Below, one piece after another: positions 1 through 64,000 of a stretch of DNA of 64,000 nt. The first letter of the stretch is position 1; each line of letters begins with the position of its first letter. The notes under the pieces are model-generated. The model saw only the letters and a program-made list of their open reading frames with translations, was not told where the DNA came from and made no database searches. Source of the DNA: Bauldia sp. (GTDB lineage: Bacteria; Pseudomonadota; Alphaproteobacteria; Rhizobiales; Kaistiaceae); the NCBI GenBank assembly GCA_020849325.1, contig JADLGL010000009.1, forward strand, positions 17,810 through 81,809, read 5' to 3'. The position numbers and the translations under genes were made by a program.

Positions 1-412
1 CGGCGGAGGCGAGCGCGGCCTCGCCGAGACCTTTGCCGTAGGGCGGGTCGACGAAGACGACCGAAAACGGGCCGATCGTGCCGGCGTCGCCGAGACGGGT
101 CGCGTCGCGGCGGAAGATCTTGGCCCGGCCGGTGAGGCCGAGGGCCTCGACGTTGCGGCGGATCAGGCCGCGGGCTTCGACCGCCTCTTCCACCAGCAGC
201 GCCGACGCGGCGCCGCGCGACAGGGCTTCGAGCGCGAGGGCGCCGGTGCCGGCGAAGAGGTCGAGGACGCGCGCGCCGGTCACCGGGTCGCCGAGGCCGT
301 GGGCGAGGATGTCGAAGACCGTCTCGCGGAGGCGGTCGGAGGTCGGGCGGATCGCTGATGTCGTCGGCGTGGCGAGCGGCCGGCCGCGGAACTCACCGGC
401 GACGATCCGCAT
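1..412 (-). CDS. rsmD: 16S rRNA (guanine966-N2)-methyltransferase RsmD, 3' part cut by window edge
   Basis: This gene is not in the ORF track because its stop lies outside the window. Reading the minus strand from the ATG at 412 gives [13 protein letters not shown], then a [15 protein letters not shown] segment, a SAM-binding [13 protein letters not shown] motif and, near the window edge, the catalytic DPPYGKG motif. This order is diagnostic of RsmD, which methylates G966 of 16S rRNA in the 30S subunit using S-adenosylmethionine. About 137 residues are visible of a usual 180-200, so only the C-terminus is missing. The start codon overlaps the last 20 bp of rluB, which is transcribed in the same direction. 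The two probably form an RNA-modification operon with translational coupling. Confidence 0.93.
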
Positions 413-1319
413 CGGTCTTTCCACCCGGTTGGGCCTTGCCCCGCGCCGCCTTCCGCCGCGCGCCCTCGCTGGCGCCCTTGAGGCTCAGCGTGCCGCGCGG
501 CTTCTCCTTTGGCGCCGGCGGCCGCACCACGCCGCGCTGGCCTTTCACCGGCACGGGGAAATCCGCTCCCGCCTCCTTCGCGAGCCGCTCGCCGAGCTGA
601 TCGCGAAGAATTTTTCGCGGCACCTCGCGTACCGTGCCGTCCGGCAGGTCGCCGAGCTGGAACGGGCCGAAGGAGACGCGGATGAGCCGGTTCACCGCGA
701 GGCCGAGGTGCTCCATGATCTTCTTGATCTCGCGGTTCTTGCCCTCCCTGAGGCCGACCACGAGCCAGGCGTTCGAGCCCTGCTTCCGCTCGAACTCGGC
801 CTCGACGGGGCCGTAGAGGACGCCGTCGAGCGCGAGGCCGTCCTCGAGCTCCGCGAGGCGCTTTTCGTCGACTTCACCGTGGACGCGGACGCGGTAGCGC
901 CTGAGCCAGCCGGTCGCCGGCAGCTCCAGCGTCCGCGCGAGGCCGCCGTCATTGGTGAGCAGCAGCAGCCCCTCGGTGTTGATGTCGAGGCGGCCGACGG
1001 TGACGACGCGCGGCATGTCCTCGGGCAGCGCCTCGAACACCGTCTTCCGCCCTTCGGGGTCGCGGGCCGTCGTGACCAGGCCTTTCGGCTTGTGATAGAG
1101 CCAGAGCCGCGTCGGCTCGCGCTGCGGCAGCGGCTCGCCGTCGACGACGATGCGGTCGTTCGGGCCGACGACGACGGCCGGCGTCGCGAGGACGCGGCCG
1201 TTGACGGAGACGCGGCCGGCCGCGATCCACGTCTCGGCTTCGCGGCGGGAACAGAGCCCGGCGCGCGCCATCACCTTCGCGATGCGGTCGCCGGCGGGCG
1301 AGGAAGTTTCGGATGTCAT
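393..1319 (-). CDS. rluB: 23S rRNA pseudouridine synthase, RluB/RsuA family
   Basis: The 308-residue protein starts at MTSETSSP; the longer ORF in the track runs back into tadA antisense and is not the real start. An N-terminal S4 RNA-binding domain ([18 protein letters not shown], about residues 12-60) precedes the RsuA/RluB/E/F catalytic domain with the signature [17 protein letters not shown], whose aspartate is the catalytic residue. The C-terminal 50 residues are rich in Lys, Arg, Pro and Gly, a low-complexity tail common in alphaproteobacterial members. RluB isomerises U2605 in 23S rRNA; RluE/F-type specificity cannot be excluded from sequence alone. It is divergent from tadA with 43 bp between the starts, and its 3' end overlaps rsmD. 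Confidence 0.88.
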
Positions 1320-1362
1320 CGGCCCCTCATAGCACGGCCTTCCGCTCCGCGAGGATGCAGCG

Positions 1363-1812
1363 TTGACGACGCCGGGCGACGGGATGGCGCGTGCGCTCGA
1401 CGAGGCCCGGCGCGCCGGAGCGCGCGGCGAGGTACCGATCGGGGCAGCGATCGTGCGGGACGGCGCGGTGATCGCGGCGGCAGGAAACCGGACGATCGAG
1501 CTGCGGGACCCGACAGCCCATGCCGAGATGCTGGCCATCCGCGAGGCGGCGGCGGCGATCGGGTCGGAGCGGCTGACGGACTGCGACCTCCACGTGACGC
1601 TGGAGCCCTGCACGATGTGCGCCGGGGCGATCTCGTTCGCGCGGCTCCGGCGGGTGTATTTCGGCGCGCGCGATCCGAAGGGCGGCGCGGTCGAAAGCGG
1701 CGTTCGGTTCTTCGCGGCGGAGACGTGCCTGCATCGGCCCGAGGTCTATGGGGGGATCGCCGAGGTGGAATCGGCGGAGATGCTGCGGCAGTTCTTTGCG
1801 GAGCGGCGGTAG
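1363..1812 (+). CDS. tadA: tRNA-specific adenosine-34 deaminase TadA
   Basis: The 149-residue protein carries the cytidine/deoxycytidylate-deaminase zinc motifs: [11 protein letters not shown] (zinc His and catalytic Glu) and [10 protein letters not shown] (two zinc cysteines). TadA converts A34 to inosine in the wobble position of tRNA-Arg(ACG), an essential step for reading CGN codons. The annotated start is TTG at 1363; an in-frame ATG at 1384 (MARALDEA) is an equally reasonable start and would still leave the whole deaminase fold. It is divergent from rluB, and the pair tadA/rluB is a common neighbourhood in alphaproteobacteria. The gene ends 90 bp before the convergent hisG stop. Confidence 0.92.
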
Positions 1813-1902
1813 CCTTCACTTCCTCCCCTACGTCGTCGTGGTCGGGCTTGTCCGGCTTGTCCCGAGCTTGACGGTTGTGGGAGTCAGAGCACGCCCGCCG
1901 GC

Positions 1903-2664
1903 TCAGTCGCGCTTCCGCGTCAGCTTCTTCGCCAGCGCCTCGAACCCGGCCGCTGCCTTCCCCGTCCCGATCTTCGCGGCGAAGGCGTCCAGCGCGGCGC
2001 GGGCCTCATCGCTCCACGGCGCGACGAGGCTGCCCACCAAATGCGCCTCGGATTTCAGGATCACGCCGTCGGCCAATACCTTGAGTCCATTGGCCTTCAG
2101 CGTCGAACCCGTGGTCGTGATGTCGACGATCAGGTCGGCGGCGCCGGAAGCCGGCGTGCCTTCGGTCGCGCCGAGGCTTTCGACGATGAGGTAATCCGCC
2201 ACCCCGTGGCCTGAGAAGAAGCGGCGGGTGAGGTTGAAGTACTTCGTCGCGACCTTGAGGCGCCGGCCGTGGCGGCGGCGGAAATCGGCGGCGACGTCGT
2301 CGAGGTCGGCCATCGTCTCGACGTCGACCCACGCTTCGGGGACGGCGACGACCACGTCGGCGAAGCCGAAGCCGAGGGGGGTGACGAGTTCGACGCGGGC
2401 GGCCCAGTCGTCGATCGTCTCCTCGACGAGGTCGCGGCCGGTGACGCCGAGATGGACGTTGCCCGCCGCGAGTTGGCCGGCGATCTCGCCCGCCGACAGG
2501 AACGCCACCTCCGCTTCGGGGAGGTCCGCGATCGTGCCGCGATAGGTGCGCTCGCCGCGGGGCTGGTGGATGGCAAAGCCGTGCCCGGCGAAGAAAGCGT
2601 TCGACTTCTCCTGCAGACGACCCTTCGACGGGATCGCCAGAACGAGCGCGTTCGAGCCGTTCAT
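1903..2664 (-). CDS. hisG: ATP phosphoribosyltransferase catalytic subunit HisG (short form)
   Basis: The 253-residue protein begins [20 protein letters not shown] and contains [11 protein letters not shown] and the PRPP-binding region ending [17 protein letters not shown]. It catalyses the first step of histidine synthesis, joining PRPP to ATP. It lacks the C-terminal regulatory domain of long HisG, so it belongs to the short form that needs HisZ as regulatory partner. That partner is encoded immediately upstream, with its stop overlapping the hisG ATG in an ATGA arrangement, so translation is probably coupled. The much longer ORF in the track is the same frame extended back through hisZ antisense and is not real. 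Confidence 0.95.
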
Positions 2665-3788
2665 CGCGCCAGAACTCCCATGCGGTCGAGCCACAGCGCG
2701 AAACCGACGGCCGGCACGTCGTCGGCGGTGCCGTTCCGCGCGCGGATGAGGGAGAGGAGGCGGTCGTATCGTCCTCCGCCGGCGAGCGGGCGGCCGTCGC
2801 CGCGCGACGGGTCGGACAGCTCGAAGATGAAGCCGGTGTAGTAGTCGAGGCGGCGGCCGAAATTGGCGGCGAAGTGGATGCCGTCGATGTCGATGCCCTG
2901 GCGGACGAAGCCGTGCGTCCGCTCTGCGAAGGCGCCGATCGCAGCGGCCATGGCCGGCGTCTCGCTCGCGGCGAGTTCGCCGAGCGCGAGCGCGGCGCGG
3001 TCGGGCGGACCGGAGATGGCGAGGAATCGCGTGAGGATGCGCGCGGCGTCGAGGCTTTCGGGCGAGCCGGCGGTGAGCGCCGTGTGCTCGAAATAGCGTT
3101 CGGCGATTTCCGCCACGGTGCGGCCGCCGACTTCTGGGATGCCGCCGGCGGCGAAGAGGCGGGCCACCTGTTCGCGGACGTCCGAGATCGTCGGCGGGAA
3201 CCCCCCGTGGCGCGCGGCGATCGGGCCGAGGCGCGGCCGGGCCGAGCGGCCGGCCATCTCCTCGATCAGCTCGTGCAGGCGCTGCGTATCGCCGAAGGCG
3301 CGCGCCAGGCGACGGCGCCACAGATCCGGAACCGGCAGCGCGTCGAGGAGCGCATCGAAGAGGGACTGGTCGCCGATCCGCACCGTCGGGCGGTCGATGC
3401 CGACGGAGCCGAGGGCGGCCATCGCGAGTGCGAGAACGTCGGCGTCCGCGTCGGCGCGGTCGGTGCGGCCGATCGATTCGACGCCCGCCTGCCAGAACTC
3501 GCCGGTCTCGCCGGGGCGCTGGCGGAAGACGGGGCCGCAATAGGCATAGGCCGCGACACGGCGGGGATCGCCGCCGGCGGTGAGGTGATGGAGCGCGACG
3601 GGGATCGTGTAGTCCGGCCGGAGGCAGAGTTCGAGCCCCTCGGCAGACGCGGTGAGGTACATGCGGCGGCGGAGGTCCTCGCCCGCGAGATCGAGGAAAA
3701 TGTCCGCGTCGTGGAGGACGGGCGGCTCGATGAAATCGTAGCCCGCCGCGGCGAGGACGCCTCTGAGGCGATCGATGGGGCTTTCCAC
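2661..3788 (-). CDS. hisZ: ATP phosphoribosyltransferase regulatory subunit HisZ
   Basis: The 375-residue protein is a catalytically inactive paralogue of histidyl-tRNA synthetase that binds short HisG and confers histidine feedback inhibition. It shows a class II synthetase-like core: [14 protein letters not shown], then [22 protein letters not shown] (degenerate motif 2) and [15 protein letters not shown] plus GGGRYDRLL. The start chosen is GTG at 3788 (VESPIDRL), 8 bp after the hisS stop, because the ATG-led extension in the track lies inside hisS antisense. The order hisS-hisZ-hisG is the usual alphaproteobacterial operon, so tRNA charging and histidine synthesis share a transcript here. 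Confidence 0.93.
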
Positions 3789-3796
3789 GTCCGCTC

Positions 3797-5350
3797 CTAA
3801 GCTGCCCCCGCCTTTTGCCGCTCCAGCAGCGCCTTCACCTCGGACACGAGGTTTTCCGCCGGCACTTCCACCTGCCCCGGCCGCGTGGCGGCGTAGGCGG
3901 CATGATCGCCGACCGCGCCGGCGAGTTCCCTGCCGAGGAGGAGGTCCTTCAGCTGGACCACGCCCTTCGCGCGCTCGTCGCCGCCCTGGATGACGACGCA
4001 CGGCGCGTTCCGCCTGTCGGCATACTTCATCTGGGCCTTCATTCCGGCGGAACCGAGATACATCTCGGCCGTGACGCCGGCGCGACGAAGATCGCCCACC
4101 ATGCGCTGCGCCTCGACGAGGCCGGGCTGGTCCATCACGAGGACGACGACCGGGCCGGTCGCCTGCGCTTCGGCGGGCGGGGCGAGCGCCTTCAGCGCCG
4201 AAGCGAGGCGGGAGACGCCGATCGAGAAGCCGGTGGCGGGCACGTCCTCGCCGCGGAAGCGGCCGACGAGGCCGTCATAGCGCCCTCCGCCGCCGACCGA
4301 GCCGAACACGACGTTTTCGCCCTTCTCATTCGGCACGTCGAAGAGGAGCTGCGCCTCGAAGACGGCGCCGGTGTAGTATTCGAGGCCGCGGACGACCGAC
4401 GGATCGATCTCGACGCGGTCGGCATAGCCGGCGGCGCGGACGAGGTCGGCGATTGTGCGGAGCTCGGCGATGCCTTTCGCCGCCGTCCCGTTCTTGCCGA
4501 AAACCATGTCGAGGAAGCCGACGATGTCCATGCCCTTGTGCGGCGCGGCGTCGCCGTTCGGCGCCGCGCGGCTCTCGGCGACCATCTGGGCGCCCTCGAC
4601 GAAGGCTTTTGCGTTCACGAAGCGGAAGATGGTGCCGATCTGATCGCCGACGAGGCCTGCGCCCTTGGTGAAATCGCCGCTCTCGTCCTTCCGCCCCTCG
4701 CCGAGGAGGAGCCGGACGCCCTCGACGCCGAGGCGGTCGAATTTGTCGATCGCCCGCAGAACCGTAAGGCGGCGCGAAGCGTTCTCGTCACCGGAGAGAC
4801 CCGCCAGTTCCATCACGCCGTCGAGGACGCGACGGGAGTTCACCTTGATGGCGTACTGGCCGCGCCTGAGGCCTACGGCCTCGATGGCGTCGGCCATCAT
4901 CATGCACATCTCGGCATCGGCCGCCGGGGACGCGGCGCCGACCGTGTCGGCGTCGAACTGCATGAACTGGCGGAAGCGGCCAGGGCCCGGCTTCTCGTTC
5001 CGGAACACCCAGCCGGCCCGGTAGGAGCGGTACGGTTTTGGCAGGCGATCGAAATTCTCAGCGACGTAGCGGGCGAGCGGTGCCGTCAGGTCGTAGCGCA
5101 GCGAGAGCCAAGTCTCGTCATCATCCTTGAAGGAAAAGACACCCTCGTTCGGGCGATCGAGGTCCGGCAGGAATTTCCCGAGCGCGTCGGTGAATTCGAT
5201 CAGCGGCGTTTCGACCGGCTCGAAACCGTAGCGCTCGTAGACGGCGCGGATGCGCTGGAGCATCGCATCGACGGCGCGGATGTCGGCCGCGGTGCGGTCG
5301 GCGAAGCCGCGCGGCAGGCGGGCCTTCGGACGGTTTGGGGTGTCGGCCAT
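3797..5350 (-). CDS. hisS: Histidyl-tRNA synthetase
   Basis: The 517-residue class II synthetase charges tRNA-His in the cytoplasm. Visible elements are [19 protein letters not shown], the motif 2 region [19 protein letters not shown], the histidine-binding loop [14 protein letters not shown], and motif 3 [12 protein letters not shown], followed by a C-terminal anticodon-binding domain ([22 protein letters not shown] onward). The start [12 protein letters not shown] was chosen; further upstream the frame is noncoding. It is longer than the roughly 420-residue Escherichia coli enzyme, as expected for the divergent HisRS of many alphaproteobacteria that recognise a tRNA-His without G-1. The tRNA-His at 33481-33556 has exactly that unusual acceptor end. 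It is the first gene of hisS-hisZ-hisG. Confidence 0.95.
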
Positions 5351-5448
5351 GGCCTGAATCCGGAAACGCCCGGCCGGAAAGCCGGGCGGGTACGAAGGCC
5401 GGCTTGGTATCCGATGGCGCCGGGGCCAGCAAGGTTTTGGGCCGCGGC

Positions 5449-5739
5449 TCAGCTTTCGCGCGAGCGCCCGGCCGGTGCGACGAAGCCGACGAGGAGGCAG
5501 GCGAGCGCCGCCCACAGGACGAAGGGCTTGTAGGCGGTGAAGCCGAACACCGTCGCGAGCACCACGATCCCCGAGCACCACTCGGTCGTATAGACGGTGC
5601 ACGGCGCGGCGTTGGCGAGATAGTCGGAAACCGGCTGGTTCAGGTAATCGGCCGCGCGTCCGTAGAAGACGCCCCACCACACGAGGCCGACCAGCAGCAG
5701 CACGAACCCGACGAGGATGATCAGGCGCTTCGCTTGCAT
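5449..5739 (-). CDS. Small inner-membrane protein of unknown function
   Basis: This 96-residue protein has two predicted transmembrane segments: [20 protein letters not shown] near the N-terminus and a second from about [29 protein letters not shown]. The loop between them holds two cysteines ([13 protein letters not shown]), which could form a disulphide if it faces the periplasm. The C-terminus is short and charged (RSRES). I do not recognise a named family. It lies 98 bp upstream of hisS on the same strand and could share its promoter, but nothing in the sequence ties it to histidine metabolism. A terminator-like hairpin lies 60-85 bp upstream of its start. Confidence 0.75.
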
Positions 5740-5800
5740 CGCGAATCCCTCCGCTCGGGGGATGGTAGCGGAAAGTACGACGCGTCTGGGGCAAACAAAG

Positions 5801-5824
5801 AAAGGCCGCCTTGCGGCGGCCTTT
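5801..5824 (-). terminator. Rho-independent terminator or leader hairpin
   Basis: A perfect 10-bp stem (AAAGGCCGCC/GGCGGCCTTT) with a 4-nt loop is followed, on the minus strand, by a U-rich run (TTTCTTTGTTTG). It would stop transcription arriving from the groEL side before the small membrane gene and hisS. Because it is only 62 bp upstream of that gene's start, it could also act as a leader attenuator. Confidence 0.65.
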
Positions 5825-5986
5825 CACGGGCTCGTCGCGGCGAGGCCGGACGCCCAGGGCGCGCCCGGCAAGCGGGTCGCGCTGAAGGAAAGTGAACTCC
5901 CGATCGGCGACGGAGTCCAGTGCTTTCACCGTCACGCCTTCGTTGGCGGGATACGATCGCCTGCTCCTCCGGATCAGAATCCAATT

Positions 5987-6117
5987 CCGATCATTCCCGC
6001 GGAGGCGGGAACCCATCCCTCTTCGCAACAAAAGCCAGCGCAAAGCGCTGACGGCCCGACCTTCGGTCGGACCTTTTCGTCACCGCGATGGGTCCCCGCC
6101 TCCGCGGGGACGATCGG
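5987..6117. repeat. Dispersed palindromic repeat, family A, copy 1
   Basis: This 131-bp element has terminal inverted repeats (CCGATCATTCCCGCGGAGG with CCTCCGCGGGGACGATCGG, imperfect) and internal hairpins such as AGCGCAAAGCGCT and CCGACCTTCGGTCGG. A second copy of the same layout lies at 49486-49615. The 161-aa and 164-aa ORFs across it in the track are read-through of repeat sequence, not genes. The DNA between 5825 and 5986 holds no gene I can support. Confidence 0.8.
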
Positions 6118-6177
6118 GGGTGGGCACACGCCGCCGGAAGGACGAAGTCCCGGAAGGCGAAATGGTCTGCCAAACAG

Positions 6178-6201
6178 AAAGGCCGCCCGAAGGCGGCCTT
6201 T
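6178..6201 (-). terminator. Strong terminator of the groESL transcript
   Basis: The minus strand reads AAAGGCCGCC-TTCG-GGCGGCCTTT followed by TCTGTTTGG. The loop is a C(UUCG)G tetraloop, which is exceptionally stable. It lies downstream of groEL, separated from the groEL stop by three tandem repeat units, and is the first convincing terminator after that gene. Confidence 0.8.
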
Positions 6202-6232
6202 CCAAACGTGAGCCAGAGGCTGAACGCGAGGA

Positions 6233-6492
6233 CTAGAAGTCCATGCCGCCACAGGAAGTCGGCTGTTGCCGACTTCCCAAGCAAGAAGCATGGGCGGCCC
6301 GGGGGCCGGCCATCTGAACCTAGAAGTCCATCCCGCCACAGGAAGTCGGCTGTTGCCGACTTCCCAAGCAAGAAAGCATGGGCGGCCCGGGGGCCGGCCA
6401 TCTGAACCTAGAAGTCCATCCCGCCACAGGAAGTCGGCTGCTGCCGACTTCCCAAGCAAGAAAGCATGGGCGCCCCGAACCTTGCAGTTGGA
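6233..6492 (-). repeat. Three tandem 85-88 bp units copied from the groEL stop-codon region
   Basis: Units begin at 6233, 6320 and 6408, and the genuine groEL end begins at 6493, giving periods of 87, 88 and 85 bp. Each unit starts (plus strand) with CTAGAAGTCCATSCCGCC, which is the reverse complement of the last codons and stop of groEL (GGMDF-stop). Each then carries a perfect 10-bp-stem hairpin (GGAAGTCGGC-tgtt-GCCGACTTCC, or tgct) and a GC-rich segment GGCGGCCCGGGGGCCGGCC. Units 1 and 2 are almost identical; unit 3 diverges at its right end. The array lies in the groEL 3' untranslated region before the terminator at 6178-6201. Confidence 0.9.
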
Positions 6493-8498
<2,006 letters not shown>

Positions 8499-8546
8499 GG
8501 GGCTCTTCCCTTTGTTGCGCGACCGGCCTCGGCCGCGCGGGTGGCT

Positions 8547-8573
8547 TTGGCACTCTCTGGGAGTGAGTGCTAA
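8547..8573 (-). promoter_or_regulatory. CIRCE operator (HrcA-binding site) of groESL
   Basis: The minus strand reads TTAGCACTC-N9-GAGTGCCAA, one base away from the CIRCE consensus TTAGCACTC-N9-GAGTGCTAA. CIRCE is bound by the HrcA repressor; hrcA is not in this window. It lies just downstream of the predicted transcription start, between the promoter and groES. Confidence 0.93.
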
Positions 8574-8585
8574 CAGGACGCCGCG

Positions 8586-8614
8586 GATTTAGGAGCGCGC
8601 CCTGGGGGTGTCAA
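8586..8614 (-). promoter_or_regulatory. groESL promoter
   Basis: On the minus strand, TTGACA (8614-8609) is followed after 17 bp by TAAATC (8591-8586). The -35 box is preceded by C (CTTGACA), which also fits the start of an alphaproteobacterial sigma-32 -35 element, so RpoH could contribute. The predicted start, near 8579, is immediately upstream of CIRCE. Confidence 0.65.
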
Positions 8615-8658
8615 GGCGGCGTGGCCGGATAATCCGGGAGGCGGAAGTGCGGGAAGGG

Positions 8659-8812
8659 GCGAATAGGGAGTAGCGAATAGGGAAGCGGTGAGTGGTGAGT
8701 GGGTGAAGAGCCGGCGGCGACCCGAGCCTCGGGCCCCGTTCCCCGCTATTCGCTATTCGCTATTCGCCATTCGCTATTCGCTATTCGCTATTCACCCCTC
8801 ACCACCCACCCC
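8659..8812. repeat. Heptanucleotide tandem array inside an imperfect inverted repeat
   Basis: Seven consecutive 7-bp units GCTATTC (one is GCCATTC) run from 8745 to 8793. The left arm at 8659-8706 (GCGAATAGGGAGTAGCGAATAGGG, then GGTGAGTGGTGAGTGGGTG) is complementary to the right arm, which ends CTATTCACCCCTCACCACCCACC. The whole stretch could fold into a long hairpin. No gene lies in the 8615-8900 gap. The element is between the divergent groES promoter and the vWA-protein gene. Confidence 0.8.
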
Positions 8813-8900
8813 CAATCCGTAAAACTCTAATCAAATTCGAGCGTTCGGCTTAAGCCGGGCGCAATTCGCGGCCGCTAAAATTTTCGGCAAAGGAACTCCT

Positions 8901-10688
8901 TTGTTCCGTTCCCTTTGCCAGGCCACGCGCATGCTCAGCCGCTTCCTGCACGACAAACGGGGCAACATCGCAATGATGTTCGGCCTCCTGTCCATCCCGC
9001 TCATCGCCGCCACCGGCGCCGCCGTCGACTACTCGCGCGCCTACAACCAGCGCATGGTCGTCCAGGACGCGCTCGATGCCGCGGCACTCGCGGCGAACCG
9101 GCTGATCGGCAGCGGCACGGTGGAGCAGATCACGGCGGAGGCGGAGGCGTTCTTCCAGGCCAACGTCCAGGGCCGGCTCGACCTCGATCTCGTTTTCTCG
9201 ACCGTGGTCGACGGGGGCACCGTCACGCTGACCACCGAGCTTGCGGTGCCGACCCAGTTCCTCGGGCTCGTCGGCATCAACGACATCAAGTTCGATCTCG
9301 TCTCGAGGACGATCGCGGGCGCGGCGACCTACGAGGTCGTCCTCGTCCTCGACAACTCGACCTCGATGTCGGGAACGAAGATCGCGACGCTGCGCACGGC
9401 CGCGACGAACCTCGTCACGACCCTCTTCGACCTCAACGTCTCCAATCCGCGGCCGGACCCCGTGCGCATCGGGCTCGTCCCGTTCGCCGCCTCGGTCAAT
9501 GTCGGCGCAAACAGCACGACCCCGCCGAGCTGGATGGATACCACTGGCATCTCGCCGCGGAGCGCGATCAACTTCACCACCGACGCCGCCCAGCTGACTG
9601 CCGGGATCGCCGCCTATGGCAACACCTACACGCAGGCGACCAACACCTTCGGGACGTTCACGAACCGGTTTGCGCTCTGGAACACGCTCCGCAGCGTGAC
9701 CTATCGCGGCTGCGTCGAGGCGCGGCCCTACCCCTATGACGTGACCGATGCCGAGCCGACCACGACCGTTCCGGCCACGCTCTTCGTGCCGATGTTCGCG
9801 CCCGACGAGCCCGGGACGGCCGGCAATCCGAACAACAACTACGTCAACAGCTGGCTGAGCGACACCGGCGGCGTCTGCAGCTCGACCGTGCCGAGCTACA
9901 CCACCACCGAATGGGTGCAGCACACCTACCCCAATCCCTGTGCGGGCATGAGCGGGCGGAACCTGCGCAACTGCCAGCGCGACAACCCCAATGCCGGGCA
10001 GACCTATTCGGTGCAGGAGACGGTCACCCACACGGTGCCGCTGACGGCGACGCAGCTCCAGGAGCGCGTCTGCAAGTACCAGAACGTGACCGTGGGCACG
10101 TCCTATCGCGGCGCCGGCCAGGGGCCGAACTACAACTGCACGACCACGCAGGTCCGCGCGCTGACGACCAGCGAAGACGACATCACCGGCTGGATCACCG
10201 CGATGCAGGCCAACGGCTACACCAACATCGAGGAGGGCGTGATGTGGGGCTGGCGGCTGCTGTCGCCGGGCATTCCGTTCACCGAGGGCCGCGCCTATGA
10301 CGACACGGACAACCAGAAGATCCTCATCATCATGACGGACGGCGCCAACACCTACAACACGAACTCGAGCCCCAACCGGTCGTTCTACAGCGCGTTCGGC
10401 TTCGTCAAGGCGAACTTCCTCAACACCACCTCGAACGTCGAATCGACGGTTGTGTCGCAGATGAACGCGCGCACCCTCGAAGCCTGCCAGAACATTGCCG
10501 ACGACACCGACATCATCGTCTATACGATCGCCTTCCAGATCCCGGCGGACCAGCTCAGCGCCAAGCAGATCATGGCCGACTGCGCGAGCGATTCCTCCAA
10601 GGCCTTCGATGCCGCCAACAATGCCGACCTCCTCGAGGCCTTCGCCCTGATCGGCCAGGACATCGCGACGCTGCGCCTCGCCCAATAG
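8901..10688 (+). CDS. Tad-type pilus-associated protein with von Willebrand factor A domain (TadG-like)
   Basis: The 595-residue protein has a TadE/TadG-like N-terminus: RFLHDKRGNIAMMFGLLSIPLIAATGAAVDYSRA, a single transmembrane helix after a short basic segment, then ALDAAALAANRLIG. A vWA domain follows from about residue 145, with the metal-ion-dependent adhesion motif DNSTSMSG. The middle is rich in Asn, Thr and Tyr with several cysteines (CRYQNV-type and NPCAGMSGRNLRNCQ regions), suggesting an exported disulphide-bonded insertion; the C-terminal vWA half (KILIIMTDGANTYNT) completes the fold. TTG at 8901 follows an AAGGA; ATG at 8931 (MLSRFLHD) is an alternative start. No other tad/cpa genes are nearby, so it may act alone in surface attachment. 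Confidence 0.85.
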   Translation: MFRSLCQATRMLSRFLHDKRGNIAMMFGLLSIPLIAATGAAVDYSRAYNQRMVVQDALDAAALAANRLIGSGTVEQITAEAEAFFQANVQGRLDLDLVFSTVVDGGTVTLTTELAVPTQFLGLVGINDIKFDLVSRTIAGAATYEVVLVLDNSTSMSGTKIATLRTAATNLVTTLFDLNVSNPRPDPVRIGLVPFAASVNVGANSTTPPSWMDTTGISPRSAINFTTDAAQLTAGIAAYGNTYTQATNTFGTFTNRFALWNTLRSVTYRGCVEARPYPYDVTDAEPTTTVPATLFVPMFAPDEPGTAGNPNNNYVNSWLSDTGGVCSSTVPSYTTTEWVQHTYPNPCAGMSGRNLRNCQRDNPNAGQTYSVQETVTHTVPLTATQLQERVCKYQNVTVGTSYRGAGQGPNYNCTTTQVRALTTSEDDITGWITAMQANGYTNIEEGVMWGWRLLSPGIPFTEGRAYDDTDNQKILIIMTDGANTYNTNSSPNRSFYSAFGFVKANFLNTTSNVESTVVSQMNARTLEACQNIADDTDIIVYTIAFQIPADQLSAKQIMADCASDSSKAFDAANNADLLEAFALIGQDIATLRLAQ

Positions 10689-10693
10689 CGGGA

Positions 10694-11251
10694 CTACCCC
10701 GCCCGGAAGGGCAGCACGACGGCGGTGGTCTTGCCGGTGGCGGCGTCGCGGAGGACGAGGCGGAGTTCGTAATCGTCGGGCCGGAGTTCCGGCAGGGTCA
10801 CGGTGAGGACGGCGGAAAACTCCCGCGTCCGGTCCGCGCCCGTGTGTTCCAGCGTCGCGAAATCCCCGACGTCGGCAAGAACGACGCCAGCCCGCGTCGC
10901 GAGTTCGACATCCACCACGATGCGGATGCGGAACGCATCGGCAATGGGCGTCCAGCCGTAACCGACGGGCGCAAGAAGGATGCGAAGGGCGTCGCCGCCG
11001 GCGTAAACGGCGGGTGGCGCGCCGCCGTCATTGCCGACGAAGGCCGCCGTCCGGACGGCGAGCGGCGCCTCGGCCCAGAACAGCTCGACACCGCGATCGA
11101 ATGCCGTCCACGCGGCGCCGGCATCACCCGCCGCTGCCGCGGCTTCCGCCCCGGCAAGCGCATCGGCGGCCTCGCCTGCGGCGGCCGGGCCGGCCGAGAG
11201 TGCCACGAGCGCCGCGAGAATTCCGGCGGGGATGCGGGTACTGGAGCGCAT
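10694..11251 (-). CDS. Predicted secreted protein of unknown function
   Basis: The 185-residue protein has a clear signal peptide (IPAGILAALVALSAGPAAAG, cleavage after AAA). The mature part begins with an Ala-rich helical segment (EAADALAGAEAAAAAGDAGAAW) and then looks beta-rich (FRIRIVVDVELATRAG, VLTVTLPELRPDDYELRLVLRD), reminiscent of an immunoglobulin-like fold. There are no cysteines in the mature part and no catalytic motif I recognise. It ends 5 bp from the convergent vWA gene. It follows the sigma-54 activator gene by 59 bp on the same strand, so it may be cotranscribed with it. Confidence 0.75.
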   Translation of the reverse strand: MRSSTRIPAGILAALVALSAGPAAAGEAADALAGAEAAAAAGDAGAAWTAFDRGVELFWAEAPLAVRTAAFVGNDGGAPPAVYAGGDALRILLAPVGYGWTPIADAFRIRIVVDVELATRAGVVLADVGDFATLEHTGADRTREFSAVLTVTLPELRPDDYELRLVLRDAATGKTTAVVLPFRAG

Positions 11252-11310
11252 GGCGGTCGATCCCGTTGCGGCCGTGCCGACATTCGGCGCGGGCGGTCAC
11301 GGCCGCAAGG

Positions 11311-12684
11311 TCAGACGGCGCCGGCCTTCCAGGCGGAGCGTTTCCGGTAGATCGTCGAGGCGTCGATCGCGAGCGATGCCGCGGCCCGGGCGATGCTGCC
11401 GCCGCAGAGTGCGATGGCGCGCTCGATGATGCGGCGCTCCTCGACCTCGAACGGCAGGATGCCTTCCTCGCTCGCCGCCGCCGGAGCGGCCGTGCCGGCC
11501 CCGCCGGTCGAGGCGACGGCCATGGCGGCATCGACCGGGGCGCCCGGCGCCTCGACCACGAGGCGCCGCATGGCGTTTTCGAGCTCGCGGACATTCCCCG
11601 GCCAGGCGAGGGATTCGAGCGCCGCCACGGCGCCGGCGGCGAGGCGGGGCGGCGCCACGCCGTCGGCTGACGCGTGTTTCGACGCAAAATGCGCGGCGAG
11701 GATTCCGACGTCGCCGCCGCGGGCACGGAGCGGCGGCAGTTCGAGGCGGAGGACGTCGAGGCGGTGGAAGAGGTCGGCGCGGAAGCGGCCGGCCGCGACT
11801 TCCGCGGCGAGGTCGCGGTTGGTCGCGAAGACGAGGCGGATGTCGACGGGGCGCGTCATGGCGTCGCCGAGGCGCTGGACGCGGCCCGACTGGAGGAACC
11901 GCAGCAGCTTGGCCTGAAGCTGCGGTTCGAGTTCGCCGACCTCATCTAGGAAGAGCGTGCCGCCATGGGCGAGCTCGGCAGCACCGGCGCGGTCGTCATG
12001 CGCGCCGGTGAAGGCGCCGCGGACGTGGCCGAAAATCTCGCTCTCGGCGAGCGCGGTGGGGATCGCGGCGCAGTTCACGGCGACGAAGGGCCTCCCCTCC
12101 CCGCCCTCGGCGTGGAGGGCCTCGGCGGCGATCTCCTTGCCGGTGCCGGTTTCGCCGGTGACGAGCACCGGCGCGCGCGAACGGCCGAGCCGGGCGATGC
12201 GCTCATAGACGATGCGCATCGCCGGCGACCGGCCGACGAAGCCGGCGAAGTCGGTGCCGCCCGCCACTGCCATGGGCGGCGGCGATGCGGCGGGGCGCTC
12301 GGCGGGGGCGGCGCGGGTCGCGGCCATGACCGCTTCGAGGCGCTCGATCAGCATCTTGGCGCCGACCGGCTTCGGCAGGAAGTCGGCGGCGCCGGCACGC
12401 ATCGCCTCGACGGCGGCGGTGACGGAGCCGCGGGCGCTCATCGCAATCACGCGCCGGCCGGCCATGCGCCGGACGAGCGCCGCGGCGCCCCCGGCGCCGT
12501 CGACATCGGCCACCACGATCGCGCCGCGGCCGACCGCGAGCGTCTCGGCTTCGGAAGGGTCTCCGCAGGCCACGGCCGTGAACCGATGGCCTGCGGAGCG
12601 GCCGATCTGGTCTGCGAGCGCACGGCGCTGCACCGGATCGGCATCGACGATGAACACCGGCACGGAGGCGGCGGCGGACGGCAT
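11311..12684 (-). CDS. Sigma-54-dependent response regulator, NtrC family
   Basis: The 457-residue protein starts [17 protein letters not shown] receiver domain (residues 1-120) has the acidic pocket, a VVADVDG phospho-acceptor candidate and the conserved PKPV lysine. A central AAA+ domain has Walker A GETGTGKE, the sigma-54 contact loop GAFTGA, and a [10 protein letters not shown] Walker B. A Fis-type helix-turn-helix ends the protein ([19 protein letters not shown]). It would open sigma-54 promoters after phosphorylation. The C-terminal STIYRK form resembles regulators controlling motility, exopolysaccharide or two-component outputs, but the target is unknown. No histidine kinase is adjacent, so it is an orphan regulator. 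The upstream ORF extension to 12735 is less likely. Confidence 0.9.
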
Positions 12685-12815
12685 AATGGCGCTTGCGGCC
12701 CCGGTTACGAGCGTTAATCCACTGTCACCGATCACGGTAAAGAAAGGGTCACCTCGCCAGCCCGGCCAAGCGGTCGCCTTGACCGGCGGGTGCGGTGCCT
12801 CTAGCTGACCGGCCG

Positions 12816-13676
12816 ATGGATCGCCCTCTCCTCCCCGAATTCGTCAGCGGCCTTTCGGAGCTCGCGCCGCGCTACCGCGCGATCCTGAGCGACGTATGGG
12901 GCGTGGTGCACAACGGCCACGCCGCGTTTCCGCCGGCCGTAGAGGCGCTCGCGGCCTATCGCGAGCGTGGCGGGGTGGTCGTCCTCATCACCAACGGGCC
13001 GCGGCCGTCGTGGTCGATCAAGCTGCAGCTCGACAGGCTGGGCGTCGTCCCGGCGGCGTATGACGCCGTCGTTTCTTCAGGCGATCTCGCCGTCGCGATG
13101 CTCGCCACGATGCCGGGCGCGAAAGTGCATCACATCGGGCCGGAGCGCGACTTCGTCGTCTACCGCGACCTCGACGTCCGCCTGACCGGGGCGGACGAAG
13201 CCGATATCGTCTGCTGCACCGGCCTCGACAACGAATACACGGAGATGCCGGCCGACTACGACCAGCGGCTCCAGGCGATGCGGGCACGCGATCTGCCGTT
13301 CCTCTGCGCCAACCCGGACATCTGGGTGGAGATGGGCGACAGGATGATCCCCTGCGCCGGTGCGCTCGCGGAGCGCTACAGCGGCATGGGCGGGCGGACG
13401 ACCATCCTCGGCAAGCCACACCCCGAGATCTATGCGCTGGCGCTGGCGCGGATCGACGAGGCCGCCGGCGAAGCCGTTCCGCGCGGCGACATCCTCGCGA
13501 TCGGCGACGGCGCCCACACGGACGTGCGTGGCGCCAACCGGACCGGGATGCCGGTGCTCTTCATCACCGGCGGCGTCCATGCCGGCGAATATGACGACGA
13601 CCCCGAGCGCATCCGCGGCTTCCTCGCGCGGAGCGAGGTGCGGGCCGACGCCATGATGCCCCGCCTCCTGTGGTGA
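12816..13676 (+). CDS. HAD-superfamily class IIA phosphatase (TIGR01459-like)
   Basis: The 286-residue protein begins MDRPLLPEFVSGLSEL. HAD motif I is SDVWGVVHNG, where the first Asp is the nucleophile and the second catalytic Asp of canonical DxD is replaced by Trp, a feature of this subgroup. Motif II is VLITNGPRPS, and the C-terminal acidic motif is ILAIGDGAHTDVRGAN. It resembles the NagD/phosphoglycolate phosphatase class; the substrate is unknown. The GTG at 12795 is a possible earlier start. The stop overlaps the GTG start of ribF, so the two genes are probably cotranscribed and coupled. Linkage of this HAD protein to ribF is recurrent in alphaproteobacteria and suggests a link to flavin or nucleotide salvage, which is inference. 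Confidence 0.85.
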   Translation: MDRPLLPEFVSGLSELAPRYRAILSDVWGVVHNGHAAFPPAVEALAAYRERGGVVVLITNGPRPSWSIKLQLDRLGVVPAAYDAVVSSGDLAVAMLATMPGAKVHHIGPERDFVVYRDLDVRLTGADEADIVCCTGLDNEYTEMPADYDQRLQAMRARDLPFLCANPDIWVEMGDRMIPCAGALAERYSGMGGRTTILGKPHPEIYALALARIDEAAGEAVPRGDILAIGDGAHTDVRGANRTGMPVLFITGGVHAGEYDDDPERIRGFLARSEVRADAMMPRLLW

Positions 13677-14674
13677 CGACCGCGGTGCAGCTCGTCCGCA
13701 TCGCCGCGTCCGACGGAGCCGCCGTTCCGGCGGCGCATCGCGGGCTGGTGCTCGCGATGGGCAATTTCGACGGGGTCCACAGGGGCCATCAGGCGCTGAT
13801 CGCGGCCGCCGCCACGGAAGCCGCGGCCATCGGCCGGCGCGCCGGCGTCCTCACCTTCGAGCCGCATCCGCGCACCGTCCTCCGGCCCGAGGCGCCGACG
13901 TTCCGCCTCGCGACCTCGGACGCACGGTGCGCGATTGTCGCTTCGCTCGGCATCGATGCGGTGATCGAGCTCCGGTTCGACGCGACCCTTGCCGGGCTCC
14001 CGCCGGAGACGTTCGTCCGCGACATCCTCGCCGGCCGCCTCGGCATTGCGGGGATCGTGGTGGGCGAGGATTTCCGCTTCGGCCACAGGCGCGCCGGCGA
14101 CGTCGCCCTCCTCCGCCGGCTCGGCGCCGAGCTCGGCTTCTTCGTGCGCGGCCTCCCCGCCGTCCTCCGGCCGGATGGCGAGCCGTTTTCGTCCGGGCGC
14201 ATCCGGACGGCCCTTGCCGCGGGCGACATCGATGCCGTCAACGGCATGCTCGGCTATCGCTGGCGCACGTCCGGCCGGGTGATCCACGGCGACAAGCGCG
14301 GCCGGACGATCGGCTACCCCACCGCCAATATCCGCCTCGAAGCCGCTTCGGCGTTGCGGCATGGCATCTATTCGGTGCTCGCGGCCTGGCCGGGCCAGAA
14401 ACCGCGGTCGGCGGTCGCAAGTTTTGGCGTGCGGCCCACCTTCGGCTCGGCCCTGATGCCGCTCCTCGAAGTCCACGTCTTCGATTTCGACGGAGACCTC
14501 TACGATCGCGAGCTGACGGCGATCTTCCTCGCCTGGCTCCGCCCGGAGGAGCGTTTCGACGGGATCGAATCGCTCGTGCGGCAGATCGACCGCGATGCCG
14601 CGAGCGCGCGCGCGATCAATGCCGCGGCGGGGCCGGGATCGGCCATCGACCGGGCGCTCGACGACGCGCTCTAG
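13670..14674 (+). CDS. ribF: Bifunctional riboflavin kinase / FAD synthetase
   Basis: The 334-residue protein has an N-terminal nucleotidyltransferase domain with GNFDGVHRGHQ (HxGH-like motif) that adenylates FMN, and a C-terminal flavokinase domain with GDKRGRTIGYPTANI, which binds ATP and riboflavin. The pair makes FMN and FAD. The ORF starts at GTG 13670, overlapping the stop of the HAD gene; GTG 13673 is an alternative start in the same frame. The C-terminus (RQIDRDAASARAI) matches family length. The gene is followed by a separate promoter for a lipoprotein. Confidence 0.94.
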   Translation: MVTTAVQLVRIAASDGAAVPAAHRGLVLAMGNFDGVHRGHQALIAAAATEAAAIGRRAGVLTFEPHPRTVLRPEAPTFRLATSDARCAIVASLGIDAVIELRFDATLAGLPPETFVRDILAGRLGIAGIVVGEDFRFGHRRAGDVALLRRLGAELGFFVRGLPAVLRPDGEPFSSGRIRTALAAGDIDAVNGMLGYRWRTSGRVIHGDKRGRTIGYPTANIRLEAASALRHGIYSVLAAWPGQKPRSAVASFGVRPTFGSALMPLLEVHVFDFDGDLYDRELTAIFLAWLRPEERFDGIESLVRQIDRDAASARAINAAAGPGSAIDRALDDAL

Positions 14675-14688
14675 GTCAGCGCAAGCGG

Positions 14689-14717
14689 TTGCCGCAAAAC
14701 GCGCCATTGCCTAAAAT
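14689..14717 (+). promoter_or_regulatory. Predicted sigma-70 promoter of the lipoprotein gene
   Basis: TTGCCG (14689-14694) is separated by exactly 17 bp from TAAAAT (14712-14717), 77 bp upstream of the lipoprotein ATG. Both hexamers are good matches to TTGACA/TATAAT. Confidence 0.6.
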
Positions 14718-14793
14718 CAGCCGCGGTGATGCGGCAACAGCATCGCGACGGTCGCCGCTTCGAAGCAGCGGCGGCAAACGAGGGAAAGCCCGG

Positions 14794-15054
14794 ATGATCT
14801 TCGAGCGCGCGCTGAGGAACACGCTCATTCGTGGCGGCCTCGTGGTCGTCCTCGCAGCGGGCCTTGCCGGATGCGGCACGACCTACGGCACCGGCGTCGG
14901 CACCACCGCGCAGACGCTCAAGGACATGACGAACCTCCTGAACCTCCGGGGCGGCGAGCCGATCAGCTACCAGCCGCTGCCGGGCGTCGTGGTGCCCCCC
15001 TGCGTCAACGACCCGGTCCCCTGCCCCCTGCCGCCGCCCCAGCCTGCGCCGTAG
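14794..15054 (+). CDS. Small Pro-rich lipoprotein
   Basis: The 86-residue protein reads MIFERALRNTLIRGGLVVVL followed by the lipobox LAGC (lipidated Cys near residue 27). The mature part is short, beginning GTTYGTGVGTTAQTLKDMTNLLNL, and ends in a Pro-rich tail with two cysteines (VVVPPCVNDPVPCPLPPPQPAP). The supplied track hides it inside a 375-aa ORF whose first part is ribF antisense frame. It was placed at the ATG at 14794 because the hydrophobic signal sequence begins there. No family name is recognised; several alphaproteobacteria have such small outer-membrane lipoproteins. Confidence 0.8.
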   Translation: MIFERALRNTLIRGGLVVVLAAGLAGCGTTYGTGVGTTAQTLKDMTNLLNLRGGEPISYQPLPGVVVPPCVNDPVPCPLPPPQPAP

Positions 15055-15183
15055 GCAGGCAACTCAATCGGACAACTCCCAGATACGCTCCGACTGCCTC
15101 TCCCCGTGCGGGGCGAGGGAGCAGGTGCAGGGTCGGCTACGGCGGCAGGAAACCGTCGGAGGATGCTACCCTGCCGGCGGCAG

Positions 15184-15819
15184 TCACGGCCGGGCGAAGG
15201 CCCTTCGCTCGGCCTCGCATTCGGGCCGGCACCAGCAGCCTTCGATGTGATCGTCGACGATCCCGACGGCCTGCATGAAGGCGTAGACCGTGGTCGGTCC
15301 GACGAAGGACCATCCCCGTTTCCGGAGCGCTTTCGAGAGGGCGGTCGATTCCGCCGTCTTCGGCATCGCCATCAGCGTGCCGAAGTCGAGGCGTTCCGGG
15401 CGGTCGGCGGGCTTCGGCTCAAAGCTCCAGACGAAGGCGGCGAGGGAGCCCGCTTCGGCACGGAGTGCCTGCAGCCGCTTCGCGTTGTTGATCACCGATT
15501 CGATCTTGCCGCGGTGGCGGACGATGCCGGCATCACCGAGAAGGCGCTCGACGTCGGCCGGGCCGAACGCCGCCACGCGGTCCGCGTCGAAGCCCGCGAA
15601 GGCGCGCCGGAACGCCTCGCGCTTCCGGAGGATGGTCAGCCACGACAGGCCGGACTGAAACCCTTCGAGGCAGATCTTCTCGAAGAGGCGCGTGTCGTCC
15701 GCGGTCGGGCGGCCCCATTCGGCGTGATGGTAGGCCTGGTACTCCGGGATGGCGCCGTGCCAGCGGCACGAACAGCGGCCATCCGTCTCGCGCAGGAGGC
15801 CGTCCGCGAGGACCGCCAC
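15184..15819 (-). CDS. tag: DNA-3-methyladenine glycosylase I
   Basis: The 211-residue enzyme removes 3-methyladenine from DNA in base-excision repair. The family pattern is complete: RCSCRWHG near the N-terminus, then YQAYHHAEWGRPTADDTRLFEKICLEGFQSGLSWLTIL, containing the catalytic Glu region, and a C-terminal DHIEGCWC zinc-snap (His and Cys). The start is GTG at 15819, 7 bp after the malate synthase stop on the same strand. An operon with aceB is positional only and does not imply a functional link. Confidence 0.93.
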   Translation of the reverse strand: MAVLADGLLRETDGRCSCRWHGAIPEYQAYHHAEWGRPTADDTRLFEKICLEGFQSGLSWLTILRKREAFRRAFAGFDADRVAAFGPADVERLLGDAGIVRHRGKIESVINNAKRLQALRAEAGSLAAFVWSFEPKPADRPERLDFGTLMAMPKTAESTALSKALRKRGWSFVGPTTVYAFMQAVGIVDDHIEGCWCRPECEAERRAFARP

Positions 15820-15826
15820 GACCGCC

Positions 15827-17434
15827 TCAGGCGATCATGCGGTAGGCGGCGAGCGTCATGAACGGCTCCAGCGTCTCCGCGACGCTGAGCGAGCGGAACA
15901 GCGCCACCGCCTCCGGGAAGCGGCCGGCCCTGTAGGCATCGGCGCCGATCTCCTCCTCGACCTTGGTCATCTCTTCCTTGAGGCACTGGTCGAGGAATTG
16001 CGGCGTCGCCCGGCGGCCGTCGGCAAGGCTCGCGCGGAAGCGGAGCTGCTGCCAGACCTGGGCGCGGCTGATCTCGGCGAGCGAGGCGTCCTCGACGATG
16101 TGGTCGATCGGCACCGCGCCGCGGCCGCTGAGCCAGCCTTCGAGATATGTCACGGACGTGCGGACGTTGTCGCGGAAGCCGCCGGGCGTCCGGATGCCGT
16201 CGTGCACTTCGAGGAGGTCGTCCTGCGTGGGCGCGACGTCGTCGCGGCGGACGCCGAGCTGGTTCGGGCCGGGCATGAAGCGGTCGAACGCCTCGCGCGC
16301 GACGGGGATCAGGGCGGGGTGGATCACCCAGGTGCCGTCATGCCCCGCCTTCGCCTCGCGTTCCTTGTCGGCCTTGATCTCGGCCATAGCGCGGTCCTTC
16401 AGCACCGGGTCGGCGCCGTCGGGAATGAAGGCCGACATGCCGCCGATGGCGAACGTGCCGCGGCGGTGGCAGGTCTTGATGAGGAGGTCGGAATAGGCCT
16501 TGAGGAATGCGTCGCCCATGTCGACCTGGGAACGATCTGGCAGGAGGTAGGCCGGCGTGCTCCGGAACGTCTTCAGGAGCGAGAAGATGTAGTCCCAGCG
16601 GCCGCAGTTGAGGCCGGCCATGTGATCGCGGAGCTCGTAGATGATCTCGTCCATCTCGAACGCCGCCGGCAGCGTCTCGATGTGGACGGTGGCGCGGATG
16701 GTGCCGCGCGGCAGAGCGAGCGCATCCTCGGCGAAGGTGAACACCTGGTTCCACCACCGCGCCTCGAGATGGCTCTCGAGCTTCGGCAGGTAGAAATAGG
16801 GCCGCGACCCGGCCGCCACGGCGCGGGCGGCGCCGTGGAACACGGCAAGGCCGAAATCGACGAGCGCGCCCGACATCTCCTCGCCGTCGACGACGATGTG
16901 CGCCTCCGGCAGGTGCAGTCCGCGCGGGCGCGTCATCAGGACGGCCGGGGTGGCGGAAAGGGCGATCGCCGTCCCGGTGGCCGGGTCCGTCGCGGTCAGC
17001 GTGCCGAGCCAGCGGTCGCGGAGGTTGAGCTGGCCTTCGATCAGGTTGGCGAAGGTGGGGGCGAGGCTGTCCTCGAAGTCCGCCATGAAGGTGCGGGCGC
17101 CCGAATTGAGGCCGCGGACGAGCGTCAGCCGGTCGACCGGGCCGGCGAGCTCGACCCGGCGATCGGCGATCTCGGCGGGCATTTCGGCGACGACCCAGTC
17201 AGCTTGGCGGATGGCCTTGGTCTCGGGCCGGAAATCGGGGAGTTCGCCGCGGTCGAAGCGCGCCTGGCGGGCGAAGCGCTCGGACAGGAGGTCGAGCCGC
17301 TGGACGTCGAACTGGCGATGGAGCGCGGCGAGGAATTCGAGGGCCGGGGTGGTGAGGACCTCGTCGTAGCGCGGGCCTTCCGGACCGGTGACGACAAGGC
17401 CGCGAACCGGTGCTGCGTTCTCAGCGATGGTCAT
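15827..17434 (-). CDS. aceB: Malate synthase A (glyoxylate shunt)
   Basis: The 535-residue protein, the length of isoform A, condenses glyoxylate with acetyl-CoA to malate. Diagnostic stretches are SGARTFMADFEDSLAPT, TRPRGLHLPEAHI and LRDHMAGLNCGRWDYIFS. The start MTIAENAAPVRG was taken; the upstream MTHSAHAI extension covers the intergenic region. Isocitrate lyase is not in the window, so the other shunt enzyme is encoded elsewhere. The DUF3422 gene lies 71 bp upstream on the same strand. No clear promoter was recognised in that gap. Confidence 0.95.
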   Translation of the reverse strand: MTIAENAAPVRGLVVTGPEGPRYDEVLTTPALEFLAALHRQFDVQRLDLLSERFARQARFDRGELPDFRPETKAIRQADWVVAEMPAEIADRRVELAGPVDRLTLVRGLNSGARTFMADFEDSLAPTFANLIEGQLNLRDRWLGTLTATDPATGTAIALSATPAVLMTRPRGLHLPEAHIVVDGEEMSGALVDFGLAVFHGAARAVAAGSRPYFYLPKLESHLEARWWNQVFTFAEDALALPRGTIRATVHIETLPAAFEMDEIIYELRDHMAGLNCGRWDYIFSLLKTFRSTPAYLLPDRSQVDMGDAFLKAYSDLLIKTCHRRGTFAIGGMSAFIPDGADPVLKDRAMAEIKADKEREAKAGHDGTWVIHPALIPVAREAFDRFMPGPNQLGVRRDDVAPTQDDLLEVHDGIRTPGGFRDNVRTSVTYLEGWLSGRGAVPIDHIVEDASLAEISRAQVWQQLRFRASLADGRRATPQFLDQCLKEEMTKVEEEIGADAYRAGRFPEAVALFRSLSVAETLEPFMTLAAYRMIA

Positions 17435-17505
17435 CAGAGTTCCCGCACGGCGCCCGTCACAGGCGCGTTCTGCCGGGATGCTTGGTATCGCATGGGCAGA
17501 ATGCG

Positions 17506-18837
17506 TCAATGCCTGCCGGACTCGTCCTCGTCGTCATGCCCGCCATGGCGGGCCCTGAGACGGCGGACGAACCACCAGATGCCGAGGACGACGGGCGGCA
17601 CGGCGATGGCGGTGACGAGATAACGATCGACCCAGCCGGCCGATTCGGCGCCGGCGGCGAGGTAGGAAACGAGGCCGACGACGTAGTAGCTGACCGCTGC
17701 GACCGAAAGTCCTTCCACCCATTGCTGGAGCCGGAACTGCATCCTGGCGCGCCGGTTCAGCGAGGAGAGCAGCTCCCGGTTCTGCTGTTCGAGCTCGACC
17801 TCGATGCGGGTTCGCAGGAGATTCGCCGCGCGGCCGATGCGGATCGATAGTTCCTGCTGCCGCGCCTCGACGTTCTGGCAGGTGCGCATCGCCGGCGCCA
17901 TGCGGCGCTCGAGGAAGGAGCTCCACCGCGTGTAGCCGTCGAGCGCGCTTTCGCGGATCGACCGCAGGCGCAGCTTCACGATCTCGTCGTAGGCGCGGCT
18001 GGCGCCGAAGCGGAACGAGGAGAGCGCCACCTCCATCTCGACCTCGGCGGCGAGCTCGGTGACCCTGCCGAGGAGCATGCGGTTGGCGTTGAGGTCCGGC
18101 GTGGTGCTCATCTTCTGGATCGTGTCCTGGAGCGCCATCTCGATCCGGGCGATGGCCGGCTGCAGGCGCCGCGCCTCGGGGAGGCCGAGGAGCGCGAGCG
18201 TCCGGTAGGTTTCGAGCTCGATGAGCCGCTGCACCAGGGCGCCGACCTCGTGCGGGTAGAGGCCGCGGTCGACGACGAGGATGCGCGTGAGCCCGTCGGC
18301 GCGGAGCTTGAAATCCGTCGCGCCGATGGCGCGGCCGTCGCGCATCGTCGACACCGCGGTGGAGCCGGGGTCGAGGCCGTGGAGGAGCGCCTCGGCCGGG
18401 GCGTCGTCCTTCACGAGGTCGAGGCGCAGGGCGACGAGCAGCGGCCCCGGCTGGCGGAACGGCATGCCGAGAAGGTCGTCGAGCGTCAGGGGGTTGCCGG
18501 GGTCGTTGCCGGGGCAGTCCCAGGTGTAGGTCGTGATCTCGGAATGCGTCTCCCAGCGGAGGCGGACCGCGCCGATCCAGACGATGTGCTGATTGGCGTG
18601 CTCGTCCGGCGCCCGGAGGCCGAGCGCCGCGCAGCGCCGGAAGAGGTCCTCGCGTGCGAGCCCGGTGCTCACGGCGTCGGTCGAGAAGGCGTAGTGGAGC
18701 ACCAGGCGCGGCGTCGTCATCACCTGGAACGGCCGGGCATGGATCTCGCGCAGCACGAGGTCGCGCATCGGGTGCTGGACGAGCGACTGGCGCGCCGTCC
18801 CCGAAACCATGCCGCCCGTGCGGCTGTCGCCGTCCAT
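17506..18837 (-). CDS. DUF3422 family membrane protein
   Basis: The 443-residue protein begins MDGDSRTGGMVSG and has the DUF3422 N-terminal motif VLREIHARPFQVMTTPRLVLHYAF. The middle section is helical and likely coiled-coil (LIELETYRTLALLGLPEARRLQPAIARIEMALQ, RRMAPAMRTCQNVEARQQELSIRIGRAANLLRTRIEVELEQQN). Two C-terminal transmembrane helices (WVEGLSVAAVSYYVVGLVSYLA and LVTAIAVPPVVLGIWWFVRR) are followed by a charged cytoplasmic tail. The architecture resembles a membrane-anchored cytoplasmic sensor or scaffold. The function of the family is unknown to me. It is divergent from the TetR gene, with 140 bp between. Confidence 0.88.
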   Translation of the reverse strand: MDGDSRTGGMVSGTARQSLVQHPMRDLVLREIHARPFQVMTTPRLVLHYAFSTDAVSTGLAREDLFRRCAALGLRAPDEHANQHIVWIGAVRLRWETHSEITTYTWDCPGNDPGNPLTLDDLLGMPFRQPGPLLVALRLDLVKDDAPAEALLHGLDPGSTAVSTMRDGRAIGATDFKLRADGLTRILVVDRGLYPHEVGALVQRLIELETYRTLALLGLPEARRLQPAIARIEMALQDTIQKMSTTPDLNANRMLLGRVTELAAEVEMEVALSSFRFGASRAYDEIVKLRLRSIRESALDGYTRWSSFLERRMAPAMRTCQNVEARQQELSIRIGRAANLLRTRIEVELEQQNRELLSSLNRRARMQFRLQQWVEGLSVAAVSYYVVGLVSYLAAGAESAGWVDRYLVTAIAVPPVVLGIWWFVRRLRARHGGHDDEDESGRH

Positions 18838-18941
18838 CACGCATCTCTCCGCCAACCGGCGCGATTTGTGCGCCGGGGCGGCGCGGGAATCCAGCGCAGC
18901 CGGGCAAAAAATGCTGGCCCCGCCGGGCGCGGACCGCAGTT

Positions 18942-18977
18942 ATTTACACCCGTGTAAATTTACACTATAGTGTAAAT
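18942..18977 (+). promoter_or_regulatory. Double palindromic operator overlapping the promoter of the TetR gene
   Basis: Two adjacent palindromes share a base: ATTTACAC-CC-GTGTAAAT (18942-18959) and the perfect 20-bp ATTTACACTATAGTGTAAAT (18958-18977). The first holds a -35 TTTACA (18943-18948) and the second a -10 TATAGT (18966-18971), separated by 17 bp. The predicted start then falls at about 18978, which is the A of the ATG. Binding of the TetR product here would block its own promoter. Confidence 0.82.
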
Positions 18978-19550
18978 ATGAGCCCGAGCCGAACCGAACG
19001 ATCCCGTTCGCTGATCCTCGACGCCGCGGACGCGCTGTTCCGGGCGCGAGGCATCACGGCCGTCTCGGTCGAGGAGATCGCCCAGGCCGCGGGGCTGACG
19101 CGGAAGACGGTGTACAATCTCTTCGCCGCCAAGGAGGCGATCGCGCTTGCGCTGGTGGCGCGGGTGGAGGCCGGCGACGCCGGCTACCGCGCCCGGATGG
19201 CGGCCGGCGACGACGCCCGCACCCTCCTCGAAACCGTGTTTCTCGACAGCGCCGGCTGGTGCCTCGCCAATCCGGCGCTGGCGCGCATCGCGCTTGCGCC
19301 GCCGACCCCGCCGTCACTCGAGCCGCCGGAAGGGCGGCCGTCCTTTCAGCGGCTCGTGACGGACATACTCCGCCTCGGCCAGGCGGAGGGCACCATCCGG
19401 CGGGACGAGGACGCAGCCTTCATGGCGCTCGTCCTTCTCGGCGCCTACGCGCAGGCAATGCTCGCCATGCTCGGCGGCGGCCGTTTCGGTGCCGCCGACA
19501 TCAGCCACCTCCTCCGCCTCGTCGTCGAGGGCATCGGCGAACGACCGTGA
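18978..19550 (+). CDS. TetR/AcrR family transcriptional regulator
   Basis: The 190-residue protein has the TetR N-terminal helix-turn-helix: LILDAADALFRARGITAVSVEEIAQAAGLTRKTVYNLFAAKEAI. The C-terminal ligand domain is Ala/Leu-rich and family-unspecific. The start ATG directly abuts a perfect palindrome, with no room for a Shine-Dalgarno sequence, and the predicted transcription start coincides with the ATG, so the mRNA is likely leaderless. Negative autoregulation through the two palindromes is inferred. The stop overlaps the next gene (GTGA), a DUF4336 protein, which is therefore a likely regulated partner. DUF3422, divergent on the other side, could also be a target. Confidence 0.9.
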   Translation: MSPSRTERSRSLILDAADALFRARGITAVSVEEIAQAAGLTRKTVYNLFAAKEAIALALVARVEAGDAGYRARMAAGDDARTLLETVFLDSAGWCLANPALARIALAPPTPPSLEPPEGRPSFQRLVTDILRLGQAEGTIRRDEDAAFMALVLLGAYAQAMLAMLGGGRFGAADISHLLRLVVEGIGERP

Positions 19551-20287
19551 GCACGCTTTCGGAGCCATCGCACATGCCATCACACGATGCCCCTGCAGGG
19601 CTGCCGGTGCCGTTCGGGCCGGAGATATGGACCGTCGCCGGCCCTCCGATCACCGGCATGCTGCGGTTCGTCTACCCGACCCGGATGATCGTCATCCGTC
19701 TTGGCGATGGCGGGCTTCTGCTGTGGTCGCCGGTTGCGCTGACCGAGGCCGGTGCCGCCGGCGTCGCCACGCTCGGCCCCGTCCGGCATCTCGTCGCGCC
19801 GAACACGCTGCACTACAGCTTCATCGCCGATTGGCATCGCCGCTATCCGGCGGCGCTGGTCCACGCCCTGCCGCGGCTTCGCGCGGACCGTCCCGAAGTG
19901 CCGCAGGGCCCCACGCTCGACGAGGCGTCACAGCCGTGGGCCGGAGAGATCGACCAGGTGCTGATGCGCACCCGGATCGCCGACGAAATGGTCTTCTTCC
20001 ACCGCACGAGCGGGACGGCGATCTTCACCGACCTCCTGCAGAACTTTCCAACCGACTGGTTCCCGGGCTGGCGCCGGATCGTTGCGCGGTTCGACCTGAT
20101 GCTCGGCGACGAGCCCCGCGTGCCCCGGAAATTCCGTTTGGCCATCACCGATCGCGGCGCGGCGCGAACCGCGATCGGCCGAGTGCTTTCATGGCCGGTC
20201 GAGCGCGTGCTGATGGCGCACGGAGAACCGGTCACGACGGGCGCGGCAGAGTATCTCCGCCGCGCCTTCGCATGGCTCAATGGCTAG
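19547..20287 (+). CDS. DUF4336 domain protein (metallo-beta-lactamase-like fold)
   Basis: The frame opens at a GTG overlapping the TetR stop (GTGA), giving 246 residues; an ATG at 19574 (MPSHDAPAG) would give 237. The core GPEIWTVAGPPITGMLRF, then LLLWSPVALTEAG, LVAPNTLHYSFIADWHRRYP and VFFHRTSGTAIFTDLLQN match DUF4336, a family distantly related to metallo-beta-lactamases in which most metal ligands are lost. The enzyme activity is unknown. Translational coupling to the TetR gene suggests it is part of the response governed by that regulator. A gap of 235 bp follows, holding only a short hairpin of the CCTCGCCC/GGGGAGG type. Confidence 0.82.
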   Translation: MSTLSEPSHMPSHDAPAGLPVPFGPEIWTVAGPPITGMLRFVYPTRMIVIRLGDGGLLLWSPVALTEAGAAGVATLGPVRHLVAPNTLHYSFIADWHRRYPAALVHALPRLRADRPEVPQGPTLDEASQPWAGEIDQVLMRTRIADEMVFFHRTSGTAIFTDLLQNFPTDWFPGWRRIVARFDLMLGDEPRVPRKFRLAITDRGAARTAIGRVLSWPVERVLMAHGEPVTTGAAEYLRRAFAWLNG

Positions 20288-20522
20288 GGGATTGACCGCA
20301 TTCGGAAGACTCCGTGTTGGCGTCGCAAGACCTTTGCGCTCGTGGCTGTTCCCCTCGCCCGTTCGGGGAGGAGGCGAATGAGCGGCCGCTCCGGGAACGA
20401 GCCCGAAAGCGTCCAACTGCTACGGGCCGGGACTCGTCCGACGCGTGAACCTTTCCCCCTTGCGGGACCCGCAAGGGGACGGCCACGATGACGGACTGCC
20501 CGCCACGGAATTGCGAACCGCC

Positions 20523-21185
20523 CTACCCTTTCGGCTGCGGGACGTAGCGGAGGTACGGTTTCGGGGCGCGCCAGCCGTCGGGGTAGATCGACTTCGCGGC
20601 CTCGTCGGTGACAGAGCCGGCGATGATGACCTCGTCGCCCACCTTCCAGTTCGCCGGCGTCGCGACCTTGAACTTCGCGGTCAGCTGCATGGAATCGATG
20701 ACGCGCAGGATCTCGTCGAAGTTCCGGCCCGTGGACATCGGGTAGGCGAGCGCCAGCTTGATCTTCTTGTCCGGGCCGATGACGTAGACGGTGCGGACGG
20801 TCTGATTGTCGGCGGCGGTGCGCCCTTCCGACGTGTCGCCGGCATCGTTCGGCAGCATGTCGTAGAGCTTGGCGACCTTCAGCTGCGGGTCGCCGATCAT
20901 CGGGTAATTGGGCGCAACGCCCATCGTGTCGGCGATGTCCTTCGACCAGCCCTGGTGACGGTCGACGGGGTCGACGCTGATCGCCAGAATCTTGACGTTC
21001 CGCGATCTGAAGTCCGGCTCGAGCCGCGCCATCGTCCCGAGTTCGGTGGTGCAGACGGGCGTGAAGTCCTTGGGGTGGGAGAAGAGGATGCCCCAGGAGT
21101 CGCCCAGCCACTCGTGGAACCGAATCTTGCCGGCGGTGGTGTCGGCTTCGAAGTCGGGTGCGGTATCGCCCAGTCGGAGTGTCAT
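20523..21185 (-). CDS. 1-Cys peroxiredoxin (Prx6 type)
   Basis: The 220-residue protein carries the Prx6 signature HPKDFTPVCTTELG. The peroxidatic Cys is residue 45, and there is no other cysteine in the whole chain, so it is a true 1-Cys enzyme needing an external thiol. The C-terminal domain (KVATPANWKVGDEVIIAG, PKPYLRYVPQPKG) is typical. It reduces hydrogen peroxide and organic peroxides in the cytoplasm. The neighbour upstream is gshA, 139 bp away on the same strand. Glutathione made by gshA is a plausible reductant, which is inference. Confidence 0.93.
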   Translation of the reverse strand: MTLRLGDTAPDFEADTTAGKIRFHEWLGDSWGILFSHPKDFTPVCTTELGTMARLEPDFRSRNVKILAISVDPVDRHQGWSKDIADTMGVAPNYPMIGDPQLKVAKLYDMLPNDAGDTSEGRTAADNQTVRTVYVIGPDKKIKLALAYPMSTGRNFDEILRVIDSMQLTAKFKVATPANWKVGDEVIIAGSVTDEAAKSIYPDGWRAPKPYLRYVPQPKG

Positions 21186-21324
21186 GGCCGTTCTCCAGTG
21201 ATTGCCTTTGCAGGGCTCGGAATATCGGGACCGGCGGGGTGCGCGACAAGGATTTCGCTTCCCCGGATGAGGCCGCAGACGCGGTGGCATTCCATCAAAC
21301 GGGCAGAAACGCGAGCGATGTTGC

Positions 21325-22695
21325 TCAGTAGGCGTAGCGGCGGAAGAGCTGGCGAACATCGCCGCCCCACGCGTCGCGGTAGCGGCGCAGCATCCGCTCG
21401 GCCGGGGTGACGCCGGTGATGACGGTTTCCTCCACCGCGGCGAGGTAGATCGTCTCGTCCGTGCCCATCGGCGAGCGATGGTTGCGGCGGCGGAGGCCCT
21501 CGCGGGCGAGATCGACGATCTGCCGCGCCACTTCGAGCGCGGTGCGGCCAGCGACCGGCGCCCCGAGCGCCTGCCGCGGCACCGCGGCGCGCAGCGCGGC
21601 GATGTCGGCGAGCGACCATTCCTTCACGAGGTCGTCGGCCGCGGTCAGGACGTCCGCGTCGTAGAGGAGACCGACCCACAGCGCCGGAAGGGCGCAGAGC
21701 CAGGACCACGGTCCGCCGTCCGCGCCGCGCATTTCGAGGTATTTCTTGAGCCGCACCTCGGGGAAGAGCGTCGAGAGGTGATTGTGCCAGTCGGCGATCG
21801 TGGCGTGCTCGCCCGGCAGCTGGGCGAGCTTTCCCGCCATCAGGTCGCGGAACGAGGCGCCGGCGACGTCGTGATAGGTCGCGCCGCGCTTCACGAAGTA
21901 CATCGGCACGTCGAGCGCCCAGTCGACGTAGCGCTCGAAGCCGAACCCCTCCTCGAAGACGAAGGGGAGGATGCCGGTCCGCGCCGCGTCGGTATCGCGC
22001 CAGATCTCGGCGCGGTAGGAGAGGAAGCCGTTGGGCCTCCCCTCGCTGAACGGCGAGTTCGCGAACAGCGCGGTCGCGATCGGCTGCAGCGCCATCGCCA
22101 CACGCATCTTCCGGCGCATGTCGGCTTCGTCGGAGAAGTCGAGGTTGGCCTGCACCGTGCAGGTCCGGAACATCATGTCGAGGCCGAGCGAGCCGACCTT
22201 CGGCATGTACCGCGCCATGATGCCGTAGCGCGATTTCGGCATCACCGGGACCTCGTCGCGCGACCAGAGCGGCGAGAAGCCGTGGCCGAGGAAACCGATG
22301 CCGAGCGGGTCGGCGGCCTCACGGAGCTGCGCGAGATGGGCGTTCAGTTCGCGGGCGGTCTGGTGGATCGTCTCGAGCGGCGCGCCGGAGAGTTCGAACT
22401 GGCCGCCCGGCTCGAGCGAGATCGCAGCCGAGCCGATCGGATCGACGAGGCCGATCGGGCGGCCGGCATCCATGATCGGCGCCCAGCCGAGGAGGCCCTC
22501 CATCGTTTCGAGGAGCTGGCGGATGCCGCGCGGCCCCTCATACGCAACGGGCGAATAGTCCTCGACGTGGAAGCCGAACTTCTCGTGCTCGGTGCCGACC
22601 CGCCATTCGGCGCGCGGCTTCGACCCCGATTCGAGGGCGGCGACGAGTTCGTCACGCGTCGTGATCGGCGTCGGGTCGGTTACGTCACGCGCCAT
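21325..22695 (-). CDS. gshA: Glutamate-cysteine ligase, plant/alphaproteobacterial type
   Basis: The 456-residue protein matches the plant-type GCL family: RVGTEHEKFGFHVEDYSP, LEPGGQFELSGAPLETIHQT, FLGHGFSPLWSRDEVPVMPK and FRTCTVQANLDFSDEADMRRK. It makes gamma-glutamylcysteine, the committed step of glutathione synthesis. The plant enzyme uses a regulatory disulphide; this chain has few cysteines and no obvious equivalent pair. gshB is not in the window. The next upstream gene on the same strand is rsmE, 67 bp away, and rsmE-gshA is a recurring alphaproteobacterial pair. Confidence 0.93.
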   Translation of the reverse strand: MARDVTDPTPITTRDELVAALESGSKPRAEWRVGTEHEKFGFHVEDYSPVAYEGPRGIRQLLETMEGLLGWAPIMDAGRPIGLVDPIGSAAISLEPGGQFELSGAPLETIHQTARELNAHLAQLREAADPLGIGFLGHGFSPLWSRDEVPVMPKSRYGIMARYMPKVGSLGLDMMFRTCTVQANLDFSDEADMRRKMRVAMALQPIATALFANSPFSEGRPNGFLSYRAEIWRDTDAARTGILPFVFEEGFGFERYVDWALDVPMYFVKRGATYHDVAGASFRDLMAGKLAQLPGEHATIADWHNHLSTLFPEVRLKKYLEMRGADGGPWSWLCALPALWVGLLYDADVLTAADDLVKEWSLADIAALRAAVPRQALGAPVAGRTALEVARQIVDLAREGLRRRNHRSPMGTDETIYLAAVEETVITGVTPAERMLRRYRDAWGGDVRQLFRRYAY

Positions 22696-22762
22696 GAAGG
22701 CTCCGCTGGGCGAACCCGACCGGCGGGCACGTGCCCCGGCCGAAGGTCGGCAACGAGGGCGG

Positions 22763-23527
22763 TCAAATAGTCTGGTTCCGGCTTTCGCGCCAGTCGCCCA
22801 GCACCGCCTGGACCAGCGCCAGCGCCGCCACGGCAGCCGTATCGGCCCGGAGAATCCGCGGTCCGATGCGGATCGGCGTGACGAATGGCAGCGCCCGGAG
22901 GCGCGTGCGCTCGTCGGCCGAAAAACCGCCCTCGGGGCCGATGAGGACGGCGACCTTGTGCCCGGTCACCGCCTTCAGCGCCGCCACCGGATCGGCCATC
23001 GGCGCCCCCTCGTCGCAATAGACGATCCGCCGCTCGGGCTCGACCTGTGGCCACGCGTCGAGGAGCTGACCGAGCGGGATCGCCTCGTCGATCTGCGGGA
23101 TCGACAGGAGTCCGCACTGCTCCGCGGCCTCGATGGCGTTGGCCTCCATCCGCTCGGTGTTGAGGCGGCTCACCTGCGTGTGCTGAGTCAGCACCGGCGT
23201 CATCAGGCCGGCGCCCATCTCCACCGCCTTCTGGATCATGTAGTCGAGCCGGCCCTGCTTCAGCGGCGCGAAGAGGTAGTAGAGGTCCGGGCGCGCCGTC
23301 TGCTGCCGGTCCTGCCGGTCGACGGTGAGGGCGAAGCTCCGCCGGCGCCGCTCGACGAGGGACGCCTTCCACTCGCCGTCGCGGCCGTTGAAGACGGCGA
23401 CCGATTCGCCCGGCGCCATGCGCAGCACGTTGACGAGGTAGTTCGTCTGCGCCGGATCGAGGTCCACCGTCGCGCCGGCCGAAAGGCTCGTCCGCACGAA
23501 CAGGCGCTGCCGCGTCCCCTCCGTCAT
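22763..23527 (-). CDS. rsmE: 16S rRNA (uracil1498-N3)-methyltransferase
   Basis: The 254-residue SPOUT-class protein starts MTEGTRQRLFVRT. An N-terminal PUA-like segment is followed by the trefoil-knot motifs RLDYMIQKAVEMGAG, AIEAAEQCGLLSIP, LIGPEGGFSADE and RIGPRILRADTAAVAAL. It methylates U1498 of 16S rRNA. The ORF in the track extends 39 codons further upstream into xseA antisense; this ATG is preferred because it leaves a 49-bp gap to the divergent xseA and matches family length. Confidence 0.93.
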   Translation of the reverse strand: MTEGTRQRLFVRTSLSAGATVDLDPAQTNYLVNVLRMAPGESVAVFNGRDGEWKASLVERRRRSFALTVDRQDRQQTARPDLYYLFAPLKQGRLDYMIQKAVEMGAGLMTPVLTQHTQVSRLNTERMEANAIEAAEQCGLLSIPQIDEAIPLGQLLDAWPQVEPERRIVYCDEGAPMADPVAALKAVTGHKVAVLIGPEGGFSADERTRLRALPFVTPIRIGPRILRADTAAVAALALVQAVLGDWRESRNQTI

Positions 23528-23576
23528 GCTCCCCTCCCGCTTGACGGGCCGGCGGCCGGCCGTCACCAACTGGCGC

Positions 23577-25151
23577 ATGGCAGCGCCGGTACCGAACGTC
23601 CCAGAATACACCGTCTCCGGCATTTCCGCGGCGCTGAAGCGCACGGTCGAGGATGCCTATGGCTGGGTGCGCGTCCGCGGCGAAATCTCCGGCTACAAGG
23701 GCGTCCACAGCTCCGGCCACGCCTATTTCACGCTGAAGGACGACAAGGCCCGGCTCGACGCCGTCGTGTGGCGGACGAGCATGCTCCGGATCAAGTTCAA
23801 GCCGGAGGAAGGGCTCGAAGTCATCGCCACCGGGAAGCTCTCGACCTTCCCCGGCAAATCCAACTACCAGATGATCATCGAGACGCTGGAGCCGGCCGGC
23901 GTCGGCGCGCTGATGGCGCTTCTCGAAGAGCGGCGGAAGCGGCTGGCGGCGCTCGGCCTCTTCGAGGGGGCGCGGAAGAAGAAGCTCCCCTTCCTGCCGC
24001 GGATCATCGGCGTGGTGACCTCGCCGTCGGGCGCCGTCATCCGCGACATCCTCCACCGCCTCGCCGACCGCTGTCCGACGAACGTGATCCTGTGGCCGGT
24101 GCGGGTGCAGGGCGAAACCGCGGCCGCGGAGGTGGCGGCGGCGATCCAGGGCTTCAACGCTCTCGAAACGGGCGGCCCCGTGCCGCGGCCGGACCTCCTG
24201 ATCGTCGCCCGCGGCGGCGGCAGCCTCGAGGATCTCTGGCCGTTCAACGAGGAAATCGTGGTCAACGCCGCCGCCCGGTCGGCGATCCCGCTGATCTCGG
24301 CGATCGGCCACGAGACCGACACGACGCTCCTCGACCTCGTCGCCGACATGCGGGCGCCGACGCCGACGGGCGCTGCCGAGCTCGCGGTGCCGGTGCGGGT
24401 CGAACTGGCAACGCGGCTCGACCGGGCGGCGACGCGCGGGCGCGTCGGCATCGGCCGGGTGATCGAGCTCGGGCGGCGCGAGGTGACGACGACGGCGCGC
24501 GCCCTCCCCGGCCCGGCCGACATCCTCGCGATCCCGCGCCGGACGCTGGACGAACTCTCCGCGCGCCTCGGCCGCTCGCTCGGGGCGAACGCGCTGGCGC
24601 ATCGCGCCCGGCTCGACCGGGCGGTGGCCGGCCTCGCACCGGGCGGGCTGACGCGACTCGTCGAGCAGGCACGGCAGCGGCTCGCGGTCGCCGCCGGGCG
24701 GAAGCAGCGGGCGCTCGAGGTCCACGCCGAGCGGAAGCGGGCGGCGTTCGTGCAGTCGTCACGCCGGCTCCGCGCCGACCCGCTGCTGGAGCGCCTCGCG
24801 CAGGCGAAGCGGCGCGTGGCGGAACTGCAGAGCCGGCAGTACCGCGCGCTGGCGCAGGGGCTTGCGATCGCGTGGCAGCGGCTCGAGGGGCTCGACAAGC
24901 TCCTCGACGCGTTCGCGCTGTCGAAGGAGAGCATTCTCGCGCGCGGCTACGTGCTCGTACACCGGGCGGACGATTCGATCGTCGCGCGCGCTGGCGAGAT
25001 TCCGTCGGGTGGGATGGTCGATCTCGAATTCGCGGATGGCCGCGTGGCGGCGATCGCGACGACCGGTGCAGTCAGGCCGAAAAAGCAGCGACGGCGCATG
25101 GGTGCGCCGTCGCCTGATCAGGGCAGCCTGTTCGGGTCCGGCGAAGGCTAG
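23577..25151 (+). CDS. xseA: Exodeoxyribonuclease VII large subunit
   Basis: The 524-residue protein starts MAAPVPNVPEYTVSG. An OB-fold (YGWVRVRGEISGYKGVHSSGHAYFTLKD) precedes the catalytic domain with GVVTSPSGAVIRDILHRL, DLLIVARGGGSLEDLWPFNEE and the signature SAIGHETDTTLLDLVADMRA. A long coiled-coil follows and a C-terminal segment ends DGRVAAIATTGAVRPKKQRRRMG. With XseB, which is not in the window, it degrades single-stranded DNA to acid-soluble oligonucleotides. It is divergent from rsmE. Its stop codon is embedded in the first arm of a terminator-like palindrome. Confidence 0.94.
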   Translation: MAAPVPNVPEYTVSGISAALKRTVEDAYGWVRVRGEISGYKGVHSSGHAYFTLKDDKARLDAVVWRTSMLRIKFKPEEGLEVIATGKLSTFPGKSNYQMIIETLEPAGVGALMALLEERRKRLAALGLFEGARKKKLPFLPRIIGVVTSPSGAVIRDILHRLADRCPTNVILWPVRVQGETAAAEVAAAIQGFNALETGGPVPRPDLLIVARGGGSLEDLWPFNEEIVVNAAARSAIPLISAIGHETDTTLLDLVADMRAPTPTGAAELAVPVRVELATRLDRAATRGRVGIGRVIELGRREVTTTARALPGPADILAIPRRTLDELSARLGRSLGANALAHRARLDRAVAGLAPGGLTRLVEQARQRLAVAAGRKQRALEVHAERKRAAFVQSSRRLRADPLLERLAQAKRRVAELQSRQYRALAQGLAIAWQRLEGLDKLLDAFALSKESILARGYVLVHRADDSIVARAGEIPSGGMVDLEFADGRVAAIATTGAVRPKKQRRRMGAPSPDQGSLFGSGEG

Positions 25152-25246
25152 AGCGTGATCCGTTGAAACCGGATCACGCTCGTCGCCTTTTTCCTTGGTG
25201 GAGCATTCTTCGAAGAACCGGCAGCCGTTTCTTCGGATCATGCTCT
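25151..25246. repeat. Palindromic dispersed repeat, family E copy 1; its first hairpin can terminate xseA
   Basis: A 12-bp perfect stem (GAGCGTGATCCG/CGGATCACGCTC, loop TTGAAAC) lies at 25151-25181 and is followed by GTCGCCTTTTTCC, a Rho-independent terminator for xseA. A second part at 25201-25245 reads GAGCATTCTTCGAAGAACCGGC, then TTCTTCGGATCATGCTC, also an inverted repeat. The same two-part design recurs at 55340-55428. Repeats of this GATCATGCTC type are widespread in Rhizobiales genomes. Confidence 0.75.
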
Positions 25247-26216
25247 AGAGCGCGAAGCCGGTCGGCAGGCCTTCGAACAGGAGACCGTTGAAGCCGGAGA
25301 CGCGACCGTCGCCGAACTTCAGCCCGATGCCGATCTGCCACTCGATGCCGCCGCCCGAACCGGTCCCGATCGTGCCGTTGATGGAAAGCGGACCGTCCCC
25401 GGCGCCGAGCGAGTATTCGAACCCCGCGTTGGCAGACCACAGGAACCCGCCGAGGTTGTTGAAGGCCAGTTGCGCGTTCGATGTGAGCGTCAGGCGCTCG
25501 CCGATCTCCTTCTCGACGTCGACGCCGACGGCGACGAGACCGCCGAGCGTCGGTCCGGGGGTGAGCCCGCCAAAAACCAGGGCGTAGGGAGTGATCGGCC
25601 CGATTTCGTAGCCGACCTTGACGCCGCCGAGCGCCACGAACGGAGGACCACCGACGGCCGAGATGGCGTCGATATGGAAGTTGCCGCGCTCGATCGTGGC
25701 CACAAGGATCGACTGGATGCCCTGGAAGCCACCGTCGAAGGCGGCGCCCAAGGCGTAATAAACGTCGACCGTCTCGGTGTGGTAGTCGGCATCGATGCCG
25801 AACGTGAAGCCGTCGAACGTCGAACCGACGCCGAAGGCGTACAACATGCTCGCATCGGCGAAGACGCCTACCGTCGCGTCACCGAACGCGCGATAGACCC
25901 GTCCGCCGACCGTCAGATAGCCCCCGAGGGGGGGCGGCGGGGCGAGTGTGAGGCTGTTGCCAGCGGTCAGCTGGAAGCCCCAGCCCGAAGCGGTGCGAAC
26001 GTCGACGGCGGCCAGCGTATAGAGGTACGGCCCGGACAGTGGATAGCCCGACACGGACGTATCGATCTGAATGACCTTCACCGGGCCCGGCGGCGGAACG
26101 ACCGCTGGGGTCACCACGGGAACTACGATCGGCATCACGTCGGCCGCCTGCGCCGCGCCCGACACCGCCACGAGAGCGGCGGCCGCAGCCGAGCCCATCA
26201 ACCAGGTCTTCTTCAT
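25245..26216 (-). CDS. Exported beta-rich protein, probably outer membrane (paralogue 1)
   Basis: The 323-residue protein has the signal peptide MKKTWLMGSAAAAALVAVSGAAQAADV. A short Pro/Val segment (MPIVVPVVTPAVVPPPGPVKV) is followed by many alternating-hydrophobic strands ending with aromatic residues (GWGFQLTAGNSL, YLTVGGRVYRAFGDATVGVFADASM, IEWQIGIGLKFGDGR), which suggests a beta-barrel. There are no cysteines in the mature part. It is clearly homologous to the next gene on the same strand; signal peptides and the following 20 residues are almost identical. I do not recognise a named family. ATG 26216 was chosen because of the signal peptide and the AAGGGGGA ribosome-binding site upstream, which both paralogues share. 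Confidence 0.8.
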   Translation of the reverse strand: MKKTWLMGSAAAAALVAVSGAAQAADVMPIVVPVVTPAVVPPPGPVKVIQIDTSVSGYPLSGPYLYTLAAVDVRTASGWGFQLTAGNSLTLAPPPPLGGYLTVGGRVYRAFGDATVGVFADASMLYAFGVGSTFDGFTFGIDADYHTETVDVYYALGAAFDGGFQGIQSILVATIERGNFHIDAISAVGGPPFVALGGVKVGYEIGPITPYALVFGGLTPGPTLGGLVAVGVDVEKEIGERLTLTSNAQLAFNNLGGFLWSANAGFEYSLGAGDGPLSINGTIGTGSGGGIEWQIGIGLKFGDGRVSGFNGLLFEGLPTGFAL

Positions 26217-26338
26217 CACGTCCCCCTTGCGCGCGAGAATCGCCTCGCCGCCGCCAAAAAGTGCCGACGGTACATAACCGCACATCCCGTTGCCCGCACC
26301 ATGCCGAGGCGGTTGCCGGACGCAATCCCGCCGCGAGT

Positions 26339-26354
26339 GTTGCCAATGGGCAAC
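26339..26354. promoter_or_regulatory. Conserved palindrome upstream of paralogue 1
   Basis: GTTGCC-AATG-GGCAAC occurs here and again at 27790-27805, both times about 125-140 bp upstream of a paralogue start. A second block shared by both upstream regions is GTACATAACCGCACATCCCG. Conservation between otherwise diverging upstream regions suggests a regulatory site, although the block could simply be a remnant of the duplication. Confidence 0.45.
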
Positions 26355-26507
26355 AAAGCCGTGTGCGAACGGCCCCGGAAGGGATGGTCCCGGAGGTAGC
26401 GCCGCACCTTCGGCCCGTCGCGTAACGGTTCCCGCGGGATCACGGGCGCGGCGCGGTCGCGGGAAAACGGCCGGAGGGCCTTCCGCCGTCTTGCAGATCC
26501 AATCTGC

Positions 26508-26678
26508 GTTTGAACCTCCCCCTTGCGGCCCTGCGGGGAGGTCGAACCGGCCCTTTGCCGGTTCGAAGGGGGCACGACGCCGACGGGGTGCCCGATTCTC
26601 GAGGCGGCGACACCCTCCGAAGGCCGCGGCGCTCCGCTTGCAGCCTTCCGCCTCCCCGCCGGGGGAGGCTCATTCTCA
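26508..26678. repeat. Dispersed palindromic repeat, family C, copy 1
   Basis: The element begins TGAACCTCCCCCTTGCGG and contains GAACCGGCCCTTTGCCGGTTC and a terminal CCTCCCCGCCGGGGGAGG hairpin. A second copy lies in inverted orientation at 33262-33412. It fills most of the 485-bp gap between the two paralogues. The rest of the gap (26217-26507) is the upstream region of paralogue 1. Confidence 0.75.
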
Positions 26679-26701
26679 TGACTGTTTCAGAGCTTCGACA
26701 G

Positions 26702-27664
26702 CTAGAGGAACCAGCCCGGGAGGTTGTCGGACATCAGCAGGCCCCCGGCGCCGGTGACGCGGCCACCGCCGAACTTCAGGCCGATGCCGATTTGCGCGGC
26801 GATGCCACCACCCGTGCCGGTCATCACCGACCCGCGGATCGAGAGCGGACCGTCTCCGCCCGCAGCGCCGAGCGTGTACTCGACGCCGGCTTCGGCCTGC
26901 CACTGCAGGCCGGGCAGACCACCGAACGTCCTCAACACCATGGCTTCAGCGGTGAGCGTCAGCCGCTCGCCGACCTGGTGCTCGAATTCGAGCCCCGCGC
27001 CCACCCCGAAGCTCGCCGGCGCGCCGCCGACGCTTCCGACCAGAATCGCGTAAGGGGTGACCGGCCCGAGCCGGTAGCCGACCTGCACGCCGCCGGACAT
27101 CGAGAGGGGCCCGCTGACGGCAACGGCCGCGACGTCGATCACGAAATTGCCGCGCTCGATGTTGGCATAGACGACCGACTGGAGACTCTGGAAGCCTCCG
27201 TCGAAGAAGGCAGTGACGGAGGCGTAGAGCTCGACCGCGTCGGTGTAGTAGTCCAGATCGACGCCGACCCCCAAGCCTTCATAGGTAAGGCCGCCAACGT
27301 ATTCGAAGGCTGCATTCGCGAATACGCCGACGGTAGCGTCGCCCATGGCGCGGTACACGCGACCGCCGAGCGTGAAGTACCCGTCAGTGCCCTGGATGTA
27401 GCTGTTGGCCGTCAGGAACTGGAAGCCCCAGCCCGATGCGGTGCGCACATCCACGGCGCCGATGGTTTCGAGGACGAACGGACCACCCAGGAATTTGGTC
27501 AGGCTGGTGTCGATCTGCACCACCTTCACCGGGCCGGGCACCGGCACCACGGCGGGCGTCACCACCGGCACGACGATCGGCATCACGTCGGCCGCCTGCG
27601 CCGCGCCCGACACCGCCACGAGAGCGGCGGCCGCAGCCGAGCCCATCAACCAGGTCTTCTTCAT
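26702..27664 (-). CDS. Exported beta-rich protein, probably outer membrane (paralogue 2)
   Basis: The 320-residue protein has a signal peptide identical to paralogue 1 (MKKTWLMGSAAAAALVAVSGAAQAADV) and the same Pro/Val segment with one change. The rest aligns throughout with paralogue 1 at moderate identity: for example VYRAMGDATVGVFANAAFEYVGGL, YANIERGNFVIDV, LEFEHQVGERLTLTAEA and IAAQIGIGLKFGGGRV. Loops differ most, as expected for surface-exposed parts of a barrel. The codon before the ATG is GTG, so GTG at 27667 is a possible start. A third, unrelated porin-like gene follows upstream. Function is unknown. Confidence 0.8.
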   Translation of the reverse strand: MKKTWLMGSAAAAALVAVSGAAQAADVMPIVVPVVTPAVVPVPGPVKVVQIDTSLTKFLGGPFVLETIGAVDVRTASGWGFQFLTANSYIQGTDGYFTLGGRVYRAMGDATVGVFANAAFEYVGGLTYEGLGVGVDLDYYTDAVELYASVTAFFDGGFQSLQSVVYANIERGNFVIDVAAVAVSGPLSMSGGVQVGYRLGPVTPYAILVGSVGGAPASFGVGAGLEFEHQVGERLTLTAEAMVLRTFGGLPGLQWQAEAGVEYTLGAAGGDGPLSIRGSVMTGTGGGIAAQIGIGLKFGGGRVTGAGGLLMSDNLPGWFL

Positions 27665-27833
27665 CACGTCCCCCTTGCGCGCGATGGAATCGCGTCACGG
27701 CCGCCAGAATGCACTCGACCGTACATAACCGCACATCCCGCCGCCGACGCCATGCCCAGGCCGCGGCGCGACGCAATCCCTCCGCGAGTGTTGCCAATGG
27801 GCAACATCCGCGCACAGCGGGCCGGGAGGTCGC

Positions 27834-28502
27834 CTAGCCGCCGAAGCGGAAGCTGAAGCCGGTGCGGATGGTCTGGCCCGAGGCGGCCACGAAGTGCGCC
27901 GTACCGGGATTGGTCGGGCCGAGATCGACCAGTTCGTCGCCCAGGAAGACGAAGCGGTACTCGACGAAGGCCGACAGCGCCCCGCCGAAGGCGTGCTCCA
28001 TGCCCACGCCGAAATGGCGACCGTAGCCGCGGCGGAAGCCGGAGTGGAAGGTGATCGTGTCGGTATCCTGCGAGCCCGTCGGGCCGCCCGAGAGCGTGAC
28101 ACGGGAGAAGTTGAAGCCTGTCTGCACGTAGAAGAGGTTCGCGCCCATGCCGATGCCGGCGCGGAACAGCACCGTGCTCGTGCGGTCGAGATGGAACGCA
28201 CCCGAATTCGGGGTCCCGACATACGAGCCGGCGACGCTGCTGTAGGTCCAGTCGATGCCGAGGCCGGCGACGAAGCGGCCGAAATCGTAGTCGAAGCGGG
28301 CGATCGCCCCGAGCATGCCGCCGGCGATGCCGAAGGTCGCGGTCGGCGCGCCGTCCGGAATGTCGGTCACGTGACCGATGAGCCCTGCCCCGGTGATGCC
28401 GAGCCGGAAGCCCGTCCATTCGTGGCCAGCATCATCCGCCACCGCCGACGACGCGGAGATGGCCATGACCGCCGCAACGGCAGCACGCAGCGCGCTCTTC
28501 AT
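27834..28502 (-). CDS. Porin-family outer-membrane beta-barrel protein
   Basis: The 222-residue protein begins with a signal peptide (KSALRAAVAAVMAISASSAVADD). The mature chain shows the eight-strand small-barrel pattern of the Omp25/Omp31-like family: WTGFRLGITGAGLIGHV, GIAGGMLGAIARFDYDFGRFVAGLGIDWTYSS, FRAGIGMGANLFYVQTGFNFS, HFGVGMEHAFGGALSAFVEYRFVFLG, and it ends with the C-terminal aromatic strand TGFSFRFGG. It contains no cysteines. These proteins sit in the outer membrane of Rhizobiales and some anchor the cell wall. The gene is not homologous to the adjacent paralogue pair. Confidence 0.82.
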   Translation of the reverse strand: MKSALRAAVAAVMAISASSAVADDAGHEWTGFRLGITGAGLIGHVTDIPDGAPTATFGIAGGMLGAIARFDYDFGRFVAGLGIDWTYSSVAGSYVGTPNSGAFHLDRTSTVLFRAGIGMGANLFYVQTGFNFSRVTLSGGPTGSQDTDTITFHSGFRRGYGRHFGVGMEHAFGGALSAFVEYRFVFLGDELVDLGPTNPGTAHFVAASGQTIRTGFSFRFGG

Positions 28503-28759
28503 TCCCGACCCCCACGCTTTCGCGTGGTCGCAGTCTAGGAGGATTCCCGGCGGATGCGCGTGGCGTTCCCGCCACAGGGCGGAGGAATTCAGCCGGTTCC
28601 GTCGTTCCGACGAGAGCCCAATTCCTCTCCCCGCCGGCGCCCGCGGGGAGAGGGAACAACGAGGCGGCTTTTTTCCTTATAAGCCAGCGGGTTACCGCAT
28701 CGGAGAAGAGACGCCGGCTTGGGTCCGGGCCGCGCGGGCGGCCCGGAAGGGAGCATGCC

Positions 28760-29965
28760 TTACGGCGTCGCGATCGGACGGTAGAAGACGAATTCGTGGT
28801 CCGGGACGAGCGCGGGGTGGAACATTTTCAGCATGTCGAGGAGGATCAGGTCGGGCCGCAGCACGCCGAGCTCCCAGTAGCCGAGCGCGCCGGACGGGGT
28901 GGCGAGGCGGTCGTACACCCACACCTGTCCCGACCGGGACGCGGGCAGAGCCGCGAGGCGCGGTTCGTCGGCGGCGATGTCCGCGAGCGTCACATAGGTC
29001 GTGGCGGCGTTGATCCAGAACGGCGCGTCGCTTGCGCGATCGAGGAGCTGTTCGAGGTCGGCGAAGGCAATCGAGCCGGCATCGCGGTTGTCGGCGAAGA
29101 CATAGGTCGCGCCTGCAGCGGCGATCGCCTGCGCGACGTAGGAAGCGCCGCCGGAGGCGTAGAACGTGCCCTGGAAGGCCGAGCCGGAGAACACGAGCGG
29201 CCGATCGGCCGCCGGCACCGAAGCGCCGATCGCTGCCGCGGCGGCGTAGGCGGCGTCGATCTCGCCGAAGACGGTTTCGGCCTCGGCCTCGGCGTTGAAG
29301 AAGAGCGCGATGTACTTGATCCACTCCGCCCGGCCGAGGATGTCGGCTTCGAGCCATTCGGCGTTGGCGACCACGGGGATGCCGGCCTCGCGGAGGGTCC
29401 GGTAGGCCGGGTCGTCGGCGCCGGCGGTCATGAGGATGTCCGGCGCGGCATCGAGGATGATCTCGAGGTTGGTCGTGAAGGTCGGCGCGAACTCGACGAT
29501 CGTTCCCGCGGCGCCGGCGTCGATCACCGCCTGCGTGGCGGTGTAGGCGAGCGAGGAGACGCCGGTGAGGCGGTCGAGGACGCCGAGGGCTTCCAGCATC
29601 GGGTTGTGGGTGGCGCTGGCCGAGAAGATCGTCTCGACCGGAACCGGGACGACCGTCGCGCCCGCGAGATCGCCGGTCAGCTCCGGCGCCGGGGCGCCGC
29701 ACTGGAGGAGGACGTAGGTCTCCGGGGCGCCGCCCTGGAAGGGCTCGGCGACGGTGACGACCTTGTAGGAATTGAAGTAGGCGACGCTGAAATTCGCCGC
29801 GTACTCGACCGTGGTCTTGTCGGGGAAGTAGTCGACGGCGGGATCGAAGACGGTGACGCAGCCGTCGACGAGATTGTCGGCGGCGAGCGCCTGCGCGCCC
29901 GCGGGGGCGGCGAGGAGGACGGCTCCGGCAAAGAGTCCGGACGCCAGCGTAAGTCGCTGCAGCAT
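28760..29965 (-). CDS. ABC transporter substrate-binding protein, cobalamin/siderophore class
   Basis: The 401-residue protein starts MLQRLTLASGLFAGAVLLAAPAGAQ, a signal peptide. The mature part has the class III binding-protein fold, with lobes joined by a long helix: VEFAPTFTTNLEIILDAAPDILMTAG (lobe 1) and PLVFSGSAFQGTFYASGG (lobe 2). It ends VPDHEFVFYRPIATP. It is the last gene of a three-gene operon whose leader is a cobalamin riboswitch, so vitamin B12 or another corrinoid is the probable ligand. A ferric siderophore cannot be excluded by the protein alone. The 5' end is 19 bp from the ATPase stop. Confidence 0.85.
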   Translation of the reverse strand: MLQRLTLASGLFAGAVLLAAPAGAQALAADNLVDGCVTVFDPAVDYFPDKTTVEYAANFSVAYFNSYKVVTVAEPFQGGAPETYVLLQCGAPAPELTGDLAGATVVPVPVETIFSASATHNPMLEALGVLDRLTGVSSLAYTATQAVIDAGAAGTIVEFAPTFTTNLEIILDAAPDILMTAGADDPAYRTLREAGIPVVANAEWLEADILGRAEWIKYIALFFNAEAEAETVFGEIDAAYAAAAAIGASVPAADRPLVFSGSAFQGTFYASGGASYVAQAIAAAGATYVFADNRDAGSIAFADLEQLLDRASDAPFWINAATTYVTLADIAADEPRLAALPASRSGQVWVYDRLATPSGALGYWELGVLRPDLILLDMLKMFHPALVPDHEFVFYRPIATP

Positions 29966-29984
29966 ATTGGCTTTCCTGTGCTTC

Positions 29985-31010
29985 TCAGATGTTGGATGAG
30001 CTGTGGTCGGGGAGGTCGCGGGCGAGCGTGGCGAGTTCGGCATAGGTCGAGCCGTGGGCGACGGTGCCGCCGAGTTCGGCGCGCCATTCGCCGTTGGCCG
30101 GGCCGGCCGTGACCACCAGCGTTCCGGCGGACGGCTCGGCGACCATGGCCCAGCCCTCGCGTTCGAGGACGGCGCCGGCGAGGATCGCGCTGAGGCCATC
30201 GCCGCGGACGATCGCCGGCCGGCCGGAGCCGGTGCGGAGGCGAAACGTCCGTTCGTCGGTGCGGAAGGCGATGCGCTCGCTGCCGAAGGCCGCCTCGAAC
30301 TCGCCGCTGTGGACGAGGTCCTCCGGCGCCCCGGCTTCGAACCGGCCGAGGCTCGTGAGCCAGACGGTGTCGGCGGAGCGGAGGGCGAGGTCGAGGTCGT
30401 GCGTCGACGCGACGACCGCAAGGCCGTTCTCGCGGGCGAGGCGGCGGAGAAGGCCCATCAGCTCGACGCGCGAGCCGACGTCGAGGAAGGCCGTGGGCTC
30501 GTCGAGGACGAGGATCGCCGGCTCCTGCGCGAGGGCGCGGGCGATGTTGATCCGCTGGCGCTCGCCGTCGGAGAGTTCGCCGATGTCGCGCTCCGCCAGA
30601 TGGTACGCGCCGACGGCATCGAGGGCGCGCCAGATGGCGGCGTGGTCGGCCTCGCCGAGGCGGCCGCCCCAGCTGACATGGGGATAGCGGCCGAGGCCCA
30701 CGACGGCGAAGGCGGTGAGCGCCCCGACGTCGAGCCGCTCGGTCTGGACGAGGCCGATGCTCCTGCCGATGTCGACCTGGCGGAGGGTTTTCGCGTCGGC
30801 GCCGCCGATCCGGAGGGTGCCGGCGAGCGGGCGCTGCACGGTGGCGAGCGTCCGGAGGAGGGTCGATTTCCCCGCGCCGTTCGGGCCGAGGAGGCAGACG
30901 AACTCCCCTCCCCGCACGGCCAGATCGAGCGCCGGCAGGACGGGCCGCTTCTGCCGCCGGAAGCGGTAGCCGACGACGAGCTTCTCGGCCGAAAGGGCGG
31001 GCGTGCTCAT
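29985..31010 (-). CDS. btuD: ABC transporter ATPase of the corrinoid importer (BtuD-like)
   Basis: The 341-residue protein shows Walker A (GPNGAGKST), Q-loop IGLVQTERLDV, signature LSDGERQR, Walker B (ILVLDEPTAF) and H-loop STHD. The chain extends about 95 residues past the usual end of a BtuD/FecE ATPase (from about GAPEDLVHSGEFEAAFGSERIAFRTDERTFRL to the end), forming an extra C-terminal domain of unknown role. Its start overlaps the permease stop (ATGA). It energises import with the FecCD-type permease and the binding protein encoded on either side. The riboswitch upstream of the permease controls all three. Confidence 0.88.
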   Translation of the reverse strand: MSTPALSAEKLVVGYRFRRQKRPVLPALDLAVRGGEFVCLLGPNGAGKSTLLRTLATVQRPLAGTLRIGGADAKTLRQVDIGRSIGLVQTERLDVGALTAFAVVGLGRYPHVSWGGRLGEADHAAIWRALDAVGAYHLAERDIGELSDGERQRINIARALAQEPAILVLDEPTAFLDVGSRVELMGLLRRLARENGLAVVASTHDLDLALRSADTVWLTSLGRFEAGAPEDLVHSGEFEAAFGSERIAFRTDERTFRLRTGSGRPAIVRGDGLSAILAGAVLEREGWAMVAEPSAGTLVVTAGPANGEWRAELGGTVAHGSTYAELATLARDLPDHSSSNI

Positions 31011-32152
31011 GCGACGAACGCCCCCTTCCGCGACCGGAGGATGACGAACACCACCACCGGCGCGCCGATGAGCGAGGTGACGGCGTTGAGCGGCAGAAGG
31101 CCGTCGCCGTTGGCAACGAGCGCCGCGAGCTGGGCAAGGAGCGCCAGCACCGCGCCGAGGAGGATCACCGCAGGGACGAGGACGCGATGATCGGAGGTGC
31201 CGACGAGGCCGCGGGCGAGGTGCGGGATCGCGACGCCGAGGAAGACGATCGGCCCGCAGAACGCGGTGACGACGCCGGCGAGGGTCGAAGCGCCGGCGAG
31301 CGTTGCGATCCGCATCGCGCGGACGTTGAGGCCCATCGATTTCGCGTAGGCCTCGCCGAGAAGGAGGGCGTTGAGCTGCTTGGTGGTGGCGGCGGCGATG
31401 CCGATGCCGACGACGAGGAGCGGGACGTAGATCGCGAGCTGGTTCGACGTGACGCCGCCGAACGAGCCGTAGCCCCAGGCGATCCACCGCTGCAGCTGCT
31501 CGAACGAGGTGCCGACGACGAGGATCGTCACGACCGACTGCACGGCGTAGCCGAACATGAGGCCGATGATGAGGATGGTCGCGGCGTTCCGGACGCGGCT
31601 GGCGAGGACGAGCACCGGCACCAGCACCACGAAGGCGCCGAGGATCGCGGCGGCGGCGACTGCGAGATCGCCGGCAAGGCCGAACGCGCCGCCGAGGAGC
31701 GCCCCCGCGGCGCTGCCGGCGCCGAGGACGGCGATCGCGACGCCGAGGCTCGCGCCGGACGTGATGCCGAGCGCGAAGGGGTCGGCGAGCGGATTGCGGA
31801 GGAGGGTCTGCATCTGCAGGCCGGCGATCCCCAGCGCGGCGCCCGAGAGGGCCGCGGTGACGGCGCGCGGCAGGCGGACGTCGTGGACGATCACCGCCCA
31901 GCTCGCGCGCTCCGGCGTTTCGCCGAGGAGGATCGACACGACCGTCCCGAGCGGGATGGTGACCGAGCCGACGACGATGGCGAGGAGGAAGGCGAGGACG
32001 ACCGCGCCGGCAAGCACCGACAGGACGACGACCGGCCGCGAGCGGCGGCGGACGAGCCGCCCGTCTCGCAACGCCGCGATGGGCGGGGCGGCGGACGATC
32101 GTGATGGCGGGTCGGTGGCCGCCTCGCCGGCGGCCCCTGACAGGACGGACAT
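31007..32152 (-). CDS. btuC: FecCD/BtuC-family permease of the corrinoid importer
   Basis: The 381-residue membrane protein has about ten helices, including VVVLSVLAGAVVLAFLLAIVVG, and FecCD family motifs: VRLPRAVTAALSGAALGIAGLQMQTLLRNPLADPFALGITSGAS, GLMFGYAVQSVV and FCGPIVFLGVAIPHLARGLVG. The first 40 residues are a polar N-terminal tail. It is the first gene of the operon, 106 bp downstream of the riboswitch, and forms the translocation channel. The TonB-dependent outer-membrane receptor (BtuB) is not in the window. Confidence 0.9.
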   Translation of the reverse strand: MSVLSGAAGEAATDPPSRSSAAPPIAALRDGRLVRRRSRPVVVLSVLAGAVVLAFLLAIVVGSVTIPLGTVVSILLGETPERASWAVIVHDVRLPRAVTAALSGAALGIAGLQMQTLLRNPLADPFALGITSGASLGVAIAVLGAGSAAGALLGGAFGLAGDLAVAAAAILGAFVVLVPVLVLASRVRNAATILIIGLMFGYAVQSVVTILVVGTSFEQLQRWIAWGYGSFGGVTSNQLAIYVPLLVVGIGIAAATTKQLNALLLGEAYAKSMGLNVRAMRIATLAGASTLAGVVTAFCGPIVFLGVAIPHLARGLVGTSDHRVLVPAVILLGAVLALLAQLAALVANGDGLLPLNAVTSLIGAPVVVFVILRSRKGAFVA

Positions 32153-32257
32153 GGTCACCTCAATGCCGAGGGGCCAAAGTCCGATCCGGCGCTTCCTTGG
32201 ACGGCGGACGGCCGTCCAGGCAGCGACTGACCGGGACACCCCGCCCCGAGCAAAGCA

Positions 32258-32452
32258 ACGTTCGTCGAGGCAGGTCTCCTGGCTCGCGGGTCAGCACCGT
32301 CCCGACCGCCTTCCCGGCGCCCTTCGGCGCCAGTGGTTCGATCGTCGGGCGGCTCGCCGCTCACAGTTGCGGGGGCAGCTCCGGCATAAGCCCTTGCGGG
32401 CGTTACCGGATTCCCTCTTAGCTCACCGGACCGCGAACGGCGCCGGTGAGAA
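32258..32452 (-). ncRNA. Cobalamin (AdoCbl) riboswitch
   Basis: The minus strand carries the cobalamin-box element AGCCAGGAGACCTGCC near its 3' end (32264-32284), the conserved AATCCGGTAACGCC and GCTGCCCCCGCAACTGTGA core, and a CCACTGG segment. This order defines the class. The leader ends about 106 nt before the permease ATG, leaving space for an expression platform. It is expected to switch the corrinoid importer off when cobalamin is abundant. Confidence 0.94.
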
Positions 32453-32636
32453 CCACGACGCCGCCATGTCGGCCCGGCGCGGGGCCGGTGTCAAGCGCGG
32501 CACGCTTTTCCACAGGCGACGCGGAACGGCGCCGCGCGCCGGGGCGTTGGCAGCCCGTGGCGGTGCGCTTGCCGAACCGGGGCCGACCGCACACATGATG
32601 GGGAGCCGCGCCAGCGGCAGCACGACGGAGGATGCG

Positions 32637-33191
32637 ATGGACCAGAATGACCGCCAGGCGATCGACCAGCTGTTCCGGAAGCTCGGCGAGGTCGAGCGCA
32701 CGGCAGCGCCACGCGACGCCGAGGCCGAGGCGCTGATCCGGCAGCGCGTCGCGCAGCAGCCGGGCGCGCCCTACTACATGGCGCAGACCATCGTCGTGCA
32801 GGAACAGGCGCTCGAAGCCGCCCAGCAGCGCATCATGCAGCTCGAGCAGCAGAGCCGGCCCAGCCTCTTCGGCGGTCTCTTCGGCGGCGGCTCGCGCCAG
32901 CCGGTGCCGCAGCAGCACTACCCGCAGCGCGGCCAGCAGTACGGCTACGGCCAGCAGCAGGGCTACGGCCAGCAGGGTTACGGCCAGCAGCGCGGTGGCG
33001 GCTTCCTCGCGGGTGCGGCGCAGACGGCGCTCGGCGTCGCCGGCGGCGTCCTCGTCGCCAATGCGGTGATGGGACTCTTCGACGGCGGCGCTGAAGGCGC
33101 CGGCGCGGACGCGGGTGGCGACACCGGCGGAGATTTCGGCGGCGGCGACGGCGGCGATTTCGGCGGCGGGGATTTCGGCGGCGATTTTTAG
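32637..33191 (+). CDS. DUF2076 domain protein
   Basis: The 184-residue protein begins MDQNDRQAIDQLFRKLGEVER, the DUF2076 N-terminus. A helical part (QTIVVQEQALEAAQQRIMQLEQQ) leads to a low-complexity region of GYGQQ repeats. Next is a small hydrophobic helix (FLAGAAQTALGVAGGVLVANAVMGLF) and an acidic Gly/Asp/Phe tail (GGDFGGGDGGDFGGGDFGGDF). It has an excellent GGAGGA ribosome-binding site 5 bp before the ATG. The role of the family is unknown to me; it is divergent from the corrinoid transport operon, with the riboswitch and about 185 bp of further DNA between. Confidence 0.82.
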   Translation: MDQNDRQAIDQLFRKLGEVERTAAPRDAEAEALIRQRVAQQPGAPYYMAQTIVVQEQALEAAQQRIMQLEQQSRPSLFGGLFGGGSRQPVPQQHYPQRGQQYGYGQQQGYGQQGYGQQRGGGFLAGAAQTALGVAGGVLVANAVMGLFDGGAEGAGADAGGDTGGDFGGGDGGDFGGGDFGGDF

Positions 33192-33261
33192 GGCCACTTC
33201 CCTCGGGACGGCGGAAGCGAACTGGGCTCTGTGCCCACCTGCGGTAGCAGAATACTGCGGT

Positions 33262-33412
33262 TCTGAGCCTCCCCTTGCGGGGAGGCGGAAGGCCGGAGCG
33301 TCGCCGGCTTCGGAGGGGGGCGCGGTCTCGCGCTCGACACCTGCGAGCGGGCTTACCCCTCCCGAACCGGCGAAGCACCGGTTCCACCTCCCCGCGAGGG
33401 GAGGTTCAACCG
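33262..33412. repeat. Dispersed palindromic repeat, family C, copy 2 (inverted relative to copy 1)
   Basis: Its reverse complement begins GGTTGAACCTCCCCTCGCGG and shares with copy 1 the GAACCGG-N-CCGGTTC hairpin and the terminal CCTCCCCGCAAGGGGAGG hairpin. It sits in the 605-bp stretch 33192-33796, which also holds the tRNA-His gene and its promoter. The remainder of that stretch shows no gene. Confidence 0.75.
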
Positions 33413-33480
33413 CAAGCTGTGGCTTCAACCCTGCACGGGAGCAGGCCGGCGATTTTATGGAACCCGCCAGGCGGGGAGAT

Positions 33481-33556
33481 TGGTACAGCTGGCTGGGCTC
33501 GAACCAGCGACACCCGGATCCACAATCCGGTGCTCTACCAACTGAGCTACAGCTGC
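33481..33556 (-). tRNA. tRNA-His (anticodon GTG), without encoded G-1
   Basis: The 76-nt tRNA folds as a standard cloverleaf: acceptor GCAGCTG with CAGCTGT, D-arm GCTC/GAGC, anticodon arm CCGGA-TTGTGGA-TCCGG (anticodon GTG, His), T-arm GCTGG-TTCGAGC-CCAGC, and encoded CCA. The base before position 1 is T, so the G-1 present in most tRNA-His is not encoded. The discriminator is A73 and the first pair is G1:U72. This combination is known from the divergent HisRS/tRNA-His system studied in Caulobacter crescentus. Confidence 0.95.
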
Positions 33557-33573
33557 ATCTCCAATCGGCGCGG

Positions 33574-33602
33574 AACCTAGTGGGTCGGCCTCCGCCTTTC
33601 AA
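33574..33602 (-). promoter_or_regulatory. Predicted promoter of the tRNA-His gene
   Basis: TTGAAA (33602-33597) and TAGGTT (33579-33574) on the minus strand are 17 bp apart, about 18 bp upstream of the tRNA 5' end. The -35 is strong and the -10 is weak. Confidence 0.5.
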
Positions 33603-33796
33603 GCAAGCAGATACCGCGAAGTGTCGCGGCAGGGCAGCCCTGATCGAGTCCTTCGCCCGGCCTTAACCCCGTTCGGCGATCGCCGTGGAGAAGGCGCGCC
33701 ATCCGCGTGGACGGTCGCGGACTTTGCGCCTATTCACAATTCGTTAGCCATGAGGGGCGACCACGGGACCATGTCCCGTCCGCAGACAGACGCCGG

Positions 33797-36700
33797 ATGA
33801 TTCGACAGGGTCACGCCTATCTGGACCTGACGGCGCTGCCGGAAACGGGAGCCGTGCTCCTCGATCCGCGCCCGGCGTTCCTGTGGGCGGAGGACGGCAG
33901 CCGCATCCTGTGGGCGAATGCGGCCGGGGTGCATTTCCTCGGCGCACCCAACGTCCATGCCCTTCTGCAGCGCCAGTTCGGCGATGGCAACCCCGTCGGC
34001 CTCCAGGTCGCGGCGGCAGCATCGGCGACCGCCGCCGGCGAGCCGCAGATGACGGTCATCCGGTTCGCCACCGCAGGCGGCACCGAGCCGGTGCTGTGCC
34101 TCGGGACGCGCGTCCCCCTCGACGAGGACGGCGACGCGCTCCTCCTCTCGTCGATGCAGCCGCCGGCGCGGGTCGAGCCGCTCCTCGGGCGCGCCTTCGG
34201 CCTTGCCGCGGCGGTGGCGGAGGACGAGGTCGCCGCGGTCGTGCTGCGGCCCGACGGCCGGGTGATCGGGGCCTCCGACGGTTTTCGCGAGGTGTCCGAC
34301 GGGCCGGCCGCACTCGGCGCCCTTGCGGCGAGCACGGCGGCGAGCGGGCGGCGGATGCTCAAGCGGCGCATCGTGTTCGGCGGTGCAAGGCGGCTCGTCG
34401 GCATGGCGGCGGTGACCACGCCCGAGGGACCGTTCGTGCTGGCGCTGGTCGGGCCGGCGGAAGCGGCGGTCGGTGCTGCTGCGGCGGCGTCCGCGCCGCC
34501 AGCTACCGCGACGGTCGAGGCAAGCCGCGAACCGCAGAGGCCGGCCGTGCCGGTGCCGGATTCCACCCCGGTACCCGTGCTGCCCGAGGAGGCAGCGATC
34601 GCGGAAGCTCCGGCTCCGGAGGCGGTAGCGCCGGCGCCCGCCGTACCGGCGCTGACCTTGCCTCCCGAAACCCGGCCGGCCGAAACAGCGGCCGCCGACC
34701 TGGTCGCATCCGTCGAAACGGCGCCGATTCTCCTTCCCGTCGAAGCGACCTTCGACGCCGGCGATACGGCGCCGGGTGGCGAGGCGCCGTCCGCTGCCGA
34801 CGCTGCCGTCGCCACCCCGGCCGAAGCGGCGCCGGTGCCGCCCGCTCCGGCGCCCAATCCGCCCGCGCCGGCCGCGTTCGCCTTCTTCCCGAGGCCCGCG
34901 CCGGTGCGGTTCGTGTTCCAGATCGATCCCGACCGCCGCTTCACCCAGGTGTCGCCGGAATTCGCGACCGTCGTCGGGCCGAAGCCCGCGGCGATCGTCG
35001 GCCGCACATGGCTCGAGATCGCGAAGGATTTCGGACTCGGCGCCGCCGATCTCGTCGATCGCGCGCTGTCGCGGCGCGATACGTGGAGCGGGATCACGGT
35101 CTACTGGCCGATCCAGGATTCGACCGACGCCGTCGCCGTCGATCTCGCCGCTCTCCCCGCCTTCAACCGGAGCGGCACGTTCGAGGGTTTCCGCGGGTTC
35201 GGCGTCTGCCGCACATCGGACATCCGCCGCGAACTGCCGGACGAGCCCGAACTGCCGCTCGCGGATGCCGCGCCGCCGGCCACACCGGCAGCCGACGGCC
35301 CCGCCGCGGCGACGACCGTGCCGCCAGCGCAGGCGGCCGCCGGTCCCGTCGTGGCGGACGACAGCGAAGGATCGAACATCGTCCGCCTGCCGTCGGCGGG
35401 GAAAGGCCGGGCGCTGACCGGCAACGAGCAGGACGCGTTCCGCCGGATCGCGGACGCGCTGCGCTCGATCGCGCCGCGCCGTGGCGCGGACGCCGCCCCG
35501 CTTGCGCCCCAGGCGGAGGGTGCGCCGGCGAACGACACGTCCGTGCCGGCGCCGGTTGCCGCGCCCGAGCCTTCGTTCACGGCCGCGCCGGCAACGGCCG
35601 CTCCGGCACCGGACGCGGTCCCCCTCCGCTTCCTCGACCGCCTCCCGGTCGGCTTCGCGGTGTTCCGCGACCGCACCATCCTCTTCGCCAACCGCGTCCT
35701 CCTCGACCGCCTCGGCTTTGCCGACACGGCGGCGCTCGCGGCGGCGGGGGGCATCGACGGGCTGTTCGCCGCCAACACCGGCGAGCAGGAGCGGCGGCGC
35801 ATTCTCCTCCGCGCCAGCGACGGCAGCGACGTCACCGCCGAGGTCCGCCTCCATGTCGTGCCGTGGACCGACGGGCCGGCGACGATGCTCTCCGTGCGCG
35901 CCGAGGCCGAACGCTCGGCGGAGCGGCGGGTCGCCGACGACCAGCAGGCGGCGCTGACGCGGATCGACGAACTGGAAGCGGTGCTCGACACGGCGACGGA
36001 CGGCGTCGTGGTGATCGACGCCGAGGCGCGGGTGATGAACCTCAACCGGAGCGCCGAAGCGCTGTTCGACGTCGAGACGACGGACGTCCTCGGCCGCTCG
36101 TTCACCGAACTCCTCGCGCCGGAGAGCCGGAAGGCGGCGCTCGATTACGTCGAGGGGCTGACGAAGAACGGCGTCGCGAGCGTCCTCAATGACGGCCGCG
36201 AGATGATCGGGCGGACGCCCGCGGGCGGGCTGATCCCGCTGTTCGTGACGATGGGCCGGCTCGGCGAGAGCGGAAAACTCTGCGCGGTGCTGCGCGACAT
36301 CACGCAGTGGAAGAATGCCGAGGACGAGCTCATCGCGGCGCGCCGCGCGGCCGAGGTCGCGAGCCAGCAGAAGTCGGAGTTCCTGGCGAAAATCAGCCAC
36401 GAGATCAGGACGCCGCTCAACGCGGTGATCGGCTTCTCCGAGGTGATGCTGGAGGAGCGCTTCGGGCCGATCGGCAACGACCGCTACCGCGAGTATCTGA
36501 AGGACATCCGCCTTTCCGGCTCGCACCTGATGAGCCTCATCAACGACCTTCTGGACCTCTCGAAGATCGAGGCGGGGAAGGCCGATCTCGCCTTCGCCGC
36601 CGTCCCGGTCAACGAGATCATGCAGGAGTGCGTGGCGCTGATGCAGCCGGAGGCGAACCGGCGGCGCATCATCATCCGGACGAGCCTTTCGGCCGCCGTG

Positions 36701-37066
36701 CCGAAGGTGGTCGCCGACGCGCGCTCGCTGCGGCAGATCGTGCTCAACCTCCTCTCCAATGCGGTGAAGTTCACGCCGGCCGGCGGCCAGGTGATCGTCT
36801 CGACCGCGCTCGAGGACAATGGCGAGGTCGTCGTCCGCATCCGCGACACCGGCGTGGGCATGTCGGAAAAAGACCTCGAAACGGCGCTGAAGCCGTTCCG
36901 CCAGCTCAACACGTCGAGCAACCGCGCCGAGGGGACCGGCCTCGGTCTGCCCCTCACCAAGGCTCTCGTCGAAGCGAACCGCGCCGTTTTCGCGATCGAC
37001 AGCAAGCCGAACCACGGGACGATGGCGCGGATCACCTTCCCGACGTCGCGCGTCCTGTCGACCTGA
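33797..37066 (+). CDS. Large multi-PAS sensor histidine kinase of the PdhS/DivJ/PleC type
   Basis: The 1089-residue protein lacks obvious transmembrane helices. PAS-like domains lie near residues 375-470 (VFQIDPDRRFTQVSPEFATVVG), 610-700 (RFLDRLPVGFAVFRDRTILFANRVLLDRLGF) and 725-835 (ELEAVLDTATDGVVVIDAEARVMNLN), with another likely at the N-terminus. Very Ala/Pro-rich linkers separate them. The transmitter has His868 in ISHEIRTPLNAVIGFSEVM followed by EERFGPIGNDRYREYLKDI, the dimerisation motif typical of DivJ/PleC/PdhS kinases that act on DivK. The ATPase has DTGVGMSEKD and GTGLGLPLTK. ATG 33797 is chosen over 33707. A role in asymmetric division or polarity is inferred from the family. Confidence 0.88.
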   Translation: MIRQGHAYLDLTALPETGAVLLDPRPAFLWAEDGSRILWANAAGVHFLGAPNVHALLQRQFGDGNPVGLQVAAAASATAAGEPQMTVIRFATAGGTEPVLCLGTRVPLDEDGDALLLSSMQPPARVEPLLGRAFGLAAAVAEDEVAAVVLRPDGRVIGASDGFREVSDGPAALGALAASTAASGRRMLKRRIVFGGARRLVGMAAVTTPEGPFVLALVGPAEAAVGAAAAASAPPATATVEASREPQRPAVPVPDSTPVPVLPEEAAIAEAPAPEAVAPAPAVPALTLPPETRPAETAAADLVASVETAPILLPVEATFDAGDTAPGGEAPSAADAAVATPAEAAPVPPAPAPNPPAPAAFAFFPRPAPVRFVFQIDPDRRFTQVSPEFATVVGPKPAAIVGRTWLEIAKDFGLGAADLVDRALSRRDTWSGITVYWPIQDSTDAVAVDLAALPAFNRSGTFEGFRGFGVCRTSDIRRELPDEPELPLADAAPPATPAADGPAAATTVPPAQAAAGPVVADDSEGSNIVRLPSAGKGRALTGNEQDAFRRIADALRSIAPRRGADAAPLAPQAEGAPANDTSVPAPVAAPEPSFTAAPATAAPAPDAVPLRFLDRLPVGFAVFRDRTILFANRVLLDRLGFADTAALAAAGGIDGLFAANTGEQERRRILLRASDGSDVTAEVRLHVVPWTDGPATMLSVRAEAERSAERRVADDQQAALTRIDELEAVLDTATDGVVVIDAEARVMNLNRSAEALFDVETTDVLGRSFTELLAPESRKAALDYVEGLTKNGVASVLNDGREMIGRTPAGGLIPLFVTMGRLGESGKLCAVLRDITQWKNAEDELIAARRAAEVASQQKSEFLAKISHEIRTPLNAVIGFSEVMLEERFGPIGNDRYREYLKDIRLSGSHLMSLINDLLDLSKIEAGKADLAFAAVPVNEIMQECVALMQPEANRRRIIIRTSLSAAVPKVVADARSLRQIVLNLLSNAVKFTPAGGQVIVSTALEDNGEVVVRIRDTGVGMSEKDLETALKPFRQLNTSSNRAEGTGLGLPLTKALVEANRAVFAIDSKPNHGTMARITFPTSRVLST

Positions 37067-37194
37067 CCCGGCCGCGCCGCCCCGAAGGCCGAGAACGAAC
37101 ACGCCCCCGTGAAGCCGCGCCAGTCTGTCGCAGCGCGATCCGTAGCGTCCCGTGGCGACTGCGAAAATGACCTCGAGGCTGGAAGGGCTCCAGA

Positions 37195-37231
37195 TTGGAC
37201 TTCTTCCAAGCTATTGATTTTGCACTATAAT
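37195..37231 (+). promoter_or_regulatory. Promoter with ICE-like (Irr) inverted repeat upstream of the ferric-iron binding protein
   Basis: TTGGACTTCTTCCAA (37195-37209, TTGGA/TCCAA arms) closely resembles the bfr site TTGGACTTATTCTAA and the irr site TTGGAAGCCTTCTAT. A TATAAT lies at 37226-37231, so the repeat covers the -35 position. Iron-dependent control by Irr, or by a related iron regulator, is inferred. No better -35 is visible. Confidence 0.55.
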
Positions 37232-37313
37232 CCTTGACTTGCCTCCGTGCGGTCCGGCAACAATCTGGCCCGAATGTCAGCCAGCGGGCCTTGAACCCGG
37301 ACCGGAGGAATTC

Positions 37314-38354
37314 ATGACCATCAGGAATAGAGGCCGGAGCGCCGTCGTCGCGCTCGCTCTCGCTACCGCAAGCCTCCTCGGCGGCGCGTCGATCGCCGCG
37401 GCGCAGGAGGTGAACGTCTATACGAGCCGCGAGCCCGGGCTTGCCCAGCCGCTGTTCGACGCCTTCACCGCCGAGACCGGCATCCGCGTGAACACGGTCT
37501 TCATCCAGCAGGGTCTCGCCGAACGGGTCGAGGCCGAGGGTGCGGCATCGCCGGCCGACCTCCTGATGGTCGTCGACTATGGCGCGCTGATCGATCTCGT
37601 CGACCGCGGCCTGACGCAGGGGATCACCTCGCCGGTGCTCGACGAGGCGGTCCCGGCGAACCTCCGCGACCCCGACGGGCACTGGTTCGGCCTCTCGATG
37701 CGCGCCCGCGTCGCCTATGTGTCGCCCGATCTCGACATCACGGCCATCACCTACGAGGAGCTCGCCAACCCCGAGTGGGAAGGCCGCGTCTGCATCCGTT
37801 CGGGCCAGCACCCCTACAACACCTCCCTCTTCGCCGCCTTCATCGCCAAGCACGGCGAGGAGGCGACACGCGAATACCTCACCGGTCTTCACGCCAATCT
37901 CGCCCGCCCGGCCGCCGGCGGCGACCGTGACGGCGCGCGCGACATCATGGCGGGGATCTGCGATATCGCGATCGCCAATTCCTACTATGTCGGTCTGATG
38001 CGCTCGGGGGCGGGCGGCGCCGAGCAGCAGGCATGGGGCAACGCGATCCGCGTGATCTTCCCGACCTTCGCCGACGGCCTCGGCACGCACGTCAACATCT
38101 CGGGCGCGGCGCTCGCCGCGCATGCGCCGAACCTCGACAATGCGCGTCTCCTTCTCGAATTCCTGGTGTCCGAGGAAGCGCAGGAGATCTACGCGAAAGC
38201 CAATTTCGAGTATCCGGTGCGCCCGGGCGTCCCGGCCGATCCGATCATCGCCGCGCTCGGTACTCTCGTCATCGACCCGACCCCGCTCGTCGAACTCTCG
38301 ACCTTCCGCCAGGCGGCCAGCCGTCTCGTCGATGCGGTCGGGTTCGACAACTGA
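37314..38354 (+). CDS. Ferric-iron ABC transporter substrate-binding protein (FbpA/FutA-like)
   Basis: The 346-residue protein starts MTIRNRGRSAVVALALATASLLGG, a signal peptide ending AAAQ. The mature part matches periplasmic ferric-iron binding proteins: VNVYTSREPGLAQPLFDAFTAETGIRVNTVFIQQG, SMRARVAYVSP, GRVCIRSGQHPYNTSL and the ferric-binding tyrosine pair in IANSYYVGLM. The GGAGGA ribosome-binding site precedes the ATG. It is followed by a permease gene, with a terminator-like hairpin between, which would make this binding protein the more abundant product. An iron-regulator site lies in its promoter. Confidence 0.9.
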   Translation: MTIRNRGRSAVVALALATASLLGGASIAAAQEVNVYTSREPGLAQPLFDAFTAETGIRVNTVFIQQGLAERVEAEGAASPADLLMVVDYGALIDLVDRGLTQGITSPVLDEAVPANLRDPDGHWFGLSMRARVAYVSPDLDITAITYEELANPEWEGRVCIRSGQHPYNTSLFAAFIAKHGEEATREYLTGLHANLARPAAGGDRDGARDIMAGICDIAIANSYYVGLMRSGAGGAEQQAWGNAIRVIFPTFADGLGTHVNISGAALAAHAPNLDNARLLLEFLVSEEAQEIYAKANFEYPVRPGVPADPIIAALGTLVIDPTPLVELSTFRQAASRLVDAVGFDN

Positions 38355-38374
38355 GGCGAAACTGACCATGAAGG

Positions 38375-38404
38375 CGGCGCGGGCCAGCGGGTCCGCGCCG
38401 TTTT
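38375..38404 (+). terminator. Intra-operon attenuator hairpin
   Basis: An 8-bp stem (CGGCGCGG/CCGCGCCG) with a 10-nt loop is followed by TTTT. It lies in the 60-bp gap between the binding-protein stop and the permease ATG. Partial termination here would give more binding protein than permease, the usual stoichiometry of ABC importers. Confidence 0.65.
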
Positions 38405-38414
38405 CCCGTTCCTG

Positions 38415-40100
38415 ATGGCGCTCGCCGACGCACCGCCCCTCTCGGAAGACCAGCGCCGCGGGCCGCTCGGCCAGCGCGTGCCGCGCCGCTGGCTCGTGCC
38501 GGTGCTGATCATCGCCGTGCTCGTGCTGGCGCCGGTCGGCGGGCTCCTCTACTTCGCGGCAAGGGGTTCGGGTGACCTCTGGCCGCACCTTCTCGAAAAC
38601 GTCCTGCCGCGCTCGGTGCGGACGACGGCGATCCTTCTCCTCGGCGTCGGCCTCGTCGTCACCGCGATCGGCGTCGGCACGGCGTGGCTCGTGGCGATGT
38701 ACCGCTTTCCCGGCCGGCGCATCCTCGAATGGGCGCTGCTCCTTCCGCTGGCGGTGCCGACCTACATCGTCGCCTACGCCTATCTCGACGTGATGCACCC
38801 GATCGGGCCGGTGCAGACGCTCCTACGCGACCTCCTCGGGATCACGCGCGTCCGCGACCTCTGGTTCCCTGAAATCCGGTCGATGGGCGGATGCATCATC
38901 CTCCTCGGCCTCGTCCTCTACCCCTATGTCTATCTGCCGGTGCGGGCGCTCTTCGCCATGCAGTCGTCGTCCTATCTCGAAGCGGGGCGAACGCTGGGGC
39001 ACGGGCCGCGCGCGGTCTTCTTCCGCATCGCCATTCCCCTCGCCCGGCCGGCGATCGTCATCGGGGTGACCCTCGCGCTCCTCGAGACGATGAACGACAT
39101 CGGCGCGTCCGAATTCCTCGGCGTCCGGACGATGACGGTGTCGATCTACACCACGTGGACGACGCTCGGCAGCATCGGCGGCGCGGCGCAGATCGCGCTC
39201 CTGATGCTGGCGCTGATCCTCTGCCTTCTGTTCGTCGAGCGCTGGGCGAGGCGGCGCCAGCGCTATGTCGGCGGCGGGCAGAAGACGCTGCCGGCAGCGC
39301 CCATCCGCCTCCGCGGCTGGCGCGCCGGGCTCGCCATGACCGCCTGCGGGGCGCCGGTGCTGTTCGGCTTCGCCGTGCCGGCGGCGTATCTCGTCTATGC
39401 GGCGTGGACGCGCCTCGCCGAGTTCGGCTGGCCGCCGGACCTTCTCCTCTGGGTCTGGAACACGGTGAAGCTTGCGGCGATCGCGACGGTGATCGTCACC
39501 GCGCTCGGCCTCTTCCTCGGCTATGCCGCCCGCGTCCTCCGCCGCCGCGCCGGAACGATCACCCTTCGCCTCGCCACGATCGGCTACGCCCTTCCCGGCA
39601 CGGTGCTCGCGGTCGGGCTCCTGGTGCCGATCGCCTCACTCGACAATCAGATCGCGCGGGCAATGCAGTCGCTGTTCGGGGTGTCGGTGGGCCTCGTTCT
39701 CCTCGGCTCGGGCGCGGCCCTCGTCTTCGCCTATGTGCTCCGCTTCCTCCCCATTGCCGCCGGCAATGCCGAGGCGGGGCTCGCCAAGGTGAGCCCGTCG
39801 CTCGACATGGCGGCGCGGAGCCTCGGCGCCGGCCCGGCGGAGACGGCGCGGCGCATCCACATGCCGATCCTCCGGCCGGCGCTCGCGGCCGGGGCGCTCA
39901 TCGTCTTCGTCGACTGCATGAAGGAGCTTCCTGCGACGCTCCTCCTCCGCCCGTTCAACTTCGAGACGCTGTCGACGCAGCTCTACGGCGAGGCGGTCCG
40001 CGGCACCTACGAGGTCGCGGCGGTGTCGGCGCTCGCGATCGTGCTGGTCGGGCTTGTCCCCGTGATCCTTCTCGCCCGCACGCTCGAGCGGCGACGCTGA
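38415..40100 (+). CDS. Ferric-iron ABC transporter permease (FbpB-like, fused 2x6 TM)
   Basis: The 561-residue membrane protein has two homologous halves, each about six helices, as in FbpB/SfuB. The EAA-loop motifs are EAGRTLGHGPRAVFFRIAIPLARPAIV in the first half and DMAARSLGAGPAETARRIHMPILRPAL in the second; these contact the ATPase. It begins MALADAPPLSEDQRRGPLG with a polar tail. No ATPase gene follows, so the transporter must use an fbpC encoded elsewhere or share one. The next gene, an AsmA protein, starts 47 bp downstream. Confidence 0.9.
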   Translation: MALADAPPLSEDQRRGPLGQRVPRRWLVPVLIIAVLVLAPVGGLLYFAARGSGDLWPHLLENVLPRSVRTTAILLLGVGLVVTAIGVGTAWLVAMYRFPGRRILEWALLLPLAVPTYIVAYAYLDVMHPIGPVQTLLRDLLGITRVRDLWFPEIRSMGGCIILLGLVLYPYVYLPVRALFAMQSSSYLEAGRTLGHGPRAVFFRIAIPLARPAIVIGVTLALLETMNDIGASEFLGVRTMTVSIYTTWTTLGSIGGAAQIALLMLALILCLLFVERWARRRQRYVGGGQKTLPAAPIRLRGWRAGLAMTACGAPVLFGFAVPAAYLVYAAWTRLAEFGWPPDLLLWVWNTVKLAAIATVIVTALGLFLGYAARVLRRRAGTITLRLATIGYALPGTVLAVGLLVPIASLDNQIARAMQSLFGVSVGLVLLGSGAALVFAYVLRFLPIAAGNAEAGLAKVSPSLDMAARSLGAGPAETARRIHMPILRPALAAGALIVFVDCMKELPATLLLRPFNFETLSTQLYGEAVRGTYEVAAVSALAIVLVGLVPVILLARTLERRR

Positions 40101-40147
40101 TGGCGGTCCGGCTTGCCCTTCCGCGGATTCGCACCTAAGCGGGAAAG

Positions 40148-42016
40148 ATGACGTCCGCCAGCGCGACCGCGCCCGTCCGCCGGCCGGTCCTCCGGCGCGT
40201 CGTCCTCATGCTGCTCGGGGTCGTCCTCGTCGCGGCAGGAGCCATGGCGATCGCGCCCGCGCTGGTCCCGACGGAGACCGTAAGTACGCGGATTGCCGAG
40301 CAGATCGAGCAGTGGCTCGGCCGGCCGGTCACCTTCGCCGGCGACCCCGTCATCTCCCTCTATCCGCGGCCGACGGTGACGATCGAGAACGTCGTCATCG
40401 GCGATGCGCTCGGCGGCGAGGCGCTCATCACGGTCGAACGCGTGACGGGTACGGTTGCGCTCTTTCCGCTCCTCATCGGCCGCGTCGAGATCAGCGCATT
40501 CGCGCTGCTGCGGCCGGTGATCAATCTCCGGATGGCCGACGACGGCCGGTCGAACTGGGTGGTGCGCGACGGGACGATCGGCGCCCGGCTCGCCCAGGCG
40601 GCAGACGACGACCCCACCGACGACGCGGCCGCCGACGTGACGCTCGGGCGGTTCCTGATCGAGGACGGCACCGTCACCTATCAGCGCGGCGACGGCCCGT
40701 TGTCCGAGATCACCAACGTCTCGCTCGACATCTCGTGGCCTTCGACGGCCGGCGGGATGAGCGCGAGCGGCCGGCTCACCTGGCGCGGCGAGGCGGTGGC
40801 GATCACCGGCTATCTCGGCCGTCCGCTCGACCTCATCGGCGGCCGCGCCTCGCCGGTGCGGTTCACCGCCGAGGCCGGCCCCGCGGCGCTGTTCTTCGAC
40901 GGCACGGTCGACCGGACCGAACTCGACTTCTCTCTCGCCGGCACGACGTCCCTGACGACGCCGTCGCTCCGGCGCCTCCTCAACTGGGCGGGGGCGCACA
41001 TTCCGATCGAAGGCGAGACGCCGGGACCAGCCGCCATCACCGGCGACGCGACCTGGAGCTGGCCGGTACTGGCATTCGCGAACGGCACGATGTCGCTCGA
41101 CGGCAGCGCGGCGACCGGCTCGTTCTCGGCCGATTTCTCCGCGATGCGGCCGTTCCTCAGGGGCACGCTCGCGGCGAGCGTGCTCGACCTGTCGCCCTAT
41201 GCGGTGTCGCTCCGCACTGGCGTCGAGCCGGACGGAACGTGGATCGGCGCGCCGATCGACGTTCCCGCCTTCTCCGTCGTCGACACCGACCTTCGTCTTT
41301 CCGCCGAGGAGATCCGGATGGGCCCCGCCCGTATGACGGGTGTCGCCGCGTCGGCCACCGTGACGTCCGGGCGCATCCTCCTCAGCCTCGAGGAGGCGAC
41401 CTTCTACGGCGGCCGTCTCCGGGCGTCGGTCAGCGGCGAGGCTGGACCGGGGACGCTGTCGCTCCACGCCGCGGCGTCGCTTTCCGGCATGGAAGCGCTT
41501 CCCGCGCTCGAGGCGGTGGCGGGCGTCTCGGTCCTCGCCGGCACCGTCGAGGGGACGCTCGACGCCGGCGGCACCGGCTCGACGTGGAGCGAGCTCGTCG
41601 CCAGCCTCACCGGAACGATCACCGCCACGATCGTGGACGGCGCGCTCCGGGGCATCGGCCTCGATGGCGCCGTGGCCCTTCCCGCGCCCGCGGTGGCGGA
41701 TCTCGCGCTCGGCACCGGCGCCACGGCCTTCAGCCGTTTCGAGGGTGCATTCGCGCTGGAGCACGGCTTCGTCGTGACGCGGAGTTTTGCCGCCGAGGGG
41801 GCGCTCTACACCCTCGCCTTCGCCGGACGGGCGTCGCTGCTGCGGCCCGAGGTCGGTGGCGCCGGTGCGTTCACCTTCCGGCCGACGGCCGAGCGCCCCG
41901 CCGCCCTCCCCTTTACGCTTGCCGGAACATGGGTCATGCCCGTGCTGGCGGACGCGGCGCTGCCCGAGCCCCCGTCGGCAGCCGCCTCCCCTTCCTCGCC
42001 CTCGGGAGTACCATGA
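40148..42016 (+). CDS. AsmA family protein
   Basis: The 622-residue protein has an N-terminal signal anchor (VVLMLLGVVLVAAGAMAIAPALV) and the AsmA N-terminal domain: IAEQIEQWLGRPVTFAGDPVISLYPRPTVTIENVVIGD. The middle is beta-rich (SLDISWPSTAGGMSASGRLTWRG) and the C-terminal AsmA_2-type domain contains AGVSVLAGTVEGTLDAGGTGSTW. AsmA-like proteins are large inner-membrane-anchored periplasmic proteins thought to transfer phospholipids to the outer membrane. The last codons overlap the glucokinase start (ATGA), although a functional link between the two is not obvious. Confidence 0.9.
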   Translation: MTSASATAPVRRPVLRRVVLMLLGVVLVAAGAMAIAPALVPTETVSTRIAEQIEQWLGRPVTFAGDPVISLYPRPTVTIENVVIGDALGGEALITVERVTGTVALFPLLIGRVEISAFALLRPVINLRMADDGRSNWVVRDGTIGARLAQAADDDPTDDAAADVTLGRFLIEDGTVTYQRGDGPLSEITNVSLDISWPSTAGGMSASGRLTWRGEAVAITGYLGRPLDLIGGRASPVRFTAEAGPAALFFDGTVDRTELDFSLAGTTSLTTPSLRRLLNWAGAHIPIEGETPGPAAITGDATWSWPVLAFANGTMSLDGSAATGSFSADFSAMRPFLRGTLAASVLDLSPYAVSLRTGVEPDGTWIGAPIDVPAFSVVDTDLRLSAEEIRMGPARMTGVAASATVTSGRILLSLEEATFYGGRLRASVSGEAGPGTLSLHAAASLSGMEALPALEAVAGVSVLAGTVEGTLDAGGTGSTWSELVASLTGTITATIVDGALRGIGLDGAVALPAPAVADLALGTGATAFSRFEGAFALEHGFVVTRSFAAEGALYTLAFAGRASLLRPEVGGAGAFTFRPTAERPAALPFTLAGTWVMPVLADAALPEPPSAAASPSSPSGVP

Positions 42017-43029
42017 CCGCCCCGGCCCGCGACGTCCTCGTTCCGCTGCCTGCCATCGTGGTGGATGCCGGCGGCACCAATGCCCGTTTCGCGATCGTCG
42101 ACGAGGCGGGGAGGCTGGGGCCCGCGGTCGACGTTCGCGTGCGCCAGTTTCCCGACGCGGTCGCGGCGATGGAAGCGGCGATCGGCCGGCTCGGCGTCCG
42201 CCCGCGCTCGGCGGTCCTCGCGGTCGCGGGCGTCATCATGGGCGACAGCGTTGCCCTCACCAACGCCCACTGGGTGTTCGAGCCCTACGCCCTGATGACG
42301 GCGCTCGGCATGACGGACGTCGTCATCCTCAACGATTTCGAGGCGATCGCCTTGGGTCTCCCGGCCCTCACCGATGCCGATACCGTGCCGATCGGCGGCG
42401 GGACGTCCGTTCCCGGCGCGACGCGCGTCGTCGTCGGCCCCGGGACCGGGCTGGGCGCCGCGGCGCTCCTCGGTACCGGACGGGGCTGGACGCCGACGCA
42501 CGGCGAAGGCGGCCATACCGACATCGGCCCGCGCACCGAGCGCGAATACGAGATCTGGCCGCATCTCGAGCGGATCGACGGCCGGACGAGCGCGGAGTGG
42601 CTGATCTCCGGCGGCGGCCTGCTCCGGCTGCACCGGGGGGTCGCTGCCGCGAGCGGCTTTGCGCCGGCGTTCGACGACAGCGCCGCGCTGTCGAAGGCGG
42701 CGCTCGCGGGCGACCCGAAGGCGGAGGAGACGCTCCGCCTCTTCGTCACGCTCCTCGGCCGCTACGCCGGCGACGTCGCGCTGATGTTCCTGCCCCATGG
42801 CGGCGTGTTCATCGCCGGCGGCATCGCGCCGAAGATCGCGCCGTTCTTCCACACCGGCGCGTTCCGCGAGGCCTTCGTCGACAAGGCGCCGCACCGCGCG
42901 GTGATGGAGACGATCCCGACGCGGATGGTGGTCCGCCCCGACCCCGGCCTTCTCGGCCTCGGCGCGTTCGTCGCCGCGCCGCAGGACTACGCGCTCAACC
43001 TCGCCGGACGCCACTGGCAGCGCGGATGA
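42013..43029 (+). CDS. glk: Glucokinase
   Basis: The 338-residue protein belongs to the ROK-unrelated bacterial glucokinase family. The ATP-binding DAGGTNARFAIVDE motif is at the N-terminus, VVILNDFEAIALG contains the catalytic-base Asp, and GPGTGLGAAAL and HGEGGHTDIGP follow. It phosphorylates glucose to glucose-6-phosphate, feeding Entner-Doudoroff or pentose pathways. Its start overlaps the AsmA stop. Its 3' end overlaps the convergent FGGY kinase gene by 35 bp, so the final codons of both genes use both strands. Confidence 0.94.
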   Translation: MTAPARDVLVPLPAIVVDAGGTNARFAIVDEAGRLGPAVDVRVRQFPDAVAAMEAAIGRLGVRPRSAVLAVAGVIMGDSVALTNAHWVFEPYALMTALGMTDVVILNDFEAIALGLPALTDADTVPIGGGTSVPGATRVVVGPGTGLGAAALLGTGRGWTPTHGEGGHTDIGPRTEREYEIWPHLERIDGRTSAEWLISGGGLLRLHRGVAAASGFAPAFDDSAALSKAALAGDPKAEETLRLFVTLLGRYAGDVALMFLPHGGVFIAGGIAPKIAPFFHTGAFREAFVDKAPHRAVMETIPTRMVVRPDPGLLGLGAFVAAPQDYALNLAGRHWQRG

Positions 43030-44518
43030 CGCGCCGGCCGGTCGTCGGCGCGAAGACGCGGCCGATGGTCTGCCGCCAGGCGGCGTAGCGTTCGTCACGG
43101 GCCCGCGGGTCGGTCTCGGGAGCAAAACTCCGCTCCGGCTGCCAGGCGGCGGCGATCGTGCCGAGGTCCGGCCAGAGATTGGCGGCAAGGCCGGCGAGCC
43201 GGGCCGCGCCGAGCGCGGCGCGGTCGGTGTCCTCGCCGCGCTCGACGGTGCGGCCGGTGATGTCGGCGAGGAACTGCAGCAGCCGGTCGGAATGCGCGGC
43301 GCGGCCGTCGACCCGGAGCGTCGACCCGCCGCCGTCGCCGGCCTCGATGAGGTCGCGGGCGACGAAACCGACGCTCTCGAGCGCCGCGACCGCGAGGTCG
43401 CCGCGGCTCGTCGCGGCGGTCACGCCGTCGATGAAGCCATCGTGATCGCCCGACCAGTAGGGCGCCTGCCGTCCGAGGCTGGCCGGCACGAATCTGAGGC
43501 GGCGTTCGTCGCCGGCGGTGCCGGCGAGGCGGTCGAATTCGGCCGGCGTCGGTGCAAGGTCGAGGCCGCCGTCGAGCCAGTCGATGCCGTCCGCCGCGGC
43601 GTCGTTGGTGCCCTCGAAGGCATAGGCGGGCGTCCCCTCGCGGCGGAAGAGGAGCGTCGTCAGCATCCCCTCCGCGGCGGCCGGCTTCGCGCCGATGTTG
43701 ACGAAGGCGCCCACCCCGCGATCGAGGATCAGCGCCGCCGAACCAGCCTGGAGGCAGCCGAGCCCGACGAAGCGGGCGGTGGCGTCCGTCACCATCGCGT
43801 GTACCGAGACGACGCCGGAGCCGCCGAGGAGAGAGGCGTTGGCGGCGCCGAAATAGGTGGCGCTGTCGAAGACGCGCGGGAGCATCCGGTCGGGCACGTC
43901 GAAGATGCGGAGGAGTGCCTGGTCCCACTCCTGCCGCCTGATGTCGAACAGCATCGTCCGGGCGGCGTTCGAGGCGTCGGTCGCGTGCACCCGGCCGGCG
44001 GTGAAGCGCGAGAGGAGGAACGTGTCGATGGTGCCGAAGGCAATCTCGCCGGCCTCGGCGCGGGTGCGGAGGCCGGGCACATTGTCGAGGGCCCAGGCGA
44101 GTTTCGGCGCCGGGAACCGGGCATCCACCCGGAGCCCCGTATGCTCCGGCACGACGGCGCTGACGCCGGCAGCGACGAGCGCCTCCGTCCGCGCCTCGGC
44201 GCGCCGGTCGTCGGCGGCGAGCGCCTCGTCGATCGGCTGGCCGGTGGCGCGGTCCCAGAGGACGAACGTGTCGCGCTGGCTGGCGATGCCGATGGCGGCG
44301 AGCGCGCCGGCGTCGGTGCGGGCGCGGACGAGCGCCATCCGCGCCGTCGCCAGCACGGAGGTCCAGATCTCCTCGGGATCGTAGGTGGAGAGGCCCGGCC
44401 CGCGGCTCAGCCGGCGGATTTCGTCACGCGCCGAGGCGAGCGGCCTTCCGTGGCGGCTGTAGACGACGGCTCGGGTGTGGCCGGCGGCCTGTTCGAGGGC
44501 GAGGACGGGGCCGTCCAT
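42995..44518 (-). CDS. Divergent FGGY-family carbohydrate kinase (glycerol-kinase-like)
   Basis: The 507-residue protein aligns along its full length with glycerol kinase, but key motifs are changed. The usual LDQGTTSSR phosphate loop reads LEQAAGHTR. GISNQRETTVVWD is IASQRDTFVLWD. GDQQAALFGQ is VTDATARFVGL, which keeps the catalytic Asp position. The YGTG loop is LDRGVGA. The overall FGGY layout (TGLRVDARFPAPKLAWALDNV, SLGRQAPYWSGDHDGFIDGVT) is kept. It could be a kinase of another polyol or a regulatory pseudokinase. It starts 30 bp downstream of bfr on the same strand. Expression may depend on the iron-regulated bfr promoter, which is an odd pairing. Confidence 0.82.
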   Translation of the reverse strand: MDGPVLALEQAAGHTRAVVYSRHGRPLASARDEIRRLSRGPGLSTYDPEEIWTSVLATARMALVRARTDAGALAAIGIASQRDTFVLWDRATGQPIDEALAADDRRAEARTEALVAAGVSAVVPEHTGLRVDARFPAPKLAWALDNVPGLRTRAEAGEIAFGTIDTFLLSRFTAGRVHATDASNAARTMLFDIRRQEWDQALLRIFDVPDRMLPRVFDSATYFGAANASLLGGSGVVSVHAMVTDATARFVGLGCLQAGSAALILDRGVGAFVNIGAKPAAAEGMLTTLLFRREGTPAYAFEGTNDAAADGIDWLDGGLDLAPTPAEFDRLAGTAGDERRLRFVPASLGRQAPYWSGDHDGFIDGVTAATSRGDLAVAALESVGFVARDLIEAGDGGGSTLRVDGRAAHSDRLLQFLADITGRTVERGEDTDRAALGAARLAGLAANLWPDLGTIAAAWQPERSFAPETDPRARDERYAAWRQTIGRVFAPTTGRRVIRAASGVRRG

Positions 44519-44548
44519 GGCAACGTCCTCGCCGTCCCGGAATGCGTC

Positions 44549-45034
44549 CTACTTGGCTTCGTCGGCCGCTTCGGCCTGGAGCTGCGAGTAGAGCTGGTCG
44601 CCGATCTTGTCGAGGAGGCCGATCTGCGATTCGAGGAAGTTGATGTGGCCTTCCTCGTCCTCGAGGAGATCCTCGAACAGCTCCATCGAGACGTAGTCGC
44701 CGGCGTTCTTGCAGACGTCGCGCGACTCCCGGTAGTAGGTCCGCGCGTCGTACTCGCCGGCAAGGTCCGCCTCCAGCACCTCGCGCACGTTCTGCCCGAT
44801 CCGGATGGCACCGATCTGCTGCATGTTCGGCATGCCCTCGAGGAAGATGATGCGATCGACCAGCCGGTCGGCGTGGTGCATCTCCTCGATCGATTCCGCC
44901 CGCTCCTTCTTGGCGAGCTTGCCGAGGCCCCAATCCTCCACCAGCCGGTAGTGCAACCAGTACTGGTTCACCGCACCGAGCTCGAGCTTGAGCGCGCCGT
45001 TGAGGCGTTCGATCACCTTGGGTTCGCCTTTCAT
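44549..45034 (-). CDS. bfr: Bacterioferritin
   Basis: The 161-residue protein contains all ferroxidase ligands in E. coli numbering: E18, E51, H54, E94, E127 and H130, plus Y25 and the haem-ligand M52 (IEEMHHAD). It assembles into a 24-mer that oxidises and stores iron, with haem between subunits. The ribosome-binding site GAGGAG precedes the ATG. The promoter carries an ICE-like sequence, so repression by Irr at low iron is likely, a pattern established for bfr in Rhizobiales. Bfd, the ferredoxin that reduces the stored iron, is encoded 54 bp upstream on the same strand. Confidence 0.96.
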
Positions 45035-45047
45035 GGGCGTGCTCCTC

Positions 45048-45092
45048 TTTAGAATAAGTCCAAATTGTATGGCCCGCCGCAGGGACCGTCAA
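45048..45092 (-). promoter_or_regulatory. bfr promoter with ICE-like Irr operator
   Basis: On the minus strand -35 TTGACG (45092-45087) and -10 TACAAT (45069-45064) are 17 bp apart. The -10 region is followed by TTTGGACTTATTCTAAA (45064-45048), which matches the iron control element TTTAGAA-N3-TTCTAAA at its TTCTAAA arm completely and at the other arm partly. The site covers the transcription start, so binding would block initiation. The -35 box overlaps the bfd stop codon. Confidence 0.7.
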
Positions 45093-45385
45093 ACGATCTT
45101 GTTGAACTCGATGATGACGATCCGCTCCTCGACGATGACGGTCTCCTCGTCGTCATCGCCGAAATCGGTGTCGGGCGCCAGCGGTTCGGGGCAGGTCAGC
45201 GGCAGGCCGAAATCGCGCAGCATCGCCCGGATGAGATCGACGCACGAGCCGCAATTGGGCCGAACGCCGAGAACGCGGAACACGCGCCCCGGCGTCACCG
45301 GCCGCAGCGGGTCGGCGGCCACGAGGGCTTCCGCGGCGGCCAGAATGGCCTCCTTCGTCAACACATTGCAGGAACAGAGAATCAT
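45089..45385 (-). CDS. bfd: Bacterioferritin-associated ferredoxin
   Basis: The 98-residue protein has the four [2Fe-2S] ligands of Bfd: C4 and C6 (LCSC) and C45 and C48 (NCGSC). Bfd reduces ferric iron stored in bacterioferritin so that it can leave the shell. The C-terminal 40 residues are an acidic tail (FGDDDEETVIVEE) longer than the 64-residue E. coli protein. An 11-bp palindrome AGAATCATTCT surrounds its start codon and loosely resembles an ICE half-site pair, which is only suggestive. bfr follows on the same strand and has its own promoter. Confidence 0.93.
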   Translation of the reverse strand: MILCSCNVLTKEAILAAAEALVAADPLRPVTPGRVFRVLGVRPNCGSCVDLIRAMLRDFGLPLTCPEPLAPDTDFGDDDEETVIVEERIVIIEFNKIV

Positions 45386-45460
45386 TCTGGTTCAGGACCG
45401 GAAACGCCGCCCGGACCTGAAATGGACCTCCCGCGGGTCCGATGCAACCGCCCCGTCGTC

Positions 45461-46147
45461 TCAGCGCGGAATGCTGAAGAGGAGGATGACGATCATGACG
45501 CCGACGGCGAGAAAGCCCCAGGTCATGGGGCCGCCGAGGGTGTTCTGCGCGGCGGCGACTTCGATGCGCTCCTCGACCTCCTCGATGACTTCGGCGGCCC
45601 GTTCGGCCGGATCTTCCACGACGCGCTCGGATGGTTCGTCCCCGAGAACGGGAACGCCGGCGGGGGCGTGATCGATCCAGTCGACGAAGCGCGGCTTCCC
45701 GGCGAGGTGGAAGCGGCCGGCAAGCGCGTGGAAGAACTGGTCGGACAGTTCGCGGGCGCGGCTCGCGACGACATCGGCGGCAACCGCGCCGAGCTTGCCG
45801 CCGACGGTCGCCTCACCGTTCCAGGCGAGCCGCGTTCCGGTGTCGTCCGGCGTCAGCGTCACGTCGGCCCAGCCGGAGGCCGAGCCGCCGGGCCGGCCGC
45901 GCCCTTCGCCGGTGAGTTTCGCCCGTCGTGGCGGGTCGGACTCCGTCCGCCGGATCTGGCCGGTGAACACCGCGGTGAGCGGGCCCACCACGACGTCGAT
46001 CTCGACCAGCATCTCCTTCGGGTCGGCCGGATTCGTCCGCACCGAGCGGGCGCCGGGCAGCATCTCCTGCAGCAGCACCGGATCGGACACCGCCGCCCAG
46101 ACCGATTCCGGCGGCGCGGCCAGATGTCGGCTCCCTTTCAGCTCCAT
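45461..46147 (-). CDS. CoxG-like SRPBCC protein with C-terminal membrane anchor
   Basis: The 228-residue protein begins MELKGSRHLAAPPESVWAAVSDPVLLQEMLPGA, the START-like fold of the carbon-monoxide-dehydrogenase subunit G family (SRPBCC). A Pro/Glu-rich linker (ERVVEDPAERAAEVIEEVEERIEV) precedes a single C-terminal transmembrane helix (MTWGFLAVGVMIVILLFSIP). CoxG proteins recruit CO dehydrogenase to the membrane in carboxydotrophs, but homologues are common in organisms without the enzyme, and no cox structural genes are nearby. The function is therefore open. It lies 76 bp upstream of bfd on the same strand. Confidence 0.85.
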   Translation of the reverse strand: MELKGSRHLAAPPESVWAAVSDPVLLQEMLPGARSVRTNPADPKEMLVEIDVVVGPLTAVFTGQIRRTESDPPRRAKLTGEGRGRPGGSASGWADVTLTPDDTGTRLAWNGEATVGGKLGAVAADVVASRARELSDQFFHALAGRFHLAGKPRFVDWIDHAPAGVPVLGDEPSERVVEDPAERAAEVIEEVEERIEVAAAQNTLGGPMTWGFLAVGVMIVILLFSIPR

Positions 46148-46252
46148 GGGTACGCCCTCCCCTTTCCTCGGGTAGGACCCTTGGCCGGCTGCCCCGCTCT
46201 CGGTATCAACCCCTTTGCCGCGGGCGCCGTCGCAAGGGCCGATCCGATCACC

Positions 46253-47188
46253 ATGCCAGAACAGCGAGCCGATGTCCGCCCGGATGAGGCGCTCTCCCCG
46301 CTGATGCTCGAAACGTCCGGCTGGGCGGACTATGCGCTCCTCGATTCGGGTGCCGGCGAGAAGCTCGAACGCTATGGCCGCTACCGCGTCGTCCGCCCCG
46401 AGCCGCAGGCGATGTGGCAAAAGCGCCGGCCGGCCTCCGAATGGGAGACCGCCGATGCCGTCTTCACCGGGGCGAAGGACGAGGACGCCGACGGTCGCTG
46501 GCGGTTCCGGAAGCCGCTCCCCGAGACCTGGCCGATGGATGTCGGCGGCGTGAGATTCCTCGGGCGCTTCACCGCGTTCCGCCATGTCGGCGTGTTCCCC
46601 GAGCAGGAGCCGCACTGGAACTGGGTTTCGCGGCAGCTCGCCGGCGCGGACCGGCCGCTGAAAGTGCTGAACCTCTTCGGCTATACCGGCCTTGCCTCGC
46701 TCCTCGCCGCCAAGGCTGGCGCCGCGGTCACCCATGTCGATGCCTCGAAGAAGTCGATCGCCTGGGCGCGCGAGAACCAGTCGCTGTCGGGCATGGAGGC
46801 GGCGCCGATCCGCTGGATCTGCGACGATGCGATGAAGTTCGTGAAACGCGAGGAACGGCGCGGCAACCGCTATGACGGGATCATCCTCGACCCGCCGAAA
46901 TTCGGCCGCGGCCCCGAAGGCGAGACCTGGGACATCTTTGCGAACCTCGCCGAGATGATGCGGATCTGCCGGACGCTCCTCAGCGAGCAGCCGCGCTTCC
47001 TCATCCTCACCGCCTACTCCATCCGCGCCTCGTTCGTGTCGATGCACGAACTCGCCCGCGAGGCTCTCGCGGGGCTCGGCGGGCGGCTAGAATCGGGCGA
47101 ACTCCTGCTGCGCGAAGAAGGCAGGGGGCGCGAAGAAGGCGGGGGGCGGCTCCTCTCGACTTCGCTGTTCACGCGGTGGTCGCCATGA
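46253..47188 (+). CDS. Class I SAM-dependent rRNA methyltransferase (RlmI-like)
   Basis: The 311-residue protein begins MPEQRADVRPDEALSPLMLETSG. It has a SAM-binding domain: KVLNLFGYTGLASLLAAKAGAAVTHVDASKKSIAWARENQ, followed by the catalytic DPPKFGRGPEGE motif. The family methylates 23S rRNA (RlmI acts on m5C1962). The N-terminal PUA domain of RlmI is reduced. The stop overlaps the start of a TrmH-family gene (ATGA), and lspA follows, giving a three-gene operon with overlapping ends. Confidence 0.86.
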   Translation: MPEQRADVRPDEALSPLMLETSGWADYALLDSGAGEKLERYGRYRVVRPEPQAMWQKRRPASEWETADAVFTGAKDEDADGRWRFRKPLPETWPMDVGGVRFLGRFTAFRHVGVFPEQEPHWNWVSRQLAGADRPLKVLNLFGYTGLASLLAAKAGAAVTHVDASKKSIAWARENQSLSGMEAAPIRWICDDAMKFVKREERRGNRYDGIILDPPKFGRGPEGETWDIFANLAEMMRICRTLLSEQPRFLILTAYSIRASFVSMHELAREALAGLGGRLESGELLLREEGRGREEGGGRLLSTSLFTRWSP

Positions 47189-48042
47189 CGGGGCCGAAAT
47201 CGGACCGCCCGCGCGTCGGCCAGGTGCTGACGATCACGAGCTTCGCCAATCCGCGGATCAAGGACATCCGCGCGCTCGACATGCCGAAGCACCGGAAGGA
47301 GCGCGGCGTGTTCGTGGCCGAGGGGCTGAAGCTCGTGACGGACGCGCTCGCGGGCGGCTGGCCGATCGAGGCGTTCGTCCACGGCACGGAGGTCGGCGAC
47401 CAGCAGGCGGTGCAGAACGCGGCGGCGAAAGCCCGCGCCCGGGGCGCCGACGTCCTCTCGGTCTCGACGGCGATCCTGTCGAAGATGGTCCACCGCGACA
47501 ATCCGCAGATGGTGCTGGGGGTGATCGGCCAGAAGCTGGCGCCGGCGGCGGACGTGAAGCCGGGCAAGGGGGGGGTCTGGGTGGCGCTCGAAAGCCCGAA
47601 AGACCCCGGCAATCTCGGCACGATCGTCCGGACCGTCGACGCCGTCGGCGCGGACGGCGTCGTCCTCGTCGGCCCGTCGGTGGACCCGTTCTCGACCGAG
47701 GCCGTCCGCGCGACCATGGGCTCGCTCTTCCACGTGCCGATCGCGCGCGTCACCGAGGGCGAATTCCTCACGCTCCGCGCCGCGTGGCCGGGCACTGTGG
47801 TGGGCACGCATCTCTCGGGTGCGGTCGACTACCGCGAAGCGGATTATTCGAAGCCGGTGCTGCTGATGATGGGGAACGAGCAGTCCGGCCTCTCGCAGCG
47901 CCTCGCCGCGGCCGCGGACCAACTCGTCCGCATCCCGCAGGCCGGGCAGGCGGATTCGCTCAACCTCGCGGTCGCGACCGCGGTCACGCTCTACGAAATC
48001 AGGCGACCGGCGCTCCGCCTCGCGCCGGGAGAATCAGCATGA
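47185..48042 (+). CDS. TrmH/SpoU-family RNA 2'-O-methyltransferase
   Basis: The 285-residue protein carries the SPOUT-knot motifs: LESPKDPGNLGTIVRTVDAVGADGVVLVG (motif 1), LLMMGNEQSGLSQ (motif 2) and IPQAGQADSLNLAVATAVTLYEI (motif 3). It also has an N-terminal substrate-binding domain (ITSFANPRIKDIRALDMPKHRKERGVFVAEG). These enzymes methylate ribose in tRNA or 23S rRNA; the position is not predictable. Both ends overlap neighbours by ATGA, so translation is coupled with the upstream methyltransferase and the downstream lspA. Confidence 0.9.
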   Translation: MTGPKSDRPRVGQVLTITSFANPRIKDIRALDMPKHRKERGVFVAEGLKLVTDALAGGWPIEAFVHGTEVGDQQAVQNAAAKARARGADVLSVSTAILSKMVHRDNPQMVLGVIGQKLAPAADVKPGKGGVWVALESPKDPGNLGTIVRTVDAVGADGVVLVGPSVDPFSTEAVRATMGSLFHVPIARVTEGEFLTLRAAWPGTVVGTHLSGAVDYREADYSKPVLLMMGNEQSGLSQRLAAAADQLVRIPQAGQADSLNLAVATAVTLYEIRRPALRLAPGESA

Positions 48043-48548
48043 CCGACGCCTCCACTCCCGTCCGGTCGATCGTGCCGCCGGGCCCGGCGTCGCGCTTCGG
48101 CATCAGCGTGATGGCGGGCACGCTGATCGTCGACCAGGCGAGCAAGTGGATCGCGGTCGCCACGATCAAGGAGTCCGCGCCGCAGGCGATCCTGCCGATC
48201 CTCGATCTCTACTACACGGAGAATCCGGGGATCGCGTTCAGCTTTCTCCGCGGCTCCAGCCCGACGCTCCTTCTCCTCGCGGTCGTCGCCGTCACCATCG
48301 CGATACTCGTCTTCTGGGCGCGGTCGCGCGACGGCGGGAAGCTCGCCGCGCTCGGCTTCGGGCTGATCGTCGGCGGAGCGATCGGCAACATCGTCGACCG
48401 GCTGATCTACGGCCACGTCATCGATTTCCTGCACCTCCACATCGGCGACCGGACGCTGTTCGTCTTCAACCTTGCCGACGCCGCCCTGACGCTCGGGCCG
48501 ATCCTCCTCGTGATCGCCTTCCTGCTGCCGCAGCGGCGGGCGCGGTAG
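48039..48548 (+). CDS. lspA: Lipoprotein signal peptidase
   Basis: The 169-residue inner-membrane aspartyl protease cleaves prolipoprotein signal peptides after lipidation. Family motifs are present: VDQASKWIAV, NPGIAFSFLR and the two catalytic-aspartate segments GGAIGNIVDRL and VFNLADAALTLG, with four hydrophobic helices. It is needed to mature the lipoproteins predicted at 14794-15054 and 58038-58223. Its start overlaps the TrmH-family stop. Confidence 0.96.
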   Translation: MTDASTPVRSIVPPGPASRFGISVMAGTLIVDQASKWIAVATIKESAPQAILPILDLYYTENPGIAFSFLRGSSPTLLLLAVVAVTIAILVFWARSRDGGKLAALGFGLIVGGAIGNIVDRLIYGHVIDFLHLHIGDRTLFVFNLADAALTLGPILLVIAFLLPQRRAR

Positions 48549-48558
48549 CGGGCCCGCG

Positions 48559-49449
48559 ATGCGCCGGGGCCGGTCAGCATCGATCGCACAACGGCTTGCG
48601 GCATTTCTCTGCCGGACCGATTCAAGCCGGCGCCGCGGCGCAATCGCCGGCATTCTCGCCCTCGCCGCCACCGGCGCGCTGGCGCAGGGCGCGGGGATGC
48701 CGACGCTGCAGAACCCCGACGCGCGGACGGCGCGGCCGGCGGCAGGTACCGTCACCGGCATCCGCTTCGTCACCTCCGACGATTTCCCGCCCTTCAACTT
48801 CACCGATGCGGGCGGGCGGCTGGCGGGGTTCAACGTCGACCTCGCGCGGGCTATCTGCAGCGAACTCGGCGTTCCCTGCACGATCCAGGCGCGCCCGTTC
48901 GACGACCTCGTGCCGAGCCTCGTCGAGCGGCGGGCGGATGCGGCGATCGCGGGGATCGCCGTCTCCGCCGCGGCGCGTGAGGTTCTCTCCTTCACCACGG
49001 CCTATCTGCCGCTGCCGGCCCGCTTCGTCGTACGGAAAGGCCTGCCGCTCGCGATCTCGGCCGAGGCGCTCGCCGGCCGGCGCGTCGCGGTCGCCGCCGA
49101 TTCGGCCCACCTCGCCTATCTCGAGGCGTATTTCCCCGCGGCGACGATCCGCACCTATCCCGGCGCCGACGCCGCGCGCTCCGCACTCCGCACCGGGCAG
49201 GCGGACGTCGCCTTCGGCGACGCGATGCAGCTCGCCTTCTGGCTCCACGGCACCACCGCGGGAGATTGCTGCGAGTTCGCCGGCGGCGCCTATTTCGACG
49301 AATTCTTCTTCGGCCGCGGCCTCACGGTCGCGGCAAGCTCCGCCGCGCCGGAGCTGGTGGCGGCGATGAACTGGGCCATCGAAGCCGCCTTCGCCGACGG
49401 GACGATCGCGGCGCTGTACCTGCGGTATTTCCCGGAGGGGTTTCTTTAG
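48559..49449 (+). CDS. Periplasmic solute-binding protein, amino-acid type (SBP_bac_3)
   Basis: The 296-residue protein begins with a long N-terminal region whose signal peptide is GAIAGILALAATGALAQG. The mature fold matches family 3: GIRFVTSDDFPPFNFTDAGGRLAGFNVDLARAICSELGV, FDDLVPSLVERRADAAIAG, REVLSFTTAYLPLPARFVVRKG. The ligand could be an amino acid or related molecule. No permease or ATPase is adjacent, so its transporter partners are elsewhere, or it acts as a sensor. It is only 10 bp downstream of lspA and may be transcribed with it. Confidence 0.86.
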   Translation: MRRGRSASIAQRLAAFLCRTDSSRRRGAIAGILALAATGALAQGAGMPTLQNPDARTARPAAGTVTGIRFVTSDDFPPFNFTDAGGRLAGFNVDLARAICSELGVPCTIQARPFDDLVPSLVERRADAAIAGIAVSAAAREVLSFTTAYLPLPARFVVRKGLPLAISAEALAGRRVAVAADSAHLAYLEAYFPAATIRTYPGADAARSALRTGQADVAFGDAMQLAFWLHGTTAGDCCEFAGGAYFDEFFFGRGLTVAASSAAPELVAAMNWAIEAAFADGTIAALYLRYFPEGFL

Positions 49450-49485
49450 CCTCCAGACCGGGGCGCCGCTGCAGTACCTCGAATC

Positions 49486-49615
49486 CCGCTCATTCCCGCG
49501 GAGGCGGGAACCCACCTATGGTCGGAGGAAGGCCAGCGCAAAGCGCTGGGCAGACCGACCTTCGGTCGGACTTTCCTCGTAGCGGATGGGTCCCCGCCTT
49601 CGCGGGGATGAGCGG
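49486..49615. repeat. Dispersed palindromic repeat, family A, copy 2
   Basis: This 130-bp element matches copy 1 at 5987-6117 in outer arms (CCGCTCATTCCCGCGG/CGCGGGGATGAGCGG), internal AGCGCAAAGCGCT and CCGACCTTCGGTCGG hairpins, and spacing. It lies between two genes and contains no gene. It could contribute a terminator-like structure to both convergent transcripts. Confidence 0.82.
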
Positions 49616-49627
49616 TTGAGGCGTGGC

Positions 49628-50050
49628 CTACGCCAGCCGGTAGCGGACGCGGGCGCTGCGTTCGATGGCGGCGACGGCGAGCTTGTCGATCTCGAGGTGG
49701 TCGCGGAGCATCTGGAGGAAGCGGAGTTCTTCCTGCTCGACGTGGAGGTCGGCGGCGGCGACTTCGATCGCGAGAGCGTAGGCGGTCTCGTAGAGGCGCT
49801 CGGGCAGCGTTTCCGCGACGAGGTCGAGGATGTCGTCGAGGCCGGTCGAGCGCTGGAGGCGGCGGCCGCAATCCTCGGCGACCATCACGAGCCGCTCGGG
49901 ATCGAAATCGGCGAAGATCGGCACCTGGTTGACGATGTCACCGATCTTCTTGAGCTCGCGATCCGTCATGGTGCGGTCGGCGGCCGAGCAGGTCACCATC
50001 ACGAAGATGAGCGCCTCGTGGTGGGTGACGGGCCTCGTGATCTGGTTCAT
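49628..50050 (-). CDS. TerB-family protein
   Basis: The 140-residue all-helical protein contains MTDRELKKIGDIVNQVPIF and a TerB core (TLPERLYETAYALAIEVAAADLHVEQEELRFLQMLRDHLEI). TerB domains bind metal ions and occur in tellurite-resistance and stress operons, but isolated single-domain copies like this one are common in Rhizobiales with unknown function. It is divergent from lysK with 151 bp between. No other ter genes are nearby, so tellurite resistance should not be assumed. Confidence 0.87.
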   Translation of the reverse strand: MNQITRPVTHHEALIFVMVTCSAADRTMTDRELKKIGDIVNQVPIFADFDPERLVMVAEDCGRRLQRSTGLDDILDLVAETLPERLYETAYALAIEVAAADLHVEQEELRFLQMLRDHLEIDKLAVAAIERSARVRYRLA

Positions 50051-50201
50051 GCGCTCAGCGTCCTTGCCAAAACCCGCGTTCGACGGGCGGAGAGATATTG
50101 TCCTCGCAAGCCTTCGACAACCCGAAGGCGGCGATTTGATGTATCGCGTTGACCGCGGCCCGCCGCGTTTCTAGGGTCCCGCCCCTTTCCACGGCCTTGC
50201 C

Positions 50202-51896
50202 ATGACCGAACACCACCCGCCCCCGCTCGAAATCACCGATGCCCTCGTTGCCGCCGCCGGGCAGTCCTCGGCCTGGCCGTTCGAGGAGGCGCGGAAAATC
50301 GTGAAGCGGATCGAGGGGCGGCCGGCCGGCTCCACGGTGCTGTTCGAGACGGGCTACGGGCCGTCGGGCCTGCCGCATATCGGCACGTTCGGCGAGGTGG
50401 CGCGGACGACGATGGTGCGGACCGCGTTCCGCGTGCTGACCCGCGACGCCGTGCCGACCCGGCTCCTCTGCTTCTCCGACGACATGGACGGGCTCCGGAA
50501 GGTGCCGGACAACGTGCCGAACAAGGAGATGATGCGGGAGCACATCGGCCAGCCGCTGACGCGGATCCCCGACCCGTTCGGCACGCACCCCTCGTTCGGC
50601 GCCCACAACAATGCGCGGCTCCGGAGTTTCCTCGACCGATTCGGCTTCGAGTACGAGTTCGCGAGCGCGACGGACTACTACACCTCCGGCCGCCTCGACG
50701 GCGCGCTCCTGAAGATGCTGGCGGCCTATGACGAGGTGATGGCGATCATGCTGCCGACGCTCGGCGAGGAGCGGCAGGCGACCTATTCGCCGTTCCTGCC
50801 GATCTCGCCGGTCAATGGCGAGGTGCTGCAGGTGCCGATCCTCGAGCGGAAGCTCGATGCCGGCACGATCGTGTTCCGCGACCCCGCCAACGACCGCCTC
50901 ACCGAGGTGCGGGTGACCGGCGGCGCCGTGAAGTGCCAGTGGAAGGCCGACTGGGCGCTCCGCTGGGAGGCGCTCGGCGTCGATTACGAGATGGCCGGGA
51001 AGGACCTGATCGATTCGGTGAAGCTGTCGAGCCAGATCTGCCGTGTCCTCGGCGTCCAGCCGCCGGACGGCTTCAACTACGAGCTCTTCCTCGACGAGAA
51101 GGGCCAGAAGATCTCGAAGTCGAAGGGCAACGGCCTCACGATCGAGGAGTGGCTCGCCTACGCCTCGCCGGAGAGCCTGTCGCTCTTCATGTTCCAGAAG
51201 CCGCGGGCGGCGAAGCGCCTCACCTTCGACGCGATTCCGCGGGCAGTGGACGAGTATTTCCAGTTCGTGGCGGCGTACCACCGCGACGAGGCCGATCTGG
51301 CCAAGCGGCTCGGCAATCCGGCGTGGCACGTCCACTCCGGGGACGTGCCGACGCTCGACGTCCCGATCACGTTCACGATGCTCCTGAACCTTGCGTCGGC
51401 GTCGAACGCGCACACGAAGGACGTGCTGTGGGGCTTCATCCTCCGCCACGTCCCGGGCGTGACGCCGACGACGCACCAGAAGCTCGACGAGCTCGCCGGC
51501 TATGCCGTGCGCTACTATCAGGACTTCGTCGAGCCGACGAAGCGTTTCCGCGCGCCCGACGAGGTCGAGCGCGAGGCGCTGGCCAAGCTCGACACCGCCC
51601 TCGCCGCGCTCGAAACCCGCGGCCACGACGACCCGGACGCGGCGCAAAGCGCGATCTACGAAGTCGGCCGCTCGTTCCCGCGCTTCCAGGATGCCACGAA
51701 GGCTAGCCCGGACGGCCGCCCCGGCGTGTCGCTGACGTGGTTCTCGACGCTCTACCAGATCCTCCTCGGCCTCGAGAAAGGGCCGCGATTCGGCTCGTTC
51801 GTGGCGATCTACGGCGTCCCGGAGACGCGGGCACTGATCGCGAAGGCGCTTTCGGGGGAACCGGCGGCGGCTCGCTCACGCGAGACGCCGGCCTGA
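50202..51896 (+). CDS. lysK: Class I lysyl-tRNA synthetase
   Basis: The 564-residue protein shows class I signatures: [14 protein letters not shown] (HIGH) and KISKSKGN (KMSKS), with the class I LysRS catalytic region ([31 protein letters not shown]). Class I LysRS occurs in archaea, spirochaetes and alphaproteobacteria and replaces the class II enzyme. It charges tRNA-Lys. The C-terminal region is helical and ends AARSRETPA. Standard length for the alphaproteobacterial branch. The ATG at 50202 was taken because it matches the family's usual N-terminus. Confidence 0.95.
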
Positions 51897-51912
51897 GGGC
51901 GATCGGGAACGT

Positions 51913-52085
51913 CCCCTCGCCCCGTTCGGGGAGAGGGCTCCACCCCTTGGGAGCGCAGCGAGCTAGGGATGGAGGGTGAGGGGGCAACCTCTCGGCATTC
52001 GACGGGCGGAGCCCCCTCACCCTTCCTTGCTAGGTTCGCTCCGCTCACCAAGCGCGGAAGCCCTCTCCCCGAACGGGGCGAGGGG
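51913..52085. repeat. Nested inverted-repeat element, family D
   Basis: Outer arms of 27 bp are perfect: CCCCTCGCCCCGTTCGGGGA... (51913-51939) with its complement at 52059-52085. An inner pair GGAGGGTGAGGGGGC/GCCCCCTCACCC (51971-52022) lies inside. Partial relatives are seen near 15096, 20348 and 28620. The element fills half of the 374-bp gap between lysK and the SH3 gene, and no gene lies in the remainder. Confidence 0.8.
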
Positions 52086-52270
52086 AATGCGGGTCTCAGG
52101 TCGCATCGCGCCCACTCCCTCGCAACCACGAACGCGTGGAGCTCGCGGTTGGGGAGCGTCAGTGGCCTTCAGGTCTTGTCAACCACCGCAAGCCATGCAG
52201 AAAGGGATGCCGACGCAATCGTGCCGGGCCTCTCTGCGGGGTCCGCCTTTGACGGCGGGGAAGGCGGGGC

Positions 52271-52804
52271 ATGGGTTTGCGGGCTGGGACTTTCCGGAAG
52301 GCGGCAAGCGCCGCCATCGCCATGGCCGTCGCGGCGCTTCTCGGCAGCGCGGCGGCGCAGGGGCAGCAGGTGGGGCAGACCACGGGGCTGCCTATCCCGC
52401 GCTTCGTGAGCCTTGCGGCCGGTGAGGTGAACGTCCGCAACGGGCCGGGGTCCGATTTCCCGATCGCCTGGGTGTTCGTGAAGGCGCGCTACCCGGTCGA
52501 AGTGATCAACGAATACGACAACTGGCGCCGCATCCGCGACATCAACGGCGAGATGGGCTGGGTGCTCGGCACGCTCCTGTCGGCGGAGCGGACGGCCGTG
52601 GTGCGCGGCGCCGCCGGCACGACGGTCAGTCTCTACGCCCAGCCGTCGACCGGCTCTTCGGTCACGTTCCTGCTGCAGGCGGGGGTGCAGGCGTCGATCG
52701 ACGAATGCGACAATGGCTGGTGCCGGCTCGTCGACCCGCGCTTCAACGGCTGGATCGAGCAGACCCTCCTGTGGGGCACCTACCCGAACGAGCGCGTGGA
52801 GTAG
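52271..52804 (+). CDS. Secreted protein with two bacterial SH3 domains
   Basis: The 177-residue protein has a signal peptide (KAASAAIAMAVAALLGSAAAQGQ). Two SH3b-like segments follow: VSLAAGEVNVRNGPGSDFPIAWVFVKARYPVEVINEYDNWRRIRDINGEMGWVLGTLL and TVSLYAQPSTGSSVTFLLQAGVQASIDECDNGWCRLVDPRFNGWIEQTLLWG. SH3b domains usually bind peptidoglycan or proteins in the periplasm. One Cys pair (DECDNGWC) may form a disulphide. The gene ends 4 bp before the convergent irr stop. Confidence 0.87.
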   Translation: MGLRAGTFRKAASAAIAMAVAALLGSAAAQGQQVGQTTGLPIPRFVSLAAGEVNVRNGPGSDFPIAWVFVKARYPVEVINEYDNWRRIRDINGEMGWVLGTLLSAERTAVVRGAAGTTVSLYAQPSTGSSVTFLLQAGVQASIDECDNGWCRLVDPRFNGWIEQTLLWGTYPNERVE

Positions 52805-52808
52805 AGCT

Positions 52809-53255
52809 CTACGAGCCGCGGACGCGGCGAAGGCGGATCACCACGTCGACGCGGCTGATCTCCATCCCGGCCGGCGGCTCGGGCAGGCGATCGAGGCTCA
52901 GCGCCTCCTCGGGCACGTCGAACATGACGTTGTCGTCCTCGAGGAAGAAATGGTGGTGGTCGGTCATGTTGGTGTCGAAGTAGGTCTTCGACCCGTCGAG
53001 CACGACCTCGCGGAGCAGCCCCGCATCGGTGAACTGGTGGAGGGTGTTGTAGACGGTCGCGAGCGACACGGGGACGTTTGCCAGCATCGCCTCGTCGTGC
53101 AGGGCTTCGGCCGAAACGTGGCGATGGCCCTGCGCGAAGAGAAGATGCGCCAAAGCAACGCGCTGGCGCGTCGGCCGCAGCCCGGCGGAACGAAGGCGCG
53201 TGCGCGTCGTCGACGTCGTCCCCTCACCGGCGCGGAAAGTATTGGCGTGTCGCAT
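52809..53255 (-). CDS. irr: Iron response regulator Irr (Fur family)
   Basis: The 148-residue protein has a winged-helix domain (LRSAGLRPTRQRVALAHLLFAQGHRHVSAEALHDEA, VSLATVYNTLHQFTDAGL) and the Irr-specific region YFDTNMTDHHHFFLED with the HHH motif at residues 100-102, a haem-binding and regulatory site in rhizobial Irr. The chain contains no cysteine, so the N-terminal GCPWD haem-regulatory motif of Bradyrhizobium Irr is absent; this resembles Rhizobium- and Brucella-type Irr. Irr accumulates under iron limitation and controls haem, storage and uptake genes through ICE sites. Its promoter carries such a site. It is divergent from fabA, the usual Rhizobiales order. Confidence 0.95.
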   Translation of the reverse strand: MRHANTFRAGEGTTSTTRTRLRSAGLRPTRQRVALAHLLFAQGHRHVSAEALHDEAMLANVPVSLATVYNTLHQFTDAGLLREVVLDGSKTYFDTNMTDHHHFFLEDDNVMFDVPEEALSLDRLPEPPAGMEISRVDVVIRLRRVRGS

Positions 53256-53260
53256 GAAAC

Positions 53261-53314
53261 TTGGAAGCCTTCTATGTTACGGCATATTATAGGGTTCCGG
53301 GCTCCGACCGGCAA
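53261..53314 (-). promoter_or_regulatory. irr promoter with ICE-like site
   Basis: On the minus strand -35 TTGCCG (53314-53309) and -10 TATAAT (53291-53286) are 17 bp apart. The inverted repeat TTGGAAGCCTTCTAT (53261-53275, plus-strand reading) lies just downstream of the predicted start. It is close to the ICE consensus TTAGAA-N3-TTCTAA, so autorepression of irr is likely. Confidence 0.72.
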
Positions 53315-53535
53315 CATCGGAACCCGTGTTCCCTTTGCATGCCAAGTCGTGCCGGTAAAGCTGAATTGGCGTCGCAGGGTTTGTACGGAGGTGCGACAGC
53401 GGCGACGCTTTCGACCCCTCGCGCGGGTTTCCCTCCCCTTCGGCGCCATGTTAGACAGCGCCCCACCTTCTTCACAGCAGCGTTCGATGCGGCATCTGCC
53501 GAGCGTCAAAGCGCAACCGGGAGAGTTCGTCGCGC

Positions 53536-54060
53536 ATGGGTGAACGCAGCAGTAGTTTCGACTACGAAGGCCTTCTGAGCTGCGCCCGCGGGGAGCTTTT
53601 CGGCCCCGGCAATCCGCAGTTGCCGCTGCCGCCGATGCTGATGTTCGATCGCATCACCGAAATCTTCGAGGACGGCGGCGAGCACGGCAAGGGCCGGGTC
53701 CGCGCCGAGCTCGATGTCCATGCCGACCTCTGGTTCTTCCAGTGCCACTTCAAGGGCGACCCGGTGATGCCGGGCTGCCTCGGCCTCGACGCGCTGTGGC
53801 AGATGCTCGGCTTCTTCCTCGGCTGGAGTGGCGGGCTCGGCCGCGGCCGGGCGCTTGGGGTCGGCGAGGTGAAGTTCACCGGCCAGGTCCTGCCGACGGT
53901 CAAGCGCATCGAGTACGGCGTCGACCTCAAGCGCGTATTCCGTTCCAAGCTGTTCCTCGGAATCGGCGACGGGTGGCTTAAAGCGGACGGCGACACCATC
54001 TACACTGCCAGGGATTTGCGGGTGGGCCTGTTCCAGGACCAGGCCCCGTCCGCGGCCTGA
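53536..54060 (+). CDS. fabA: 3-hydroxydecanoyl-ACP dehydratase/isomerase FabA
   Basis: The 174-residue protein has the hot-dog fold with catalytic H71 ([24 protein letters not shown]) and D85. It both dehydrates 3-hydroxyacyl-ACP and isomerises the C10 product to the cis-3 form, starting unsaturated fatty acid synthesis. The downstream genes fabB and fabI complete the pathway in one operon. The ATG is preceded by a GGGAGA ribosome-binding site. The 280-bp gap to the divergent irr contains no gene; the irr promoter is on its left side. Confidence 0.96.
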
Positions 54061-54118
54061 TCGACTGGAGTTCGCCCGCCGCGCGGCGGACGCGCGGGCC
54101 GGCAATGGGGAAGTCGTC

Positions 54119-55336
54119 ATGAAACGCGTTGTGGTCACGGGCATGGGCATCGTGTCCTCGATCGGCAACAACAGCCAGGAAGTGCTGGCGTCGCTGCGCG
54201 AGGCGCGCTCCGGCATCGTGAAGGCCGAAAAGTACGCGGAGATGGGTTTCCGCTGCCAGGTCCACGGCGCGCCCCAGCTCAATGTCGAGGACGTGCTCGA
54301 CCGCCGCACCACCCGCTTCATGGGCCTCGGCGCTGCCTGGAACTACATCGCGATGCGGCAGGCGATCCAGGACGCCGGCCTCGAGGACGGCGATGTCGTC
54401 AACGAGCGCACCGGCATCATCATGGGTTCGGGCGGCCCCTCGACCCATGCCATCGTCGAAGCGGCGGACGCGGCCCGCAACAAGGGTCCGAAGCGCGTCG
54501 GCCCGTTCGCGGTGCCGAAGGCGATGTCGTCCACCAATTCCGCGACGCTCGCGACGCCATTCGGCATCAAGGGCGTCAACTATTCCATCTCCTCCGCCTG
54601 CGCGACGTCGAACCACTGCATCGGCAACGCCTACGAAACGATCCAGGTCGGCAAGCAGGACATCATCTTCGCCGGCGGCGGCGAGGAACTCGACTGGACG
54701 CTCTCGGTGCTGTTCGACGGCATGGGCGCGATGTCGTCGGGCTACAATGATCGCCCCGCCGTCGCCTCCCGCGCCTATGACCGCGACCGCGACGGCTTCG
54801 TCATCGCCGGCGGCGCGGGGGTCCTCGTCCTCGAGGAGCTCGATCACGCCCGCGCCCGCGGCGCGAAGATCTATGCCGAGATCGTCGGCTATGGCGCGAC
54901 GTCGGACGGCTACGACATGGTGGCGCCGTCGGGCGAAGGCGCGGTGCGCTGCATGAAGATGGCGCTTTCGACCGTCGGCGGGAAGGTCGACTACATCAAC
55001 CCGCACGCCACCTCGACGCCGATCGGCGACAAGGTCGAGATCGAGGCGATCCGCACCGTCTTCGGCAAGGACTGCCCGCCGATCTCGGCGACGAAGTCGC
55101 TGACCGGCCACTCGCTCGGGGCGACCGGCGTCCAGGAGGCGATCTACTGCCTCCTGATGATGCAGAACGGCTTCATCGCCAAGAGCGCGAACATCGAGAA
55201 TCTCGACCCCGAATTCGCCGACATGCCGATCGTCCTCGAGCGGATCGACAATGCGAAGCTCGACACCGTTCTGTCGAACAGTTTCGGCTTCGGCGGCACC
55301 AACGCGTCGCTCGTCTTCCAGCGCTACGCAGCCTAG
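54119..55336 (+). CDS. fabB: 3-oxoacyl-ACP synthase I FabB
   Basis: The 405-residue condensing enzyme carries the Cys-His-His triad: [12 protein letters not shown] (catalytic Cys), [11 protein letters not shown] and TGHSLGATG. It elongates both saturated chains and the cis-3-decenoyl-ACP made by FabA, and is essential for unsaturated fatty acids. It lies 58 bp after fabA. fabA-fabB-fabI next to irr is the standard Rhizobiales arrangement. The stop is followed at once by a perfect 18-bp palindrome of a dispersed repeat, which could reduce transcription into fabI. Confidence 0.97.
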
Positions 55337-55339
55337 GGC

Positions 55340-55428
55340 GCGATCCCGCGGGATCGCACTCCAGGCTGTCTCCCCGGTGGGGCCTGCTCTTCGTGAAGAA
55401 CCGGCATCCACGTCTTCGGATCGTGCTC
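55340..55428. repeat. Palindromic dispersed repeat, family E copy 2, in the fabB-fabI gap
   Basis: A perfect 18-bp palindrome GCGATCCCGCGGGATCGC (55340-55357) is followed by GCTCTTCGTGAAGAACCGGC, then GTCTTCGGATCGTGCTC (55386-55428). This matches the two-part structure at 25151-25246. Here the element separates fabB from fabI inside an operon and has no T-tract. Confidence 0.72.
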
Positions 55429-55457
55429 CGATCCACCACAACGCGGAGTTGTCTCTC

Positions 55458-56279
55458 ATGGCTTTGATGGCGGGGCGGCGCGGGCTGGTCATGGGCGTCG
55501 CCAACGACCACTCCATTGCCTGGGGAATCGCGCGCCAGCTGGCGGCGGCCGGCGCCGAACTCGCCCTCACCTACCATCCGCATCTGGAAAGCCGCGTCCG
55601 GAAGCTCGCGGGCGACGTCGGGTGCACCGCGCTGTTCCCGTGCGACGTCGCCCTCCCCGCGGATTCGGGCGACCCGTCGTCCCTCGATTCGATGTTCAGG
55701 GCGCTCGGCGAAAAGTTCGAGACGATCGACTTCGTCGTCCATGCCATCGCGTTCTCCGACCGCGCGGAGCTCGATGGGCGCTACGCCGATACGTCGCGCG
55801 CCAATTTCGTGAACACGATGGTCATCTCGTGCTTCTCGTTCACCGAGGTGGCGCAGCGCGCGGCAGCGTTGATGAAGAACGGCGGCGCGATGCTGACGCT
55901 GACCTATCTCGGCGCGACGCAGGTGATGCCGAACTACAACGTCATGGGCGTCGCCAAGGCGGCGCTCGAGGCGTCGGTGCGCTATCTCGCGGTCGATTTC
56001 GGCGGCGACAACATCCGCGTCAACGCGATCTCCGCCGGCCCGGTGCGGACCCTCGCCGCATCCGGCGTCGCCAACGCCCGCGCCATCTACAACTTCCAGA
56101 AGCGCGCCGCGCCGCTCGGCCGGACGGTGTCGATCGACGAGATCGGCGGCTCGGCGGTGTACCTCCTGTCGGACCTCTCGACCGGCGTGACCGGCGAGGT
56201 CCACTTCGTCGACACCGGGTTCAACGTGGTGGCGATGCCGACGGCGGTGCTGGAGATGGTTCCGGCGCCGAAGGTGTAG
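55458..56279 (+). CDS. fabI: Enoyl-ACP reductase FabI
   Basis: The 273-residue SDR-family enzyme has the FabI-type cofactor motif GVANDHSIAWGIA and the catalytic Tyr-x6-Lys as YNVMGVAK, plus VVHAIAFSDRAELDGRY. It reduces the trans-2-enoyl-ACP with NADH, the last step of each elongation cycle, and is the target of triclosan in many bacteria. The start MALMAGRRGLVMG is chosen over the longer ORF in the track, which extends through the repeat element. It closes the fabA-fabB-fabI cluster. Confidence 0.96.
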   Translation: MALMAGRRGLVMGVANDHSIAWGIARQLAAAGAELALTYHPHLESRVRKLAGDVGCTALFPCDVALPADSGDPSSLDSMFRALGEKFETIDFVVHAIAFSDRAELDGRYADTSRANFVNTMVISCFSFTEVAQRAAALMKNGGAMLTLTYLGATQVMPNYNVMGVAKAALEASVRYLAVDFGGDNIRVNAISAGPVRTLAASGVANARAIYNFQKRAAPLGRTVSIDEIGGSAVYLLSDLSTGVTGEVHFVDTGFNVVAMPTAVLEMVPAPKV

Positions 56280-56320
56280 CGCCCCGCTTCCGCTCGGCGC
56301 TACTCCTGGCCCCCCAACTT

Positions 56321-56444
56321 CGTCATCCCCGGGCTCGACCCGGTGACCCATGATGGCTCGCCACGCGGCGTGACCCAAGTGGCCGAATGACGCTCTCACG
56401 CGGCGCGATGCATCATGGTTGCCGGGTCGAGCCCGGCAAAGACG
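56321..56444. repeat. Long palindromic dispersed repeat, family B
   Basis: A 124-bp inverted repeat begins CGTCATCCCCGGGCTCGACCC, then GGTGACCCATGATG, and ends CATCATGGTTGCCGGGTCGAGCCCGG. The arms (about 28 bp) pair imperfectly. Elements with the CCGGGCTCGACCCGG core are frequent in alphaproteobacterial genomes. No gene lies between fabI and the next stop. Confidence 0.78.
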
Positions 56445-56467
56445 AGCAATTGGATGGACGCCGGACG

Positions 56468-56812
56468 CTACGACTTCGGTGCCGCGGCTTCAGGCGCGGG
56501 CAGTCCCGCCGCCGGCGCGGCAGGTTCCGCGGCCGGGGTTTCGGTCGGAGCCGGCGCTTCCGCCGGTGGGGTCTCCGGCGGTGCGGCGGGGGTCAGCACT
56601 TCGCGGAGGGCCCGCTCCTCGTCGGTGAACTGGCCGATGCGCTCGGCGACGTCGCCCCAGTTCGGCACCGCCTCGGGTTCCTGCTCGGCGCCGAAGGCGG
56701 TGGTGACGCGGTTCCACAGCTCGGCGCGGCCCTCGGGGTCGGCGTCGAGGAGGACGTAGGTGCCGACCGCGACGACGACGAGGCCGGTGACGACGAGCGC
56801 ACGGACCCGCAT
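56468..56812 (-). CDS. Small membrane-anchored Ala/Pro-rich protein
   Basis: The 114-residue protein starts MRVRALVVTGLVVVAVGTYVLL, one transmembrane segment. A short polar region (DADPEGRAELWNRVTTAFGAEQEPEAVPNWGDVAERI) and an Ala/Pro/Glu tail (AAPPETPPAEAPAPTETPAAEPAAPAAG) follow. I do not recognise a family. Its start overlaps the stop of the upstream coiled-coil gene as TGATG (GTG one codon earlier is also possible), so the two are probably translated together and may form a complex at the inner membrane. Confidence 0.7.
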   Translation of the reverse strand: MRVRALVVTGLVVVAVGTYVLLDADPEGRAELWNRVTTAFGAEQEPEAVPNWGDVAERIGQFTDEERALREVLTPAAPPETPPAEAPAPTETPAAEPAAPAAGLPAPEAAAPKS

Positions 56813-57684
56813 CACATGCCCGGCGCGAGGATGAGGCCGTCATTGACCTCGCCGACGATCCGCATCAGGTCGCTCCACGACTGCACCATCTGCGAGCGCA
56901 TGAGGTCGAGCGTCTCGATCCGCTCGAGGTCGGCGAGCGCGGCGCGGAGCGAATTGGCGAGGCTCAGGGTCTGCGCCGCGGCGGCGTAGACGCGGGCGTT
57001 CTCGCGGAGGGCGTGGAAGAAGACTTCGAGGTCTTCCGTCTGGTCGCCCATGCGGGCCATGACCTCGCCGTGGCGCTGGGAGAAAACGTCCCAGGCGGCC
57101 ATCGCGGCATTGAGGCTCTGGATCTCGGCGTTGTTGGCCTGCTGGGTCAGGCGGCGCATCTCGGTCTGCGCCTCGTTGATGCCGCCCGCGACGAGCTCCT
57201 GCTGGATGCGGGTATTGTCGGCTTCGAGCTCGGCAAGGCGCGATCGGGTCTCGCCGATGCGGAAGCCGACGGCATTGCCGATGGCGTCGAGCGTGCCGAT
57301 CTCGCCCATGCGGCGCGAGAAGACGTCGGGCGCGAGGTTGGCGATGTCCTGGAAGGATTGCGCGATCTCGGCGATCTCGCGGCCGATCTGCTGCATCTGC
57401 TCGTCGGTGAGGGTCGGCGTCGTCTCGGCGAGCTCGCGGATGCGCTGGGTCGCGGCGATGTTGCGGTCGATCGCCTCCAGAATGTCGGGGATGGTGGGGT
57501 CGGTCTGCGTCGCCTGGACGCTCCGGCCGAGCGCCTCGCCGAGGAGGCGGAGCGCCTCGTCATTGGGTGCGGTTTCCACGGTCTGGGGGTTGAACCCCGG
57601 CTGCTGCTGCGCGGCCGCGGGCACGACCAACAGGGCGCTCGCGACGATCGCCGCGGCGCTCGCCCGGGTGTTGAACCAAGCCAT
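56812..57684 (-). CDS. Predicted periplasmic coiled-coil protein
   Basis: The 290-residue protein begins MAWFNTRASAAAIVASALLVVPAAAQ, a signal peptide, and a Gln-rich start (QQQPGFNPQTVETAPND). The rest is almost entirely helical with heptad-like patterns (LLGEALGRSVQATQ, LAELEADNTRIQQELVAGGINEAQTEMRRLTQQANNAEIQSLNAAMAAWD) and has no Cys in the mature part. It may act as a structural or trafficking protein in the periplasm. I do not recognise a family. The gene lies in a three-gene minus-strand envelope cluster (lipoprotein, coiled-coil, membrane protein), although a terminator separates it from the lipoprotein gene. Confidence 0.75.
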   Translation of the reverse strand: MAWFNTRASAAAIVASALLVVPAAAQQQPGFNPQTVETAPNDEALRLLGEALGRSVQATQTDPTIPDILEAIDRNIAATQRIRELAETTPTLTDEQMQQIGREIAEIAQSFQDIANLAPDVFSRRMGEIGTLDAIGNAVGFRIGETRSRLAELEADNTRIQQELVAGGINEAQTEMRRLTQQANNAEIQSLNAAMAAWDVFSQRHGEVMARMGDQTEDLEVFFHALRENARVYAAAAQTLSLANSLRAALADLERIETLDLMRSQMVQSWSDLMRIVGEVNDGLILAPGM

Positions 57685-57803
57685 TCCATTGCCTCGATGA
57701 ATGCGTGATCCGGACCCCAACCGGGTAGCGTGACCTTTCCCGGACATCGTGTCCCAATTGTGTCGCATTCGGGGACGGCCCGAAGGCCCGCGCCAGCGCG
57801 GCG

Positions 57804-57844
57804 CCGGAAAAGCGAAGGCCGCGCCGAGTGACCGGCGCGGCCTT
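57804..57844 (-). terminator. Rho-independent terminator of the lipoprotein gene
   Basis: A 12-bp stem (AAGGCCGCGCCG/CGGCGCGGCCTT, 57815-57844) with a 6-nt loop is followed on the minus strand by CGCTTTTCC. It lies between the lipoprotein gene at 58038-58223 and the coiled-coil gene. The rest of 57685-58037 shows no gene or motif I can support. Confidence 0.75.
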
Positions 57845-58037
57845 GCATGCCCCCCATCGCCGAACCCCCCGGCTCGGCAAAGCCGTTCTCCGATCTCGCG
57901 ATCGGCTAACCGAGGATGACGTTGAAGGTGCAGAGGAATTTGTGCAAGGGCGGAAGCCGGCCACAGCGACGCCGGGAGCGACATTGTCGCCGCTCTGTTG
58001 CACCGCTGCCACATGCACTCGTGACGGGCCCGCGGGC

Positions 58038-58223
58038 CTACGGTGCGGGGAACGGGAGGTCGGGGATGGTGCCGCCGTTGCTGAGGTAGATCGCACCGGC
58101 CGCGGCGGCGCCCCCGGCCGCGCAGACGACGAGGTGGTCGAGGCACGTCCGCACCGGCCGGAAACCGCAGCCGGCCAATGCGAGGCAGAGTCCGACGACG
58201 AGGGCGGCGCGGACCACGCGCAT
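58038..58223 (-). CDS. Very small lipoprotein
   Basis: The 61-residue protein reads [20 protein letters not shown], with lipobox LAGC (Cys19). The mature part contains three more cysteines ([18 protein letters not shown]), a short Gly/Ala-rich hydrophobic stretch and a Pro-rich end (PDLPFPAP). The longer ORF in the track starts upstream, in the lepA 5' region. It has its own terminator at 57804-57844, and its start is 175 bp from the divergent lepA. The family is unknown. A small outer-membrane lipoprotein that stabilises the envelope is the simplest guess. Confidence 0.72.
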
Positions 58224-58398
58224 GACGGAAACCCCACGGGCTCGATCGCCCGTCGCCGTTACGCTACCTCCGAATGCTGTCGAATTCGTTGCCGGTGTGG
58301 GCCGGCGTGGGGGGCGGGTTGGGACATCGAGGCGCGGCGAAGCGCAAAAACACGGCGCGTCCTTGCCGCGCCACGGGGCCGATGATACGGCCAGCCGC

Positions 58399-60204
58399 AT
58401 GACCTCCCACCCGATCGCGACGATCCGCAACTTTGCGATCATCGCCCATATCGATCACGGCAAGTCGACGCTCGCCGACCGGCTCATCCAGATGACCGGC
58501 GGGCTCTCGGAGCGCGAGATGCGCGACCAGGTGCTCGATTCGATGGACATCGAGCGCGAGCGCGGCATCACCATCAAGGCGCAGACCGTCCGCCTCTCTT
58601 ACAGGGCGAAGGACGGGCGGACCTACGTCCTCAACCTCATCGACACGCCCGGCCATGTCGACTTCGGCTACGAGGTCAGCCGGTCGCTCGCCGGCTGCGA
58701 AGGGTCCCTCCTCGTCGTCGACGCCTCGCAGGGCGTCGAGGCGCAGACGCTCGCCAATGTCTACCAGGCGCTCGACAACAGCCACGAGATCGTCCCGGTC
58801 CTCAACAAGGTCGACCTTCCCGCCGCGGAGCCGGAGCGGGTGAAGGAGCAGATCCAGGACGTCATCGGCCTCGACGCCTCGGACGCGGTGCTGATCTCGG
58901 CCAAGACCGGCGTCGGCGTGCCGGACGTCCTCGAAGCCATCGTCAAGCGCCTGCCGCCGCCGAAGGGCGACGAGGAAGCGCCGCTGAAAGCGCTCCTGAT
59001 GGACTCCTGGTACGACGCCTATCTCGGCGTCGTCGTCCTCGTCCGGATCATGGACGGCAAGCTCCGCAAGGGCATGAAGATCCGGATGATGCGGACGGGC
59101 GCCATCCACCAGGTCGACCGCGTCGGCGTGTTCACGCCAAAGCTCGTCGACGTGCCGGAGCTCGGGCCCGGCGAACTCGGCTTCATCACCGGCTCGATCA
59201 AGGAAGTGGCCGACACCGCGGTCGGCGACACCATCACCGAAGACCGCCGCCCCACCGCCGAGCCGCTGCAGGGTTTCCGGAAGGCCGTGCCGGTGGTGTT
59301 CTGCGGCCTCTTCCCGGTCGATGCGGACGCGTTCGAGGACCTCCGCGCCGCGATCGGGAAACTCCGGCTCAACGACGCGGCGTTCTCGTTCGAGATGGAG
59401 ACGTCGGCGGCGCTCGGTTTTGGCTTCCGCTGCGGCTTCCTCGGCCTCCTCCACCTCGAGATCGTGCAGGAGCGCCTTTCGCGCGAGTTCAACCTCGACC
59501 TCATCGCGACCGCGCCGTCGGTCGTCTACAAGATCAAGTTGACGGACGGCTCGGAGATCGAGCTCCACAACCCGGCCGACATGCCGGACCCGGTCCGCAT
59601 CGCCGACATCGCCGAGCCCTGGCTCCGCGCGACGATCCTCACCCCGGACGAGTATCTCGGCTCGATCCTGAAACTCTGCCAGGACCGGCGCGGCATCCAG
59701 GCCGACCTCAACTATGTCGGCAACCGCGCCATGGTCACCTACGACCTGCCGCTCAACGAGGTGGTGTTCGATTTCTACGACCGGCTGAAATCGGTCTCCA
59801 AGGGCTATGCCTCGTTCGACTACCACCTGACCGACTACCAGCCCGGCGACCTCGTCAAGATGCAGATACTGGTCAATGGCGAGCCGGTCGACGCTCTGTC
59901 GATGCTGGTCCACCGCAGCCAGGCCGAGAAGCGCGGCCGGGCGATGGTCGAGAAGCTCAAGGAGCTGATCCCGCCGCACATGTTCCAGATCCCGGTACAG
60001 GCGGCGATCGGCGGCCGGATCATCGCCCGCGAAACCATCCGCGCCCTCCGCAAGGACGTGCTCGCCAAATGCTATGGCGGCGACGTCACCCGGAAGCGGA
60101 AGCTTCTGGAGAAGCAGAAGGAGGGCAAGAAGAAGATGCGCCAGTTCGGCAAGGTCGAAATCCCGCAGGAGGCGTTCATCCAGGCGCTGAAGATGGAGAG
60201 CTGA
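58399..60204 (+). CDS. lepA: Elongation factor 4 (LepA)
   Basis: The 601-residue translational GTPase has G1 [10 protein letters not shown]2 RGITIKAQ, G3 DTPGHVDF and G4 NKVD, and domain V plus the LepA-specific C-terminal domain ending [18 protein letters not shown]. LepA binds the ribosome and can back-translocate or help initiation. The start [12 protein letters not shown] is taken; the long ORF in the track runs further upstream. The gene is convergent with rpoH, with a perfect hairpin between. It is often located near signal peptidase genes, but here it is not. Confidence 0.97.
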
Positions 60205-60208
60205 TCTT

Positions 60209-60237
60209 GATCCTCACCCGCCAAGCGGGTGAGGATC
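60209..60237. terminator. Bidirectional hairpin between convergent lepA and rpoH
   Basis: A perfect 13-bp stem (GATCCTCACCCGC/GCGGGTGAGGATC) with a 3-nt loop lies 5 bp after the lepA stop and 18 bp from the rpoH stop. No T-tract follows on either strand, so it may act as a transcript-stabilising structure or a weak terminator for both genes. Confidence 0.6.
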
Positions 60238-60255
60238 CGGGGCGGCCGCTGCCGG

Positions 60256-61164
60256 CTACCCCTCGATCGCCTCGAGCTCCCGCGAGCCTTCGAGCTCCCG
60301 CGCGCCCCTCTTCACCGCCTTCTGCACCTTCTCGAAAGCGCGGACCTCGATCTGGCGCACCCGTTCGCGGCTGACGCCGAACTCGCCGGACAGCTCTTCC
60401 AGCGTGATCGGCTCCTCGGAGAGACGGCGGGCCTCAAAGATGCGCCGTTCGCGGTCGTTGAGGACGCCCATCGCGTCGCGCAGCAGCTGGCGGCGGTTGT
60501 CGGCCTCCTCCTGCGCGGCGAGCACCGACTCCTGGGTTTCGGACTCGTCGACCAGCCAGTCCTGCCATTCGCCGGATTCGGCCTCGGCGGCGCGGATCGG
60601 CGCGTTGAGCGAGGTGTCGCCGCCGAGCCGGCGGTTCATCGACACCACGTCCTCCTTGCTGACACCGAGCTTGGTCGCAATCTGGTCGACATGCTCCGGA
60701 CGGAGATCGCCGTCCTCCAGCGCCTGGAGCTGGCCCTTCACCTTGCGGAGGTTGAAGAACAGCCGCTTCTGGCTGGCGGTCGTGCCCATCTTCACTAGGC
60801 TCCACGAACGCAGGATGTATTCCTGGATCGCCGCCTTGATCCACCACATCGCATAGGTCGCGAGGCGGAAGCCGCGCTCCGGCTCGAAGCGCTTCACCGC
60901 CTGCATCAGGCCGACATTGCCCTCCGAGATGACCTCGCCGATCGGCAGTCCGTAGCCGCGATAGCCCATGGCGATCTTCGCCACGAGCCGCAGATGGCTG
61001 GTGACCAGGCGATGGGCGGCATCGCGGTCCTCATGCTCGCGGTAGCGCTTGGCGAGCATGTACTCTTCCTGCGGCTGCAGCATCGGAAAGCGCCGGATCT
61101 CTTCGAGATAGCGCGTCAGTCCGGTTTCGCCGGCGGCAATTGCTGGAAGGTTGGTCTTGGCCAT
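60256..61164 (-). CDS. rpoH: RNA polymerase sigma factor RpoH (sigma-32)
   Basis: The 302-residue sigma-70-family protein has region 2 (RLVAKIAMGYRGYGLPIGEVISEGNVGLMQAVKRFEPERGFRLATYAMWWIKAAIQEYI), the RpoH-box QKRLFFNLR and region 4 (LTLEELSGEFGVSRERVRQIE-type). It directs heat-shock transcription. The groESL promoter in this window, with its CTTGACA -35, is a plausible target. The 5' leader (61165-61242) can form alternative hairpins, which could make translation temperature-dependent. Rhizobiales often have two rpoH copies; only one is in the window. Confidence 0.95.
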   Translation of the reverse strand: MAKTNLPAIAAGETGLTRYLEEIRRFPMLQPQEEYMLAKRYREHEDRDAAHRLVTSHLRLVAKIAMGYRGYGLPIGEVISEGNVGLMQAVKRFEPERGFRLATYAMWWIKAAIQEYILRSWSLVKMGTTASQKRLFFNLRKVKGQLQALEDGDLRPEHVDQIATKLGVSKEDVVSMNRRLGGDTSLNAPIRAAEAESGEWQDWLVDESETQESVLAAQEEADNRRQLLRDAMGVLNDRERRIFEARRLSEEPITLEELSGEFGVSRERVRQIEVRAFEKVQKAVKRGARELEGSRELEAIEG

Positions 61165-61200
61165 TTCGAAGGTAGCCTTTCTTCAAGTCCGTAACGCCCG

Positions 61201-61242
61201 CTGTGCGCGAGGGTTGCCGAACGCGAGGTAAACCTCGCACAG
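61201..61242 (-). promoter_or_regulatory. rpoH leader with mutually exclusive hairpins
   Basis: The segment GCGAGGT-aa-ACCTCGC (61223-61238) is a perfect 7-bp hairpin. The CCTCGCACAG end can instead pair with the upstream CTGTGCGCGAGG (61201-61212), giving a longer stem. The two structures exclude each other. The element ends 37 nt upstream of the rpoH ATG. An RNA switch is possible but unproven. Confidence 0.4.
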
Positions 61243-61405
61243 CATTCTGGCTGAAACGCGGTCCGTGGCGAGACCGCAGTTTCCAAAGGTTTGCGCTATG
61301 GCGGAAAAAGCAGAACGGAAGTTTCCCCGACCGTGGATATGGGGTCCCCGCAGCGCGATTCAAGTCCTTTGAACGTTTAGCCGTCTCCGGGAGCCGGGAC
61401 CCCCG

Positions 61406-62413
61406 TCATGGCGTCCGCAGCGCGGCGAGGATGGAAGCCATGTCCGCCGGCAACGGACTCTCGAAACGAAGCTTCTTCCTCGTGACCGGGTGCGAAAAGC
61501 CGAGCAGCCATGCATGCAGCGCCTGCCTGCCCAGCGTCTGGACGAGGCCCCTGGCCGGTTCCCGGAGGCGCGCGGCCCTCGTCGCGAAGCCGGCGCCGTA
61601 ATCGGGGTCGCCAATCACCGGATTGCCGATCGAGGCGAGATGGACGCGGATCTGGTGGGTTCGCCCGGTCTCGAGCCCGAGCGACAGGAGCGAGACCAGC
61701 GGTTCGGCCGCCGGACCGAAGGTTTCCTCGATCTCGTAGTGGGTCACCGCCTCGCGGCCGCCTTCCTTCGCCACCGCCATGCGCTGGCGGTTGCGGGTGG
61801 AACGGGCGATCGCCGCCTCGATCGTCCCCCACTTTCGCGACGGCGCCCCCCATGCGAGGGCCCGGTAGCCGCGGACCAGCGGGCCGGTGCGGCCATGATC
61901 GGCGAACTGGGCGGCGAGGCCGGCATGGGCACGGTCCGTCTTGGCGACCACCAGAAGGCCCGAGGTGTCCTTGTCGAGGCGATGGACGATGCCGGGACGG
62001 CGGACCCCGCCGATCCCGGAGAGGCTGTCGCCGCAATGGGCGATCAGCGCGTTGACCAGCGTTCCCGTCCAGTTGCCGGCGCCGGGATGGACGACGAGGC
62101 CCGCCGGCTTGTCGATGACAATCACATCGGCGTCCTCGTAGACCACCGAGAGCGGAATTGCCTCGGCCTCCGGAACCGCCGGCTCGGCCTCGGGAATGCC
62201 GACAGCGACCGCCTCGCCCGCGTTGACCGGGTGTTTGGGCTCCACTACCGTCGCGCCGCCGACCGTCACGTGGCCGCCGAGGATCAAAGCCTTGGCGCGG
62301 CTGCGGCTGAGGCCGTCGATCGCGGTCGCGAGGAAGGCGTCGAGGCGCGACCCGGCTGCCGTTTCCGTCACAGCGACCTCACGCACTTCCGCCGCCCGGT
62401 CCGGACCCGACAT
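61406..62413 (-). CDS. rluD: 23S rRNA pseudouridine synthase, RluA/RluD family
   Basis: The 335-residue protein has an N-terminal S4 domain (SRLDAFLATAIDGLSRSRAKALILGGHVTVGG) and the catalytic motif HRLDKDTSGLLVVAKT (catalytic Asp in the RLD triplet). It matches RluD, which modifies U1911, U1915 and U1917 in helix 69 of 23S rRNA; other RluA-type targets are possible. The ATG is preceded by AGGGGA, a good ribosome-binding site. Its start codon overlaps the ATG of a divergent gene in the shared CATG at 62411-62414. The longer ORF in the track goes into that gene's antisense and is not used. Confidence 0.93.
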   Translation of the reverse strand: MSGPDRAAEVREVAVTETAAGSRLDAFLATAIDGLSRSRAKALILGGHVTVGGATVVEPKHPVNAGEAVAVGIPEAEPAVPEAEAIPLSVVYEDADVIVIDKPAGLVVHPGAGNWTGTLVNALIAHCGDSLSGIGGVRRPGIVHRLDKDTSGLLVVAKTDRAHAGLAAQFADHGRTGPLVRGYRALAWGAPSRKWGTIEAAIARSTRNRQRMAVAKEGGREAVTHYEIEETFGPAAEPLVSLLSLGLETGRTHQIRVHLASIGNPVIGDPDYGAGFATRAARLREPARGLVQTLGRQALHAWLLGFSHPVTRKKLRFESPLPADMASILAALRTP

Positions 62414-62789
62414 GCGCAATTCCCCTTTTGACGACGAAGACGAGGCGCCGCTCGACCCGACCCTGCTCGCGGTCCAGACCCGGCTGCGGCGGCTGATGCT
62501 GATCGGCGGCCTGACCCTCGGCCTCGGCATCGCCGCCGTCCTCGCCGGCATGGTCTACCGGATCGTCAGCGATCGCGACAGCCCCGCCCCGGCGGCATCC
62601 GGCGAGCCGGCCGTGGGCGCTCTGAGCCTGGCCGGCGCCGGCCTGTCGCCGGAGGCGAGGCTGGTCTCGACCGCGCTCGACGGCAACCGCCTGGCGCTCT
62701 CCTTCGCCGATGGCGGCACCACCATCGGCATCGTCGTCGAGGCGTCCTCGATGCGGATGATCGGCCGCCTCGTGGTTGGCCCCGACTGA
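62412..62789 (+). CDS. Small single-pass membrane protein divergent from rluD (possibly DUF6476)
   Basis: The 125-residue protein reads MRNSPFDDEDEAPLDPTLLAVQ, then a hydrophobic helix (LMLIGGLTLGLGIAAVLAGMVYRIV) and a beta-rich periplasmic part (LVSTALDGNRLALSFADGGTTIGIVVEASSMRMIGRLVVG). Its position beside an RluA-family gene fits alphaproteobacterial proteins annotated as DUF6476, although I cannot confirm that by search. The start is less well supported than rluD's: no purine-rich Shine-Dalgarno is visible before the ATG. The two start codons share the tetranucleotide CATG. Confidence 0.72.
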   Translation: MRNSPFDDEDEAPLDPTLLAVQTRLRRLMLIGGLTLGLGIAAVLAGMVYRIVSDRDSPAPAASGEPAVGALSLAGAGLSPEARLVSTALDGNRLALSFADGGTTIGIVVEASSMRMIGRLVVGPD

Positions 62790-62834
62790 GACCGCCTCGC
62801 CTGCTCCGCCCGCTCATGTTAGGGGCGGAACCCG

Positions 62835-64000
62835 ATGCGGGCACACAAGCGATTCGCTGACCTGATCCGCGCCGCGAAACGGCGATCTGCTGCCCTTTTG
62901 CCTGCGGCGCTGCTCTGCGCGGCGGCGCTCCCGTCGCTCGCCCAGGAGCGCCTGACCGGGTCCGACCTCGCCGGCGTCGACTTTCCGGAAGCCTCGCGCG
63001 CCTGGGATGAAGACCCCGAAGGCGCCAAGGCTGCGACCCTCGAGCTGGCCGCCGGCTTTGCCGCCAGCCAATGCGGCGCCACCGAGTTCCACGTCTGGCA
63101 GTCGGTCAACGAAACGCCGGACGACATCCGCCAGAAAACCGACGAGGCATTCGTCGCCGCCGGCTGGGCGCTCGAAACCATCAGCCGCACCGACGACGGC
63201 GGGCGCATCCATCTCGCCAGCCGGGGCGGCGACAGGCTGGTGATGAGCTGGGAGCCGACGGCCGGAGCGGTCGGCCTGCTGCTCTGCAAGGTCGCCGGCA
63301 TCGACACCGGCGACGTCTTTGCCGGCGCCGATCCGGAGGAGCCGGAAGCGGCGGGCGACGCCATGGTCGGCGAGGACGATTTCGCCGCCGCGGACGCCGG
63401 ACCCGGGATTGCAGGGGATATCGGCACCCCGCGGCCGCGCCCGGACGAAGAGGATCTGGCCCCGCCGATCGAGATCACGCCGGAGGTCGCGGCGCTGGCC
63501 CAGGGCGTCGCCGCCGCCGCGGAGGCGGCCGGGCCGGACCCTGCGGATGGCGATACGGCCGAGCCGGAGATCCCCGCCCTCGATGCCGGAGCGGTGCCGC
63601 TCGCTGCTCCGGCCGTCGCGGAGGCCGCTCATCCACCGAAGGCCGAGGATCGGCTGCCGGGCGCCGAGGCGGCGGCCGCGGCGCCTCAGGCGATCGACCG
63701 CGAATTCACCGCCGCGCTCACTCCGGCCGACGCGGCGGTGGTCACCCCGCCGGCGCAGGCCATCGAGCCGGCGCTGGCGGCGATCCCCGACGAAGCGGCC
63801 CAGCCGCCGGGCGAGGCGAGCGAGATCGGCGACATCATCGCCCAGAGCGAAGCCGACACGCTCACCGACGCTGCCTCCGGCAGCGCCACCGTTGTCGCCA
63901 GCGGCGCCGCCTGGCGCGCAGCGCTGCTCGTCCTCGCGCTCGGCTTCGTCACCTCCTCGATCTGGCTGTTCCGCCGCCGCCGGCCGGCCGGCGAGTTCGC
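62835..64000 (+). CDS. Exported Ala/Pro/Glu-rich membrane-anchored protein, cut by the window edge
   Basis: This reading frame is open to the end and is missing from the ORF track because it has no stop inside the window. The start MRAHKRFADLIRAAKRRS is followed by a signal peptide (AALLPAALLCAAALPSLAQE). The mature N-terminal domain (GSDLAGVDFPEASRAWDEDPEGAKAATLELAAGFAASQCGATEFHVWQ) holds two cysteines far apart (SQCG and LLCKVAG), a possible disulphide. A long low-complexity acidic Ala/Pro stretch follows, then a transmembrane helix (WRAALLVLALGFVTSSIWLF) with RRRRP on its cytoplasmic side. No family is recognised. An AGGGGCGGAA ribosome-binding site precedes the ATG. Confidence 0.78.
   Translation, partial: MRAHKRFADLIRAAKRRSAALLPAALLCAAALPSLAQERLTGSDLAGVDFPEASRAWDEDPEGAKAATLELAAGFAASQCGATEFHVWQSVNETPDDIRQKTDEAFVAAGWALETISRTDDGGRIHLASRGGDRLVMSWEPTAGAVGLLLCKVAGIDTGDVFAGADPEEPEAAGDAMVGEDDFAAADAGPGIAGDIGTPRPRPDEEDLAPPIEITPEVAALAQGVAAAAEAAGPDPADGDTAEPEIPALDAGAVPLAAPAVAEAAHPPKAEDRLPGAEAAAAAPQAIDREFTAALTPADAAVVTPPAQAIEPALAAIPDEAAQPPGEASEIGDIIAQSEADTLTDAASGSATVVASGAAWRAALLVLALGFVTSSIWLFRRRRPAGEF

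Follow-up and report, generated by a model that had tools for sequence, protein, structure and literature searches.

A conserved operator-promoter element at the start codon of a predicted leaderless, autoregulated TetR-family gene in Bauldia

We asked whether a TetR-family gene in a 64,000-nt stretch of a Bauldia genome (hereafter the window) could be transcribed from a promoter that lies inside its own operator and starts the mRNA at the first base of the start codon. The gene (18978..19550, + strand) encodes a 190-residue protein carrying a TetR_N DNA-binding domain at residues 13-59 (PF00440, 49.4 bits against a cut-off of 24, E 3.9e-13), which identifies it as a TetR-family regulator. An in-frame start further upstream was considered and rejected: there is no nearby upstream ATG, GTG or TTG, and M1 does not vary among the aligned orthologues. 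The ATG at 18978 is the predicted leaderless start.

Operator sites, promoter and start codon are packed into 38 bases. Palindrome 1 (18942..18959, no strand assigned; half-sites H1 and H2) reads ATTTACAC-CC-GTGTAAAT, with 8-bp arms and a 2-bp centre, and its H1 half-site is also the -35 element. Palindrome 2 (18958..18977, no strand assigned; half-sites H3 and H4) is ATTTACACTATAGTGTAAAT, a perfect 20-mer that abuts the ATG. The inner arms of the two are joined in a perfect central palindrome (H2+H3; 18952..18965, no strand assigned), GTGTAAATTTACAC. Within this element lie the -35 hexamer TTTACA (18943..18948, + strand) and the -10 hexamer TATAGT (18966..18971, + strand) of the predicted tetR promoter, 17 bp apart, from which the usual rule places +1 at 18978, the A of the ATG. 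No Shine-Dalgarno (SD) sequence precedes that ATG (anti-SD pairing +0.1 kcal/mol). The original prediction had described this promoter inside two palindromes, with a start at the ATG itself and no SD; each of these elements is present, and the best-scoring register across orthologues, described below, agrees with the predicted start.

The element stands out from its surroundings. TTTACA-17-TATAGT is the sole promoter-like site between 17.0 and 21.5 kb (1 found against 0.3 expected) and the sole + strand site in the window scoring 10/12, ATTTACACTATAGTGTAAAT is the window's sole perfect 20-bp palindrome, and positions 18940-18977 are its most AT-rich 38 bases (26% GC versus 70%). Among nine further TetR-family genes in this genome, none showed a comparable leaderless promoter at its likely start (best 7/12, with an implausible start).

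Two further features were seen elsewhere in the window. At 14689-14717, a promoter-like site, TTGCCG-17-TAAAAT, has its predicted start near a GTG and may give another short-leader transcript. At 6233-6477 an 88-bp unit is repeated in tandem (2.8 copies, 97% match), and each unit begins with a copy of the putative last groEL codons (minus strand, MDF-stop) and holds a hairpin, AGGAAGTCGGC..GCCGACTTCC.

Is the arrangement conserved? By scanning genome contigs and searching about 1,250 alphaproteobacterial genomes as well as plasmids, we obtained 31 orthologue loci at 56-70% identity. The window's elements are kept, gapless and at an equal distance from the ATG, in 26 further distinct orthologue sequences from Devosiaceae, Rhizobiaceae, Rhodobacterales and Caulobacteraceae, giving with the window a gapless alignment of 27 distinct upstream sequences from three orders. 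One more locus (L007), cut short by a contig end and lying outside the 27, has matching last half-sites. All 27 have the ATG at a constant position and none has an SD (mean anti-SD energy 0.0, minimum -3.3), the AUG start without SD that characterizes leaderless genes. Positions -35 to -30 relative to the ATG, palindrome 1 and the H3 and H4 half-sites of palindrome 2 are conserved. The conserved operator unit comprises four half-sites, TTNACA, GTRTAA, TTAYAC and GTRTA (GTRTAA/TTAYAC type); the central pair, with consensus GTRTAAAWTTAYAC, is the best conserved, and the outer pairs have centres of 2 and 4 bp. Four half-sites therefore describe the operator better than two palindromes do, and the perfect 20-mer is peculiar to the window.

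If the site were read by a repressor alone, equivalent half-site positions should vary alike. By Fisher tests, which treat related sequences as independent yet compare positions within the same sequences, they do not: position -31 (the C of TTGACA) is C in 25 sequences and T in 1 (25:1), whereas its equivalents at -24, -15 and -6 are near-even C/T or G/A mixtures (p 0.0008-0.002 versus -31); position -29, immediately beyond the -35 hexamer, is relaxed, in contrast to its fixed equivalents in the remaining half-sites (p 0.0001-0.003); and in the middle of palindrome 2, A occupies -11 in 23 of 27, with no conservation at the mirror position, -10 (p 0.0002). Position -7 is T in 26 of 27. Operator symmetry is thus broken in the leftmost half-site and in the middle of palindrome 2, at the positions where a sigma-70 promoter would demand it. 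When all -10 registers and spacers were scored over the 27 sequences, the best was a -10 at -12 with a 17-bp spacer (mean 7.7/12, with A2 and T6 in 23/27), which puts +1 at the A of the ATG. Some orthologue -10 hexamers are far from consensus (for example CATTGT and AACTGT), which leaves room for an activator or a second start.

We weighed three other readings of the site. In the first, which we consider unlikely, transcription from another promoter gives tetR a 5' leader, short or long. That promoter could, for example, use a TATAC hexamer ending in T, C or A slightly farther upstream, or it could precede the operator; the mRNA would then be translated without an SD, and the operator would act as a roadblock. 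Several orthologues do have a TATACT-like hexamer just upstream of the proposed -10, and leadered genes without an SD are common in Caulobacter (PMC4117421), but the TATACT-like register has neither a normally spaced -35 nor a conserved T at the sixth position, and the leaderless register scores best. No other upstream promoter-like site for tetR was found in the 17.0-21.5 kb scanned, and in a leadered mRNA the palindrome hairpin would extend as far as the AUG.

A second reading, which we regard as very improbable, holds that the palindromes serve mainly to control a divergent gene and that what looks like a tetR promoter results incidentally from an AT-rich operator. The half-sites can be read from either strand, selection on the divergent gene could by itself conserve a shared regulator site, and in all other species the DUF4336 gene described below runs divergently, frequently behind a good SD. 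Yet the departures from symmetry fit promoter positions in the tetR direction, and a search of the operator for a promoter serving the divergent gene gave no register above 5.7/12. Moreover, in the window DUF4336 is gone from the divergent side, yet the operator and the tetR promoter are intact, and the promoter scores above the orthologue mean (10 versus 7.7). The last reading, chance palindromes in an AT-rich patch, might draw on the perfect 16-18-bp palindromes at other window positions, but it is refuted, chiefly because 27 distinct sequences from three orders keep the site without gaps and also because the site is single in each genome with zero reversed-control matches, and it retains next to no probability.

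The site counts behind this last point also bear on the reach of the regulator. The complete operator occurs in one copy per genome, at this tetR gene, in 12 of 12 genomes, and the reversed control pattern had zero matches. A search of the window's genome for a second copy with up to 3 mismatches returned none better than control level, and in the genomes that hold it the central palindrome (H2+H3) was found at the tetR locus only. With one site per genome in 12 genomes, control would be local.

What, then, might the regulator control besides itself? Downstream of tetR lies a gene for a DUF4336 protein (19547..20287, + strand; PF14234, E 1.3e-14), presumed to be co-regulated. The original prediction had placed it under shared control through a 4-bp overlap with tetR. 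The overlap of the tetR stop with a GTG in the DUF4336 frame (GTGA, 19547-19550) is indeed present, but it is specific to the window, and translation may not begin at the GTG. The in-frame ATG at 19574, which follows a GGAG at a distance of 9 nt, is just as good a candidate, fits orthologue N-termini better and may be the true start.

In all 30 orthologue loci testable (those with upstream sequence), a DUF4336 gene is linked to tetR and divergent across the operator; these proteins are 48-58% identical to the window's DUF4336, and the divergent start usually lies about 50-67 nt from the tetR ATG, often with an SD. These distances fall within the rule for divergent TetR-family targets, under 200 bp (PMC3511530). 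The window alone has DUF4336 downstream and co-directional, with a DUF3422 gene as divergent neighbour. The best evidence for presuming DUF4336 to be the target is that either arrangement would leave it and tetR under a single operator. On parsimony, 1 locus against 30, the window's gene order would be derived from the divergent pair; a tree test of this did not place the window with support.

The structure predicted for DUF4336 (pLDDT 81) is a match to hydrolases of the metallo-beta-lactamase fold, with Foldseek E values of about 1e-10 to VIM-2 and 2p97, but an HxHxDH zinc motif was not found in an alignment of eight relatives. DUF4336 would be a noncanonical metallo-beta-lactamase-fold protein. 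Two more distant DUF4336 proteins from the same bacterial family (L061 and L062, 38-41% identity) are unlinked to an orthologue of this TetR gene. In a full-text literature search, DUF4336 was mentioned in only two papers, and in the title or abstract of neither.

The closest known system is acuR-acuI-dddL of Rhodobacter sphaeroides. The acuR gene, of the TetR family, has a 5' RACE end exactly at the AUG and no SD, its inverted-repeat operator over the promoter was tested by mutation, it leads an operon with its targets, and its authors note a like layout in other taxa (PMC3017554). The window's locus shares the TetR-family gene in first position, the target downstream (presumed here), the operator overlapping the promoter, the missing SD and the conserved layout; the start at the AUG is mapped in acuR and predicted here. 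The two differ in that AcuR has a single inverted repeat, TAATAGAC-n6-GTCTATTA, as its operator, whereas the window site has four half-sites, and in that the acuR target enzymes are known whereas the partner here is DUF4336, divergent in most species. Membership of the AcuR subfamily was rejected: NCBIfam NF051457 gives 15.2 bits against a cut-off of 247, over the HTH only, and the downstream gene is DUF4336 rather than an acuI-like gene.

More distant parallels are Tn1721 tetR and lambda cI, repressor genes whose leaderless mRNAs are translated from a 5'-terminal AUG (PMC3017554, PMC4965119); the likeness is that of repressor genes, while operators and targets are unrelated and lambda CI is not a TetR-family protein. 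The orthologues, with their short shared operator, resemble divergent TetR-family/target pairs (PMC3511530), from which the co-directional window pair differs. Leaderless mRNAs number 171 in S. meliloti and 375 in C. crescentus; a literature search for a transcription-start map of any orthologue-carrying species found none. With these experimental precedents the mechanism is not new, and the tetR gene here is a well-supported, conserved further case in a subfamily distinct from AcuR. The 26 further orthologues, the promoter-specific asymmetry and the acuR precedent all favour the leaderless, autoregulated TetR gene with fused operator, promoter and start codon that was originally predicted. 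Its added idea, that regulator binding and leaderless initiation are mechanically linked, contributes little: binding over the promoter would block transcription, and a leaderless start is a mode of mRNA translation.

Very probably, then, 18942-18977 is a combined operator and sigma-70 promoter for a leaderless tetR, whose product would repress tetR and DUF4336 until a ligand releases it. Alongside the architecture, conservation, SD absence, single-locus operator and partner linkage seen in sequence and comparison, we infer a start site, binding, repression, a ligand and a dimer number as follows. RNA polymerase would use TTTACA/TATAGT and start transcribing tetR at the A of its ATG, and the resulting leaderless mRNA would be translated through recognition of its 5'-terminal AUG. 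The product, probably as two dimers on the four GTRTAA half-sites, would cover the -35, spacer and -10 and sterically repress transcription of its own gene and of its DUF4336 partner; ligand binding would release it and relieve repression. DUF4336 would be transcribed the opposite way across the shared operator in most species, and on a shared transcript downstream of tetR in the window's genome.

More broadly, we lean towards a two-gene module of a TetR regulator and a noncanonical metallo-beta-lactamase-fold DUF4336 protein, patchy in Alphaproteobacteria, in which promoter and four-half-site operator would have been co-optimised base by base with the leaderless start, and in which the divergent pair would have become an operon in this lineage with the operator intact. 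The locus offers a clean, conserved case of operator, promoter and start codon as one element. It would be useful for testing why regulators favour leaderless translation, with its low, SD-independent synthesis, and it names a candidate regulator and operator for a DUF4336 gene.
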